From contig PLDK01000046.1 in the NCBI GenBank assembly GCA_003135135.1, positions 1 to 40,508 on the forward strand: DNA of 40,508 nucleotides, in the 5' to 3' direction. This stretch comes from Deltaproteobacteria bacterium (GTDB lineage Bacteria > Desulfobacterota > Binatia > Binatales > Binataceae). This document shows, in pieces, positions 1 through 40,508 of the stretch; within the stretch, counting starts at the first letter, position 1; the number at the start of each line of letters is the position of its first letter. The notes under the pieces were generated by a model. It was not told the origin of the DNA. It did no database searches and was given only the letters and a program-made list of their open reading frames with translations. Made by a program: the position numbers and the translations under genes.

Positions 1-40
1 ATAGGCAGGGGGGAGCCTGAACGCATGCGAAACCCGCCGT

Positions 41-170
41 GGCAGGGGTGACCCCTGGCCGTGGTGGCGACGGCAGCGCAGTATTAAGCCGCTGGTAGGG
101 GCCGCGCCCGCCAACGGCGGGCGGCCTTAATACTGGGTGCAGGGGTCACCCCTGCCCGTCGCCACGGCCA
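41..170. repeat. Palindromic intergenic element, copy 1
   Basis: This non-coding block is built from inverted modules. A perfect odd palindrome (caggggtgacccctg) lies near 43-57 and its complement near 139-154. An inner inverted pair, cagtattaag (79-88) and cttaatactg (126-135), flanks a GC-rich core. The arms gccgtggtggcgacgg and ccgtcgccacggc are also inverted relatives. The same module order returns at 3661-3760. The layout resembles a REP or MITE-like mobile hairpin. It ends where the transposase relic begins. Its family is not recognised. Confidence 0.6.
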
Positions 171-180
171 GTGCTGGCGA

Positions 181-414
181 ATCGTGCGCCTGACCAATGC
201 GTTCTCAAAGAAAGTCCAGAACCACGGCCACATGGTCGCGGTTTACGCGCTCTGATACAACTTCATCCGGATTCACAAGACGCTGCGCTGCGCGCCCGCA
301 ATGGAAGCGGGAGTTACGGACAGGCTCTGGACCGTCCGAGATATTGCTGAACTCTTGGAGCAGGCAGAAGATAAACGCGCGACCTCAAAATTAAAATCAG
401 AGTGTGATATTTGA
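181..414 (+). pseudogene. C-terminal relic of an IS1-type transposase
   Basis: Reading the frame that starts at 181 gives LTNAFSKKVQNHGHMVAVYA, then an in-frame TGA at 253-255, then YNFIRIHKTLRCAPAMEAG and VTDRLWTVRDIAELLEQ, ending at the TGA of 412-414. This is the characteristic C-terminal end of the IS1-like transposases common in soil proteobacteria, whose intact form reads LTNAFSKK-NHAHAV-YNFxRIHKTLRxxPAM. Only about 75 codons remain, with no DDE catalytic core and one internal stop, so it is dead. The truncation point abuts the palindromic element, which suggests insertion or recombination there. The family match is from memory, not a search. Confidence 0.75.
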
Positions 415-424
415 GTCGAGTATC

Positions 425-1312
425 ATGAAATACTTGCGCGTCTGGTTCGCATTGATTCTGATAGCGTCGGCATTAATTCCAAGCGCCGCCGGAAGCGTAA
501 GGAGCGACGAAGAACATCAAAATCAAACCAGCAGCAATGAACGCCGCCGTCACGACGAATCCCGCCAGCCCGCGCCAGCGGTTACGATCATCGTCCAACC
601 AGCGCCAGTTAAGATAATTCAGCCAAACGCCCCCGTAGAAAAGGAAAAGCCCGCTCAGAAATGGTATCAACGGCCCACAATTACTGATTGGGGAATCCTT
701 GGCGTCACTTTTGTCTATGCGCTGATTTCGGTTGGATTGCTCGATGCTACTCGACGCCAAGCGCAACTCGCTATCGAGGCATTGCAGCAGACGAAGATTG
801 CGGCTGACGCCGCGAAAAAAAGTGCGGACGTCGGCGAGAAAGCACTGTATAAAACCCAATCGGCGATTATTAATTTCGAGAGGATCGGCCTGGAAGGGCA
901 TGAACACGATGCGGATGCGAAGGCTGTAATTTGGTTTAGTAACCTCGGTCCTACCATTGCTTACATGCTTCAAATTTCTCTGCGAGCGCGCATCGGTAAC
1001 GTACTGCCAACCGAGCCAGAGTATTCGAGAGCAGGTACGTACGGTGATGTCGGTGTTCTCTTGAAAGTTGAGAAGGAACGTCGTGAGCAATGTTTGGTGG
1101 AGTGGCCGGATGGGTGCGTCAGTGAGGAACAGAGGATTGCGCTCTTGAAGGAACTGGACGAAGGGAAAAGATTATTCATCGTTTACGGGTTTATCGTTTA
1201 TAGGGACGCGTTCGATCGCGTTTTCAAGCAGGGGTTTGGAGCTATCCGCTATCGTGGGGAGTTTGCCGGTCTGCCAACGGGCACGTACAAATACACAACG
1301 CAAATCACCTAG
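425..1312 (+). CDS. Hypothetical membrane protein with coiled coil
   Basis: The 295-residue product starts at ATG 425. A GTG seven codons upstream is possible, but the signal sequence fits the ATG. Residues 1-23 look like a signal peptide or membrane anchor. Residues 25-80 are polar and Pro-rich. Residues 87-106 form a second hydrophobic segment, followed by an Ala/Gln/Lys-rich helix to about 146 that should form a coiled coil. The C-terminal half looks beta-rich and soluble. Similar architectures occur as uncharacterised proteins in soil proteobacteria, and no function can be assigned. Codon use is visibly less GC-biased than in the housekeeping genes downstream. Together with the transposase relic just upstream, this suggests horizontally acquired DNA. 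Confidence 0.7.
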   Translation: MKYLRVWFALILIASALIPSAAGSVRSDEEHQNQTSSNERRRHDESRQPAPAVTIIVQPAPVKIIQPNAPVEKEKPAQKWYQRPTITDWGILGVTFVYALISVGLLDATRRQAQLAIEALQQTKIAADAAKKSADVGEKALYKTQSAIINFERIGLEGHEHDADAKAVIWFSNLGPTIAYMLQISLRARIGNVLPTEPEYSRAGTYGDVGVLLKVEKERREQCLVEWPDGCVSEEQRIALLKELDEGKRLFIVYGFIVYRDAFDRVFKQGFGAIRYRGEFAGLPTGTYKYTTQIT

Positions 1313-1498
1313 AGGAACCGCGACTCGCGTTGTACTAAAACACCGGCCTGTCGCGTAAATCATGCCCACCCAGAGCATGAGTGTTAAACCCAACATAATT
1401 GCCAACTAGTTCATCCCCAAGGAAAGCCGCTTGACTGATGATTGGCCACTCGTTACTGTGCGCCCCATGAAGCCGAGTCGTGATGTACGTCGCGTCCC

Positions 1499-1525
1499 CA
1501 ATTCAATGAGGGTCCTCCTGAATTG
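1499..1525. promoter_or_regulatory. 27-nt imperfect palindrome upstream of the MFS gene
   Basis: The arms caattca (1499-1505) and tgaattg (1519-1525) are perfectly complementary, and inner gagg (1508-1511) pairs with cctc (1514-1517). The site lies about 25 nt before a terminator hairpin and 96 nt before the MFS start. It could be a regulator operator or an RNA hairpin. No binding protein can be named. Confidence 0.35.
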
Positions 1526-1550
1526 AGACGGACATCGATACTTGGCTCTA

Positions 1551-1591
1551 AAAAGCCCCGGGCGCTTGAGAGCTCCGGGGCTTTTTCTTTT
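1551..1591 (+). terminator. Rho-independent terminator
   Basis: The stem aaaagccccgg pairs with ccggggcttttt across a loop of about 13 nt, and the T-run continues (ctttttctttt). It stands 240 nt after the nearest upstream + strand stop codon (1312) and only 30 nt before the MFS start. It may therefore end a short untranslated transcript or act as an attenuator for the transporter. The A-run on the left arm makes it potentially bidirectional. The rest of 1313-1620 shows no gene. Confidence 0.75.
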
Positions 1592-1620
1592 GGCGTGACT
1601 GACCGGGTGGAAAAAGTTCC

Positions 1621-2874
1621 GTGGAAACCGCACGACCGCATGCTCCTACGATTCGTGAGATCATCCGCCGCTACTACACGGTATGGGGCCTGTACTCGTT
1701 CGCCGGCGGGTTTATGTTCGGCGTCTATCCGATCTTTCTGCGCGCGCGCGGGCTCAACCAGTTCCAGATAAACAGCGTACTGGCGACGTACTTCATCGTC
1801 CTGTTCCTGACCGACGTGCCCACCGGTGCGTTCGCCGACCTGCTCGGCAGGCGCCGCTCGTATGTGCTGGGCGCATCGCTGCGGGTCTGCGCGTTCCTCC
1901 TGTACTTCCTGGCGCATCATTACTACGTGTTCCTGATCGCCGAGAGTATCGACGGTATCGGCACGACCTTCGGCAACGGCGCGATTGACGCGTGGGGTGT
2001 CGATGCGCTCGATGACGCGGGCTACGACGGGCTCAAGGACCGGCTGTTCTCGCGAATCTCGCAACTGACGACGATTGGCTTCATGGGGTCGGCGCTGATC
2101 GGCGCGTACGTGGGCAACATCGATATCGCATGGCCGTGGCTGCTCGGCGCTGCCGGCTACATGGTCAGCGGTGCGGTCGGCGCATTCCTGATGCACGACG
2201 AGCGGCCGCACACCACGACCGTCAGGATCGCCGCGATTCCGCGGCAGGTTGCCGCGAACGTTGCCGACGGCATCCGCGCCGGGCTGGGCGCGCACACGGT
2301 CCTCATGCTGAGCGTGGCGGGCGCAATTACGTTTGCGGCGTGGGCGCCGTATTGGATCGAATGGCCGATAATGTTCAACGAGAGCCTGAAAGTCGGCGTG
2401 TGGATCGTCGGCTGGATCTATTGCGGTCTGTCGGCGGCGCGGCTCGTCGGTGCGGAGCTCAGCGCGCGCATCCAGAGCGACGAATCGCGGCGCGCTGCGC
2501 GCGTGAGCATGCTGGTTACCGGCGCGAGCGTGATGCTGTTCCTGGCGGGGCTGTTCGGCGGGCGGCCGCTGGTTTCGCTCGCGATGCTGTTCGTGATGAA
2601 TCTGTTTACCGGGGCGATGATGCCGCTGGTTCAGAGCTGGTTCAACGAGCAGATCGAAGCGGGCAATCGCGCGACGCTGTTGTCATTCAACTCCACGTTC
2701 CAGACGATGGGTGGCGCGATGGGATTGCTGTTTGCCGGGCGAATCGCGGATACGGCGGGGATACCGTTCGAATGGCAGATCGCGGGGCTGATATCGGTGT
2801 GCGCGGCGCCGGTGTATTGGGCGACGCGCCGGCGCGCGGGCGAAGAGGCCGCGCTGGCGAGCCCGGCGGAGTGA
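1621..2874 (+). CDS. MFS transporter
   Basis: This 417-residue protein has about twelve hydrophobic segments and should be a secondary transporter of the inner membrane. After transmembrane segment 2 it carries the MFS motif A pattern, seen as GAFADLLGRRRSYVLG near residue 75. The central cytoplasmic loop falls near residues 195-215 (charged, DERPHTTTVR). The substrate cannot be read from sequence. The general form resembles drug or small-molecule exporters. The start used is GTG 1621. No strong Shine-Dalgarno sequence is visible, and a later in-frame start is possible but would remove only the short polar N-terminus. A terminator lies immediately upstream, so the gene is probably transcribed alone or by read-through. 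Confidence 0.85.
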   Translation: METARPHAPTIREIIRRYYTVWGLYSFAGGFMFGVYPIFLRARGLNQFQINSVLATYFIVLFLTDVPTGAFADLLGRRRSYVLGASLRVCAFLLYFLAHHYYVFLIAESIDGIGTTFGNGAIDAWGVDALDDAGYDGLKDRLFSRISQLTTIGFMGSALIGAYVGNIDIAWPWLLGAAGYMVSGAVGAFLMHDERPHTTTVRIAAIPRQVAANVADGIRAGLGAHTVLMLSVAGAITFAAWAPYWIEWPIMFNESLKVGVWIVGWIYCGLSAARLVGAELSARIQSDESRRAARVSMLVTGASVMLFLAGLFGGRPLVSLAMLFVMNLFTGAMMPLVQSWFNEQIEAGNRATLLSFNSTFQTMGGAMGLLFAGRIADTAGIPFEWQIAGLISVCAAPVYWATRRRAGEEAALASPAE

Positions 2875-2920
2875 TCCGCCTCACGGGGGTGTTTTTGGCG
2901 AGGACAAAAGGCGAAACTTG

Positions 2921-3026
2921 AGCGCGTCGGGAAGCCCCCTGGACTCAAAATCGGGCTCGAACCTCGCGTTTGCAAACCGCCTGGTATCGGTACGAGTGTA
3001 ACTCGCATTCAAAATGGAAATTCCGG
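2921..3026 (+). repeat. Dispersed ~105-nt repeat, copy 1
   Basis: This stretch matches the reverse complement of 22248-22350 over almost its whole length. Shared blocks include cgggctcgaac, an adjacent cgc-tttgc-aa block, and the terminal aaaatggaaattccgg. Copy 1 read on + gives GSNLAFANRLVSVRV followed by a stop; copy 2 read on - gives GSNFAFAKRPVLIRVG without one. It may be a mobile non-coding element or a decayed coding fragment. The rest of 2875-3187 shows no gene. Confidence 0.6.
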
Positions 3027-3187
3027 CTGAAACATCACGACGGGGTCAAGACCGAGGCGATAAACGGGCACCCGAAGGAGATCAGTTGCCAGCTTTCCCC
3101 CGGCTGGGGCCGGCTGGCAGCAGCCCGGGGGGAACGACTGGTGGTTCTCGAGCGCATCAGCCTGCCACTGCGCGCTCAGTGCTGCGT

Positions 3188-3385
3188 TCAGTGAGCGGCT
3201 GCCTTGCTCTTGGCATGCGCACCTTTGGAGGCCTCGTGCGCGGTCTCTGAAAGCTTCATGGCCTTCTCTGAGTGCTCAAGGCCGGCTTTATGCTCACCCT
3301 TTTGGTGACGTTCCGCCGCCGTCCGATGAATTTTGGCCGCCGATTCGTGGGCTTCTGCCGCCTTCGTGTGGCTGATCGCTGGCAT
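3188..3385 (-). CDS. Small Ala/His/Lys-rich protein
   Basis: The product is 65 residues and strongly low-complexity: Ala, His, Lys and Glu make up most of it, in a repeating helical pattern such as HTKAAEAHESAAKIH and EHKAGLEHSEKAMKL. It should be one long amphipathic helix, with no signal peptide. Support for a real gene comes from a perfect Shine-Dalgarno (gagggag) seven nucleotides before the ATG on the minus strand and from the biased composition. Short His/Ala-rich helical proteins of this type are widespread in proteobacteria and uncharacterised. It is encoded alone, opposite to its neighbours, inside an otherwise gene-free repeat-rich region. Confidence 0.7.
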   Translation of the reverse strand: MPAISHTKAAEAHESAAKIHRTAAERHQKGEHKAGLEHSEKAMKLSETAHEASKGAHAKSKAAAH

Positions 3386-3660
3386 ATTGTTACTCCCTCG
3401 TTCTTTGCTGCTTCGTTAAAGACAAGTGTATCCGGGTTGCACCTTTGAAACATACTACCTTGTCCCGCGAGCGAACAACGTCGCGCGGTTCCTTATGGAA
3501 CGAAAGCGGCGTCGTCGCTCTCTGAGGAGCCGGGCGAGCCGTCCTCGTCGAGGGGCAACCCGCAGTAGACCCCTCGCATTAAGGAGCAATACTGATGAAA
3601 TCGATTATATGGGCTAGAATGACACGGAAGGAATTCTAACCGGGACGAAGTCCGGCCGTT
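3386..3660. other. Gene-free stretch
   Basis: I see no convincing gene here. A 63-codon open frame on + (3426-3617) encodes an Arg-rich sequence with no recognisable features, and I treat it as chance. The left end must hold the promoter of the minus-strand small gene. Confidence 0.4.
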
Positions 3661-3760
3661 GGCACGGCTGGCCAGTATTAAGAAACCGCGCGCGACAACG
3701 GAGCGCGGCCTTAACGGTGGGTGCAGGGCTCAGCCCTGCGGTGCAGGCGTCACCCCTGCA
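3661..3760. repeat. Palindromic intergenic element, copy 2
   Basis: The module order is that of 41-170: ggcca, cagtattaag (3673-3682), a GC-rich core with inverted ccgcgcgc/gagcgcgg, a degraded right arm ccttaacgg, then gggtgcagggctcagccctgc and gtgcaggcgtcacccctgc. The inner right arm has lost the -tactg end seen in copy 1, so this copy is more decayed. It lies 137 nt upstream of alaC. Confidence 0.55.
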
Positions 3761-3849
3761 AACCCATCGCGGGTTTCACTAAAATTGAGTTCTTCGCATC
3801 GCCTACTAGCGGCGCAGGCGAGCGTCCGTTAAAACTTATAGTTCGCACA

Positions 3850-3877
3850 TTGCGCGGACGCGGAGTCCGCGCATAAT
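3850..3877 (+). promoter_or_regulatory. Candidate alaC promoter with embedded palindrome
   Basis: TTGCGC (3850-3855) and CATAAT (3872-3877) have a 16-nt spacing, a fair sigma-70-type match at the -10. The spacer is an inverted repeat: gcgcggac (3852-3859) and gtccgcgc (3865-3872), eight perfect base pairs around gcgga. An operator placed between the -35 and -10 would suit a repressor or a MerR-type activator. Transcription would begin about 13 nt before the alaC start codon. Confidence 0.4.
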
Positions 3878-3896
3878 CGCCAACCGCAAGAGTAAA

Positions 3897-5105
3897 ATGG
3901 ATTTTCCACGAATCAAACGGCTGCCACCCTACGTCTTCAACGCGATCGGAGAATTGTGCCTCCAGGCGCGCCGAGCCGGCGAGGACATAATCGATTACGG
4001 GATGGGAAATCCCGACGAGCCGACTCCGCCGCATATCGTGGCGAAGCTGATCGAGGCGGCCTCCAAGAACGCCAACCATCGCTACTCGGTGTCGCGCGGG
4101 GTGTTCAAGCTGCGGCTTGCGATCTGCGATTGGTACAAGCGGCGCTACGGCGTCGAACTCGATCCCGATTCGGAAGCGATCGTCACGATCGGATCGAAGG
4201 AAGGGATCGCGCACCTGACGCTGGCGATTTTAGACCAGGGCGACGTGGTGCTGGCGCCGACGCCGACCTATCCGATTCATCAGTACGGATGCATCATTGC
4301 GGGCGCGCAGGTGCAGGGCGTCCCGATCCGGCGCGGAGAGGAATTTTTCGACGAGCTGATGGACGCGGTGAAGCGATGCTGGCCGCGGCCCAAGTTTCTG
4401 ATCATGAACTTCCCGCATAACCCGACCACCGCGACCGTTGATTTGCACTTCATGCAGCGGGTGGTCGAGTTCGCCCGCGAAAACAGCATCATGGTCGCGC
4501 AGGACTTCGCGTACGCGGACCTGTGCTTCGACGGTTACAAGGCGCCGTCGATGATGCAGGTGGCGGGCGCGAAGGATGTCGGCGTCGAGTTCTTCACCCT
4601 GTCAAAGAGCTACAACATGCCGGGCTGGCGGGTGGGCTTCGCGGTCGGCAATCGCGAGATGATCGCGGCGCTGGCGCGGCTGAAATCGTATTTCGACTAC
4701 GGGATGTTCGCGCCGGTGCAGGTCGCCGCGATCGCGGCGCTCAACGGACCGCAGGACTGCGTCGCGGAGATCGTCGCGCGGTACAGGCAGCGGCGCGACG
4801 TGCTGGTGGACGGACTCAACCGGGCCGGCTGGCCGGTGGAGAAACCCAAGGCGACGATGTTCGTGTGGGCGCCAATTCCGGAGCCGTTCCGCGCGATGGG
4901 TTCGCTGGAGTTCTCGAAGTTCCTGCTGGCCGAGGCCAAGGTCGCGGTTTCGCCGGGGATCGGCTTCGGACAGGACGGCGACGGGTTCGTGCGCTTCGCG
5001 CTCATCGAGAACGAGCATCGCACCCGCCAGGCGTTGCGCGGAATTCGTCACGCGCTTAGAGCCGGCCACGCCGATATACCGGCGCGCACGGCCAGCGCCT
5101 CCTGA
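3897..5105 (+). CDS. alaC: Alanine-synthesising aminotransferase AlaC
   Basis: This 402-residue fold-type I PLP aminotransferase should move amino groups between glutamate and pyruvate. The Schiff-base lysine is K237 in [16 protein letters not shown]175 (NFPHNP), D203 and Y206 (DFAYADL) are the cofactor residues. The C-terminal signature [22 protein letters not shown] is that of E. coli AlaC, as are [10 protein letters not shown] and MGSLEF. Length is normal for the family. The order alaC - hom - thrC - apgM is known from deltaproteobacteria, although here a secreted-protein gene separates alaC from hom. The start is ATG 3897, with a weak ribosome site. A related aspartate or diaminopimelate aminotransferase activity is less likely given the close motif match. 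Confidence 0.9.
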
Positions 5106-5165
5106 GCGCAATTGCGCAAGTAACGGGGGACAAATTGAGACCGATTTTCTGTTTCCGGGTCTACG

Positions 5166-6311
5166 ATGCGATTGATAAATTGCGCGAAAAGCCATGACCG
5201 GCGCGGGCTCGGATGCGCGCTGCTCCTGGGATGCCTGCTGACGCCGGTGGCGGTGGCTGCACAAACGCCTCAGCAGGGTCTGGCGGCGATGGACTGGTCA
5301 GTGAAGGCGCCTCACGATCTCGCGCACAATCCGCCCTCAGAGAAAGCCGTGCGGAGTTTTATAGGAAACATGACGAATTCTGTCGGAAGCATAACGAATC
5401 AAGTGTGCAATGTTCAGTTTGCCGATTTGAAGCATAACGGCACGTTATCACTGGTGTTGGGCGATGACGGCGGTGGTACCGCCGATTGCAATTATACCGA
5501 GATCTTCGACAAAAACGCTGAGAGCATTGAGGAGTACTTCCTTGACGCCTATATCGGTACTCCCGGTGTAGAAGACATCAATGGTGACGGACGCTTCGAG
5601 GTGGTCGTGGACGAGTTCGATGGCGCCGAATTCCAAGACGCCGCCAAACTCTACCACGGAAGTGGAATCGCGCACTGCGATATTTGTGCTGCATGCAACG
5701 AATATTGGCCGCGGGTATATGCCTGGACCGGCAGCGGATACACCGAAGTAAGCTCCCAATACCCCAAGTATTACGAGCGTGAGCTTCAATCGCTGAAAAA
5801 GCAGATTGCCGCGATTGATGCGTCCGAGGCTGCCGCGCAGCGCCGTCGCTCTGCCGTGCCAAGTCCCGTGCAGCCGGCGCCAGGGGTGTTCAGAACGCAA
5901 CAATGGTCAGCCACGTTCAACGGAGGGGCGGAGGTGAACCAGACGCAGGAGACAGGGCCGGAGCCGTCTGCCACGGCGACGCCAGCCCCGGAAGCGGCTG
6001 AGACGCCCGACCCGGGAGACCTGGACTGCCTGAAGGCGGAAGCGGCGAAGATGGAACGCTATCTGGGCATCTCGAAGGACGCCGGGATGGACGACGCGAT
6101 ACGATGGGCTAACAGCAATGACCCTGCTCAGCGCGAGTTTGCCACCGACGTTCTTGGCGACATCGGGACGGCTGACGCGCTGATATACGAGCAAACGCTG
6201 AGTCGCGATTCGGAGCGCGATGTAGCAGTCTCAGCTAAGAGTGGAATCAAGAACTGGGGAAAGCCTGAGAGGCCGCCGTCGGCTTTTGAGCATGAAACTT
6301 CCTCGCCATGA
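5166..6311 (+). CDS. Secreted protein with FG-GAP-like calcium loop
   Basis: The 381-residue product begins with a signal peptide (hydrophobic core GCALLLGCLLTPVAVAAQ, cleavage near residue 32). Residues 80-150 contain loops of the FG-GAP/VCBS type, including DINGDGRFEVVVDEFDG, an EF-hand-like Asp-rich calcium site, and several Cys (HCDICAAC). Residues 195-285 are low-complexity and Pro/Ala/Thr-rich, so likely a linker. The last 90 residues look like a HEAT-type helical repeat (DPAQREFATDVLGDIGTADA). It is probably periplasmic or surface-exposed, with unknown function. The gene sits between alaC and hom on the same strand, with less GC-biased codons than either, which looks like an insertion into an older operon. 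Confidence 0.75.
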   Translation: MRLINCAKSHDRRGLGCALLLGCLLTPVAVAAQTPQQGLAAMDWSVKAPHDLAHNPPSEKAVRSFIGNMTNSVGSITNQVCNVQFADLKHNGTLSLVLGDDGGGTADCNYTEIFDKNAESIEEYFLDAYIGTPGVEDINGDGRFEVVVDEFDGAEFQDAAKLYHGSGIAHCDICAACNEYWPRVYAWTGSGYTEVSSQYPKYYERELQSLKKQIAAIDASEAAAQRRRSAVPSPVQPAPGVFRTQQWSATFNGGAEVNQTQETGPEPSATATPAPEAAETPDPGDLDCLKAEAAKMERYLGISKDAGMDDAIRWANSNDPAQREFATDVLGDIGTADALIYEQTLSRDSERDVAVSAKSGIKNWGKPERPPSAFEHETSSP

Positions 6312-6378
6312 TCTGCGCCGGCCCCGCGAGGGGCGCGCAATGAGGTTAGAAGTTGTCTGAACAAAGGAAGATTTCTGC

Positions 6379-7686
6379 GTGAGACCAATACGGATTGCTC
6401 TGCTCGGATGCGGTACCGTGGGCGGCGGCGTGGTGAAGCTGATGCTGCGCAACCGCGACAAATACGAACGCATGCTCGGCGCGCCGGTTCAGTTGGCGGC
6501 GGTGGCGGATCTGAGGGTCAAGCTGGTCGCCGCGCTTGGCGTGCCGGCAAAATTGATTACCACAGACGCCGCCGAGGTCGTCACGCGTCCCGATATCGAT
6601 ATCGTGGTCGAACTGTTTGGCGGTTACGAACCAGCCCGCGCGCTGATCATGAAGGCGCTGGCGGCGGGCAAGGACGTCGTTACCGCCAATAAAGCTTTGC
6701 TCGCGGAGCATGGCGGCGAGATTTTTCGCGAGGCCGGGAAACGCGGCCTGGCGGTCGGTTTCGAGGCAAGCGTCGGCGGCGGTGTGCCGATCATCCGCAC
6801 CCTGCGCGAGGCGCTGGCCGGCGATCGCCAACGCGCGGCTTATGGAATCGTCAACGGCACCTGCAATTCCATTCTCACCACGATGACGGAGGACGGCGTC
6901 GAGTTCGACGCCGCACTGGCCGACGCGCAGGACAAGGGCCTGGCCGAGAAGAACCCCGCGCTCGATGTCGAGGGGCATGATTCGGCGCACAAACTTTGCC
7001 TGCTGGTGACGCTTGCCTTTGGCGTGATGGTGAAACCGGCGCAGATTTACACCGAAGGGATCACGCGGATTACGCAGGCCGACATCGGGTACGCGCGCGA
7101 GCTCGGCTACGCGATCAAACTGCTCGCGATCGGCAAGGATGCCGACGGCGCCATCGAGGCGCGGGTGCATCCCACGATGATCCCGCAACGCCACCTGCTG
7201 GCGGGAGTCGGCGGCGCGTACAATGCGATCTATATCCACGGCGACGCGCTCGGCGCGACAATGTATTCGGGGCTGGGCGCGGGCGAGATGCCTACGGCGA
7301 CGGCGGTGGTGGCCGATATACTGGAAATCGCGCGGCATCGTCTGGCCGCAGGCTCGGCGCGAGCGCACGCGTTTGGATTTCCGATCCGCCTGATGAAGAA
7401 CGCCAGTGTCAAGGCGATGGACGACGTGGTATGCGAGTATTACCTGCGGTTCATGGCGCGGGATAAGCCCGGGGTGCTCGGCGCTATCGCGTCGGTGCTG
7501 GGCAGTCATGGGCTTTCGATCGCGTCGGTGATCCAGAAGGGTCGCGGAACCGCGCAGACGGTGCCGGTTATCATGCGGACCCACGGCGCGCCCGAGCGCA
7601 GTCTGAAACGCGCGCTGGCGGAGATTCGAAGGAAGAAAATCGTGCAGTCGGCTCCCGCGTTTATCCGAATCGAGGAGAAGCTTTAG
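6379..7686 (+). CDS. hom: Homoserine dehydrogenase
   Basis: The enzyme reduces aspartate semialdehyde to homoserine with NAD(P)H, the branch step to threonine and methionine. The 435-residue protein has an N-terminal Rossmann motif GCGTVGGG (residues 10-17), the VTANKALLAEHG block with K105, the NGTCNSILTTM substrate motif (159-169), and the catalytic region DVEGHDSAHK ending at K205. A C-terminal ACT domain begins near residue 355 (RDKPGVLGAIASVLGSHGLS) and should give feedback control by threonine. The start is GTG 6379 with AAAGGAAG upstream. It is followed after 3 nt by thrC, so the two are co-transcribed and probably translationally coupled. Confidence 0.96.
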   Translation: MRPIRIALLGCGTVGGGVVKLMLRNRDKYERMLGAPVQLAAVADLRVKLVAALGVPAKLITTDAAEVVTRPDIDIVVELFGGYEPARALIMKALAAGKDVVTANKALLAEHGGEIFREAGKRGLAVGFEASVGGGVPIIRTLREALAGDRQRAAYGIVNGTCNSILTTMTEDGVEFDAALADAQDKGLAEKNPALDVEGHDSAHKLCLLVTLAFGVMVKPAQIYTEGITRITQADIGYARELGYAIKLLAIGKDADGAIEARVHPTMIPQRHLLAGVGGAYNAIYIHGDALGATMYSGLGAGEMPTATAVVADILEIARHRLAAGSARAHAFGFPIRLMKNASVKAMDDVVCEYYLRFMARDKPGVLGAIASVLGSHGLSIASVIQKGRGTAQTVPVIMRTHGAPERSLKRALAEIRRKKIVQSAPAFIRIEEKL

Positions 7687-7689
7687 GCG

Positions 7690-8793
7690 ATGGCGTCGGA
7701 CATCAAGCGCGAATCCAAGCAACCGCGGTTGTCTTACTGGCCCGGACTGATCGAGCATTACCGCCGCTTCCTGCCGGTGACGGATTCGACTCCGGTGGTT
7801 ACGCTGAACGAAGGCAACACGCCGCTTATCGAGGTGCGCGCGCTGGCAGAGCGGCTCGGGCCAAACATCAAGGTTTACTTTAAGTTTGAAGGCGCCAACC
7901 CGACCGGCTCGTTCAAAGACCGGGGCATGACGCTGGCGATCTCGAAGGCGCTGGGCGAGGGCGCGCGCGCGGTAATCTGTGCCTCGACCGGCAACACGGC
8001 GGCGTCGGCAGCGGCCTACGCGGGCCGCGCGGGGCTGAAGGCGTACGTGCTGATCCCAAAAGGCGCGGTGGCGCTTGGCAAGCTGTCGCAGAGCGTGATG
8101 CATGGCGCGCGGGTGCTCGAGGTGCTCGGCAACTTCGACGTCTGTCTGAAGCTGGTGCGGGATCTTGCGGAGCGCGATCCGGTCAGGATTCGGCTGGTCA
8201 ACAGTGTCAATCCCGATCGAATCGCGGGGCAGAAGACGGCGGCGTTCGAGATTTGCGATCAATTGGGCGACGCGCCGACGCATCATTTCCTGCCGGTCGG
8301 CAACGCCGGAAATATTACGGCCTACTGGGCCGGCTACCAGGAATATAAATCGGTGGGATTGAGCGAGCGGCTCCCGAAGATGATGGGCTACCAGGCGGCA
8401 GAGTCGGCGCCGATCGTGGTCGGCCATCCGATTGACGATCCGCATACCATCGCGACGGCGATCAAAATCGGCAATCCCGCGAGCTGGAAGGGTGCGACCA
8501 CGGCGCGCGACGAGTCGGGCGGGATTATCGACATCGTGACCGATGAGGAGATTCTCGCGGCGTATCGCTTGATCGCCAGCGGCGGCGTGTTCGCGGAGCC
8601 GGCGTCGGCGGCGTCGGTCGCGGGGCTGCTGAAATACGCAGGCGCCGGGATGCTCAAGCCGGGCGCGGTCGTCGTGTGCACGCTGACGGGCCACGGCCTG
8701 AAAGATCCCGACACGGCGCTGAAGAACTTAAGTAACACGATCGTGGTCGAACCGGAGCTGGCGAAAGTGCTGAAAGTTCTGGAGCGCGAATAA
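7690..8793 (+). CDS. thrC: Threonine synthase
   Basis: This PLP-dependent enzyme converts phosphohomoserine to threonine. The product is 367 residues, the short class of threonine synthase. The cofactor lysine is K76 in [13 protein letters not shown]. The phosphate-binding Gly-rich loop reads [12 protein letters not shown] near residue 205, and the [18 protein letters not shown] segment near residue 100 is typical. It starts 3 nt after hom and is followed by the ApgM-type gene with a 31-nt gap. No separate thrB is seen in the window, which matters for the interpretation of the next gene. Confidence 0.95.
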
Positions 8794-8824
8794 GCGGCGC
8801 GGTTCGAAGCGGCCGATCGATGCG

Positions 8825-10054
8825 ATGAAGTACGTCATCATACACGGCGACGGGATGGCCGATTGGCCGTGCAAGGAACTCGGCGGCAAGACGCCGCTTG
8901 AGGCAGCGCACAAGCTCAACATGGACCTGATGGCGACGCGCGGGACGCTTGGTATGGTCGCGACGATTCCCAAGGGGATGCCCCCGGGGAGCGATGTCGG
9001 CACGATGACGATGCTGGGCTACGACCCGGCGCGCTACCACACCGGGCGCGCGCCAATCGAAGCGGCGAGCCAGGGAATCGAGATGGGGCCGCGCGACGTG
9101 GTGTTTCGAATGAATCTCGTGTCGCTGAAGCCGGGTGACGGCGGCGCGCTGATAATGAACGATTTCACCTCGGGGCATATTAGCAGCGAAGAAGCCGCGC
9201 AGATCGTCGCCGACCTGCGCAAAGAACTGGCAGGCGGCGGAATCGAGTTTTTCAACGGCGTCAGCTACCGGCATCTGATGATTTGGCGCGGCGGAATCGC
9301 GACAACGAATCTCACGCCCCCGCACGACATCACGGGCAAGCCCGTCGAAGCGTATCTGCCCAAGGGCGCGGGGGCGGATTTGCTCCGCGATCTGATGCGG
9401 CGCTCAGTGGAGATTTTGCGCGAGCATCCGGTGAACAAGGCGCGCCGCGCGGCCGGCAAAACCGAGGCGACTTCGGCGTGGTTTTGGGGGCAGGGCACGC
9501 GGCCCGAGGTGCCGACGCTGAAGGAACGCTTCGGCGTCGAGGGTTCGGTGATATCGGCCGTCGATCTGGTCAACGGGCTGGGCCGGCTGGCCGGACTGAA
9601 CCCGATCAAGGTGCCGGGCGCCACCGGATTTCTCGACACCGATTACGCCGCGAAGGCGCGCTGCGGTCTGGAAGCGCTCAAAGCGCGCGACTTCCTGCTG
9701 CTGCATATCGAGGCACCCGACGAGGCCGGTCACATGGGCCGCGCCGATCTGAAGAAGGAAGCGATCGAGCGTATCGACGAGTTGATTATCGGGCCGATGC
9801 TCGCGGGGCTGGGCGCGCTGGGCGATTTCGCGATTCTGCTGATGCCGGATCATGCGACGCCGAGCCAGCTCAAGACGCATTCGCCGGAACCCGTCCCGTT
9901 CGCGCTGATGACGTCGGCGCAGTCGAAAGCGGGCGGCGGCGCGGCGCGCCGCTACACAGAAAGTGACGGCGCGGCGACGGGCCTGCTCGTCGGCGACGGC
10001 TATCACCTGATAGAATCGTTGTTCGGACGCCCGTTGAAGACCGCATCGAAATGA
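8825..10054 (+). CDS. apgM: ApgM-type phosphotransferase, possible homoserine kinase
   Basis: The 409-residue protein belongs to the archaeal-type cofactor-independent phosphoglycerate mutase family of the alkaline phosphatase superfamily. Visible motifs are HGDGMADWP at the N-terminus (metal-binding Asp), the nucleophile serine S56 in MPPGSDVGTMTMLGYDP, and the C-terminal metal sites HIEAPDEAGHMG and LLMPDHATP. Family members located next to hom and thrC in genomes lacking thrB have been proposed to act as homoserine kinase, because that step is otherwise missing. The position here, directly after thrC, fits that proposal. A phosphoglycerate mutase role is the alternative, supported a little by the neighbouring glpX. 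Sequence alone does not decide. Confidence 0.85.
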   Translation: MKYVIIHGDGMADWPCKELGGKTPLEAAHKLNMDLMATRGTLGMVATIPKGMPPGSDVGTMTMLGYDPARYHTGRAPIEAASQGIEMGPRDVVFRMNLVSLKPGDGGALIMNDFTSGHISSEEAAQIVADLRKELAGGGIEFFNGVSYRHLMIWRGGIATTNLTPPHDITGKPVEAYLPKGAGADLLRDLMRRSVEILREHPVNKARRAAGKTEATSAWFWGQGTRPEVPTLKERFGVEGSVISAVDLVNGLGRLAGLNPIKVPGATGFLDTDYAAKARCGLEALKARDFLLLHIEAPDEAGHMGRADLKKEAIERIDELIIGPMLAGLGALGDFAILLMPDHATPSQLKTHSPEPVPFALMTSAQSKAGGGAARRYTESDGAATGLLVGDGYHLIESLFGRPLKTASK

Positions 10055-10067
10055 CCTGGAGGCCCGG

Positions 10068-11021
10068 ATGGAACGGAATCTTGCGCTTGAAGTAGTACGC
10101 GCGACGGAAGCCGCGGCGCTGGCGGCGGCACGTTTCATCGGCAAGGGCGACGAGCGGCTGGCGGATCGAGCGGCGTGCGACGCGATGCGCAAGACGCTGA
10201 ACTCGGTCGCAATGGACGGCAAGATAGTGATCGGCGAAGGCAAAGAGGGTGACGCCGAGGTTTTGTACGAGGACGAAATCGTCGGCACCGGCGCGGGGAC
10301 CGAGATTGACGTCGCGCTCGACGCGATCGAAGGTTCGCTGATCTGCGCGACCGGCGGGCCCAACGCGCTGTCGTGCGTTGCGCTGGCGGAGCGCGGGCGA
10401 ATCCTGCGCTGCCCCGATACTTACATGGACAAGGTCGCGTGCGGGCCGGCGGGACGCGGCGTGATCGATATCGACAGATCGCCGACCGACAATCTCAAAG
10501 CACTGGCCGATGCAAAAAAAGTTTACGTCGAGGATTTGCGGGTCGCGATCCTCGATCGCCCGCGCCATGAGAAGTTGATCAATGAAGTGCGCCGCGCCGG
10601 CGCCGGGATCAAGATGATCTCGGCCGGCGACCTGTCCGCCGCGATCGCCACCACGCGGCCGGAGAGCGAAATCGACATGCTGATCGGAATCGGCGGAGCG
10701 CATCAGGGCGTGCTGGCCGGCGCCGCGATTCGTTCCGCCGGCGGCGAGATGCAGTGCCGCTTCGTGCCGCGCAACCCGGAGGAAGCGGAAGCGTGCCTGA
10801 TGATGGGGATCATGGATTTGAAGCATCGCTACACGCTGGAGGAACTGGCGGGAGACAACGTGATGTTCGCGGCGACGGGAGTGACCACCGGCGACTATCT
10901 GCGCGGCGTGCGATTCTTCTCCGGCGGCGCGATGACCAACAGCGTGGTGATGCGCTCGAAGACGCGCACGATCCGCTTCATCGAAGCGATTCATCATTTC
11001 GATTTCAAGCCAGAGTACTAA
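10068..11021 (+). CDS. glpX: Class II fructose-1,6-bisphosphatase GlpX
   Basis: The enzyme hydrolyses fructose-1,6-bisphosphate (or in some lineages also sedoheptulose-1,7-bisphosphate) in gluconeogenesis. The 317-residue product has the Li-sensitive phosphatase-fold metal residues: IGEGKEGDAEVLY near 55-67 and IDVALDAIEGS (D81, D85, E88). The substrate region GIGGAHQGVLAGAAIRSAGG is near 205. The C-terminal TTGDYLRGVRF is typical of GlpX. The start is ATG 10068, nine nucleotides after TGGAGG. It lies 13 nt after apgM, so it is probably the last or near-last gene of the threonine transcript, linking amino acid synthesis to sugar phosphate supply. Confidence 0.95.
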   Translation: MERNLALEVVRATEAAALAAARFIGKGDERLADRAACDAMRKTLNSVAMDGKIVIGEGKEGDAEVLYEDEIVGTGAGTEIDVALDAIEGSLICATGGPNALSCVALAERGRILRCPDTYMDKVACGPAGRGVIDIDRSPTDNLKALADAKKVYVEDLRVAILDRPRHEKLINEVRRAGAGIKMISAGDLSAAIATTRPESEIDMLIGIGGAHQGVLAGAAIRSAGGEMQCRFVPRNPEEAEACLMMGIMDLKHRYTLEELAGDNVMFAATGVTTGDYLRGVRFFSGGAMTNSVVMRSKTRTIRFIEAIHHFDFKPEY

Positions 11022-11047
11022 GCCGGTCCGCGGGAAGGTGGTTGTAA

Positions 11048-11239
11048 ATGTGGCTGCGCGTGACGATGGATAACAAGCCGGCGATGATTAACGCCGACCT
11101 GGTGCTGAAAATCGTCGAGATCCCGGGCGGCGAAGGGCGTCGCGGATGCCACGTGTATCTATCGCTCACCGAGTACCTGGTCGTCGATCAATCGCTGCGC
11201 GAGATGATGATTTCGCTCGGCTTCGAAGAGCGGCAGTAG
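11048..11239 (+). CDS. Small conserved-looking protein, FlbD-like
   Basis: The 63-residue product starts at ATG 11048 after GGAAGGTGG. The pattern INADLVLKIVE followed by a strand segment HVYLSLTEYLVVDQSLREMM has the shape of the short FlbD family (PF06289): residues on setting a value, then a strand, then a helix. The resemblance is weak, and no flagellar genes are nearby. It sits snugly between glpX (26 nt) and the methyltransferase gene (3 nt), which supports its being a translated gene. Confidence 0.6.
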   Translation: MWLRVTMDNKPAMINADLVLKIVEIPGGEGRRGCHVYLSLTEYLVVDQSLREMMISLGFEERQ

Positions 11240-11242
11240 TCC

Positions 11243-12034
11243 TTGCCAGATTCGCAATTGCGGCCGATGGAGGGCGACGTAGTCGTTCGCCGGCGCGGGC
11301 GACGCGACGGACTGTTCGGCGCGATGAAGCCGGGGATCGTGCTCGACATCCCGGCGGGCGGAGCGATCCAGTCGCGCGCGCTGGCGGATTTGGGCTACCG
11401 CGTCGTTTCGGTCGATCTTTTTCCCGCCGCGCGGCGCGAACCGGCGACCGCATGGATCTGCGCGGATGCCAACGAGGTGCTGCCGTTTCGCGACGAGTCC
11501 TTCGACTACGTGCTGTCGCGCGAAGGTATCGAGCATCTCGAGGATCAGATGGGATTTCTCCGCGATTGCGCGCGCGTGATCCGGCCGGGCGGGAAGATCG
11601 TGCTGACGACGCCCAACCTCATGCATCTGTCGGCCCGGGCGAGCGGCTTCCTGACCGGGCAGCGCAATCTGCGCCGCGGCTTGATGAACGAGATTCAGAC
11701 GCCGCGCAGCCGCAATCCGCGGCGGATTTATCACGGCCACGCGTTCATGCTCGACTACTATCGCGCGCGATACATGATGCGCCTGGCGGGCTTTGACCAT
11801 CTCGAGGTTTACACGGACCGGTGGAGTCCCACCTCGGTGGCAATGTCGCCGATCGTCCCGATTCTGTGGATGGCGATGAAATTTTCGGCGGCTGCATCCG
11901 CCCGCAACGCGCGCCGCCCCGGCCATCGGCCGCCGCGCGACGAGGTCACCCGCGAGATCATCGGCCACGTGCTGTCGCCGGCGCTGCTGTACGGCAAGCG
12001 GATGGTGATCGTGGCCGAGCGCGTCGCGTCCTGA
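11243..12034 (+). CDS. Class I SAM-dependent methyltransferase
   Basis: The 263-residue protein has the Rossmann-like SAM fold. Motif I reads VLDIPAGGAIQSRALADLG (near 36-55), the acidic end of strand 2 is VVSVDLF, and motif II/III reads CADANEVLPFRDESFDYVLS with REGIEHLED. The post-motif CARVIRPGGKIVLTTPN is of the UbiE/type 11 group. The C-terminal 120 residues include a basic, Arg-rich part and a hydrophobic stretch (MSPIVPILWMAMKF), perhaps membrane-associating. The substrate is unknown; sugars or lipids are plausible. The start used is TTG 11243. ATG 11267 is a reasonable alternative, since neither has a strong ribosome site. Confidence 0.8.
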   Translation: MPDSQLRPMEGDVVVRRRGRRDGLFGAMKPGIVLDIPAGGAIQSRALADLGYRVVSVDLFPAARREPATAWICADANEVLPFRDESFDYVLSREGIEHLEDQMGFLRDCARVIRPGGKIVLTTPNLMHLSARASGFLTGQRNLRRGLMNEIQTPRSRNPRRIYHGHAFMLDYYRARYMMRLAGFDHLEVYTDRWSPTSVAMSPIVPILWMAMKFSAAASARNARRPGHRPPRDEVTREIIGHVLSPALLYGKRMVIVAERVAS

Positions 12035-12044
12035 GCAGACGGCG

Positions 12045-12575
12045 CTACATCATTTCCAGGGCCTGGCAGGTGTTCGAATCCGGCTTGAAGCGGCCGCTGA
12101 GGCACGCCAGCTTGGCCGCGTCGATCAGCGCGGGCTCGTCCCATTTCGCCGGCCACGGACCGGTGTTGACGGCAGAGCACGCCTGGCCGTTGCCCGTCGA
12201 GCACCATGAGCTCAACTCACCGTGCAGTACGGCGAGCTGTTGGCATGCGTCCTGTTTGCCGGCGTTGCAAGCGGGGGTTTGCGTCTCGAGGGGCGCGGTG
12301 GATTCGATGGCGACCTTGGCGCCGCCTAGCGCCTGCACGATCGTATGACAGGCCGGCTGGTTGCCTTCATTGCATTTCTCGGTTGATTCAGCGCGAATCT
12401 TGTCGACAAATTTCTGCGCCGGCGGAGTGCATCCGGATGCAACGACGAGCACGACGGCGAGCGCGAGCAGGCGGGCGATCGCGCGGACGCTCGCGGCGGC
12501 GGAGTCTGTGGATTTGCCTGGCACGTGCGCATTGTTTCGCGCGCGATGAGCCTCACGCAAGCACCGGCCCGGCAA
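12045..12575 (-). CDS. Cys-rich Sel1-like lipoprotein
   Basis: The product has a lipoprotein signal: a hydrophobic segment LLALAVVLVVASGC with lipid-modified C49 in the 176-residue reading. A GTG at codon 18 (12522-12524) would give a more normal-length signal of 31 residues and may be the true start. The mature part has a repeated CxxGx4C motif: C68/C76, C103/C111, C125/C133, and a longer C158/C170, resembling disulfide-linked Sel1/Hcp-type helical repeats. It is probably a periplasmic scaffold anchored to the outer or inner membrane. It is on the opposite strand, convergent with the methyltransferase gene and divergent from the hydratase gene. Confidence 0.8.
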   Translation of the reverse strand: MPGRCLREAHRARNNAHVPGKSTDSAAASVRAIARLLALAVVLVVASGCTPPAQKFVDKIRAESTEKCNEGNQPACHTIVQALGGAKVAIESTAPLETQTPACNAGKQDACQQLAVLHGELSSWCSTGNGQACSAVNTGPWPAKWDEPALIDAAKLACLSGRFKPDSNTCQALEMM

Positions 12576-12676
12576 GCTTCGCGCTGCGGCGGGGGTTGAC
12601 AGTCAAAGCGCGCGGGGCGGAACTAGGAGCGCGGGACTCGTGGCACGGGCGTCGCGATTTTGCAAGGAGCGCGCAG

Positions 12677-13456
12677 GTGGACCTCAAAAATATCATTTTC
12701 GAAAAGGCCGCGATTGCGACCCTGACCGTCAACCGTCCGGGGGCGCTGAACGCGTTGAATCGCGAGGTGCTCGAGGAAATGGCGCGGGTGATTCGCGACG
12801 TCCGGCACGACTCGTCGGTGCGCGTGCTAATCGTCACAGGCGCGGGCGATCGGGCGTTCGTCGCAGGCGCGGATATCGCGGCGATGTCAAAAATGTCGGC
12901 CGCTGACGGACTCGATTTTTCGCGCCTGGGCCATCGCGTGATGGAAAGTTTCGAGGACCTGCCGATACCCGTCATCGCGGCGGTCAACGGCTTCGCGCTC
13001 GGCGGCGGTCTGGAGCTTGCGCTCGCGTGCGACCTGATCATCGCAAGCGAAAAGGCGCGTTTCGGGCAGCCCGAGATAAATCTCGGACTCATCCCGGGCT
13101 TCGGCGGCACCCAGCGCCTGCCGCATCGAATCGGCCACAACAAGGCGCGCGAGCTGATCATGACGGGCGAGATGTTCGACGCGAAGACGGCGCTGGAACT
13201 GGGCCTCGCAAACCAGGTCGTCGCGCCGGCAGACCTTGCCGAAACCACGCGCAAGCTGGCAGAGAAACTCGCGGCCAAATCCGCTTTTGCACTGCGCCAG
13301 GCGAAGGCCGCGCTCCGGGCCGCGTCCACGATGGAAGAGGCTGCCGGACTGCGCTTCGAGCAGGAGGCGTTCGGGGTAGTGTTCGGCAGCGCGGATCGAG
13401 TCGAGGGAACCAGCGCATTCGTCGAGAAGCGGCCGCCCAACTGGCAGCACAAGTAG
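12677..13456 (+). CDS. Enoyl-CoA hydratase/isomerase (crotonase)
   Basis: The 259-residue product hydrates trans-2-enoyl-CoA, a beta-oxidation step. The oxyanion hole is formed by AFVAGADIAAM (60-70) and FALGGGLELALACDL. Both catalytic glutamates are present: E113 (GGGLE) and E133 (GQPEINLGLIPGFGGTQ). The C-terminal region EAGLRFEQEAFGVVFGSAD matches the short-chain hydratase type. The start is GTG 12677 with AAGGAGC nine nucleotides upstream. A much longer open frame in the same phase reaches back to 12206 but has no signature and overlaps the lipoprotein gene. It is probably functionally linked to the thiolase downstream. Confidence 0.93.
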   Translation: MDLKNIIFEKAAIATLTVNRPGALNALNREVLEEMARVIRDVRHDSSVRVLIVTGAGDRAFVAGADIAAMSKMSAADGLDFSRLGHRVMESFEDLPIPVIAAVNGFALGGGLELALACDLIIASEKARFGQPEINLGLIPGFGGTQRLPHRIGHNKARELIMTGEMFDAKTALELGLANQVVAPADLAETTRKLAEKLAAKSAFALRQAKAALRAASTMEEAAGLRFEQEAFGVVFGSADRVEGTSAFVEKRPPNWQHK

Positions 13457-13661
13457 GCTTCGTGGGGCGCGGCGCGATCGTCCCGACGCTAGATTTTTGC
13501 CGGCTTCGGGTAACGGTCCCGCGGCTCGATTAGCAGCGCGGGCGCGAGGGTTGACGACTTCCAGCCCCCTGTGGGAAACTCCGGCCAAAGAGAAGGACCG
13601 CGCCGCCGCACGGGCGGCGTTAGTCATTCTGACGCATCATCGAACCGTTCGGAGGATCTGT

Positions 13662-14102
13662 ATGGCTGAGCAGGCTCAAGCTACTGACACGGGACCGCGC
13701 CCAATTGTTCCATGGCTGAAATTGGAGCCCAAGCCCCATCTCGAAGCTATCAAGTGCGCGTGCGGCGCAATCTATCTCGATCCCAAGCGCGTCGCATGCT
13801 CGAAGTGCGGCGAGGCCGACAAGTTCACCGCGCTGAGCTTGTCCGATAAGGGCAAGGTGTACGTGTTCTCGGTCGTGCATCAGTCATACCCGGGAATCAA
13901 GACGCCGTATGTGACGGCGATTGTCGATCTGCCCGAGGGCATCAGCGTCCGCGCGAACCTGACCGACGTCGATCCCGAGCAGGCGCAGAAGGAACCCAAC
14001 AAGATTTTCAACCTGCCGGTTGAGTTGGTGACCGGCGTTACGGCCAAGGATCGCGAAGGGCACGACGTAATCGCCTTTTCGTACCGGCCGAGCAAGAATT
14101 AA
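13662..14102 (+). CDS. DUF35 zinc-ribbon/OB-fold acyl-CoA-binding protein
   Basis: The 146-residue protein has an N-terminal rubredoxin-like zinc ribbon, CACGAIYLDPKRVACSKCG (Cys at C-x-C and C-x2-C), followed by an OB-fold with YVFSVVHQSYPGIKTPYVTAIV. This is the DUF35_N/OB_aCoA_assoc architecture. Family members form complexes with thiolases or with steroid and acyl-CoA enzymes and help channel CoA intermediates. It lies 74 nt upstream of a thiolase on the same strand, the usual partner arrangement. The start is ATG 13662 with GGAGG at 13651-13655. The open frame extends to 13497 without support. Confidence 0.9.
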   Translation: MAEQAQATDTGPRPIVPWLKLEPKPHLEAIKCACGAIYLDPKRVACSKCGEADKFTALSLSDKGKVYVFSVVHQSYPGIKTPYVTAIVDLPEGISVRANLTDVDPEQAQKEPNKIFNLPVELVTGVTAKDREGHDVIAFSYRPSKN

Positions 14103-14175
14103 GGCGCCCAGCAAGCGCGCCGAGCAATATTACGGCGGACCTGAGCTTGGGGCCGGGCCGTCAGGAGGAATCAAG

Positions 14176-15336
14176 ATGCGAAATGTTTATGTTCTGGGAA
14201 CCGGGATGATCAAATTCGGACGTTATCCCGACAAGACCGTTCCGCAACTTGGCGGCCAGGCGGCGATCCTCGCGCTCAAGGACGCCGGAATTGCAATCAA
14301 GGACGTCGAGATGTTCGCCTGCGGAAATCTCATGCAGTCCAACGCGATGATCGGACAGAGAATCCTGCAGCAGATTGGCCAGACCGGAATCCCGGTAATC
14401 AACGTCGCCAACGCATGCGCCACCGGCTCGACGGCGTTTCGCGAGGCGTACATGTCTGTCGCGGCTGGGATGTACGACATCGCGATGGCGGTTGGCGTCG
14501 AACAGATGGGCAAGGCGGGATTGCTCGGCGGGGCAGGCGGCGGCGACCCCGCGTACTTGACCGAGGGCAAGCTCGGCTCCGGCACGATGCCCGCGGTCTT
14601 CGGCCAGGCGGGCATCGAGCACATGCGCAAGTACGGCACCACGCGGGAGCACTTCGCAAAAATCTCGGTGAAGTCGCACAAGCATGCGACCAAGAATCCG
14701 TTCTCGCAGTATCGCAACGAAGTCTCACTGGAAGACGTGATGAATGCGCGCATGGTTGCCTTTCCCAACACTCTTTATATGTGTTGCCCGACTGGAGACG
14801 GCGCGGCTGCTGCGATTCTGGTCAGCGAGGACAAGCTGAAACAGCTTGCCGGCGGACGCAAACGCGCGAAAGTGGCGGCTTCCGTGCTTACCTCGGATCC
14901 GTGGACCGATCGCGATCTCACGCTGCCCGACGTCAGCACGCTCACGCGGCGCGCGTCGAAGCAGGCCTACGAGAAAGCCGGCATCGGACCCAAGGACATC
15001 GCGCTCACTGAATTGCATGATTGCTTCGCCACGGCTGAGCTGGTGCATTACGAAAACCTCGGACTGTGCGGCGACGGAGAAGCCGGCAAGTTCATCGACT
15101 CGGGCGGCGGCGTGCATCCAGGCCTCGGCGGCCATGATCCCGTCAACGTTTCCGGTGGATTGCTCTCGAAGGGGCATCCGCTCGGCGCCACCGGCGTCGC
15201 GAATATCTGCGAAGTGGTTTGGCATCTGACGCAGGACGATCGCGCCAAAGAGCGCCAGGTACCCAATGCCAAGGCGGGCCAGGCCCACGTGATCGGTTTG
15301 GGTTCCGCCTGCACGATCCATATCCTGACGGTATAA
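14176..15336 (+). CDS. SCP2-type thiolase / lipid-transfer thiolase
   Basis: The 386-residue protein is a thiolase of the lipid-transfer (SCP-x) class. The nucleophile is C81 in VANACATGSTAFREA. H281 lies in TELHDCFATAELVHYE, H334 in LSKGHPLGATG, and C379 in GLGSACTIHIL. It should cleave or form beta-keto acyl-CoA, including branched or steroid side-chain substrates in relatives. It needs or uses the DUF35 partner encoded just upstream. GGAGG precedes ATG 14176. A strong terminator follows, so the crotonase, DUF35 and thiolase genes may form one functional group for fatty-acid or sterol catabolism. The true substrate is unknown. Confidence 0.9.
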   Translation: MRNVYVLGTGMIKFGRYPDKTVPQLGGQAAILALKDAGIAIKDVEMFACGNLMQSNAMIGQRILQQIGQTGIPVINVANACATGSTAFREAYMSVAAGMYDIAMAVGVEQMGKAGLLGGAGGGDPAYLTEGKLGSGTMPAVFGQAGIEHMRKYGTTREHFAKISVKSHKHATKNPFSQYRNEVSLEDVMNARMVAFPNTLYMCCPTGDGAAAAILVSEDKLKQLAGGRKRAKVAASVLTSDPWTDRDLTLPDVSTLTRRASKQAYEKAGIGPKDIALTELHDCFATAELVHYENLGLCGDGEAGKFIDSGGGVHPGLGGHDPVNVSGGLLSKGHPLGATGVANICEVVWHLTQDDRAKERQVPNAKAGQAHVIGLGSACTIHILTV

Positions 15337-15371
15337 TTCAGGAAGCAACGCCTAATCGGCGCTTCGAGAGA

Positions 15372-15402
15372 GGGCCGCCCAAAAAGGCGGCCCTTTTTCT
15401 TT
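15372..15402 (+). terminator. Rho-independent terminator after the thiolase gene
   Basis: The stem gggccgcc pairs with ggcggccc around a caaaaa loop and is followed by tttttcttt. It is well placed 36 nt after the thiolase stop and before the deacetylase gene. Confidence 0.9.
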
Positions 15403-15455
15403 CCCGATCGGGCCGATAAATTCGGAAGCTCGAACTCGACCGATTGAAATATTCG

Positions 15456-16358
15456 ATGGAACCGAAGAGAGAAATTCGCAATCGCCCGGAACCGACGGCT
15501 GAACGACTCGGCTACGCGGCGGACGCGCGTGTGCTCATCCTCAACGCGGATGATTTTGGCATGTGCCACGACCAGAACGAGGGCGTCATCCGGGGCCTGA
15601 CGGATGGCCTGTTTACCTCGTCAACGATTCTTGTGACGTGCCCGTGGTTCGAGGAGGCGGCGGAGTTCGCGCGGACCAATCCTGCCGCGGACCTGGGCGT
15701 ACATCTCACGCTCACCGCGGAATGGGATCGCTACAAGTGGGGACCGGTGCTGGGGCGGCGAGCCGTGCCGTCGCTGGTCGATGAGCGCGGGTATCTGTGG
15801 CAAACCGTCGCGCAAGTTTACGAGCATGCCCGCCTCGACGAGGCGGAGGCGGAACTGCGCGCGCAAATCGAAAAAGCGCTCGCGGCGGGAATCGATGCGA
15901 CTCACCTCGATTCGCACATGGGCACATTGCAATTGCGCGCCGACTATCACGAGATTTACCTGCGGCTGGCCGATGAGTATCAAGTGCCGATCAGGTTGGT
16001 GTCGCGTCGCCTGATGCGCGAGCAAGGGATGGGTGCGATTCTCGATCAGCTCGATGCGTGTGGAATCGTCACGCCGAATCATCTCGTTTTCCACGGGCCG
16101 TCCTCGGTGGGCGAGACCGAATCCTACTGGACGAATCTCATTGCCACGATGCAGCCGGGCGTGACTGAGATTTTGTGTCATCCAGCGATCGCTCGCGACG
16201 AACTCAAGAGCTGTGCGCACGACGCTTTCCAGCGCGAGGCTGACTTGCGGTACTTCACTTCCGAAAAAACGCGCCGGCTGATCGCGGATGAGGGCGTCGC
16301 GCTCGTCGGCTATCGCAGGCTGCGCGACCTGATGCGCGGTGACCAGGCTCGCGCGTGA
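15456..16358 (+). CDS. ChbG/HpnK (YdjC) family deacetylase
   Basis: The protein of about 300 residues is a carbohydrate or lipid deacetylase of the YdjC fold. Metal and catalytic motifs are LILNADDFGMC (the DD pair), GVHLTLTAEW, THLDSHMGTLQ (the HxxxH-type His), and EILCHPA. Family members deacetylate chitooligosaccharides (ChbG) or a hopanoid glycolipid (HpnK). Nothing nearby reveals which, and no hopanoid genes are seen. The N-terminal 25 residues are polar and poorly conserved in type. ATG 15456 is used, and TTG 15444 is also in frame; neither has a good ribosome site. Confidence 0.85.
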   Translation: MEPKREIRNRPEPTAERLGYAADARVLILNADDFGMCHDQNEGVIRGLTDGLFTSSTILVTCPWFEEAAEFARTNPAADLGVHLTLTAEWDRYKWGPVLGRRAVPSLVDERGYLWQTVAQVYEHARLDEAEAELRAQIEKALAAGIDATHLDSHMGTLQLRADYHEIYLRLADEYQVPIRLVSRRLMREQGMGAILDQLDACGIVTPNHLVFHGPSSVGETESYWTNLIATMQPGVTEILCHPAIARDELKSCAHDAFQREADLRYFTSEKTRRLIADEGVALVGYRRLRDLMRGDQARA

Positions 16359-16381
16359 TGAATTGAAAACAGTGTGACAAC

Positions 16382-17638
16382 TTGGAACTGACACGACTCA
16401 GAGGATTTCGAGATCTAATCGGCGCCGACGCGCGTGCGATGAGCCTCGTCGAGGAGCGGGCTCGGGTGCTGGTTGAGCGCTATTCGATGAAAGAGGTCCG
16501 AATCCCGGTGCTCGAGCGCACGCAACTCTACCAGCGCTCGACCGGCGAGACCTCGGACATCGTCGAAAAACAGATGTACACCTTCACGGATCGCGACGAA
16601 GGCGAAACGGTCGTCGCGCTTCGGCCCGAAGGCACGCCCGGCGTGGTGCGCGCATACATCGAGGCCGGCCTCGATCGCACCGATCCCGAGCAGCGGCTGT
16701 TCTACTCAGGTCCGATGTTCCGTCGCGAACGCCCGCAGAAGGGCCGCTATCGGCAGTTCTATCAGTTTGGCGTCGAGGTATTCGGCCGGCCCGACGCCGC
16801 CTGCGACGCCGAGCTTCTTATAATGATCGATGAGCTTTGCCGCGACCTCAAAATTCCATTCAGCGTTGAGATCAATTCGATCGGATGCCAGAAGTGCCGG
16901 CCTGCCTTTCGCGAGGTGCTTGTGCAATGGGGTCGAGCGCATTGGGACGCGCTCTGCGACGACTGCCACAATCGCATCGATCGCAATCCGCTGCGTCTGC
17001 TCGACTGCAAAATCGACGCGAAGCTCACCGAGTCGGCGCCAAAAAGTCTCGATTACCTGTGCGACGAATGCCGGGCGCACTTCGATACCGTCAAGGAACT
17101 TCTGATCGCCGCGAACGTCCAGTTTATAGTCAATCCGCGCATGGTGCGCGGCCTGGACTATTACACGCGCACCGCGTTCGAGGTGATGGCGGGCGGTCTG
17201 GGCGCGCAGAGCACGGTCGTGGCGGGCGGAAGATACGACGGGCTGGTCGAGACGATGGGCGGTGCGGCGGTTGCGGGAATCGGTTTCGCGATCGGCGTCG
17301 ATCGGATGGCGCTGGCTCTCCAAGCGGCCGGGCTGGCGCCGGCTGCCGCGCCTGACGCCGCGATAATTGCGATGGGGCCGGCGGCGACGCGCCATGCGAT
17401 CGTCGTGGCGCGCAATCTGCGCGAGGCGAATCTGAACGTCGAGATGCTCTCGCCCGAGCGTAAGATGAAGACGTTGCTTGCGCGTGCGTCGAAGATTGGC
17501 GCGCGCGCGGCGGTGATAATCGGCGACGACGAACTGGCGCGCGGAGTGGTGCAGGTGCGCGACCTGAAGCATAGCACGCAGCGCGAAGTCGCTGTGGCCG
17601 AGGCGGCCCGCGCGATTGCGGCGGCTGGCAAAGAGTGA
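16382..17638 (+). CDS. hisS: Histidyl-tRNA synthetase
   Basis: This class II synthetase of 418 residues charges tRNA-His. Motif 2 reads FYSGPMFRRERPQKGRYRQFYQFGVEVFG. The histidine-A region is RGLDYYTRTAFEV, and motif 3 reads GIGFAIGVDRMAL. The insertion domain carries four Cys clusters (CQKC, CDDC, LLDC, CDEC), as in many bacterial HisRS. The C-terminal anticodon domain is near 330-418. The start is TTG 16382, giving MELTRLRGFRDLIG, close to the usual N-terminus, so the TTG start is likely true. aspS follows after 65 nt, a common bacterial pair. Confidence 0.96.
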   Translation: MELTRLRGFRDLIGADARAMSLVEERARVLVERYSMKEVRIPVLERTQLYQRSTGETSDIVEKQMYTFTDRDEGETVVALRPEGTPGVVRAYIEAGLDRTDPEQRLFYSGPMFRRERPQKGRYRQFYQFGVEVFGRPDAACDAELLIMIDELCRDLKIPFSVEINSIGCQKCRPAFREVLVQWGRAHWDALCDDCHNRIDRNPLRLLDCKIDAKLTESAPKSLDYLCDECRAHFDTVKELLIAANVQFIVNPRMVRGLDYYTRTAFEVMAGGLGAQSTVVAGGRYDGLVETMGGAAVAGIGFAIGVDRMALALQAAGLAPAAAPDAAIIAMGPAATRHAIVVARNLREANLNVEMLSPERKMKTLLARASKIGARAAVIIGDDELARGVVQVRDLKHSTQREVAVAEAARAIAAAGKE

Positions 17639-17703
17639 CTGTTTCACCCGCCCGCGGGCACAGGTATTCTTCGACCACAATCAGCATTCAACTGTGACGG
17701 GTA

Positions 17704-19493
<1,790 letters not shown>

Positions 19494-19497
<4 letters not shown>

Positions 19498-20288
19498 AAG
19501 CCAGTTGGACGGCAGGTTCCGCGCGGTTGGCGCTGGTTGCAGCAGCGTTGTGGATGGCGGCAGGATGCACCACGATCGCGGCGGACGCGGTTAACTCCAC
19601 CACCGGGGCGGTCAGCGACGCGATCAACAACCGCAACGTCAAGGCGCATGCGGTGAGCTCGATCAAAACGCTCTCCATCAACCGTGTCGCGGTCATGCCG
19701 CTGATCGAAGCCGCCCCGGGTGGCGGCGAGCCGCTGGCTCCAGGAGCCGCGGAGGCGGTTAGCGCCGAGCTCTACAGCCAGGTCGCCGTGGCGGGTGGAT
19801 GGGACCCGATTCCCGAGCAGGATGTCGCGGCGGCGATGCAGAAGATGCCGCCGACTACGGTCGCGAACCTCGACGAGAATGCGCTCGTGCTGGGCCATGA
19901 GACGTCGGCCGACGGCGTAATCTACGGCACCGTCGAACGCTACAAGGAACGGGTCGGGATGGATTACTCGGCGGCAAGCCCGGCTTCGGTGGCGTTCTCG
20001 CTCAAGTTCGTCGATCTCAAGAGCAAGCAAGTCGTCTGGACGGCGAAGTTTGCCAAGTCGCAGGCGGCCTTGAGCCAAAATCTGTTTGACCTCGCCAATT
20101 TCGTACAGCGTTCCGGGCGTTGGGTGCGCGCCCATGAGATCGCGCTCGAGGGCGTGAAGGAAGCGGTCGCCAATCTTCACGGCGATCTCAACCTGACCCA
20201 AAACGTCAAGCGCTTCGAAACCGGTACCTACGGCGAGATCAAGTCCGGACAGCAGCGCTACAACACCGGCCCTCAGGGAATCTACTAA
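19494..20288 (+). CDS. Lipoprotein, CsgG/GNA1162-like
   Basis: The 264-residue product has a lipoprotein signal peptide with lipobox WMAAGC (C25). The mature domain has the alternating pattern VAVMPL, then VSAELYSQVAVAGGWDPIPEQDV, then DGVIYGTVERYKERVG, and KQVVWTAKFAKSQ. This is the fold seen in secretion or assembly lipoproteins of the CsgG/GNA1162/FlgT-like group, which build a small oligomer from an ADP-binding-like beta sheet. The assignment is structural guesswork from pattern. The gene overlaps aspS by four nucleotides and is the last of this transcript before the tandem array. Confidence 0.75.
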
Positions 20289-20434
20289 GCCTGAATCGAC
20301 GCGTTGGCATCACCTCCACGCCACGTACGAACGAGAGAATGAATGCGGTCGAGAACAGACCCTACGGGGCGTAATGCCAGAACCACGACGCGAACGACCC
20401 GCCCAAATAAATCTGGATTGTCACAAACTTTCAG

Positions 20435-20463
20435 TTGACTTAACTCTGCCACTTCCGTAGGTT
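20435..20463 (+). promoter_or_regulatory. Candidate promoter of the triplicated gene array
   Basis: TTGACT (20435-20440) is a strong -35; TAGGTT (20458-20463), 17 nt later, is a weak -10. The site precedes the array's first ATG by 64 nt. The equivalent spacers before copies 2 and 3 lack the TTGACT, so the three genes may be read from this one promoter. Confidence 0.3.
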
Positions 20464-20526
20464 GCGCGTCGGCGGGGCGATGGGCCGGGGGCTCGATCGA
20501 GCCTGCAGAAATTCCGGGAGGAAGCT

Positions 20527-21021
20527 ATGTTCAAGTTTAAAGCCATGCTGGTGGCGTTCGTGGCCGGAGTGTTCGCGGCAGGGCAGATCGGTGTCGCCCG
20601 AGCAACGCTGAACTGTGGAAGTGGCACGGCGTCGAAAAAGAACCTCAAGGGCAACTACACCTTAAACTTCAGCGGCACCGAGTATGACGAAGATGGTGAC
20701 TATCCCTTTGCAGCGAGTGGCTCGGTCACGCTCGACGGGAAAGGTAACGTGACCGGAGGGGTCATCAACTGCAACATTTACGAAGAAGAGTATACCTCGA
20801 CCATTAACGGGGGCTGCTACACCATCAACTCCGACGATACCGGGTTCATGACGATCACGACTACGGGCGACGATGTCTGCGACTATGACACCGGTGTGGA
20901 TCTGCAGCTTGCCATCAGTAATGGTAGTGGCAGTCAATTCCAGTTCAGCAGCGATGGAAGCGACACTAATTTCGACACCGGCGCGGGAGATCCATTTACG
21001 GGTACCGCGAATAAAAAGTAA
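20527..21021 (+). CDS. Small secreted four-Cys protein, copy 1
   Basis: The 164-residue product has a signal peptide (MFKFKAMLVAFVAGVFAAGQ then IGVARA, cleavage after about residue 26). The mature part is Gly/Thr/Asp/Ser-rich and should be all-beta, with Cys at 30, 82, 97 and 118 that could form two disulfides. Repeated strand-like segments (ASGSVTLDGKGNVTGGVINC, GFMTITTTG, QFQFSSDGS) resemble an extracytoplasmic beta barrel or sandwich. No family is recognised. GGGAGG lies eight nucleotides before ATG 20527. Copy 1 differs from the others in DDVCDYDTGVDLQ and in the C-terminal stretch FDTGAGDPFTGT, where copies 2 and 3 share ETGEFEVFAGT. Confidence 0.85.
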   Translation: MFKFKAMLVAFVAGVFAAGQIGVARATLNCGSGTASKKNLKGNYTLNFSGTEYDEDGDYPFAASGSVTLDGKGNVTGGVINCNIYEEEYTSTINGGCYTINSDDTGFMTITTTGDDVCDYDTGVDLQLAISNGSGSQFQFSSDGSDTNFDTGAGDPFTGTANKK

Positions 21022-21140
21022 CAGGTAAGTAGTCCTATTTTCCCTTGCGGCGCGGATCGTCGGTGGCGATGTAAGTTGCGCGTCGGCGGGGAGATAGGCC
21101 GGGGGCTCGATCGAACCTGCAGAAATTCAGGGAGGAAGCT

Positions 21141-21632
21141 ATGTTCAAGTTTAAAGTCATGCTGGTGGCGTTCGTGGCCGGAGTGTTCGCGGCAGGGCAG
21201 ATCGGTGTCGCCCGAGCAACGCTATCCTGCGGAAGTGGCACGGCGTCGAAAAAGAACCTCAAGGGCAACTACACCTTAAACTTCACCGGCAACGAGTATG
21301 ACGAAGATGGTGACGATCCCCTTGCAGCGAGTGGCTCGGTCACGCTCGACGGAAAAGGTAACGTGACCGGAGGGGTCATCAACTGCAACCAGTACGAAGA
21401 AGAGTACACCTCGATCATTAACGGGGGCTGCTACACCGTCAACTCCGACGATACGGGGTTCATGACGATCACGACTACCAGCGATATCTGCGACTGGTAC
21501 GAAGGTGTGGATCTGCACCTTGCCATCAGTAATGGCAGCGGCAGTCAATTCCAGTTCAGCAGCGATGGAAGCGACACTAATTTCGAGACCGGCGAGTTCG
21601 AAGTGTTTGCGGGTACCGCTAATAAAAAGTAA
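21141..21632 (+). CDS. Small secreted four-Cys protein, copy 2
   Basis: The 163-residue paralogue of the gene 614 nt upstream has the same signal peptide with one change (A6V). All four Cys are kept. Differences cluster at residues 50-62 (TGNEYDEDGDDPL), 84-92 (QYEEEYTSI) and 113-126 (SDICDWYEGVDLH), the last with one residue fewer. The C-terminus GEFEVFAGTANKK matches copy 3. The ribosome site GGGAGG and spacer are the same as copy 3. It is likely exported and of unknown role. Confidence 0.85.
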   Translation: MFKFKVMLVAFVAGVFAAGQIGVARATLSCGSGTASKKNLKGNYTLNFTGNEYDEDGDDPLAASGSVTLDGKGNVTGGVINCNQYEEEYTSIINGGCYTVNSDDTGFMTITTTSDICDWYEGVDLHLAISNGSGSQFQFSSDGSDTNFETGEFEVFAGTANKK

Positions 21633-21751
21633 CAGGTAAGTAGTCCTATTTTCCCTTGCGGCGCGGATCGTCGGTGGCGATGTAAGTTGCGCGTCGGCGG
21701 GGAGATGGGCCGAGGGCTCGATCGAATCTGCAGAAATTCAGGGAGGAAGCT

Positions 21752-22246
21752 ATGTTCAAGTTTAAAGTCATGCTGGTGGCGTTCGTGGCCGGAGTGTTCG
21801 CGGCAGGGCAGATCGGTGTCGCCCGAGCAACGCTATCCTGCGGAAGTGGCACGGCGTCGAAGAAGGACCTCAAGGGCACCTACACCTTCAACTTCAGCGG
21901 CACCGAAACTGAAGAAGATGGTTACTATCCTCTTGCAGCGAGTGGCTCGGTCACGCTCGACGGGAAAGGTAACGTGACCAGCGGGGTCATCAACTGCAAC
22001 CAGTACGAAGAAGAGTATACCTCGACCATTAACGGGGGCTGCTATACCGTCAACTCCGACGATACCGGGTTCCTGACGATCACGACTACGGGCAACGCTG
22101 TCTGCGACTATTACCCCGGTGTGGATCTGCAGCTTGCCATCAGTAATGGTAGTGGCAGTCAATTCCAGTTCAGCAGCGATGCAAGCTACACTAATTTCGA
22201 GACCGGCGAGTTCGAAGTGTTCGCGGGTACCGCTAATAGGAAGTAA
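21752..22246 (+). CDS. Small secreted four-Cys protein, copy 3
   Basis: The 164-residue third paralogue has a signal peptide identical to copy 2 and four conserved Cys. Distinct patches are DLKGTYTFNFSG, ETEEDGYYPL and NAVCDYYPGVD. A serine replaces glycine in NVTSGVINC. It ends ANRK instead of ANKK. Directly after its stop the shared spacer is replaced by the inverted 105-nt dispersed repeat, so the array's right boundary coincides with that element. Confidence 0.85.
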   Translation: MFKFKVMLVAFVAGVFAAGQIGVARATLSCGSGTASKKDLKGTYTFNFSGTETEEDGYYPLAASGSVTLDGKGNVTSGVINCNQYEEEYTSTINGGCYTVNSDDTGFLTITTTGNAVCDYYPGVDLQLAISNGSGSQFQFSSDASYTNFETGEFEVFAGTANRK

Positions 22247-22247
22247 A

Positions 22248-22350
22248 CCGGAATTTCCATTTTCAATCCCGACGCGGATCAGCACCGGGCGTTTCGCAAA
22301 TGCGAAGTTCGAGCCCGGTTTTAACGCCGAAGGGCTTGCCAGCGCGCCGC
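22248..22350 (-). repeat. Dispersed ~105-nt repeat, copy 2
   Basis: The reverse complement of this stretch matches 2921-3026. It begins two nucleotides after the stop codon of the third tandem gene. On the minus strand it reads LKPGSNFAFAKRPVLIRVG without a stop. Confidence 0.6.
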
Positions 22351-22576
22351 AACGGATCACTTGTGCCTCGCGTTGGCATAAAACCCCCGAGATTGGCGCT
22401 CTTGCGACGGAGTCCTCTGACAGCTAACCCTTTCCCTCCCTATTCCGTCACCGAACTCGGCCGCATTCTGCGGTCCGCCTATCCCGCTGGCGGCGGCAGC
22501 ATCGCGGTCCTCCGCAGCATCCTTGCGAAGAGCCGGCGCGCCAGATAGCTCTCCGCCAGCAACAACCTAAGTCGTG
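22351..22576. other. Gene-free stretch between repeat and ald
   Basis: No supported gene is seen. A + strand reading that ends at 22548 with ELGRILRSAYPAGGGSIAVL has no recognised family. No clear terminator hairpin with T-run was found for ald on the minus strand or for the tandem array. Confidence 0.4.
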
Positions 22577-23683
22577 CTATTCCCAGGGCGAGTGCGGCTT
22601 CATCTTGAGCGCCTGCGCGACGGCGGGATGCACGACATGGCCGTCGAAGGTGTTGAGTCCGTGGCGAATGGCGGGGTTGTGCAGTCCGGCGCCGAGAATC
22701 CCGTGGTCCGCTATCTCCAGCGCATAGGTCAGCGTCGCGTTGGTGAGCGCGTAGGTTGAGGTATGAGGCACCATCGCGGGCATGTTGGTCACGCAGTAGT
22801 GCACGACGCCGCCGCGAATGAACGTCGGCCGCCCGTGCGTCGTTGGCGCGGAGGTCTCCGCGATTCCGCCTTGATCGATCGATAAATCCACGATCGCCGC
22901 ACCGCGACGCATCCGCGCAACCATCTTTGCGCTTATAAGCCGCGGCGCGCGTCCGCCCGGGACCAGCACCGCGCCAATCACGAGATCGCAGTTGGTTACT
23001 TCCTCGTCGAGAGTCGTGCGATTCGACATCACGGTGGTCACGCGCCCGCCAAGCAGGTCGCTCAGATAGCGCAGCCTGGTCGGATTGATATCCATGATCG
23101 TCACTTCAGCGCCGACGCCGGCGGCAACCCGGCATGCGTTCAGCCCGGCGATTCCCCCGCCGACAACCACCACCTTGCCGGGCCGCACGCCTGACGCGCC
23201 GCTGAGCAGCACGCCGCGGCCGCCGCTGCGCGCCTGCAGGCACCAGGCGCCGGCCTGAATCGCGAGCCGGCCCGCGACCTCGCTCATCGGCGCAAGCAGC
23301 GGCAAGCTCGAGTCTTCGAGCTGGATCGTTTCGTAGCCGACTGCCGTCACACGGCGGCGAATCAACTCGCGCGAAAGACGCCGTTCCGCGGCCAGGTGAA
23401 GATAGGTAAAAAGAATCAAACCCGGACGCATCAGCGGATACTCCGGCGGCTGCGGCTCCTTGACCTTCAGGATCAGGTCGGCGCGCCGCCATACGCCGGA
23501 CGCGCCGGTTACGATCGAGGCGCCCGCTTTGCGATAGTCGCTGTCAGCAAATCCGCTGCCGATACCGGCGCCCGCCTGGACCGTCACGCGATGACCATGC
23601 ACGCGCAACGCAGCCACGCCCGCCGGAGTCAGCGATACGCGCCGTTCGTCGGATTTAATCTCAGTGGGAATTCCAACATTCAT
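22577..23683 (-). CDS. ald: Alanine dehydrogenase
   Basis: This NAD-dependent enzyme interconverts alanine with pyruvate and ammonia. The 368-residue protein starts MNVGIPTEIKSDERRVSLTP. It has the catalytic K75 (LKVKEP) and H96 (YLHLAAE) at their canonical positions and the NAD fold KVVVVGGGIAGLNACRVAAG. The C-terminal half has LVIGAVLVPGGRAPRLI and VDLSIDQGG. ATG 23683 is chosen because it gives the canonical N-terminus and follows AGGA. The open frame continues upstream to 23767 with non-homologous residues. It is divergent from gcvH. With alaC in the same window, the cell has both transamination and reductive routes to alanine. Confidence 0.95.
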   Translation of the reverse strand: MNVGIPTEIKSDERRVSLTPAGVAALRVHGHRVTVQAGAGIGSGFADSDYRKAGASIVTGASGVWRRADLILKVKEPQPPEYPLMRPGLILFTYLHLAAERRLSRELIRRRVTAVGYETIQLEDSSLPLLAPMSEVAGRLAIQAGAWCLQARSGGRGVLLSGASGVRPGKVVVVGGGIAGLNACRVAAGVGAEVTIMDINPTRLRYLSDLLGGRVTTVMSNRTTLDEEVTNCDLVIGAVLVPGGRAPRLISAKMVARMRRGAAIVDLSIDQGGIAETSAPTTHGRPTFIRGGVVHYCVTNMPAMVPHTSTYALTNATLTYALEIADHGILGAGLHNPAIRHGLNTFDGHVVHPAVAQALKMKPHSPWE

Positions 23684-23856
23684 GCAGACAGGTCCTCCGC
23701 ATTCGCGCGATCGGCCGATCTCATCCGCCTGGCATCGACGATACGGCGCATGACGAGCGGCTGGCAATCGCGGCAGGTGCGACCGCTAATGTCATCGACG
23801 CGCAACAGTCAAGAGTCGCGCGCATGATCGATGCCCGCGATGATGCGAAGCGGAAC

Positions 23857-23885
23857 TTGACAAGACCGACTCCACTGCCTTTCAT
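23857..23885 (+). promoter_or_regulatory. Candidate gcvH promoter
   Basis: A perfect TTGACA (23857-23862), a 17-nt spacer and TTTCAT (23880-23885, four of six) lie 76 nt upstream of the gcvH start. No glycine riboswitch-like structure was recognised in the leader. Confidence 0.4.
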
Positions 23886-23961
23886 GAGCATTGATGTGAT
23901 CGCGATCGGCCTGGCGCGAAGCGGCCGCAAAGCGCGCACCGCTAACGATTCGGGAGGAGCC

Positions 23962-24351
23962 ATGGAGATCCCGCAGGGACTCAAATATTCGAAAGAGCAC
24001 GAATGGGTCGCGACTGAAGATGTCGTTGCGACCGTTGGAATCACCGATCACGCGCAAGACCAGTTGGGTGAGATCGTGTATATCGAGTTGCCCGCGGTCG
24101 GCGACAAGATCAGCAAGGACGATCCGTTCGGCGTCGTCGAGTCGGTCAAGGCGGTCTCGGATATTTACGCGCCCGTTACCGGAACCGTCATCGAGATCAA
24201 CGAAGACCTGCGCGAGAGCCCCGAAACCGTCAACGAAGACCCGTACGGCGACGGATGGCTGATCAAGGTGAAGATCACGGACCTGAGCGATCTCGAAGAC
24301 CTGATGGACGCCGACGAATACGCGGAGCTGCTCGCGCACGAGAAGGAATAA
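23962..24351 (+). CDS. gcvH: Glycine cleavage system H protein
   Basis: The lipoyl carrier of the glycine cleavage complex is 129 residues. The lipoylated lysine is K63 in GVVESVKAVSDIYAPVTG, and the N-terminal KYSKEHEWVATED and C-terminal EDPYGDGWLIKVKI are standard. ATG 23962 is preceded by GGGAGGAG. An earlier in-phase start at 23824 would add 46 residues not seen in the family. gcvP and gcvT are not in the window, so either they lie elsewhere or this protein works mainly as a lipoate carrier. It is convergent with the zinc-ribbon gene at 24368. Confidence 0.95.
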   Translation: MEIPQGLKYSKEHEWVATEDVVATVGITDHAQDQLGEIVYIELPAVGDKISKDDPFGVVESVKAVSDIYAPVTGTVIEINEDLRESPETVNEDPYGDGWLIKVKITDLSDLEDLMDADEYAELLAHEKE

Positions 24352-24367
24352 TCGCGGCGGCTCCGGT

Positions 24368-25660
24368 TCAGTCCGGCGGCGCGGAGTTTGCGCTGGAATC
24401 GGGAGCGGTCGGCGTCGCAACGGCCTTTGACACCGAGATTCTAATCTTGCCGGCGCCCGCGGGAGGATTTATGAACACCATCAGGAAAGGAGCCGACCCC
24501 GACGGCTCCATCGCGAACCCTTTCTGCGGACTCAAACCCTGAGAGAATTCGATTTCGCGCGGCGTCATCTCGCCAAGCATCTTGGCCGAGAGCTCGTTGC
24601 CGCAATCGACGCTCTGGCTGGCGATCGGATGCGCGCCGGCGCCAATCAGATCGGCGTCGATCTCGACCAGATGCAACGGATGCGTTCCGACGTTCTGCGC
24701 GCCGCCGCTTATCACCAACGCGACATGGCCGCCCTTGAGCGTGTAATACTCCGAACGGACGTCATGCAACGCCACCAGCATCGCAGGTACGATCGGACGC
24801 GCGAAGTAACCGCCGATTCGCGGAGCCTCGCTGAGAATGCGCGCGCTGGCGGCGGGCTCGTTGCAAATCAGGGCGCTCGCACCCAGGAAAACTATCGCTA
24901 TGAAGAAAAACGTCGCGAGAAAAAACCCCGACGCATGAGTTGCGCCCGCGGCCGCCGATTCAGCGCCTTCGTCGCTGACCTGACCCAGCTGGAACCCTGC
25001 GGCTTTCGGGGATGCCGGCGGCGGCGCGAATCGAGGCGCCGCCGCACGCGGAGGCTCATCCGCGCGACGCACTGGATTGGACGCCGGGCGCGGGGCCGGT
25101 TCCGGCTCGGCCATCATGGTCGGGGCCTGGCGAATCGGCGCGGATTCGAACTCAGCCGGCGCATCGCCCACCTGCCATCCGCCGTCGTCGGGCTCGGGGC
25201 GCTCGAGTTCGTGCTCCGGCGGCGCGTCGCCGATTTCAATGCGCTCGTCGCTGAAATCGAATTTCAGATTTTCGCCGGTGTCGGCTTTCTGCTCGCGGTC
25301 GCCGAAGGGGCGATTGAGCGGGTTGCCGGCTTCCGGCTCGCGCCGTTCTTCCTCGTGGCGAACTTCCGGCTCGGGCGGATTCGATGGCCGCAGCTCCGCG
25401 CTATGCTCGCGTTTGACCACGTCGCTTTCGACTGGAGACTTGAGCATGCCTGCGCGCGGGCGGGCGGCGCGGATCGTGCGCGCCGGCTGAGATTCGCTCT
25501 CGGCCGCTTGTGGAGCCGCTTTGCGCACTCTTGCGGGTACCGGGTCGGCGTTGAACACATGGCCGCATCGCGAGCACTTGAAGGTCGGTGTATCGTCGGG
25601 CAGGACCCGTTCATCAATCCGATAGCGGGTGTGGCAACTGGTGCATTGAATTTCGATCAT
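24368..25660 (-). CDS. Zinc-ribbon, DUF3426-like membrane protein
   Basis: The 430-residue protein opens with an MJ0042-type zinc finger (C6, C9, C29, C32 in MIEIQCTSCHTRYRIDE and FKCSRCGHVF). A long Pro/Glu/Arg-rich disordered region (about 45-240) follows. One transmembrane helix lies near 245-268 (ATFFFIAIVFLGASALI), and the periplasmic C-terminal domain looks like DUF3426 (LVISGGAQNVGTHPLHLVEID). This build is common in proteobacteria, and its role is unknown. It is monocistronic on the minus strand, divergent from the glycosyltransferase gene. Confidence 0.85.
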   Translation of the reverse strand: MIEIQCTSCHTRYRIDERVLPDDTPTFKCSRCGHVFNADPVPARVRKAAPQAAESESQPARTIRAARPRAGMLKSPVESDVVKREHSAELRPSNPPEPEVRHEEERREPEAGNPLNRPFGDREQKADTGENLKFDFSDERIEIGDAPPEHELERPEPDDGGWQVGDAPAEFESAPIRQAPTMMAEPEPAPRPASNPVRRADEPPRAAAPRFAPPPASPKAAGFQLGQVSDEGAESAAAGATHASGFFLATFFFIAIVFLGASALICNEPAASARILSEAPRIGGYFARPIVPAMLVALHDVRSEYYTLKGGHVALVISGGAQNVGTHPLHLVEIDADLIGAGAHPIASQSVDCGNELSAKMLGEMTPREIEFSQGLSPQKGFAMEPSGSAPFLMVFINPPAGAGKIRISVSKAVATPTAPDSSANSAPPD

Positions 25661-25770
25661 TCCCCCACCTCACATCCCGCGGATGAAATTATCACACGGC
25701 AATGGGTCGCGCATCTTTTGTGCGCGCCGCACGAAACCCATCCGGCCGCAACGCCACGGAGCGCCGTTCA

Positions 25771-26895
25771 ATGCGGATAGCGATTCTGACGCGCCGTTTC
25801 GATAGCGCGGGCGGCGGCACCGAGCGCGATTTGATTGTTACGGCGCAAGGCCTGCGCGCGGCGGGCCATCAAGTTACCATTTTCGCAGGTGAGATCCGCG
25901 GCGCGACCGGCGACTGGGATGTTCATCGCGTCGGCGGCGGCCCCAGCTTGGGACGCGCGCTGTCCCTGATGCGATTCGCATGGACTGCTGCGCCTGCGGC
26001 GCGCCGCGCAGGGGCCGAGCTGGTGCTGAGCTTCGCGCGATGCGTCGGCGCCGACGTGATGCGCTCCGGCGGCGGCGCGCACTCCTGTTACCTCCGTGCG
26101 GCGCGGAAATGGCGCGGCGCGCTCGGCGCGTCTGCGATGCGTATCAGCCCGTATCATCAGGTGCAGATGCTCGTCGAGCGCCAGGCCTTCCGAAGTCCCG
26201 CCCTCAAGCGCGCGATCGCGGTGTCGAATTTCGTTCGTGACGATTTGATTCGGGAATTCGGCCTCGCGCCTGAAAAAACGGTTACGATTTACAACGGCGT
26301 CGATCTCGATCGGTTCCGGCCCGCCGCCGATCCGTCCGAGCGCGCGGCTATCCGCCGCAAGTTTGCGGTTCCCGCTAGTGCCCGGATGGTCGCCTTTGTT
26401 GGCAATGGCTTCGCGCGCAAGGGATTGGGATTCCTTATCGAAGCATGGCCGCTGGTCGCGGGCGGCGCGTTTTTGCTGGTGGCCGGCGCCGATCGAGCCG
26501 CCGGCAAATTCGCGCGCCGCGCTGACGCCCTCAACGTTGGCGCTCGAGTAGTCTTCGCGGGTCCACAACCCAACGTCGAGGCTATCTTTCACGCGGCGGA
26601 CGCGTTTGCGATGCCGTCGCTGTTCGAACCATTCGGCAACGTCGTGATGGAAGCGATGGCCAGTGGATTGCCCGTGATGACCAGTGCGTTCTCGGGCGTT
26701 GCGGAGGTGGTCCCGCCCTCGATGCGCGGGTTTCGAGTCGAGAACCCCGACGACGTGGGCGAGGTTGCGCTTCGTCTCGGCCTCTTGTTTGACGCGCCCG
26801 CAAGTCTTGCCGTTGAGGCCCGCGAGACGGCTGCGAAATTCACCTGGACGCGCTACGCAGACGAATTGAACGCGCTGATTGGTTCGATAGTTTGA
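25771..26895 (+). CDS. Glycosyltransferase family 4
   Basis: The 374-residue GT-B enzyme starts MRIAILTRRFDSAGGGTERD. The C-terminal donor-binding half has VTIYNGVDLDRFRP, VAFVGNGFARKGLGFLIEAW, and the EX7E motif in MPSLFEPFGNVVMEAMASGLP. It probably transfers a hexose or heptose to LPS core or another surface glycan. In LPS-containing bacteria such WaaG-like enzymes often begin with the RRF-G-E pattern seen here. The start is ATG 25771 after CGGAG. An upstream in-phase extension to 25702 has no homology. It is convergent with the GT2/methyltransferase pair. Confidence 0.88.
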   Translation: MRIAILTRRFDSAGGGTERDLIVTAQGLRAAGHQVTIFAGEIRGATGDWDVHRVGGGPSLGRALSLMRFAWTAAPAARRAGAELVLSFARCVGADVMRSGGGAHSCYLRAARKWRGALGASAMRISPYHQVQMLVERQAFRSPALKRAIAVSNFVRDDLIREFGLAPEKTVTIYNGVDLDRFRPAADPSERAAIRRKFAVPASARMVAFVGNGFARKGLGFLIEAWPLVAGGAFLLVAGADRAAGKFARRADALNVGARVVFAGPQPNVEAIFHAADAFAMPSLFEPFGNVVMEAMASGLPVMTSAFSGVAEVVPPSMRGFRVENPDDVGEVALRLGLLFDAPASLAVEARETAAKFTWTRYADELNALIGSIV

Positions 26896-26924
26896 GTCGA
26901 AAGGGCAGCGCGCGCGGCGCGTTT

Positions 26925-27776
26925 CTATCCGGCGAGACCGTCGAACATTCCGCGCGCGATTGCGAGCCTGCGTTCCTCGCGCGCGATTCGCGCGAGGCCG
27001 GCGCCCGTCAGCTGCGCAATCCGCAGCCGCGTCATCGCGATCGCGTTCTTCAGGATCACATCCAGGCTGGAATGCTTCTCATGCAGCATGCGGCACCGGC
27101 CGCGCTCGCGCGCAATTCTGATGAATCGTTCGCGATTGGCGCGTGCGGGGTCGACTTCGTGATAGACGAGCGCCTGCGGCGCGTATCCGATTCGAAAGCC
27201 CGCCTGCCGGATCCGCTGCGACATCTCGGTTTCCTCCTCGTGCCCGCCCGCGCCCGGACCGAGGCGCTCGTCGAACGGTCCGACTTGCTTAAGCACGCCG
27301 GCACGAAAAGCCATATTCGCGCCGAGCACTCCGCGCACCTCGATTACTTCTTCGCCATGGTCGACGATCGGCAGATCCAGGTACGCCGCCATCGGCCCGA
27401 CCTTTTTTTCGGGGTCTTCGGCCGGGAGGATTCGCCCCTTCATCGCGGCGAACTCGCGATGGGTGTCAAAGAACCGCTCGACCGCCGCGAGATAGCCCGG
27501 CGCGACGATCAGATCGTCGTCGAGGAAGACCAGGATTTCGCTTTCGCCGGCCGTCTGCGCGATTGCGCGATTCTGAATGCGGCATTTTCCGGCGCGAGGT
27601 TCGTGCAGATGCTTGAGCGCTGCGCCTTCGAGCGAAAGCTCCATCGGCGCCGGCGTGCCGTTTTCGGCAATGATTATCTCGCGCGAACCAGTCGCGAGTT
27701 CCGGCGCGAGGCTTGCCAGCAGCCGCCGGATCGAGTCGGGCCTGCCGTGAGTCGCGACGATGACAGAGGTCTTCAA
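26925..27776 (-). CDS. Glycosyltransferase family 2
   Basis: The 283-residue GT-A enzyme has an N-terminal MKTSVIVATHGRPDSIRRLL nucleotide-sugar fold, a metal-binding DDD in ILVFLDDDLIVAPGYL, and a GANMAFRAGVLKQVG acceptor motif with GGHEEETEMSQRI as the catalytic base region. The start is TTG 27776, six nucleotides after the methyltransferase stop, so it is in one operon with that gene. It likely works on a cell-surface polysaccharide; the sugar is unknown. Confidence 0.87.
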   Translation of the reverse strand: MKTSVIVATHGRPDSIRRLLASLAPELATGSREIIIAENGTPAPMELSLEGAALKHLHEPRAGKCRIQNRAIAQTAGESEILVFLDDDLIVAPGYLAAVERFFDTHREFAAMKGRILPAEDPEKKVGPMAAYLDLPIVDHGEEVIEVRGVLGANMAFRAGVLKQVGPFDERLGPGAGGHEEETEMSQRIRQAGFRIGYAPQALVYHEVDPARANRERFIRIARERGRCRMLHEKHSSLDVILKNAIAMTRLRIAQLTGAGLARIAREERRLAIARGMFDGLAG

Positions 27777-27782
27777 TGCGCT

Positions 27783-28499
27783 TCAATCTTGGCGCGAATC
27801 GGAGCTATCCACCTTGCGAAATCGCATGATGATGTTTTCGTCCATCAGCAGGCTCGCGCTGGTCATGAACCCCAGCAGCTCACGATTGATTCTGCGCTGC
27901 GCCGGTTCTTTTGCGCGCCCGTAGAGTATCCAGGAGAACCCCGCGATCAACGGCCACAGAATCGGCGCAAGGATTCGCGACCGCAACTTGCGCCGGCTGC
28001 GCCCGAGCGCCTCCATCCGAAGTCCCGCCCCCCATGCAATCCAATGCAGGTCGTTGAGGCCCATCACGTGCCAGTTGCGGCCGTCCGCGACGCGATAGCG
28101 GTACGCCAGCGGCGCACGCCGTCCCTTGTAATAGCCGCTCAGCAAGTAATGTATTCGCGAGCTGACGTTCAGGCGATTGGGCGTGGTGACGATTGCGACC
28201 GCACCGGGCCGCATCACGCGCGCTATTTCACCGAGCGCGTGCGGGATGTCGGCGAGATGCTCGATCACTTCGAGCATCATCACCAGGTCGAAGCGCGCCG
28301 GGCGAAACGGCAGATCGCGATCGAGGTTGACCGCCACCCATCCGGGTTTGCGGGTTCGATACTCGGTCGATACTACTCGCCATCCGCGCTCCGCAAGGAG
28401 ACGGCTCGACAGGCCGTCGCCCGCACTCAAGTCCAGCGCGAGCGATGACGGCCCCGGCGCCGGCGCAAGCGCAATCGCGCCGCGAACCCGTTCACTCAT
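27783..28499 (-). CDS. Class I SAM-dependent methyltransferase
   Basis: The 238-residue protein has SAM motif I LALDLSAGDGLSSRLLAERG (residues 20-39), the acidic VVSTEY strand, LPFRPARFDLVMMLEVIEHLAD, and MRPGAVAIVTTPNRLN. This pattern is the type 11 methyltransferase of glycan and quinone pathways. The C-terminal half contains a hydrophobic stretch (ILAPILWPLIAGFSWILY) that may touch the membrane. It is the first gene of a minus-strand pair with the GT2 gene. It may methylate a sugar or lipid in the same pathway. Confidence 0.82.
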   Translation of the reverse strand: MSERVRGAIALAPAPGPSSLALDLSAGDGLSSRLLAERGWRVVSTEYRTRKPGWVAVNLDRDLPFRPARFDLVMMLEVIEHLADIPHALGEIARVMRPGAVAIVTTPNRLNVSSRIHYLLSGYYKGRRAPLAYRYRVADGRNWHVMGLNDLHWIAWGAGLRMEALGRSRRKLRSRILAPILWPLIAGFSWILYGRAKEPAQRRINRELLGFMTSASLLMDENIIMRFRKVDSSDSRQD

Positions 28500-28581
28500 C
28501 GTAACCGCAGGTTGTGTTTCACTGTTTCAATGGCGCCGCGCGCTCGAGCCGGCCGCGCGAATATTGCAATCCCATCTTGAA

Positions 28582-28612
28582 TTGGAATCATCAGCCGGTT
28601 AAACCCTATACT
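28582..28612 (+). promoter_or_regulatory. Candidate tRNA-Leu promoter
   Basis: TTGGAA (28582-28587), a 19-nt spacer and TATACT (28607-28612, five of six) place transcription start a few nucleotides before the tRNA 5' end at 28626. The spacer is slightly long. Confidence 0.45.
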
Positions 28613-28625
28613 CTTGCCCTCGCAC

Positions 28626-28711
28626 GCGAGAGTGGCGGAATGGCAGACGCGCAAGGCTCAGGACCTTGTGAGCGCAAGCTCGTAGGGGTTCAAGTCCCCT
28701 CTCTCGCACCA
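28626..28711 (+). tRNA. tRNA-Leu (anticodon CAG)
   Basis: The acceptor stem gcgagag (28626-28632) pairs perfectly with ctctcgc (28701-28707), followed by discriminator A and an encoded CCA. The D arm has tggcggaatggcagacgc. The anticodon stem caagg/ccttg holds the loop ctcaggA with anticodon CAG. The long class II variable arm (tgagcgcaagctcg) is typical of leucine. The T arm is ggggttcaagtcccc. It reads CUG, the main leucine codon in this GC-rich genome. Confidence 0.97.
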
Positions 28712-28756
28712 ATCCCCTTTTCACTTTTTCACCGGCGCCGCGAAATCGCGGCGTGC

Positions 28757-29014
28757 TCAATAGTCCGAAGGGATCGCGGTAGTCGAGCTCTTGTTGCCCG
28801 ACTTTTCCGGTCCGTGGCAGGTTGCGACATCCTTGACCTTGGCGCCGATGGCCGACGCGATCTCAGCATCGGTGCGGCCCGCTTCCGTTTGCAACTTCAC
28901 GACGTTGCAATCCACGTGGTCAGTGGACATCGAGCTGCACCCCGACATTGCGCCCGCGAGGAGCAACGTTCCAAGCGCGGCTGCGATGCCCAATTTGCTA
29001 AACGCGTCAGCCAT
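28757..29014 (-). CDS. Small lipoprotein
   Basis: The 85-residue product has a lipoprotein signal (ALGTLLLAGAMSGC, lipidation at C26), then a polar domain with two further Cys (VDCNVV and VATCHGP). GGAGGGG precedes the ATG on the minus strand. TDAEIASAIGAKVKDVATC looks like a single small helical domain. No family is recognised. It is convergent with the tRNA and divergent from valS. Confidence 0.75.
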   Translation of the reverse strand: MADAFSKLGIAAALGTLLLAGAMSGCSSMSTDHVDCNVVKLQTEAGRTDAEIASAIGAKVKDVATCHGPEKSGNKSSTTAIPSDY

Positions 29015-29097
29015 TGAAATATCCCCTCCGGAGTCGAATTCAGCTCATCCCCAGAAAACCCGGCTTGCGCACGATATTATTAACCGGCGCGCTTTTA

Positions 29098-29223
29098 CAA
29101 GCCGCTTGATCGACGGGGCGGCTTGCCGTCAAAGCATCGCGCTTGAGACGTGCCCAGCAGGACAATATGATTTGAGCGAAGGGCGCGCGGCGCCCTTTTT
29201 TCGACGGCGCGATTCCGCCGTCG
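29098..29223 (+). promoter_or_regulatory. Structured valS leader with three hairpins
   Basis: There are three hairpins in 126 nt: 29098-29125 (caagccgc/gcggcttg, eight base pairs), the terminator at 29181-29201, and 29202-29223 (cgacggcg/cgccgtcg, eight base pairs), ending 41 nt before the GTG start. The layout suggests attenuation. T-box consensus motifs are not visible, so a classic T-box is not claimed. Confidence 0.35.
29181..29201 (+). terminator. Terminator hairpin upstream of valS
   Basis: The stem gggcgc/gcgccc with a gcg loop is followed by six Ts. It lies 62 nt before valS on the + strand, with only the tRNA (470 nt upstream) as a possible upstream transcript. It is therefore either the end of a short leader RNA or an attenuator. 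Confidence 0.7.
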
Positions 29224-29263
29224 CGTAAAATATCGCAGGCTCGACGGGGTCAGGATACTCACG

Positions 29264-31921
29264 GTGGATTTGCCCAAGACATTTGATTCGAAGTCTGCTG
29301 AAGAAAGTTGGTTTCAGAAGTGGATCGACCTCGGCTACTTCAAGGCCGACCCCGCGCGCGAGGGCAAAGTCTTCTCGGTCGTGATTCCACCGCCGAACAT
29401 CACCGGTCAGCTCCATCTCGGCCACGCACTCAACGTCTCGCTCCAGGACATCATCGTCCGCACGCGCCGGATGCAGGGGTACAACACGCTGTGGCTGCCC
29501 GGCACCGATCACGCCGGGATCGCGACGCAAAACGCGGTCGAGAAGAATCTTGCGAAGGATGGCAAGGACCGGCATCTGCTGGGCCGCGACGCATTCGTCG
29601 ATCGCGTCTGGCAATGGCGCGCGACTTACGGCGATCGAATCATGAACCAGTTGCGCAGGCTTGGCGCGTCGTGCGACTGGAGCCGCGAGCGCTTCACGCT
29701 GGACCCGGGTCTTTCGCGCGCAGTGACGAAAGTCTTCGTCGATCTTTACCACAAGGGTCTTATCTACCGCGCCAAACGGCTCATCAACTGGTGCCCGCGA
29801 TGCGAGACGGCGCTCTCCGATCTCGAAGTCGATCACAAGGACGTTGCGGGCAGCCTTTGGTATATCCGATATCCATTTGCGGACGGCAGCGGCTCGATCA
29901 CGATCGCGACGACACGGCCCGAGACGATGCTCGGTGACACCGCGGTCGCCGTGAATCCCGGCGACGAGCGCTACCAGCCGTACGTTGGCAAGACAATTCG
30001 ACTGCCGCTGATGGGCCGCGAGATAAAGATCATTGCCGACGCCGCGATCGATCGCGAATTCGGCACTGGCGCGTTGAAAGTGACTCCCGCCCACGACCCG
30101 GTAGACTTCGAGCTGGGCAAGCGTCACGGCCTCGAGCAGATAGCGGTGCTTGACGGCAAGGCGCGGATGAACGAGAACGCGGGCGCGTATCGCGGCCTGT
30201 CGCGCGAGGATGCGCGCAAGCAAATCGTCAAGGACCTCGAGCAGGCCGAACTACTCGAAAAGATCGAGCCGTATAAGCACGCGGTCGGCGTATGCTCGCG
30301 ATGCGACACGATCGTCGAGCCGATGCTCTCCGAGCAATGGTTCATGCGGACCCGCGAGATGGCCGATCGCGCGATCGAAGCCGTGCGCAAGGGCGACACG
30401 ACCTTCCATCCCAAGTTCTGGGAGAACACGTTTTTCAACTGGCTCGAGAACATCCACGACTGGTGCATCTCGCGCCAGCTATGGTGGGGCCATCGGATTC
30501 CCGCCTACCGATGCGCGCGATGCGGCCATCTGATCGTCGCGGCCGAGCGGCCGTCGCGATGCGCTGAGTGCGACGGTTCCGACCTCATCCAGGACGACGA
30601 CGTGCTCGACACCTGGTTCAGCTCGGGCCTGTGGCCGATGTCCACGCTCGGATGGCCGGACGATACGCCCGAGCTTCGTCGCTACTATCCGACCAGCCTG
30701 CTGCTGACGGGATTCGACATCATCTTTTTCTGGGTCGCGCGCATGATGATGTTCGGGCTGGAGCTAACGGACAAGGTGCCGTTCAAAGACGTGTACATCA
30801 CGCCGCTGGTGCGCGACGAACTTGGCAAGAAGATGACCAAGTCGAAGGGTAACGTCGTTGATCCGCTCGACTTGATGGAACAGTACGGAGCGGACGCGGT
30901 CCGCTTCACGCTGGCGCAGTTGGCCGCGCAGGGGCGCGACGTAATCCTGTCGCACGACAGATTCGCGGCGTCGCGGGCATTCGCCAACAAAATCTGGAAC
31001 GCCGCGCGCTTCGTGATGATGAATCTCGACGGCGCGCCCGAGCCGCTCGCGAAAGTTGAAATCGCGAAGCTGGGATTGGCCGAGCGATGGATTCTGTCGC
31101 GGCTCGACAACACGATTCGCGAAGTCACTCGCGCAATCGACGCTTATGAATTCAACATCGCGGCGATGAAGCTGTACCAGTTCATCTGGCACGAGTTCTG
31201 CGATTGGTACATCGAGCTGTCGAAAGATTCTCTAAAGGCCGGCGGCGAGCGCCAAGTGGCGGCGCGATGGGTGCTCGTGAACGTTTTCGACAAGATGCTG
31301 CGCCTGGTGCACCCGTTCATGCCGTTCGTGTCGGAAGAAATCTGGCAGGTGATTCGCCCATACATCGACGAGCCGAATCTCGCGGCGCATCTGCCGATCG
31401 CGAAGTATCCCGAAGTGTCGGTGACGAATCCGCTTTCGGCGGCGGAAGACACCGCCATGAATCACTGCATCGAGGCGACCGAAGCCATCAACTCGCTGCG
31501 CTCGCTGCTCGGATGGCATCCAGGCCAGCGCGTCACGGCGGTGATTAATGCGGGAGACGCGACCGGCGCAAGCGAGTTAGAGACGTGGCGGTCCTATGCC
31601 ACGGCGCTCGCGAAACTCGAAACCGTGAAGCTCGGTAAATCGTCGGGAGATCGCGCAGTGTTCTCGCACCTGGCATGGGCAGACGTTGGAGTCGACGCGC
31701 CCGAAGGTTACGACTTCCAGGTCGCTCGCCAGAAGTTACAGAAACAACTCGACGAAGTCGGCAAGCACGCCGCCCAGCATGAAGCGCGATTGAACGACTC
31801 CCGTTTTATGACCAAGGCTGATCCCGAAGCGCGGGTTGAAGTCGCGCAGCGATTCGAAAGTCTGCAGGCACAGCGAAAGTTGTTGAGCGAACAACTCCGG
31901 CAACTCGAAGAACGCGCCTGA
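29264..31921 (+). CDS. valS: Valyl-tRNA synthetase
   Basis: This class I synthetase is 885 residues. The HIGH motif is HLGH (51-54) in PPPNITGQLHLGHALN. The KMSKS variant is KMTKS (523-527). LPGTDHAGIATQ is the usual Val-specific region, and the editing domain (around 185-345) contains TTRPETMLGDTAVAVNP. A C-terminal coiled coil (QKLQKQLDEVGKHAAQHEAR) is typical of ValRS. The start is GTG 29264. Regulation may involve the leader hairpins upstream. nadC follows after 12 nt and is probably co-transcribed. Confidence 0.97.
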   Translation: MDLPKTFDSKSAEESWFQKWIDLGYFKADPAREGKVFSVVIPPPNITGQLHLGHALNVSLQDIIVRTRRMQGYNTLWLPGTDHAGIATQNAVEKNLAKDGKDRHLLGRDAFVDRVWQWRATYGDRIMNQLRRLGASCDWSRERFTLDPGLSRAVTKVFVDLYHKGLIYRAKRLINWCPRCETALSDLEVDHKDVAGSLWYIRYPFADGSGSITIATTRPETMLGDTAVAVNPGDERYQPYVGKTIRLPLMGREIKIIADAAIDREFGTGALKVTPAHDPVDFELGKRHGLEQIAVLDGKARMNENAGAYRGLSREDARKQIVKDLEQAELLEKIEPYKHAVGVCSRCDTIVEPMLSEQWFMRTREMADRAIEAVRKGDTTFHPKFWENTFFNWLENIHDWCISRQLWWGHRIPAYRCARCGHLIVAAERPSRCAECDGSDLIQDDDVLDTWFSSGLWPMSTLGWPDDTPELRRYYPTSLLLTGFDIIFFWVARMMMFGLELTDKVPFKDVYITPLVRDELGKKMTKSKGNVVDPLDLMEQYGADAVRFTLAQLAAQGRDVILSHDRFAASRAFANKIWNAARFVMMNLDGAPEPLAKVEIAKLGLAERWILSRLDNTIREVTRAIDAYEFNIAAMKLYQFIWHEFCDWYIELSKDSLKAGGERQVAARWVLVNVFDKMLRLVHPFMPFVSEEIWQVIRPYIDEPNLAAHLPIAKYPEVSVTNPLSAAEDTAMNHCIEATEAINSLRSLLGWHPGQRVTAVINAGDATGASELETWRSYATALAKLETVKLGKSSGDRAVFSHLAWADVGVDAPEGYDFQVARQKLQKQLDEVGKHAAQHEARLNDSRFMTKADPEARVEVAQRFESLQAQRKLLSEQLRQLEERA

Positions 31922-31933
31922 GAAATAGGTGGC

Positions 31934-32782
31934 ATGGAACTGCTCAAACAACTCGACCTGACCAAGCTCATCAAGCGGGCGCTGGCCGAGGATGTGGGGC
32001 AGGGCGATATCACCACCGCCGCGACCGTCGCGCCGGGCGCGAGGGGCCGCGCGCGGATCACCGTCAAAGAACCGCGGATGATTCTCGCCGGCGGCATCCT
32101 GATTGAGCCCGTGATGCGACTCGCCGGCGCGGAGCCGCGAATGGTTACGCTTGCGCCCGAAGGCGCCGAGTTGAAAGCGGGCGATATTCTCGCGGAAATC
32201 GAGGGCAAGCTCGCGGGACTGCTGATCGGCGAGCGCACGGCGCTCAACTTCGTGCAATTGCTCTCGGGAATCGCGACCACGACGCGGGCGTTCGTCGATG
32301 CGATCGCGGGCACGCATGCGAGGATCCTCGACACGCGCAAGACTCATCCCGGTCTGCGCGTCGTCGAGAAGTACGCGGTCCGTGTCGGCGGCGGGCATAA
32401 CCATCGCCTGGGCCTCGACAGCGGCGTGCTGATCAAGGAAAACCACATCGCAGCGGCGGGCACGGTGACGAAGGCCATCGAGGGTGCTCGCCGGGTGGCG
32501 CCCCACACGCTCAAAATCGAGATCGAATGCGAGACGCTCGCGCAAGTTGAAGAAGCACTGAAAGCCGGCGCCGATGCGATCCTGCTCGACAACATGACGC
32601 TCGACAACGTCCGCAAGGCGCGCGCGATGGCGCCACAGACCGTGCAGCTCGAAGTCTCCGGTGGCGTGACACTGCAGACTGTTCGCGCGATCGCGGAGGC
32701 GGCCGTCGATTTAATTTCCGTCGGCGCGCTGACTCATTCGGCGCGATTTCTGGATATCAGCATGAGAATCGACGCGATCTGA
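31934..32782 (+). CDS. nadC: Nicotinate-nucleotide pyrophosphorylase
   Basis: The enzyme joins quinolinate with PRPP to give nicotinate mononucleotide in de novo NAD synthesis. The 282-residue protein has N-terminal EDVGQGDITTAAT, LLSGIATTTRAFVDA, the substrate-binding DTRKTHPGLRVVEKYAVRVGGGHNHR, and C-terminal IEVECETL-type strands (here IEIECETLAQVEEAL). LLDNMTLDNV and SVGALTHSARFLDISM complete the barrel. GGTGG lies before ATG 31934. It lies between valS and birA on the same strand. Confidence 0.96.
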   Translation: MELLKQLDLTKLIKRALAEDVGQGDITTAATVAPGARGRARITVKEPRMILAGGILIEPVMRLAGAEPRMVTLAPEGAELKAGDILAEIEGKLAGLLIGERTALNFVQLLSGIATTTRAFVDAIAGTHARILDTRKTHPGLRVVEKYAVRVGGGHNHRLGLDSGVLIKENHIAAAGTVTKAIEGARRVAPHTLKIEIECETLAQVEEALKAGADAILLDNMTLDNVRKARAMAPQTVQLEVSGGVTLQTVRAIAEAAVDLISVGALTHSARFLDISMRIDAI

Positions 32783-32839
32783 TCGGCGGTCCCCGCCCGA
32801 CGCTACACGGCTGCGGATTCGCTGAAAAAACTTAAAGTA

Positions 32840-33637
32840 ATGCCTCAGAATCCATATCTTGCAAGCGAACGCGGCGCGCCCGGCCGCATCGGCTGGCGGA
32901 TACATTACTTCGACGAAATCGACTCCACGCAGGAAGCTGCGCGCGAGCTGGCCGCGGCCGGCGCCGACCAGGGCACGGTGGTGATCGCGGAGCGTCAAAG
33001 CGCGGGGCGGGGCAGGATGGGCCGCACGTGGCATTCGCCGCCCGGCGTCAATCTGTACACGACGATTATCCTCCGTCCGCCGATTCCACTAGCTGACGTG
33101 CCGCGGCTGGGGCTGGTGGCCGGAGTCGCGACGGCGGAGGCTCTAGAGCGCGAGGCGCCGGGGATCGTTGCGCTCAAATGGCCCAACGACGTTTGGCTGC
33201 GCGGGCGCAAGGCGGGCGGCATGATCGCCGAGGCGGTGACCGACGCGCGCCAGAAACTCGACTGCGTGCTGCTGGGCATCGGAATCAATATCAATCTTGC
33301 TGCGGACGACATCCCGCCCGAGCTGCGCGACAAGGCGACCTCGATGCGTATCGCGACCGGGCATCCATGCGACCGGATTGCGATCGCCGATTCGCTTTTT
33401 AATCTGCTCGACTCCCGCTATATGGAATCCCTGACGCGCGGCTTCGAGTCGGTTCGCCCAGCGTGGGAACGCTACTCGGCGCTGACCGGCAAGCGCATCG
33501 CAATCGTGGACGGCGGGCGGCGCCAGTCGGGAGTGGTCAAGGGAATCGACGGGACAGGTGCACTGCTGCTAGACATCGGGGACCGGATCGAGAGAATCGT
33601 CGCCGGTGAGGTGAGCGTGGAAGGGGCGTACGAGTAG
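32840..33637 (+). CDS. birA: Biotin-protein ligase without HTH domain
   Basis: The enzyme makes biotinyl-AMP and attaches biotin to carboxylase carrier proteins. The 265-residue protein has the ATP loop GRGRMGRTWHSPPG (56-69), the KWPNDVWLRGRKAGGMIAE segment that binds biotin, and the C-terminal SH3-like domain (GVVKGIDGTGALLLDIG). It begins directly with the catalytic domain. The N-terminal DNA-binding HTH of E. coli BirA is absent, so this is a class I ligase that cannot act as the biotin repressor. ATG 32840 has a weak ribosome site. Confidence 0.94.
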   Translation: MPQNPYLASERGAPGRIGWRIHYFDEIDSTQEAARELAAAGADQGTVVIAERQSAGRGRMGRTWHSPPGVNLYTTIILRPPIPLADVPRLGLVAGVATAEALEREAPGIVALKWPNDVWLRGRKAGGMIAEAVTDARQKLDCVLLGIGININLAADDIPPELRDKATSMRIATGHPCDRIAIADSLFNLLDSRYMESLTRGFESVRPAWERYSALTGKRIAIVDGGRRQSGVVKGIDGTGALLLDIGDRIERIVAGEVSVEGAYE

Positions 33638-33734
33638 GCCGTATGTGATCAACGCGAAATAAACTGCATCGAGCGGGGACGCGGCGCCCTGGAATCGGCG
33701 CTGGTCCCGCCGGGCAGGCTGAGAGGTACTCTCT

Positions 33735-35852
33735 ATGGCTGTGGAGGAAATCGGACGGCTTAGAACTATCGCAATCGTGGGCCAGGGCGGGACCGGCAAG
33801 ACGCAGGCCGCCGACGCGATGCTCTTCACGGCCGGCGCGACGCCGCGATTGGGGCGGCCCGACGACGGCTCGGCGGCGATGGACTTCGAACCCGAAGAAA
33901 CCAAGCATCACATTTCGATCAGTTCCGCGTTTAATCATCTCAACTGGAAAAAGACCGAAGTAATTCTCGCCGACACGCCCGGCTACGCCGCCTTCCTGCC
34001 CGAAACGATCACGACTCTGCGCGCGGTGGACGGGGTGGTGATGCTGATAAGTCCGGGCGCCGACACCAAAGTTGAGTCGGAAAAAATCTGGGCCGCGACC
34101 GAGGAGCTCAAACTGCCGCGGATCGCATTCGTGTCGCGGCTCGATCGCGAGCGCACCAGCTTCGACGCTGCGATGAAGGATCTCGAAAAGGTTCTTGGCG
34201 CGCGCGCCGTCGCGCTGACGATCCCGATTGGCGAAGAGCTCGGCTTCATGGGCGTCGTCGACGTGCTCGCGATGAAGGCGCTCACCTACGCCGACACCAG
34301 CGGCAAATTCAAGGAAGAAGAATTGTCGGCCGAGTCGAAGGCCCGCGCGGAAGCGGCGCGCACCGCGTTGTTCGAGGCGGTCGCCGAGACCGACGACGCG
34401 CTGCTCGAAAAATATCTCGACAAAGGGACTCTCGACGACGGTGAAGTTCGCGCAGCGCTGCACGCGGCCGTGGTCGGGCGCAAAATCACGCCGGTCTTCT
34501 GCGGATCGGGGGCAAAGAATATCGGCATCGGGCCGCTGCTCGACGCCGTGACGACGTATCTGCCCGCGCCCAACGAACGTCCGCCGGTGGAATGCCAGAA
34601 TCCCACGACCGGCGAGCCGGTAAGCCGTCCCGCCGATCCGGCGGCTCCGTTCGCCGCGCTGGTGTTCAAGACGATCATCGACCCGTTCGCCGGCAAGCTC
34701 TCTATCTTCCGCATCATTTCGGGCCACGCTCAGACCGACGCGGGTGTGTTCAACTCGACCAGGGAATCGAAGGAGCGCTTCGGCCAGCTGCTGCGGCTCG
34801 AGGGCAAGAAGCAGTCTCCGATCGCCAGCGCGATCGCGGGCGAGATCGTCGCGGTGGCCAAGCTGAAGGACACCACCACCGGCGACACTCTATGCGACGA
34901 GAAAGCGCCGGTGCTCGTGATGCCACCGCTGACGCGTCCGGCGGCCGTGATGTCTTTCGCAATTCGTCCAAAGACCAAGGGCGATGAGGAGAAGTCGTCG
35001 GCGGCGCTGCAGAAGCTGCTCGAGGAGGATCTCGCGCTGGAGATGCATCGCGATCCGCAAACCCACGACATCATTTTGTCGGGCACCGGCCAGATGCATA
35101 TCGAAATCACGGTCGAGAAGCTGCGCCGGAAATTCAACGTGGACGTCGAGCTTCAGGCGCCCAAGGTTCCTTACAAGGAAACCATCAAGGGACGCGCCGA
35201 AGCGCAGGGCAAGTACAAGCGTCAATCGGGCGGCCGCGGGCAATACGGCGATTGCTGGCTCAAGATCGAGCCGATGCCGCGCGGCAAGGGCTTCGAGTTC
35301 GTCGACAACATCGTGGGCGGCGTGATCCCGCGCAACTTCATTCCGTCGGTCGAAAAGGGCGTGCGCAACACGCTGGTCGAAGGACATCTGGCCGGCTATC
35401 CGATGGTGGACGTCAGGGTCACAGTATTCGACGGCAGCTATCACGATGTCGATTCGTCGGACATGGCGTTTCAGATCGCAGCCTCGATGGGCTTCAAGGC
35501 AGCGCTGGAAAAGGCCAAACCGATCATCCTCGAACCGATTGTCGCGGTCGAAGTTGCGTGTCCCGATGAATGCATGGGCGACGTAATTGGCGATCTGAAC
35601 TCGCGTCGCGGCAAAGTGCTCGGGATGGACAGCAAGGGCAGTGGCCAGGTGATCAAGGCGCAGGTGCCGATGTCGGAGGTGCTGAAGTACGCGCCCGACC
35701 TGCGCTCGATCACGTCGGGCCGCGGCTCGTTCGAGCAGCACTTCTCGCATTACGAGGAGGCGCCGGCGCCGGTCGCGGAGAAAATCATCAAGGAGACGCT
35801 CGCGGCGCGCGAGGCCGCCGGCGCCAAATCGCACGCGCACGCCCACGCATAA
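33735..35852 (+). CDS. Divergent EF-G-like translational GTPase
   Basis: The 705-residue protein has the five-domain EF-G layout, including EF-G domain IV/V motifs (KRQSGGRGQYGDCWLKIEP, GDVIGDLNSRRGKVLGMDS). It is not a standard FusA. G1 is intact (GQGGTGKT, 16-23), but G3 reads DTPGYAAF, with Tyr for the catalytic His of DTPGH. G4 reads SRLD in place of NKxD, losing both N and K. The Tyr is known in the EF-G2-like subfamily; the G4 change looks further advanced. The C-terminal tail is His-rich (AGAKSHAHAHA). It may have an auxiliary role on ribosomes, with weakened or altered nucleotide specificity. DUF2905 and ntrY-like genes follow on the same strand. Confidence 0.88.
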   Translation: MAVEEIGRLRTIAIVGQGGTGKTQAADAMLFTAGATPRLGRPDDGSAAMDFEPEETKHHISISSAFNHLNWKKTEVILADTPGYAAFLPETITTLRAVDGVVMLISPGADTKVESEKIWAATEELKLPRIAFVSRLDRERTSFDAAMKDLEKVLGARAVALTIPIGEELGFMGVVDVLAMKALTYADTSGKFKEEELSAESKARAEAARTALFEAVAETDDALLEKYLDKGTLDDGEVRAALHAAVVGRKITPVFCGSGAKNIGIGPLLDAVTTYLPAPNERPPVECQNPTTGEPVSRPADPAAPFAALVFKTIIDPFAGKLSIFRIISGHAQTDAGVFNSTRESKERFGQLLRLEGKKQSPIASAIAGEIVAVAKLKDTTTGDTLCDEKAPVLVMPPLTRPAAVMSFAIRPKTKGDEEKSSAALQKLLEEDLALEMHRDPQTHDIILSGTGQMHIEITVEKLRRKFNVDVELQAPKVPYKETIKGRAEAQGKYKRQSGGRGQYGDCWLKIEPMPRGKGFEFVDNIVGGVIPRNFIPSVEKGVRNTLVEGHLAGYPMVDVRVTVFDGSYHDVDSSDMAFQIAASMGFKAALEKAKPIILEPIVAVEVACPDECMGDVIGDLNSRRGKVLGMDSKGSGQVIKAQVPMSEVLKYAPDLRSITSGRGSFEQHFSHYEEAPAPVAEKIIKETLAAREAAGAKSHAHAHA

Positions 35853-35930
35853 TGGCGCGGGGCAGGGCGGGGCGGCCGGGTATTGCAAGGGCCGCCCGTC
35901 TAGTACAATCGGTGCTGAGTCAGCATTGCG

Positions 35931-36143
35931 ATGGCGCCGATAGGAAAAAGCCTGGTCTTCGCCGGTGTCGCGATCGTGGTCGTGGGACTGGCGCTGTGGG
36001 GATTGTCGTCGGCGCCATATGTAGGCAAGCTGCCCGGTGACATCTACATCCGTCGCGGCAACTTCAGCTTCTATTTCCCGCTTGCCACCTGCGTTCTTAT
36101 CAGCATCGCCGCGACCTTGCTGTTTTCGCTGATGAGGCGTTGA
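35931..36143 (+). CDS. DUF2905 family small membrane protein
   Basis: The 70-residue product has two hydrophobic helices (10-25 and 49-66) separated by the DUF2905 signature GKLPGDIYIRRGNFSFYFPLATC. The function is unknown. The gene is four nucleotides before the histidine kinase start, implying translational coupling; members of the family often sit in housekeeping operons. No strong ribosome site is visible. Confidence 0.9.
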   Translation: MAPIGKSLVFAGVAIVVVGLALWGLSSAPYVGKLPGDIYIRRGNFSFYFPLATCVLISIAATLLFSLMRR

Positions 36144-36147
36144 CGAA

Positions 36148-38376
36148 TTGGCAGCAGAAAAATCCGTAAGCCCGCATCGGCTTGCAGAGCGCAAGCGGCG
36201 CCGTCGCGAGCTGATCGCCGTCGGAGTTGCCGGCGCGACGCTGGTCGCGTTCGTGCTCGCGCAGACCGAGTTGCCGCCGCTCACGCGTCACACATCGCTG
36301 GTCTCCAATCTGGCGGTCATCTCGCTGTTCAACCTGAGCTTCTTGCTGCTCGGATTGATGCTGTTCCTGGTCGGACGCAATCTCGCCAAGGTCATCTTCG
36401 AGCGCCGCCGCGGATTGATTGGTTCGAAATTCCAGGTCCGGCTGGTCGCGGGATTCATCGCCGTCGCGCTGATCCCGAGCGCGTTTTTGCTTTACGTGTC
36501 GAGCGTCTTCCTGCACGAGGACATCAACAGCTGGTTCAATCCCGAGTACCAACAAATTCTCAATGACTCGCTTGAGATCGCGAAGACCTACTATCTGAAC
36601 TCGGCCAACAACGCGTCGCATTTCGCCCGCGTGCTGGCCGGGGAGATCTCGGCGCAGGGCCTGCTCGCGCCGCAGAAGCGCGACGAGCTCAAGTCGTTCA
36701 TCGCCAAGCGCCAGCAGGAATACAACCTGGGCACCATCGAGGTGTTCTCCGCCGATCGCAAACTGCTGCTGATCGACATCAGCCCGAAGACCCCCACCGG
36801 CATCGGCGCGTTGCCGGATTCCCCGATTATCTCGCAAACGCTGAAGGGACAGGCGCTCACTCGCACCGACCGGCTCGGCAGCGCCGACGTAATCCGCGGC
36901 TCCGCGCCGATTTACCTCTCGAGCGAAACCGACAACGTGCTCGGCGCGGTGCTGGTCGACTACTATCTGCCGCAGAGCCTGGCGACGCGCGCGACCAACA
37001 TTTCGCGCGTTTCCGAGGACTACTTCCAGCTGCGAATTCTTCGCCAGCCCATCATGAACAGCTACCTGCTGACGCTGGCGCTGATCGGGCTGGTGGTGGT
37101 GACGCTGGGAAGCTGGTTCGGAATGTTTCTTGCGCGCGGAATCACCGGCCCGATCAAGTTGCTCGCACGCGGGACCCAAGCGGTCGCCGGCGGCGATCTC
37201 AATTTCCGCATCCCCGCCGTAGGCGACGACGAGATCGGGCATCTGGTCGATTCCTTCAACCAGATGACTGCCGACCTGCGCGCTTCCGCCGCCGAACTCG
37301 AGCGCCGCCGCCAGTACACGGAGACTCTGCTGCGCAACGTGTCGGCGGGCGTCGTCGGGCTCGACCATGACGGCGTCGTCACCACGATCAACCCATGCGC
37401 CGAGCGGCTGCTCGATCTGAGCGCCGCCGCCGTTATAGGCCGCAACTACCAGGGAGCGTTTCCACCCGCGCTGGCCCGTGTGCTCGACGACGTGTTCGCC
37501 TTCGCCACGCGTCCCCGCGAGGCCCGCTCGACCGTCAAACTCGAAACCGCAGGTGGCGAGACCGAGCTGATGATGACCGCCAGTCCGCTGGGCGAGACCC
37601 CCGACGAGCCGGCCGGAACGGTGCTGTTCTTCGAGGACGTCAGCCAGATAGCGAAGGTCGAACGGATGGAGGCCTGGCGCGAAGTCGCGCGCCGAATCGC
37701 GCACGAAATCAAAAATCCGCTGACGCCAATCCAGCTTTCAGCCGAACGGCTTCGGCGCCAGCTTGGCGCGCGTCCGGGAATCGAATCCGCGCTGGTCGAG
37801 GAATGCACGCGAACGATCATCGGCGAAGTCGAGGATCTGAAGCGGCTGGTCAATGAGTTCTCGGCGTTCGCGCGGATGCCGCATCTGAACCCGGTTCCCG
37901 GTGACATCAACGCGCTGGCCGGCGAGACCGTCGCGAATTTCCGCGCGGCGCATCCCAACGTCGACTTCACCCTCGCGCTCGACCCCGCGATTCCACTCAT
38001 CCCGATCGATCGCGACGCGATGAAGCGCGCGCTGGTCAACCTGCTCGACAACGCGGTCGCCGCGGTGACCGCCATCAATCATAACGGCGCCGGTCCGTTG
38101 ATCGAGGTGCGCAGCCATCGGCGCCCCGACAATTCAATCGTAACCCTCGAAGTCGCGGACAACGGCCCCGGCATCGACCCACGCCTGCGCACGCGCATTT
38201 TCGAGCCCTACTATTCGGGCAAAAAGGGCGGCACCGGACTCGGCCTCGCGATTGTTTCCGCGGTCGTTACCGACCATCACGGCTTCGTCCGCGTAACCGA
38301 CAACCAGCCGCGTGGAAGTAGATTCGTGCTGGAGTTTCCTGTAAAAGACCTACAATTCGCAACGGCGACCGGCTGA
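36148..38376 (+). CDS. NtrY-like membrane histidine kinase
   Basis: The 742-residue sensor has membrane segments near 22-40, 48-80 and 97-121, an extracytoplasmic domain to about 300, a further transmembrane helix at 303-328, HAMP (around 325-380) and PAS (around 388-495). HisKA carries H519 in RRIAHEIKNPLTPIQLSAER, and HATPase follows with N635 (NLLDNAVAAV), DNGPGID and GGTGLGLAIVSAVV. The order matches NtrY. The start is TTG 36148, four nucleotides after DUF2905. Its likely partner is the receiver domain of the next gene, 51 nt downstream. No separate ntrX with a sigma-54 activator domain is in the window. Confidence 0.93.
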   Translation: MAAEKSVSPHRLAERKRRRRELIAVGVAGATLVAFVLAQTELPPLTRHTSLVSNLAVISLFNLSFLLLGLMLFLVGRNLAKVIFERRRGLIGSKFQVRLVAGFIAVALIPSAFLLYVSSVFLHEDINSWFNPEYQQILNDSLEIAKTYYLNSANNASHFARVLAGEISAQGLLAPQKRDELKSFIAKRQQEYNLGTIEVFSADRKLLLIDISPKTPTGIGALPDSPIISQTLKGQALTRTDRLGSADVIRGSAPIYLSSETDNVLGAVLVDYYLPQSLATRATNISRVSEDYFQLRILRQPIMNSYLLTLALIGLVVVTLGSWFGMFLARGITGPIKLLARGTQAVAGGDLNFRIPAVGDDEIGHLVDSFNQMTADLRASAAELERRRQYTETLLRNVSAGVVGLDHDGVVTTINPCAERLLDLSAAAVIGRNYQGAFPPALARVLDDVFAFATRPREARSTVKLETAGGETELMMTASPLGETPDEPAGTVLFFEDVSQIAKVERMEAWREVARRIAHEIKNPLTPIQLSAERLRRQLGARPGIESALVEECTRTIIGEVEDLKRLVNEFSAFARMPHLNPVPGDINALAGETVANFRAAHPNVDFTLALDPAIPLIPIDRDAMKRALVNLLDNAVAAVTAINHNGAGPLIEVRSHRRPDNSIVTLEVADNGPGIDPRLRTRIFEPYYSGKKGGTGLGLAIVSAVVTDHHGFVRVTDNQPRGSRFVLEFPVKDLQFATATG

Positions 38377-38427
38377 TGCGATCCTTACCGCGTTGCAACG
38401 AAACGCGATTCCCGGAGAAAATTTGAC

Positions 38428-39705
38428 GTGAATGAGACCGTGTTGGTGGTCGATGATGAGGAGCGGATTCGGTCTGCCTTGCGTGGAATCTTGAGCGATG
38501 AAGGCTTCCGGGTGGTCGATACCGGCGACGCCCCCGGTGTGATGGACCTGATTGCGCGCGAGAGTCCCGCGATCGTTCTGCTCGACGTGTGGATGCCCGA
38601 TATGGACGGCATCGAGTTGCTGCGGCGGATCAAAGCCGAACAGCCCCGCGTCCCGGTGATCATGATTTCAGGCCACGCCAATATCCAGAGCGCGGTCGCG
38701 GCGACCAAACTCGGCGCCGCCGATTTCATTCAGAAGCCGTTCTCGGTCAGCGGATTGCTCGCTTCAATCGCGCGGGCGCTCGAAGGTGACTCCGCCGGGC
38801 CCGATCCGTCCAACCCGCGCGGCCTGAGCGCGCAAGTGCGCGCCGCCGGACGCAAGGCCATCCGCGCCGGCGCGACCCCGCAGCGAACCGTCGCGCGATC
38901 GATCGTGATGGGCGGGCAGGGGCTTCACACCGGGCTCAAGACCGGCGTCATACTGCATCCCGCGCCGCCGGGATTTGGAATCGTATTCACATCGCTCGCC
39001 GACGAGACTGCTATTCCGGTCCGCTTCGAGAACGTCACCGACACCGGCTACAACACCACGCTGACCAGCGGTAGCCGCTCGGTCCGCACCGTCGAACATC
39101 TGCTGTCGGCGCTGCACGCGTTTGGAATCACCAACCTCCTCATCAAGACTGACGACGAAGTACCCGCGCTCGACGGCTCGGCGCTCGAGTTCTGCAAACA
39201 GATTGGTGAAGCCGGACTCACCGAGCAGGACGCGACCGTCGAACCGATCAGAATCAAACACAAGATCATCATCGGAGAGGAAGGCGCGGGCCTCGAGTTT
39301 ATGAAGGCCGAGCCCGCCGACCATCTGATCATCGACTACACGCTCGATTACCCAAAACCGATCGGCATTCAGCAGTTGCACTTCGAACTTACTTCGCCCG
39401 AAGCATACACCCGCGAAATTGCACCGGCGCGCACCTTTGGCTTCGTGCGCGAGTTCCGCAAGCTCGCCGAATATGGCCTTGCCAGCGGCGGCCGCCTCGA
39501 CAACTTGATCCTTGTCGATGACGACAAAGTCGTGAACACCACGCTTCGCTTCCCCGACGAATTCGCGCGCCACAAGGTCCTCGATCTGATGGGCGATCTG
39601 TATCTGCTCGGGCGTCCGCTGCATGCGCATGTCACCGCGTCGAAGACCGGGCATTCCGACAACCTCGCGATGGTCAAGGCGATTTACGCGTCGCCGCGGA
39701 GCTGA
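38428..39705 (+). CDS. lpxC: Receiver-LpxC fusion (UDP-3-O-acyl-GlcNAc deacetylase)
   Basis: The 425-residue two-domain protein starts at GTG with CGGAG upstream. Residues 1-118 are a complete NtrX-type receiver: D9/D10, phospho-acceptor D53 in VLLDVWMPDMDG, S81 in MISGHA and K103 in IQKPF. A basic linker (119-152) leads into LpxC (153-425). Catalytic parts are all present: GGQGLHTGL, E223-H224 (TVEHLLSALHAF), ARTFGFVREF, H382 and D386 (ARHKVLDLMGDL) and H409 (KTGHSDN). LpxC deacetylates UDP-3-O-acyl-GlcNAc, the committed step of lipid A. Here the AAA+/DNA-binding output of NtrX is replaced by this enzyme. Reading frame is continuous, with no sign of a sequencing artefact. No E. coli-like FtsH tail is seen; the C-terminus is short. 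Confidence 0.93.
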   Translation: MNETVLVVDDEERIRSALRGILSDEGFRVVDTGDAPGVMDLIARESPAIVLLDVWMPDMDGIELLRRIKAEQPRVPVIMISGHANIQSAVAATKLGAADFIQKPFSVSGLLASIARALEGDSAGPDPSNPRGLSAQVRAAGRKAIRAGATPQRTVARSIVMGGQGLHTGLKTGVILHPAPPGFGIVFTSLADETAIPVRFENVTDTGYNTTLTSGSRSVRTVEHLLSALHAFGITNLLIKTDDEVPALDGSALEFCKQIGEAGLTEQDATVEPIRIKHKIIIGEEGAGLEFMKAEPADHLIIDYTLDYPKPIGIQQLHFELTSPEAYTREIAPARTFGFVREFRKLAEYGLASGGRLDNLILVDDDKVVNTTLRFPDEFARHKVLDLMGDLYLLGRPLHAHVTASKTGHSDNLAMVKAIYASPRS

Positions 39706-39755
39706 ACCGGGCACGAATAGCCGCGCCGCTTGATCCGATCGCGCAAACCTTCCGC

Positions 39756-40490
39756 ATGAACCTCAAGGGAAAAGTTGCCCTGGTGACTGGCGCGGGCCGC
39801 CGCGTCGGACGCGCGATCGCGATAAAATTTGCCGGCCACGGCGCCTCGGTCGCAGTTCACTATCGCAGCTCGCAGGCCGAGGCGGACGCGGTCGTCGCTG
39901 AGATCGCGGGGATGCGCGGCAAGGCGCGGGCATTCCGCGCCAATCTCGACAACGTCGCCGAAATCGAGCAGATGATCGCGGGCGTGCTCGACGCGTTCGG
40001 CCGAATCGACATCCTCGTCAACTCTGCTTCGGTCTTCGCGCGCAAACCGCTTCAGAAAATCACCGAGCGCGACTGGGACACAACTCTCGATACGAACCTG
40101 AAAGCGCCGTTCTTTTTGTCGAAGTTCGCAGGCGCTGCGATGCGCCGGGTTGGCGCGGGGAAAATCGTCAACCTCGGCGATTGGGCCGCGATCCGCCCGT
40201 ACAAGGACTACCTGCCGTACTCGGTGTCGAAGAGCGGGCTGATTGGGCTGACGCGGGCGCTCGCCAAAGAACTTGCGCCCGAGGTTCAGGTGAACTGCAT
40301 CGCGCTGGGGATGGTGGCGCCGCCCGAGGAATACAGCAAGCGCGAAGTAGCGCGGCTGGTGAGTCGCACGCTGACAAAAAAAATGGGCTCGCCGGAAGAC
40401 GTCGCCCGTGCCGTGATCTTCTTTTGCGAGGCCACCGACTTTGCCACCGGTGCGACACTGGCGCTCGACGGCGGCCGCCTCCTCGTCTAG
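39756..40490 (+). CDS. Pteridine-reductase-like SDR
   Basis: The 244-residue NADPH-dependent SDR might be called FabG, but its motifs fit the PTR1/FolM group. The cofactor motif TGAGRRVG (11-18) is TGxxxRxG. The NNAG site reads NSASVF. In place of the usual catalytic Ser, residue D142 (NLGDWAAI) lies 13 residues before Y155, with K159 (YSVSK). This Asp-Tyr-Lys spacing is that of Leishmania PTR1 (D181, Y194, K198). It probably reduces a pterin or dihydrofolate-like substrate; a generic SDR role cannot be excluded. ATG 39756 follows the lpxC fusion by 50 nt. Confidence 0.85.
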   Translation: MNLKGKVALVTGAGRRVGRAIAIKFAGHGASVAVHYRSSQAEADAVVAEIAGMRGKARAFRANLDNVAEIEQMIAGVLDAFGRIDILVNSASVFARKPLQKITERDWDTTLDTNLKAPFFLSKFAGAAMRRVGAGKIVNLGDWAAIRPYKDYLPYSVSKSGLIGLTRALAKELAPEVQVNCIALGMVAPPEEYSKREVARLVSRTLTKKMGSPEDVARAVIFFCEATDFATGATLALDGGRLLV

Positions 40491-40508
40491 AAATCGAGCG
40501 CCCGCTGC

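Follow-up and report, generated by a model that had tools for sequence, protein, structure and literature searches.

A receiver-LpxC fusion beside an NtrY-type kinase as a candidate response regulator with a lipid A enzyme as output

LpxC carries out the committed step of lipid A synthesis, sets the amount of LPS in the Gram-negative cell and is a target for antibiotics. A gene in the stretch of DNA analysed here (40,508 nucleotides, referred to as the window) codes for an LpxC that carries the receiver domain of a response regulator at its N-terminus, which raises the question of how such an enzyme is controlled. LpxC is fused to a two-component switch in a broad range of poorly studied bacteria, so that control by a membrane sensor probably acts on the enzyme itself and not via its gene. 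From comparisons of sequences, we assign a probability of roughly 0.7 to the reading that the protein is a response regulator with LpxC as its output, which is controlled by an NtrY-type kinase via the aspartate D53 and evolved from an NtrYX system linked to lpxC.

The fusion gene and its protein

The fusion is encoded by a single open frame running from a GTG start to the stop codon (Table 1). Pfam assigned the N-terminal part to the receiver family Response_reg with 107.4 bits (cut-off 30.2) and the C-terminal part to LpxC with 284 bits (cut-off 27), while the NCBIfam equivalog model for lpxC, TIGR00325, scored 250.7 bits against a cut-off of 187.25. The first-pass annotation had described one continuous receiver-LpxC frame, and indeed neither a stop codon nor a frameshift occurs between residues 118 and 153; a linker of 37 residues joins the receiver to a complete LpxC. 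All residues named there are present as well: the receiver fold contains the acidic pair, the phospho-acceptor Asp, the Ser/Thr and the Lys of a response regulator, and the LpxC domain, which exceeds the curated cut-off of its family model, contains all five residues that we take to be the zinc and catalytic residues of the enzyme (E223, H224, H382, D386 and H409).

Table 1. Features of the ntrY-fusion locus in the window
Feature	Position	Strand	Basis
NtrY-type membrane sensor histidine kinase, likely fusion partner	36148..38376	+	Pfam NtrY_N, HAMP, PAS, HisKA, HATPase_c
GGAG, possible ribosome-binding site	38414..38417	+	read by eye; 10 bases before GTG
Receiver-LpxC fusion gene, 425 aa	38428..39705, stop codon included	+	frame, translation and Pfam
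Receiver domain, residues 5-114 (D9, D10, D53, S81, K103)	38440..38769	+	Pfam PF00072
D53 codon, presumed phospho-acceptor	38584..38586	+	residue conservation
Linker, residues 115-151, variable and fast-evolving	38770..38880	+	between Pfam matches
LpxC domain, residues 152-420 (E223, H224, H382, D386, H409)	38881..39687	+	Pfam PF03331, TIGR00325

The receiver had also been called NtrX-like, and this was confirmed by the NtrX model NF051870, which was the top response-regulator model on the fusion with 124.8 bits over residues 4-121. This score covers the receiver part only and compares with a cut-off of 600 for a full-length NtrX, and Pfam detected neither an AAA+ nor an HTH domain in the window protein. 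Likewise, the model for LpxC-FabZ fusions (NF009667) reached 206.6 bits against a cut-off of 465 and matched the LpxC part only. Among solved structures, the C-terminal part matched LpxC chains and the N-terminal part matched receivers such as 4d6x and 5m7n, which are presumably NtrX receivers.

In the window's genome, a draft assembly of 51 contigs that is 98% complete, the fusion is the only LpxC found, a search for a second, ordinary LpxC having yielded none. LpxK and LpxD are present, and the fusion as the sole LpxC alongside them is predicted to be a deacetylase. A scan around the operon returned no promoter-like site, and its 6 terminator-like sites compare with a mean of 3.8 in shuffled sequence. 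Elsewhere in the window, three tandem genes on the + strand (20527-21021, 21141-21632 and 21752-22246) code for proteins of 163-164 aa whose start resembles a signal peptide; they show 84-87% identity to the first one and have no Pfam match.

Spread, conservation and selection

Whether receiver-LpxC architectures occur in other genomes had been raised by the first-pass annotation, and our searches showed that the same architecture recurs. An LpxC match was obtained in 56 of the 58 relatives searched, and all 30 loci fetched from this search, one of which is the window, have a receiver ahead of LpxC, with one locus (L017) being cut by a contig end. For the phylum, we used the LpxC part alone as query against 395 genomes drawn evenly from a larger group. 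The matches fell into two score groups, one of 89 places in 88 genomes at 247-610 bits and a second one starting at 208 bits. The 89 places were counted by hand with every one accounted for and consist of the window and six relatives from the loci already fetched (L001-L030), 68 fetched loci, 13 later loci and G259, which is equated with L069 on the basis of matching place, size and score. The receiver lies in the LpxC frame in 88 of these 89 places of the window's group, although it is partial in one of them (L214, whose genome is 8% contaminated). The exception is L191 (genome G158), where the receiver forms a separate frame of 117 aa directly upstream of an AAA-LpxC frame, representing either a true split or an assembly frameshift. 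The 68 fetched loci comprise 49 of the REC-LpxC type, 18 with an AAA+ domain in between, and the split case.

Both architectures were also present among the best 80 matches kept when named genomes were scanned with receiver patterns; the MAGs concerned are recorded as Deltaproteobacteria, Thermodesulfobacteriota, Nitrospinota and Thermodesulfovibrionia; two of these MAGs belong to the window's class (OFTM157, G054 = G343, and NC_groundwater_1023, G047 = G344). A plasmid search gave no record covering 80% of the query among the 5000 best ones, and the five rows listed match in the LpxC part only. Two genomes of one genus of another family, G300 and G258, each contain a solo LpxC and a divergent fused second copy (L249 and L248 in G300, G258:C122 and L311 in G258); the solo lpxC of G300 is followed by ntrY, next to which no ntrX lies on the same strand. 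Another locus, L310 (G376), codes for an LpxC of 451 aa without receiver near an ordinary ntrY-ntrX pair. As a separate observation, eight listed genomes of family f51, which are 99-100% complete, gave no LpxC match and another f51 genome has one, so a loss of lipid A synthesis is possible there.

The draft state of the window's assembly might suggest that the fused frame is an artefact of assembly or frame reading. We regard the chance of this as negligible: many genomes, the single-contig genomes G051 and G168 among them, have the architecture, with linkers that differ, and this recurrence rules out an assembly artefact.

The functional residues of both domains are almost invariant. In a set of 112 proteins with receiver and LpxC, which includes at least one genome entered twice (L068 and L227) as well as the cut, split and partial cases L017, L191 and L214, D9 and D10 are present in each of the 109 rows that can be read there, and D53 is present in 109 of 110, being absent only from the partial receiver of L214. 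Position 81 is Ser or Thr in 111 of 111 rows, and K103 as well as the five LpxC residues (E, H, H, D, H) are retained by all 112 proteins. The same holds for the 13 later fused loci, of which 13 retain the five receiver residues with D53 included, and all 12 fully readable ones retain the five LpxC residues (L309 is cut). When the window was compared with seven relatives, the receiver had dN/dS values of 0.04-0.13, LpxC values of 0.11-0.23 and the linker values of 0.12-0.95, with the receiver below LpxC in 7 of 7 comparisons, all of which share the window sequence and some of which have a dS above 1. Purifying selection on the receiver is thus strong and exceeds that on LpxC.

The first-pass annotation had named decayed receivers in the homologues as a sign of a dead appendage. 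The conservation of the receiver residues and the dN/dS values led us to reject such an appendage, and the receivers of the homologues are not decayed. A milder variant regards the receiver as a passive leftover or as an aid to solubility or folding, and it has some plausibility, as gene fusions can be neutral and solo LpxC works without a receiver. It is nevertheless very improbable, given a phospho-site kept in more than 100 homologues, the lower dN/dS of the receiver in every comparison and the longer forms described below, in which an AAA+ domain has decayed and the receiver has not.

The NtrY kinase and the origin of the fusion

The ntrY gene ends 51 bp upstream of the fusion on the same strand, and this gap, as the basis for the proposal, suggests co-transcription of both genes. 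The kinase contains the H-box HEIKNP at His519 and is the only NtrY_N match in the window's genome. All 29 complete-fusion loci (the window and 28 relatives, leaving out the cut locus L017) encode the C-terminus of NtrY immediately ahead of the fusion on the same strand, and the fusion occupies the position expected for NtrX. None of the proteins in the window's genome exceeded the NF051870 cut-off of 600 as a stand-alone NtrX, the best one scoring 407 bits; the evidence is weak, as one relative (L078) has an NtrX that itself scores only 507.

We also looked for NtrY_N in 15 genomes that contain the fusion without NtrY beside it. A match was obtained in 10 of them, one below the cut-off, and in none of these 10 was a complete NtrX seen beside NtrY (a contig ends within 1.3 kb in three), which fits the fusion being the partner of NtrY. 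These cases may not be independent of each other, because the fused form is one clade (see below). In the other 5 of 15, two of which are less than 80% complete, NtrY_N was not found, so the kinase may differ there. This also bears on a reading in which the receiver brings LpxC to the membrane by binding NtrY and phosphorylation releases it, so that location and not catalysis is controlled. NtrY does have a predicted membrane N-terminal region (NtrY_N), and a LapB homologue localises LpxC to the inner membrane in N. meningitidis, according to PMC12444477; NtrY_N was not found in 5 of the 15 unlinked-fusion genomes searched, and we regard such recruitment as improbable. In family f65, two loci (L241 and L243) code for large receiver-containing proteins of 850 and 881 aa, which may be a different partner kinase; their genes have the same orientation as REC-AAA-LpxC and lie some 0.7 kb ahead of it.

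The genomes with solo LpxC show how lpxC and ntrYX are arranged without fusion. Solo LpxC occurred in 18 loci among the best 80 matches of the named scan, with lpxC, ntrY and the gene for a receiver protein on one strand in 18 of 18, a set that is biased because the scan searched for receivers. We also searched for NtrY in 22 hand-picked solo-LpxC genomes from the phylum listing (including G300 with its additional fused copy) and found it in 21. A REC-AAA regulator follows NtrY on the same strand in 17 of these 21 loci, in contrast to the 10 unlinked-fusion genomes with NtrY described above. In 11 of the 21, the 1.5-kb flank immediately upstream of ntrY contains lpxC. A same-strand regulator of this type beside NtrY is absent in 4 of 21 loci of solo (or solo plus fused) genomes, one of which (G318) has a REC-AAA regulator nearby on the other strand.

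A further form of the fusion is represented by 23 proteins with the order (REC-)AAA-LpxC (INTERMEDIATES), with the receiver split off in one. In L069, the NtrX model matched over positions 4-448 of 452 and is followed by LpxC, which indicates that LpxC became attached to a former whole NtrX. The AAA+ domains of the four REC-AAA-LpxC proteins scanned with Pfam scored 71-99 bits, compared to 249 in ordinary NtrX. Walker A is present in 23 of 23 proteins, whereas all 23 lack both the GAFTGA loop and the glutamate of Walker B and have lysine in place of the arginine of the WPGNxRELKN motif; we take GAFTGA to be the sigma-54 loop and the Walker B glutamate to be catalytic. As a control, we analysed 57 ordinary NtrX-like proteins, of which 56 have the arginine and one was unread at this site. 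Among the twelve commonest variants, GAFTGA or GSFTGA occurs in 36 of 57, so the loop varies in the control too, and the Walker B glutamate occurs in 44 of 46. Because loop, glutamate and arginine are lost throughout with Walker A kept, the transcription machinery of the REC-AAA-LpxC forms is decayed as judged by these motifs, with the receiver being intact. The remaining AAA+ domain is probably an ATP-binding, hydrolysis-dead scaffold, and its retained ATP site hints at control of assembly. The REC-LpxC proteins, including the window form, lack AAA+ and HTH domains and have a linker of 32 residues in the median (24-65, n = 89).

Taken as a history, the starting point would have been lpxC linked to an NtrYX system whose NtrX controlled transcription. 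LpxC would then have been joined to the C-terminus of NtrX, short-circuiting the transcriptional control, after which the AAA+ domain would have lost sigma-54 contact and hydrolysis, and finally HTH and AAA+ would have been deleted, leaving REC-linker-LpxC. We infer this order of the domain losses from the forms described above.

In a tree of 135 LpxC rows (quick search; 26 names left out as near-copies, cut or partial rows), the fused domains form one group against 38 solo rows with an SH-aLRT support of 100. AU tests were run with 123 rows after dropping 12 more, including the long branches L248, L204, L215, L060 and L250, and rejected neither a single clade of the REC-AAA-LpxC rows (p-AU 0.618) nor a single clade of the REC-LpxC rows (p-AU 0.449). 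The LpxC tree thus fits a single loss of AAA+, repeated losses or REC-LpxC as the first form, and we prefer the loss of AAA+ because REC-AAA-HTH is the ordinary order of NtrX. The fused receivers did not form one clade in a poorly resolved receiver tree of 118 columns, calculated from a subsample of the fused rows and every second ordinary NtrX. Fused and solo LpxC are present in different genomes of one family (e.g. f38 and f59), which makes sideways transfer or replacement possible. Because the fused rows are one clade, the correlations with the kinase and with the C-terminal tail may go back to one event.

Mode of control and comparison with known systems

The fused enzymes differ from solo LpxC at their C-terminal ends: 14-30 residues follow the last catalytic His in the fused proteins (median 16, n = 112) versus 22-49 in the solo ones (median 45, n = 49, with some genes entered twice, e.g. 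L042 and L259), 5 of which have 30 or fewer. A tail of about 30 residues of solo LpxC is missing from fused LpxC. By the title of a reference in PMC3333781, FtsH needs the C-terminal end of LpxC to degrade the enzyme in E. coli, and LpxC control in lineages without a C-terminal degron is still being worked out, as stated in PMC12444477. It looks as if one control mode was given up as another was gained, maybe in one event.

The short tails could also mean that the receiver sets the amount of LpxC, with phosphorylation hiding or exposing the protein to a protease and thereby replacing the lost tail. The difference in length and the role of the C-terminus in E. coli speak for this possibility; as the fused form is one clade and the tail difference may be a single event, we consider it unlikely, though less so than recruitment to the membrane, and both readings still compete with control of activity. 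In the preferred reading, NtrY would sense a signal and phosphorylate D53 of the receiver, which would alter receiver dimerisation or the contact between receiver and LpxC and thus determine how active the deacetylase is and how much flux enters lipid A. We lean weakly towards phosphorylation raising the output of LpxC.

Direct two-component control of LpxC via D53 had already been proposed in the first-pass annotation. The sequences support the proposal in part, with the phospho-site kept in more than 100 homologues, strong purifying selection on the receiver, an NtrY kinase in the partner position, and the parts of a transcription factor decayed in the REC-AAA-LpxC forms and the receiver not. 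For the wider proposal that an lpxC-linked NtrYX system turned into a direct phospho-switch on LpxC via an NtrX-LpxC stage, replacing tail-dependent proteolysis across many families of the phylum, we see about even chances. If the reading is true, an essential biosynthetic enzyme joins the outputs of response regulators, with a sensor kinase wired straight to it, and living intermediates show transcriptional control turning into enzymatic control. The LpxC switch could then be tested directly on a single kinase, a single aspartate and a single activity.

For other bacteria, publications report independent links between two-component systems and lpxC (PMC3333781, PMC12444477). NtrYX lowers lpxC transcription in the two alphaproteobacteria R. 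sphaeroides and C. crescentus (PMC12444477), and no NtrX site was found at lpxC in R. sphaeroides, according to PMC7240162. For the response regulator DVU2934 of D. vulgaris, PMC3333781 gives lpxC as the single reported target, and places lpxC of S. fumaroxidans directly upstream of an operon orthologous to that of DVU2934. Compared by gene order, this arrangement is much like the lpxC-ntrY-ntrX order of the solo genomes analysed here. DVU2934 acts by DNA binding, whereas the window system would act by fusion. In the titles and beginnings of abstracts of the open-access papers listed by our searches, we found no description of a receiver-LpxC fusion, and LpxC as the output of a response regulator, with surviving intermediates, is new to our knowledge.

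The window system resembles NtrY-NtrX in its NtrY-type kinase directly upstream, in a receiver that scores best with the NtrX model and in longer relatives that keep a whole NtrX-like stretch (L069). It differs from NtrX, which consists of a receiver, a sigma-54 AAA+ domain and a Fis-type HTH, because the output of the window protein is an enzyme and not DNA binding. As an LpxC (UDP-3-O-acyl-N-acetylglucosamine deacetylase), the fusion keeps the whole domain with the catalytic and zinc residues; unlike the solo LpxC of the phylum, it has an N-terminal receiver, lacks the long C-terminal tail and belongs to its own clade. LpxC is also part of a fused protein in LpxC-FabZ (NF009667), but the partner there is a dehydratase of the same pathway, whereas the partner in the window is a signalling domain. 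Enzyme outputs are of a known kind among response regulators, and those of the CheB type have the receiver in front of the enzyme, as in the window protein.
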